Positions 1-6,208 of a stretch of 6,208 nt of DNA are shown in pieces (positions within the stretch are counted from its first letter, which is position 1; each line of letters opens with the position of its first letter). A program made the translations under genes and the position numbers. Location: contig JABXJU010000236.1 in NCBI GenBank assembly GCA_013375405.1, forward strand, positions 1-6,208, read 5' to 3'. Origin of the DNA: Candidatus Helarchaeota archaeon. GTDB lineage: Archaea > Asgardarchaeota > Lokiarchaeia > Helarchaeales > HEL-GB-A. The notes below the pieces were generated by a model. That model had not been told where the DNA came from and searched no databases. It saw only the letters and a list, made by a program, of their open reading frames with translations.

Positions 1-39
1 ATTCTTCTTCTTCACTACGATAACTCCTCTTAAATACAT

Positions 40-267
40 ATGTCAGATGACTTATTAAATTATAGCGCGCGTGAACTACTGCCATTGCACGAAATGTGGA
101 TATTATCAAACTCGCATTTATCTTACCATGCGTCTGACGTATTCTTCTTTAAGGAGCCATACAAAGAAACATGCAACATAAACAAGCCAACACTTAACGT
201 GGGAGAAGACTTATATTTCTTCAGCTCTGTGAAAAACATAACATTCCAGTCTGGGTTAACCCGTTAA
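40..267 (+). CDS. Doubtful small ORF, hypothetical 75-aa protein
   Basis: An open frame opens with ATG just after an in-frame TAA at 31-33 and ends with TAA. The product is not recognised. It has no Cys pairs, no clear membrane segment and no obvious domain; the middle is rich in aromatic and Ser/Asn residues, and the C-terminal third (GEDLYFFSSVKNI) could form beta strands. No Shine-Dalgarno sequence precedes the ATG, and the only A/T-rich element (TTAAATAC, about 28-36) is too close to the start to act as a TATA box for it. It is followed 47 bases later by the zinc-ribbon gene, which has its own strong ribosome binding site. It may be a real accessory gene read from a leaderless message, or chance open sequence. 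Confidence is low. Confidence 0.3.
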   Translation: MSDDLLNYSARELLPLHEMWILSNSHLSYHASDVFFFKEPYKETCNINKPTLNVGEDLYFFSSVKNITFQSGLTR

Positions 268-300
268 TAAAATGTAAACATTGGAGTTTCGGATTAATGT

Positions 301-307
301 AAGGAGG
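301..307 (+). promoter_or_regulatory. Strong Shine-Dalgarno site of the zinc-ribbon gene
   Basis: AAGGAGG, continuing as CGA, lies 7 bases before the ATG at 315. It matches the archaeal/bacterial anti-Shine-Dalgarno sequence nearly perfectly. It is the best ribosome binding site in the window and fixes the start of the downstream gene. Confidence 0.8.
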
Positions 308-314
308 CGACAAA

Positions 315-506
315 ATGCGCAATTGGCTACTCATAACAGTAACACCACGCCTACGAAAAAGAATAGGAACAGAAAGACTAACATGCGCAAAATGCAATCG
401 TAAACTACAAGACAACACCAAAGCATGGTCACATGGAGGAGCAGGCTCAGGAAAAACAACAACACGCTATTACTGTACCAAATGCTACAAACAACTATAT
501 ACATAA
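315..506 (+). CDS. Small zinc-ribbon protein (63 aa)
   Basis: The product has two CxxC knuckles, C24-A-K-C27 and C54-T-K-C57, separated by a Gly/Ser/Thr-rich loop (about residues 37-50) and followed by a short aromatic tail. This is the layout of a single four-Cys zinc ribbon. The first 22 residues are basic (several Arg and Lys), which would suit nucleic-acid or ribosome contact. The start is secure because of the AAGGAGG site 7 bases upstream. Short zinc ribbons of this shape are common in archaea, and most have no known role. Here it could be a transcription- or translation-associated accessory protein, or belong to a mobile element. Codons ending in A (ACA, CTA, CGA) are frequent and look different from those of the right-hand genes. 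The loop contains a GxxxxGKT match that I consider accidental. Being a real gene is likely; function is unknown. Confidence 0.7.
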   Translation: MRNWLLITVTPRLRKRIGTERLTCAKCNRKLQDNTKAWSHGGAGSGKTTTRYYCTKCYKQLYT

Positions 507-729
507 CAAATGTGCACGCCTACAGAAAGAGAAGCAACTTGAAAGGCAATGTTCTAACGTTCACGGTAGGCTTCCAGCAGTTGTAAAAGATAGGAAAACT
601 AAAGAAAATGAAAACGCATGCATGCGCGCGCATCTTTTTACCAAAATTATTCTTAATGATATTTTTGCTCATGAACCCAGAATCTATCCCTATTATTTTC
701 TACCAATCTAGTATGAATGCCTTATCCGT
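507..729. other. Non-coding stretch between the zinc-ribbon gene and the convergent endonuclease gene
   Basis: No credible gene is visible in these 223 bases. The plus strand contains a GCGC-rich palindrome followed by a T tract (see the terminator entry). Read on the minus strand, 595-614 is a T-rich run that could end transcription of the endonuclease gene. A weak 6-base inverted repeat, GCCTAC (518-523) / GTAGGC (566-571), is also present. A frame that stays open to 711 overlaps the zinc-ribbon gene out of frame and looks like chance. Confidence 0.5.
616..639 (+). terminator. Possible hairpin plus T-tract terminator
   Basis: GCATGCATGC (616-625) and ATGCGCGCGCAT (622-633) are both perfect palindromes and overlap. 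They are followed by C and then TTTTT (635-639). The arrangement resembles an intrinsic terminator for the zinc-ribbon gene, although it lies about 110 bases past that stop codon. Archaeal termination mainly needs T tracts, so the palindrome could instead be a protein-binding site. Confidence 0.35.
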
Positions 730-1890
730 TTATAATGTTGTTCGACAGTTTCTCGTAATTTCTTTCTGTTTAGTTTCAAAAACGCAAATCTTGGTAAAAT
801 ATTTGCGAAGTGCGCCCAAGTATTTTTTGTTATAATCCAGAAAGACGACCCTTGATTTCACATCTTTATTTGTGCTTAGCAACTTAAATTTTCCATCTTC
901 ATAGTGATAACGAATAGATTTACCATATGATTTACCGCTAACAATTTCATTGTCGTAATGTGGAGATAATTTCCCGTTTGGTATTGAAATTGAAATTATT
1001 GCTACGGGTTTTATTTCTCGTTCTCTCAACTTTTGAGCAGCTTTTTTGAGCTTATCAATAAATTGACCCATCTTCTTTTTTTCTTTGTCACTTAGATCAA
1101 AACTTGAATTGATTTTATCCGCTAAATCATGAATGTAGTATCCTCTTACAATGTTTTCATATAATACTCTTCGATTCTCTATGTTGGTATTTTTGTTCTT
1201 CTTCTCCAAAAATTTTTCAACATCTTCAGGTTTTAGGTACTTAAACGAGCCTTTGAGTATCTTTAGCATCACAATTTTCAATTTTTCGCCAATTAGTGAT
1301 AAAATCTCCTCATAATCAGTTCTAAACTCATCCATGATATCTTTATAATCTGGATATATGAATAACAACGCATTGGTTATGGTGGTTTTTTTCTTGCCAT
1401 TTATTTCGTATTCAGCAGGTAAAACAGGATAGACCTTGAATGGCTCCTTACCGTCACTCACATAAAAGGAAGATCCCCTTACTCCAAGTGGTAATTTTGC
1501 ATGGTAGCTTGTTTGATTAAAGCCAATTGGTATTGTATTTTTGAAATCTGAGGGATTGTTTAGATTAGCAGTCTTTATATCAATGTGGATGATTACATCT
1601 TCACCATTAAAGCACATGTCTGATGAGTAACCCAATGGCAAAAACTGGTATCCGTGTGTTTCCATCTTCTGTGTAGCGATAAACTCGACGTATTTTTCGA
1701 TTATTTCTGAAAATGGATTATATGCTTTTTTCTCTATACTCGACATAATAACTGGCAATGTTATGAAATCTAAGTAGTTGAGTGAAGAGTCTAACTTGGT
1801 ATTGAAATCATCTATGCACTCATTAAAAACATTGTTGAACTTCAATAACATCTCGTATTCAATTTTTTCTATTTTCGTTTTTTCTTCCAT
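730..1890 (-). CDS. Type II restriction endonuclease, PD-(D/E)xK fold
   Basis: A 386-aa protein encoded 19 bases after the methyltransferase stop on the same strand, so almost certainly co-transcribed with it. The catalytic core is near residues 88-135: an acidic residue after Ser-Ser (D91), a strand, then I-H-I-D104-I-K106-T-A, which fits the D...(D/E)xK metal-binding arrangement of PD-(D/E)xK nucleases. It is followed by a conserved-looking N-P-S-D-F segment and G-F-N-Q-T-S-Y (123-129). The helical, Lys-rich region (about 180-295) and the C-terminal part probably contact DNA. Length is ordinary for a type II enzyme. The protein is expected to cut unmethylated copies of the site that its partner methylates; the site cannot be read from sequence. 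The ribosome binding site is weak (GGGCGA just before the ATG), so translational coupling to the methyltransferase is possible. An ATG ten bases upstream is out of frame. The endonuclease assignment rests on the motif plus the partner gene. Confidence 0.82.
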   Translation of the reverse strand: MEEKTKIEKIEYEMLLKFNNVFNECIDDFNTKLDSSLNYLDFITLPVIMSSIEKKAYNPFSEIIEKYVEFIATQKMETHGYQFLPLGYSSDMCFNGEDVIIHIDIKTANLNNPSDFKNTIPIGFNQTSYHAKLPLGVRGSSFYVSDGKEPFKVYPVLPAEYEINGKKKTTITNALLFIYPDYKDIMDEFRTDYEEILSLIGEKLKIVMLKILKGSFKYLKPEDVEKFLEKKNKNTNIENRRVLYENIVRGYYIHDLADKINSSFDLSDKEKKKMGQFIDKLKKAAQKLREREIKPVAIISISIPNGKLSPHYDNEIVSGKSYGKSIRYHYEDGKFKLLSTNKDVKSRVVFLDYNKKYLGALRKYFTKICVFETKQKEITRNCRTTL

Positions 1891-1909
1891 CTTTCGCCCA
1901 TCTAAATTT

Positions 1910-3919
1910 TCATTTTACAATTTCGGTGTATTGTTGTGAAGGAGCAAAGAGCTTTGTTAAATAAGCTATGAGCTCTTCACTATTTATATTTTCAATGAAA
2001 TCTCCTGGGTTCCTACCTTTCACTGAAGCCTTGACGGTTTGAAATTTTAGACCCGATTTTTCTAACATGTCTAAAATGCTGTTTTTTGAACCTAATATTT
2101 CTTTAAGCAGTCTTACATCTTCAGGTATTGGTGTTGAGCCACCAAAATCCTTTCTAAACCAATGACCTACTGTATGTGTATATTCTTTAGGAAGTTTATC
2201 AATTATAGCTTGCAAACTCATTCCTTTGGATTTTCTCAAAATTGTCAAGTATTGTGCGATGGTTGGCTGATCTACTCTATAAAGTCTCATTTTAGTAAAA
2301 TACTCACCGAGCATTAACTTTCTGGCTCCTGGAGAAGCACCCCAATTAATTCTTTTAAGTCCAGAAAACTTGCTAGTTGTAATCTTACTTTTTTCAATTT
2401 GGTCAATTTTGAGAATTTCACCTACAGAATAATAGCTTCCTTCTTCTATGGCATTGAACGTTTTCATTATCTCTTTCGGCTCTTCCACAAGCGGCAACGT
2501 TTTTTTATCCTCCCATAAGTGTCCACCGCAATAGGAACATAGGTTTTCTCCGGCGGGATCATAAGGTTCTTCGAGCTCAGCCCGACATTTTGGGCATCTA
2601 AATATTAATCCTTCCATTAGGATTTCATCTCTTTCGGGGTGGAGCACAACCTCCACGGAAGCATAACCGTCCCATTGAACAACTACAATTTTTGGAAAAC
2701 CATCATCATACGTTTGAAGAACTTCAATTATCCAACCTTTTCTAGTTTCCTTCCCAGAAATGTCTCTCACTTTTGTTCCCACAAATTCTTCTTTAAGCCA
2801 GTCTCTGTTTTCTTCGGTTTTTGGTTTTCTTCTAACACGGTCGAGATAGAATTTGTATGCAACTCTTGTACTGTCCCGTGAGAACATGAATATTGGATAC
2901 CATTTTTTATGATTGGAGATAACCAACATGTTTCGTAAAACATAGCCTTCTTGATAAATGCGTGAAATGTAGTAAAGATCACTTAGAGACCAATTTCTTA
3001 CTCCGTAGAAATAAAGGGCGTCTTCTCTATGAAAACGATAAAATTTTGGGTTAGTTATTCCTCTAAGAGCTGAGAGGAATTCGTCACTATTTTGGGCAAT
3101 AAATATCTCCCCATTCTTGTTTGTGAGTATTTCACAAGGTTCTACATCAGGCAATTTTTCTTCTTCAATGGGTTTCCAATCATAAGAGATATCGCTTACC
3201 TTTTTTGCGCCTCTAATATCTGCTCTTTTTTCAATAATAGGGATAAACTTGTCTCCCTTCTCAATCATAATTGAATAAATCCTCTTTGGGAAAAGTCCGC
3301 TTCTCCTCCTTCTCACAACAACTGCAACAGTTCCAGTTCCTGCGAACAGATCTAATATTCTATCTTCATCCATAATGTTAACTCGGTCTAACATCTCTTC
3401 AACTAGCATTTCGGGAAAAACCGCAGTATGTTTCCATGGAGTTTGCTGTAAAGGTATTTTGACTACCATTTTTCCACTTCTTTTGTATATGTTATGTTCA
3501 CATTTTGAGAAAACTAACACGGGTTCATAGGTGTTAGTAAATCTGTCTTTCACCGGAGAAGGCATATGATTTGTTTTAAACCAGATCATTACATCTTCTA
3601 AACGCCATCCGTCTTTCATCATGTGGTAAGCTAACCTATATGGAATTTGGAGTAAATGCGACTTGCCATATTGACTCTGATATTTATCTCCAACATTTAG
3701 AAAGAAGATTCCATCATCACGTAATTTTTGTCTTAATTTACTAAATACTTTAACCAATCGACCAATGTATGCTTCTGGCATCCGCTCTTGCCCAATTTGC
3801 TCTTCAAAACCATAATCTCTTTGTTTCCAATATGGTGGGGATGTAATAGCCACGGCAATCGAGTTATCGAGCTGCTCTAAACAAGCATATGCATCCCCGT
3901 GAAGAATAATATCTTTCAT
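1910..3919 (-). CDS. Site-specific DNA methyltransferase, SPPY-type (probable N4-cytosine), beta class
   Basis: Transfers methyl from S-adenosylmethionine to a base in the recognition site, protecting host DNA from the downstream endonuclease. The catalytic motif IV is T26-S-P-P-Y-W31 near the N terminus, and the SAM-binding motif I, D190-L-F-A-G-T-G-T197, comes later. This order defines the beta class. S-P-P-Y is typical of N4-cytosine enzymes, although N6-adenine cannot be fully excluded. The methylase core ends near residue 235, leaving about 430 residues beyond it. These include a region of unknown fold (255-435), a four-Cys zinc ribbon (C442/C445, C461/C464) and a helical segment with G-H-W-F-R-K-D (585-591) that resembles DNA-binding modules in other such methylases. 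Target recognition may lie in this extension, because the space between motifs IV and I is filled by the ordinary core. It is the first gene of the operon. Only a weak AAGGG-like ribosome site precedes the ATG. Confidence 0.94.
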   Translation of the reverse strand: MKDIILHGDAYACLEQLDNSIAVAITSPPYWKQRDYGFEEQIGQERMPEAYIGRLVKVFSKLRQKLRDDGIFFLNVGDKYQSQYGKSHLLQIPYRLAYHMMKDGWRLEDVMIWFKTNHMPSPVKDRFTNTYEPVLVFSKCEHNIYKRSGKMVVKIPLQQTPWKHTAVFPEMLVEEMLDRVNIMDEDRILDLFAGTGTVAVVVRRRRSGLFPKRIYSIMIEKGDKFIPIIEKRADIRGAKKVSDISYDWKPIEEEKLPDVEPCEILTNKNGEIFIAQNSDEFLSALRGITNPKFYRFHREDALYFYGVRNWSLSDLYYISRIYQEGYVLRNMLVISNHKKWYPIFMFSRDSTRVAYKFYLDRVRRKPKTEENRDWLKEEFVGTKVRDISGKETRKGWIIEVLQTYDDGFPKIVVVQWDGYASVEVVLHPERDEILMEGLIFRCPKCRAELEEPYDPAGENLCSYCGGHLWEDKKTLPLVEEPKEIMKTFNAIEEGSYYSVGEILKIDQIEKSKITTSKFSGLKRINWGASPGARKLMLGEYFTKMRLYRVDQPTIAQYLTILRKSKGMSLQAIIDKLPKEYTHTVGHWFRKDFGGSTPIPEDVRLLKEILGSKNSILDMLEKSGLKFQTVKASVKGRNPGDFIENINSEELIAYLTKLFAPSQQYTEIVK

Positions 3920-4100
3920 TTTGCAACCCTTTCAACTTTCAGAGGTGCTTAGATATTCAAAACATCTCATAAACAAAGTAATTCCCGCCATGTATTATGA
4001 ATAATGAACTTTGTATTTTAAGTAATTCTCTTAATGACAAATCGGAGATTATTTATTTTAGTGTTTAATATTCGTAAAATAGTATACGGAGCTAACTCAA
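3920..4100. promoter_or_regulatory. Divergent promoter region between the methyltransferase and Elf1-like genes
   Basis: This 181-base A+T-rich gap must hold both promoters. For the plus-strand gene, TTATTTATTTTA (about 4048-4060) or TTTAATATT (about 4064-4073) could be the TATA box. For the minus-strand operon, candidates are the reverse complement of the 4011-4020 segment (read as CTTAAAATAC) or of the TTTATG-like segment near 3970. No operator repeat stood out, so I cannot say how the restriction operon is controlled; no separate controller (C) protein gene is visible. Confidence 0.45.
4088..4091 (+). promoter_or_regulatory. Ribosome binding site of the Elf1-like gene
   Basis: GGAG lies 9 bases before the ATG at 4101, a usable but short Shine-Dalgarno match that supports this start. 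Confidence 0.5.
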
Positions 4101-4349
4101 ATGTCTCCTCGAAAATCTCGTTACAAAGTTCCAGAATGGAGAGCCCAAATGTACAGAGATGAGGGCCAAAAAATGCTTCTTGGACCTTACGTCTGTCCAA
4201 AATGTCACCGAGACAATTTGAGAATTAAAATAGATCAGCAGAAGAAAGAAGTCACAGCAGCTTGTAATTGTGGTTTTGAACACTCACTCGACTACGTTTC
4301 ATGTTACGATCCCGTAGACTATTACAATAAGCTTATAGACCAGTCTTGA
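4101..4349 (+). CDS. elf1: Elf1-like transcription elongation zinc-ribbon protein
   Basis: An 82-aa protein with the layout of the Elf1 family, a small factor that binds RNA polymerase during elongation in eukaryotes and has archaeal homologues. It has a basic N-terminal tail (residues 1-15), then C32-P-K-C35, a hydrophilic strand R-I-K-I-D, a second Cys pair C55-N-C57-G, and the family-like C-terminal stretch with D71-area P-V-D-Y-Y and L-I-D. The second knuckle is C-x-C rather than the usual C-x-x-C, so zinc coordination may be altered or C68 may take part. The gene is transcribed alone, divergent from the restriction operon and convergent with the DCD gene, with only 24 bases between stop codons. 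It may be a housekeeping gene that marks chromosomal DNA, or an accessory paralogue. The family call rests on pattern recognition; another zinc ribbon is the main alternative. Confidence 0.78.
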   Translation: MSPRKSRYKVPEWRAQMYRDEGQKMLLGPYVCPKCHRDNLRIKIDQQKKEVTAACNCGFEHSLDYVSCYDPVDYYNKLIDQS

Positions 4350-4373
4350 AAGTAAAGGAAATTTATGAGATCG

Positions 4374-4814
4374 CTAATGCGCCCGCATCTGCACATCGTA
4401 CAGAGGGGCTTCTTCCAAAGCATCTATCAGTGCATTAGTTTGCTCTAGAGTCAGCTTGCAGAGGTTCCCATCCCTAAGGAAACCCCACCTTTTGTAAGCC
4501 GCTTTAATTTCGTGTAATTTATCCCAATTCACAAGAACCTGCGCTGGGAATACAAGAGGTCTCACATTTTCCCAAGCTGCTGGATCTATGTTCCACTTCC
4601 CTTGGCTCCTAGCTCGGAAAGAACCAAAAAGCGTTTTGGAATCTATGTTATAAAGAAAAAGCGGCGTGCCTATTCTTATCTGCTCGACCCAACCCCAATA
4701 TTTTCGCGTTAATCCAAAAAGTTTCTTTTGGAAACATTCCGTCTGTGTTCTATTACCGCACAGAAATAGATAACCTTCTACGTTCTGATCTGGCAATTTC
4801 TGCGAACACCTCAA
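4374..4814 (-). CDS. Stand-alone DCD (development and cell death) domain protein, PUA-like
   Basis: Nearly the whole 146-aa protein is one DCD domain. Family hallmarks appear in order: G14-Y-L-F, N21-R-T-Q-T-E-C27, K31-L-F-G-L35, an I-R-I-G-T-P-L-F-L-Y strand (46-55), L62-F-G-S-F, N75-I-D-P-A-A-W81 and F89-P-A-Q-V93. DCD was first described in plant stress and cell-death proteins. It also occurs in prokaryotes, belongs to the PUA-like superfamily with EVE and YTH, and is proposed to bind modified bases. No nuclease or other effector domain is present, so it would act as a reader or adaptor. The longest frame begins at a TTG codon. A second TTG at 4796-4794 (codon 7) sits 10 bases after GAGGTG and may be the true start, giving 140 aa with the domain intact. 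It is divergent from the EVE/NucS gene, sharing a control region. Confidence 0.85.
   Translation of the reverse strand: MRCSQKLPDQNVEGYLFLCGNRTQTECFQKKLFGLTRKYWGWVEQIRIGTPLFLYNIDSKTLFGSFRARSQGKWNIDPAAWENVRPLVFPAQVLVNWDKLHEIKAAYKRWGFLRDGNLCKLTLEQTNALIDALEEAPLYDVQMRAH
4807..4812 (-). promoter_or_regulatory. Internal Shine-Dalgarno suggesting a later DCD start
   Basis: On the minus strand GAGGTG is a good anti-Shine-Dalgarno match. It lies inside the longest reading frame and 10 bases before the TTG at 4796-4794. Together with a TATA-like box about 25 bases upstream of 4813, it favours a short leader and initiation at 4796 rather than at 4814. Confidence 0.45.
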
Positions 4815-4833
4815 GAGCTTATTAGTGCGGAAG

Positions 4834-4844
4834 TTAAAATATTT
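4834..4844 (-). promoter_or_regulatory. Candidate TATA box of the DCD gene
   Basis: Minus-strand AAATATTTTAA lies at the right distance (about 26 bases) to start transcription near 4813, just ahead of the GAGGTG ribosome site. No B-recognition element is obvious. Confidence 0.4.
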
Positions 4845-4900
4845 CTTGGAAAGTTTGGATTTCTTTCTATTTGACAGTGATTTGCATTAAAGACAAAAAT

Positions 4901-4967
4901 GGGGGTTTTGCGGAGGATATCTCCACCTTGGCCGAGGCTACCTCACCCCGGCCACTTTTGCGCGCGC
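4901..4967. promoter_or_regulatory. G+C-rich block with hairpins and a 20-base-period direct repeat
   Basis: This block stands out from A+T-rich surroundings. It contains GGAG (4912-4915) / CTCC (4921-4924) around a 5-base loop, and a perfect inverted repeat TGGCCG (4929-4934) / CGGCCA (4949-4954) with a nested AGG/CCT pair (4935-4937 / 4941-4943). It also contains a direct repeat CACCTTGGCC (4924-4933) and CACCCCGGCC (4944-4953), 8 of 10 identical and exactly 20 bases apart, and ends in GCGCGCGC (4960-4967). It sits between the candidate TATA boxes of the two divergent genes. A two-site operator for a shared regulator or a small structured RNA are both possible; no known RNA family was recognised. 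Confidence 0.45.
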
Positions 4968-5000
4968 GATTTCTGGTTTTCACTTACCCATTCATATCAT

Positions 5001-5012
5001 AATGTATATTGC
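5001..5012 (+). promoter_or_regulatory. Candidate TATA box of the EVE/NucS gene
   Basis: AATGTATATTGC would place transcription start near 5032, leaving a leader of about 19 bases without a clear Shine-Dalgarno. The box is flanked by inverted repeats: TTTGCGCG (4957-4964) / CGCGCAAA (5014-5021) and ACTTACC (4982-4988) / GGTAAGT (5031-5037). Confidence 0.4.
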
Positions 5013-5050
5013 ACGCGCAAAGTCTTAACTGGTAAGTATAGAGATACTAT

Positions 5051-5926
5051 GTGAATGTGATTGCGTTGTCAAAGGAGTCAAATGTCTTCTTAGTCCAAGT
5101 TAATAAGCCGGGAAGCACCAACATTTTGCAAAATAGGAAGTACGTAAATGAGGATTGGCACTTACGAACTAAAGACAAAGCTCACGGTGAGGTGAAAACT
5201 GGAGATTTACTTCTGGTCTACTTTGCTGGGCAGGCACTAGACTTCCAGAAACAGCTCAGGCAAGCCTACAGAGTTGAAGATGTCCTCAGGGATAATAGGG
5301 AATTTATCCTGAAACATGAACTGGAACTTAATCCTATAACGCTTGACACAATAAGAGAGAAAGTTAAGGAGGGATTCATTTCGGAAGATTTTCTGAAGTG
5401 TGGTCGCATTGGTTTCAATATTTGTAAGATACCCCATTTTGAATATCAAAAAGTTCTTCAATTATCGAGTGGGCTTCCACCAACACCTCCCGTCATAGGT
5501 GCAGAGAGTCTCTTGGAAGATTTCCTTGTAAACAACTGGAGGCCCGCTAAGTTTTTTGGAAAGGAATACGCGAATCTTGGGGTTTTGAAAGATTCAAGTG
5601 GCGACGTCATTGGGCAGCAATATGACACCCGCGGAATCGGGATAATCGACTTGCTTTGCATCGACGGGAAAAAGGGGGAATACTGTGTTATCGAAATAAA
5701 AAAGGGACCGGAATCTGGTGATGATGTAGTTGGGCAATTAACAAGATACATGGGTTGGGTCAAAGCGAATCTTGCTGATGGAAAGAGGGTAAGTGGAATC
5801 ATAGTGACTGGGGGATATGACGAAAAGCTGCGTTACGCTGTAAGCGTCATTCCGAATGTTCACATAGCGGTTTTTGAAATGCAATTCAAGATAAGTCTTG
5901 CATCTACTGTATCATGGAGCGGATGA
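5051..5926 (+). CDS. PUA/EVE-like domain fused to a NucS-type PD-(D/E)xK nuclease
   Basis: A 291-aa two-domain protein. Residues 8-135 look like an EVE/YTH-type PUA-like reader: a V-F-L-V-Q strand, a W36-centred segment, V48-K-T-G-D-L-L-L-V-Y57, and a closing G121-F-N-I strand. Residues 150-285 carry a NucS-type nuclease core: helix E152-x3-E156-D-F-L, then G195-I-G-I-I-D200-L-L, V213-I-E215-I-K217-K, and G228-Q-L-T-R-Y-M-G-W236, followed by strands through F275. The acidic, E-x-K and Q-L-x-R-Y residues all appear intact, so it should cut DNA. The NucS N-terminal half is absent and replaced by the reader-like domain, so mismatch repair by the usual NucS route is unlikely. Modification-dependent restriction is the natural inference. 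Translation seems to begin at GTG, since an ATG two bases upstream reads straight into TGA. It heads a probable operon with the broken gene 7 bases downstream. Confidence 0.86.
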   Translation: MNVIALSKESNVFLVQVNKPGSTNILQNRKYVNEDWHLRTKDKAHGEVKTGDLLLVYFAGQALDFQKQLRQAYRVEDVLRDNREFILKHELELNPITLDTIREKVKEGFISEDFLKCGRIGFNICKIPHFEYQKVLQLSSGLPPTPPVIGAESLLEDFLVNNWRPAKFFGKEYANLGVLKDSSGDVIGQQYDTRGIGIIDLLCIDGKKGEYCVIEIKKGPESGDDVVGQLTRYMGWVKANLADGKRVSGIIVTGGYDEKLRYAVSVIPNVHIAVFEMQFKISLASTVSWSG

Positions 5927-5933
5927 TTAAGGA

Positions 5934-6208
5934 ATGCCTTTTCCCAGAACTTGGAGTGAAGAGTTGATTGCCGAGTGATTGCAGTTGGAGGGGTATTTTG
6001 TTGAGACAGGTGTACCAATTCGTTCTGGTCGAAGAGGTGGACGCAGTGAGGCGGATATAGTTGGTGTAAGGGCAAAAGATGATAGATTCGAGATTTTTCA
6101 CATTGAAGTTGGCAGCCTAGCTGGAAATCCCATATAAAATGCCGAGATGATCAAGGAAAAGTTTTCAAAATAGCGCGAGAATGCCATCAAAGATATTGTA
6201 GAAATAAA
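5934..6208 (+). pseudogene. Decayed nuclease-like gene with three in-frame stops, cut by window end
   Basis: Starting at ATG 5934, one frame keeps protein-like sequence through TGA (5976, codon 15), TAA (6135, codon 68) and TAG (6171, codon 80) to the end of the window. Recognisable pieces are F-P-R-T-W-S-E-E-L near the N terminus, L-E-G-Y-F-V-E-T-G-V-P-I, G-G-R-S-E-A-D41-I-V-G-V and I-F-H-I-E58-V-G-S-L. The pattern of an early Glu, then an Asp on a strand, then Glu on the next strand is like a restriction-endonuclease fold, but the E-x-K lysine is replaced by Gly, so catalysis was perhaps already lost or differs. Each stop is one base from a sense codon (TGG, GAA/AAA, CAG/AAG). The gene starts 7 bases after the EVE/NucS stop and was probably its operon partner. 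The family is not firmly recognised. Confidence 0.68.

Follow-up and report, generated by a model that had tools for sequence, protein, structure and literature searches.

The window (the whole 6,208-nt stretch of DNA that was analysed) contains, at 5051..5926 on the forward strand, an open reading frame for a 291-aa protein that joins an EVE/YTH-like reader to a NucS-type nuclease, as seen in an alignment of 24 sequences including its own. Since the nearest homologue begins about five residues later, translation more likely starts from TTG at 5066. On the reverse strand lie a type II DNA methyltransferase gene (1910..3919; N6_N4_Mtase with a TSPPYW motif; Pfam 2.2e-31, PADLOC MTase_II 1e-242), an adjoining type II restriction endonuclease gene (730..1890; PADLOC REase_II 6.5e-108), and a gene for a stand-alone DCD-domain protein, divergent from the fusion gene (4374..4814; Pfam Dev_Cell_Death 1e-25), DCD being EVE-like. 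The methyltransferase, whose TSPPYW motif is common in m4C enzymes, sits beside its own endonuclease, and the reader presumably ignores the mark it makes. An Elf1-like zinc-ribbon gene and the DCD gene separate this restriction-modification (R-M) pair from the fusion gene, and these two genes suggest that the DNA is archaeal. Two further forward-strand frames were seen: a small ORF at 315-506 with CxxC pairs and weak zinc-ribbon-like matches, and a stop-interrupted frame at 5928-6208 that by eye resembles a PD-(D/E)XK gene remnant (GGRSEADIVGV ... FEIFHIEVGS) and gave no PADLOC match. Scans for RNA families and tRNAs found no tRNA in the window and no RNA family above its gathering score.

An earlier note, made from the sequence alone, had described 5051..5926 as a reader-nuclease fusion, and this is what we found, with both halves identified. 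The N-terminal EVE/YTH-like domain of the PUA superfamily spans residues 9-143 (5075..5479, forward strand), and the NucS/EndoMS-type PD-(D/E)XK nuclease domain spans residues 148-279 (5492..5887, forward strand). The predicted model does not fix how the two domains are placed relative to each other, because its pTM is only 0.52. Searching 5.8 billion proteins with the window protein gave 65 hits, one of them (P0002) the window protein itself. Another 23 (P0003-P0025) align over both halves, with P0024 and P0019 cut at the start, and together with the window protein they make up the 24 rows of alignment A1. The remaining 41 hits cover 32-75% of the query, mostly its nuclease half.

Named-family matches to the window protein are confined to its C-terminal part. 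NucS_C (Pfam PF01939) matches residues 190-253 at 27.2 bits, above the curated cut-off of 24, and the PADLOC candidate PDC-S02 matches residues 151-281 only (4e-30). The best solved matches for the nuclease domain are EndoMS and NucS; the A1 profile matches Pyrococcus abyssi NucS (2vld) at 1.2e-4, and phmmer against the PDB with the single window protein as query gave nothing relevant. With the full-length NucS equivalog model NF002876 the protein scores 21.6 bits, far below the cut-off of 252 set for NucS/EndoMS orthologues.

To gauge conservation of the active site, we combined A1 with 43 other proteins (P0026-P0068; P0069 was omitted because its C-terminus differs) and with 51 nuclease loci found in genome contigs using two peptide patterns. 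Viral contigs, likewise scanned with two peptide patterns, contained no relative. On the forward strand, E152 (5504..5506) is a predicted catalytic acidic residue, judged by its conservation in aligned relatives; D200 (5648..5650) aligns with D160 of P. abyssi NucS, E215-I-K217 (5693..5701) aligns with E174-L-K176, and a G228-Q-L-T-R-Y233 motif follows at 5732..5749. We take D160, E174 and K176 to be catalytic residues of the P. abyssi enzyme. PMC5290159 describes catalytic residues as conserved and marks them in a figure. E152, D200, E215, K217, G228, Q229, R232 and Y233 are invariant in A1. E152 is kept in 24/24 family sequences, in 41 of the 43 other proteins (one gap, one G) and at 48 of the 51 loci (three gaps). 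D200, E215 and K217 are kept in all 24 family sequences and all 43 other proteins, and at 50, 51 and 50 of the 51 loci, respectively, the missing cells being gaps. The acidic, E-I-K and G-Q-L-x-R-Y core residues pointed out earlier are present and conserved across relatives, and a check for inactive motifs among homologues found them not degenerate, with D200, E215 and K217 retained nearly everywhere.

The reader half is recognizable by its fold. In the predicted model, residues 1-140 form the PUA-like β-barrel of the PUA superfamily and match solved EVE, YTH and ASCH structures, rather than an unrelated fold. These matches bear out the proposal that a PUA-like region has taken the place of the usual NucS N-terminal half. 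By sequence, the first 150 residues gave no match in Pfam, NCBIfam or PHROGs at E up to 1. Pfam EVE (PF01878) did not match the window protein at E up to 1, and homologue P0068 scored 12.4 bits against a cut-off of 23 (E 0.16). Comparison of the reader alignment A2 with a three-sequence EVE alignment (hhalign) placed the two in register at a non-significant probability of 1.6. As this profile-profile comparison is not significant, EVE kinship rests on structure; the sequence link is weak. The EVE sub-class is described as having an extra strand downstream of the core, adjacent to strand 1 (PMC7897488). The predicted model has a downstream strand at 123-127, a candidate for this extra strand. 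In EVE domains a long loop carries the aromatic pocket wall (W82 in VcaM4I, Y82 in 2eve); the reader lacks an evident equivalent, because its matching loop looks short. Conserved aromatics Y31, W36, Y57, F58 and F122 are candidates for the pocket. Positions Q120/F122 may correspond to Q128/Y130 of VcaM4I, a mapping that relies solely on where the alignment ends (model 142, chain 149) and on the spacing of Q-x-aromatic. The window protein and P0003-P0006, the four relatives nearest to it, have I in place of Q at position 120.

The same reader occurs in proteins of a different kind. The N-terminal region of P0012, used alone as query, retrieved 11 proteins, one of which, P0069, carries the reader ahead of another kind of C-terminus that matches a type II endonuclease weakly (6e-6). 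We then ran the A2 profile against overlapping whole-genome draws, which gave carriers in 1/398, 2/250, 0/193, 0/256, 0/6 and 2/400 genomes. The sole carriers are G293 and G699, both of the phylum of L017's genome (labelled Bathyarchaeota), and in both the reader lies in a McrB-type protein. In G293 (locus L072), this protein has 1008 aa, matches AAA_5 (3.8e-11) and solved McrB (2.5e-25), and is encoded next to a McrC gene (PF10117, 6.2e-47). In G699 (locus L077), it has 771 aa and matches AAA_5 (1.6e-12) and solved McrB GTPase chains (1.9e-9, 3.9e-5); the gene that follows has no McrC match. At L072, the other flank has HsdR-, HsdS- and HsdM-like ORFs, judged by eye. The McrB-type frame there (L072:5724-8750, reverse strand) ends about 20 residues past its AAA_5 match, which itself runs out at profile position 96 of 139, and is possibly a broken gene.

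The L077 reader, used as a protein query, retrieved ten proteins, nine of which carry AAA_5 (P0077 by precomputed annotation only). A2 matches all ten with domain E-values of 9e-28 or better, calculated for this small set. McrB identity was checked against the PDB for L072 and for five of the nine, and McrB was the best match in 5/5 (P0070 2.4e-17, P0071 3.2e-18, P0073 1.1e-17, P0074 2e-19, P0077 4e-55); for P0072, P0075, P0078 and P0079 the assignment draws on AAA_5 and motifs. Pfam EVE matches in P0076 (residues 21-59) and P0079 (686-827) fall outside the shared reader. The tenth protein, P0076, has its reader region at 511-653 and, at its end, a tail-tube domain of the T4 gp19-like type (PF06841, 1.7e-41). 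With 20 member sequences on one contig entry, it could be either a genuine fusion or a chimera created in assembly.

We compared the sequence signature of the reader in the 14 rows of A2 (13 nuclease-borne copies and P0069) and in 12 additional copies, those of the ten proteins and of L072 and L077. L14, Y31, D52, Y57 and I124 are identical in all 26; F13, Q16, G21, W36, G46, F58 and N123 show one departure each, and S22, G121 and F122 show two each. The motif C117-G-R-I-G-F-N-I124 (5399..5422, forward strand) is conserved in nuclease-borne and McrB-borne copies. The family consensus is NCGRQGFNI, and most McrB-borne copies have ISQQGFNI or LGQQGFNI. C117 (14/14) and R119 (13/14) are features of the A2 rows; the 12 additional copies lack both, with I or L in place of C117 and Q in place of R119.

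In P0070-P0074, P0076 and L077, the reader is preceded by a DCD-like stretch of about 150 aa, similar from protein to protein, so that these proteins may carry a tandem of EVE-like readers. Since the arrangement recurs in several McrB-type carriers, we considered a partnership between the fusion gene and the DCD gene of the window. The stretches are weakly similar to DCD proteins (best 3e-4). Three archaeal DCD proteins that stand alone are closer to the window DCD protein (42-44%, 7e-30 to 1e-32) than any McrB-borne stretch is (3e-4 at best), which leaves the partnership as a lead. Relatives of the window DCD protein at E 1e-5 or better occur in 29/201 genomes of one class (that of G001). At three DCD loci, the neighbours resemble, by eye, genes for NDP kinase, MCM and inositol-phosphate synthase, suggesting a housekeeping role for the DCD protein.

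The nuclease, in turn, is found with other N-terminal domains. None of the ORFs from the 51 pattern-found loci matches the reader profile. Five loci with truncated ORFs were left out of N-terminal clustering, and the N-terminal regions of the other 46 fell into BLAST clusters of 17, 17, 10, 1 and 1. Among 55 nuclease relatives (these 46 loci and nine hand-picked proteins, including P0042, chosen as its annotation already showed MrcB_N), MrcB_N was matched in 11. We take MrcB_N (PF12102) to be the domain once called DUF3578, with which E. coli McrB binds methylcytosine. That domain is named ADAM in PMC11090510. Of 14 N-terminal pieces, four (P0058, P0060, P0061 and P0066) have a region in common with the McrB-type set (7e-7 to 0.01), and the other ten had no match to it at 0.01. 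Occurrence of NucS_C with varied other domains was described in 2017 (PMC5290159).

The fusion protein is probably a single-chain, NTP-independent, modification-dependent (type IV-like) restriction endonuclease. Type IV systems combine a modified-base reader with a nuclease, and both folds are present here in one chain; binding of a modified base is suggested by the fold of the reader and by its sharing with McrB-type proteins. This sharing of modules is the strongest new evidence. The type IV-like architecture proposed in the earlier note gains support from it, because the reader is embedded in McrB-type proteins and the same nuclease pairs with MrcB_N. The EVE domain of VcaM4I flips 5mC or 5hmC into its pocket (PMC7897488). 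By analogy, the EVE/YTH-like domain would bind invading, probably viral, DNA and a modified base would be flipped into the reader pocket; the NucS-type domain would then cut the DNA nearby, E152, D200 and E215 holding a divalent metal and K217 acting with them. Dependence on modification, action on DNA rather than RNA, and an antiviral role are likewise what we would expect of such an enzyme.

Three other readings deserve consideration. That EndoMS and NucS are the top solved matches of the nuclease domain would fit a DNA-repair enzyme, whose EVE-like domain detects bases of the host's own DNA that are mismatched or damaged. We consider this improbable, given the score far below the NucS orthologue cut-off (21.6 of 252 bits), the replaced N-terminal half, the rarity of the architecture in the searched data (0/51 pattern-found loci) and the occurrence of the reader in McrB-type proteins. 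An RNA-targeting or cell-suicide effector, in which modified RNA is recognised by the YTH-like domain and the nuclease, when activated, cuts RNA or the host chromosome, seems to us just as improbable. NucS-type nucleases are known to act on DNA, and the McrB-type carriers P0072, P0075, P0077, P0078, P0079 and L077 have NxxD motifs, as opposed to the NxD form described for CoCoNuTs; the pattern used found no clear motif in P0070, P0071, P0073 and P0074.

The fusion gene begins some 1.1 kb away from that of the methyltransferase, which would fit an accessory of the type II R-M pair that cuts DNA methylated in a rival pattern or guards against the system being lost. It lies on the opposite strand, however, with the Elf1-like and DCD genes in between, and we give this reading slightly less credence still. 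A CARF/SAVED-type signalling nuclease was also considered and dropped: Foldseek gave E-values of 0.045 or weaker for Can2 and of 0.44 for Cap4, and the N-terminal half aligns with PUA folds.

Beyond the type IV-like reading of this one protein, we tentatively raise a broader idea, which may well prove wrong: NucS-type nucleases could constitute an unrecognised class of minimal type IV enzymes, a chassis that has repeatedly captured McrB readers (MrcB_N, EVE/YTH-like and PF28530-type) and needs no GTPase motor. Here, the short pocket loop and QGFNI would read a modification other than the targets of characterised EVE/YTH enzymes, possibly one made by archaeal viruses. If the type IV-like reading holds, a nuclease best known from mismatch repair would also serve as the cleavage module of small antiviral enzymes whose readers are shared with McrBC systems. 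Such enzymes would offer a simple single-gene handle on what McrB readers bind, a question for which the large McrBC machines are ill suited, and could lead to new reagents for modified-base mapping.

Among known systems, VcaM4I and further modification-dependent endonucleases of the EVE-HNH type (PMC7897488) use an HNH nuclease, in contrast to the NucS-type PD-(D/E)XK domain of the fusion protein, and the W82 pocket loop of VcaM4I has no evident counterpart here. Bell et al. 2020 (PMC7641849) predicted that EVE-PD(D/E)XK fusions are modification-dependent type IV enzymes, and these have the same general architecture; the word NucS is absent from the main text of that paper. Our search, which left out most subscription journals and supplements, found no paper that mentions NucS together with an EVE domain or with McrB. 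PDC-S02, itself a computational candidate whose name appears in four of the papers searched, matches the C-terminal nuclease (residues 151-281). NucS/EndoMS (2vld, 5gke; PMC5290159) resembles the fusion protein in its C-terminal catalytic domain and catalytic residues, and differs in having a DNA-binding N-terminal half where the fusion protein has the EVE/YTH-like domain. The EVE/YTH-McrB proteins of McrBC type IV systems (PMC7641849, PMC11090510), of which EVE-McrB proteins are described in PMC7641849, have the reader module in common with it, but whereas they combine an AAA+ GTPase with a separate McrC nuclease, the fusion protein carries its own.
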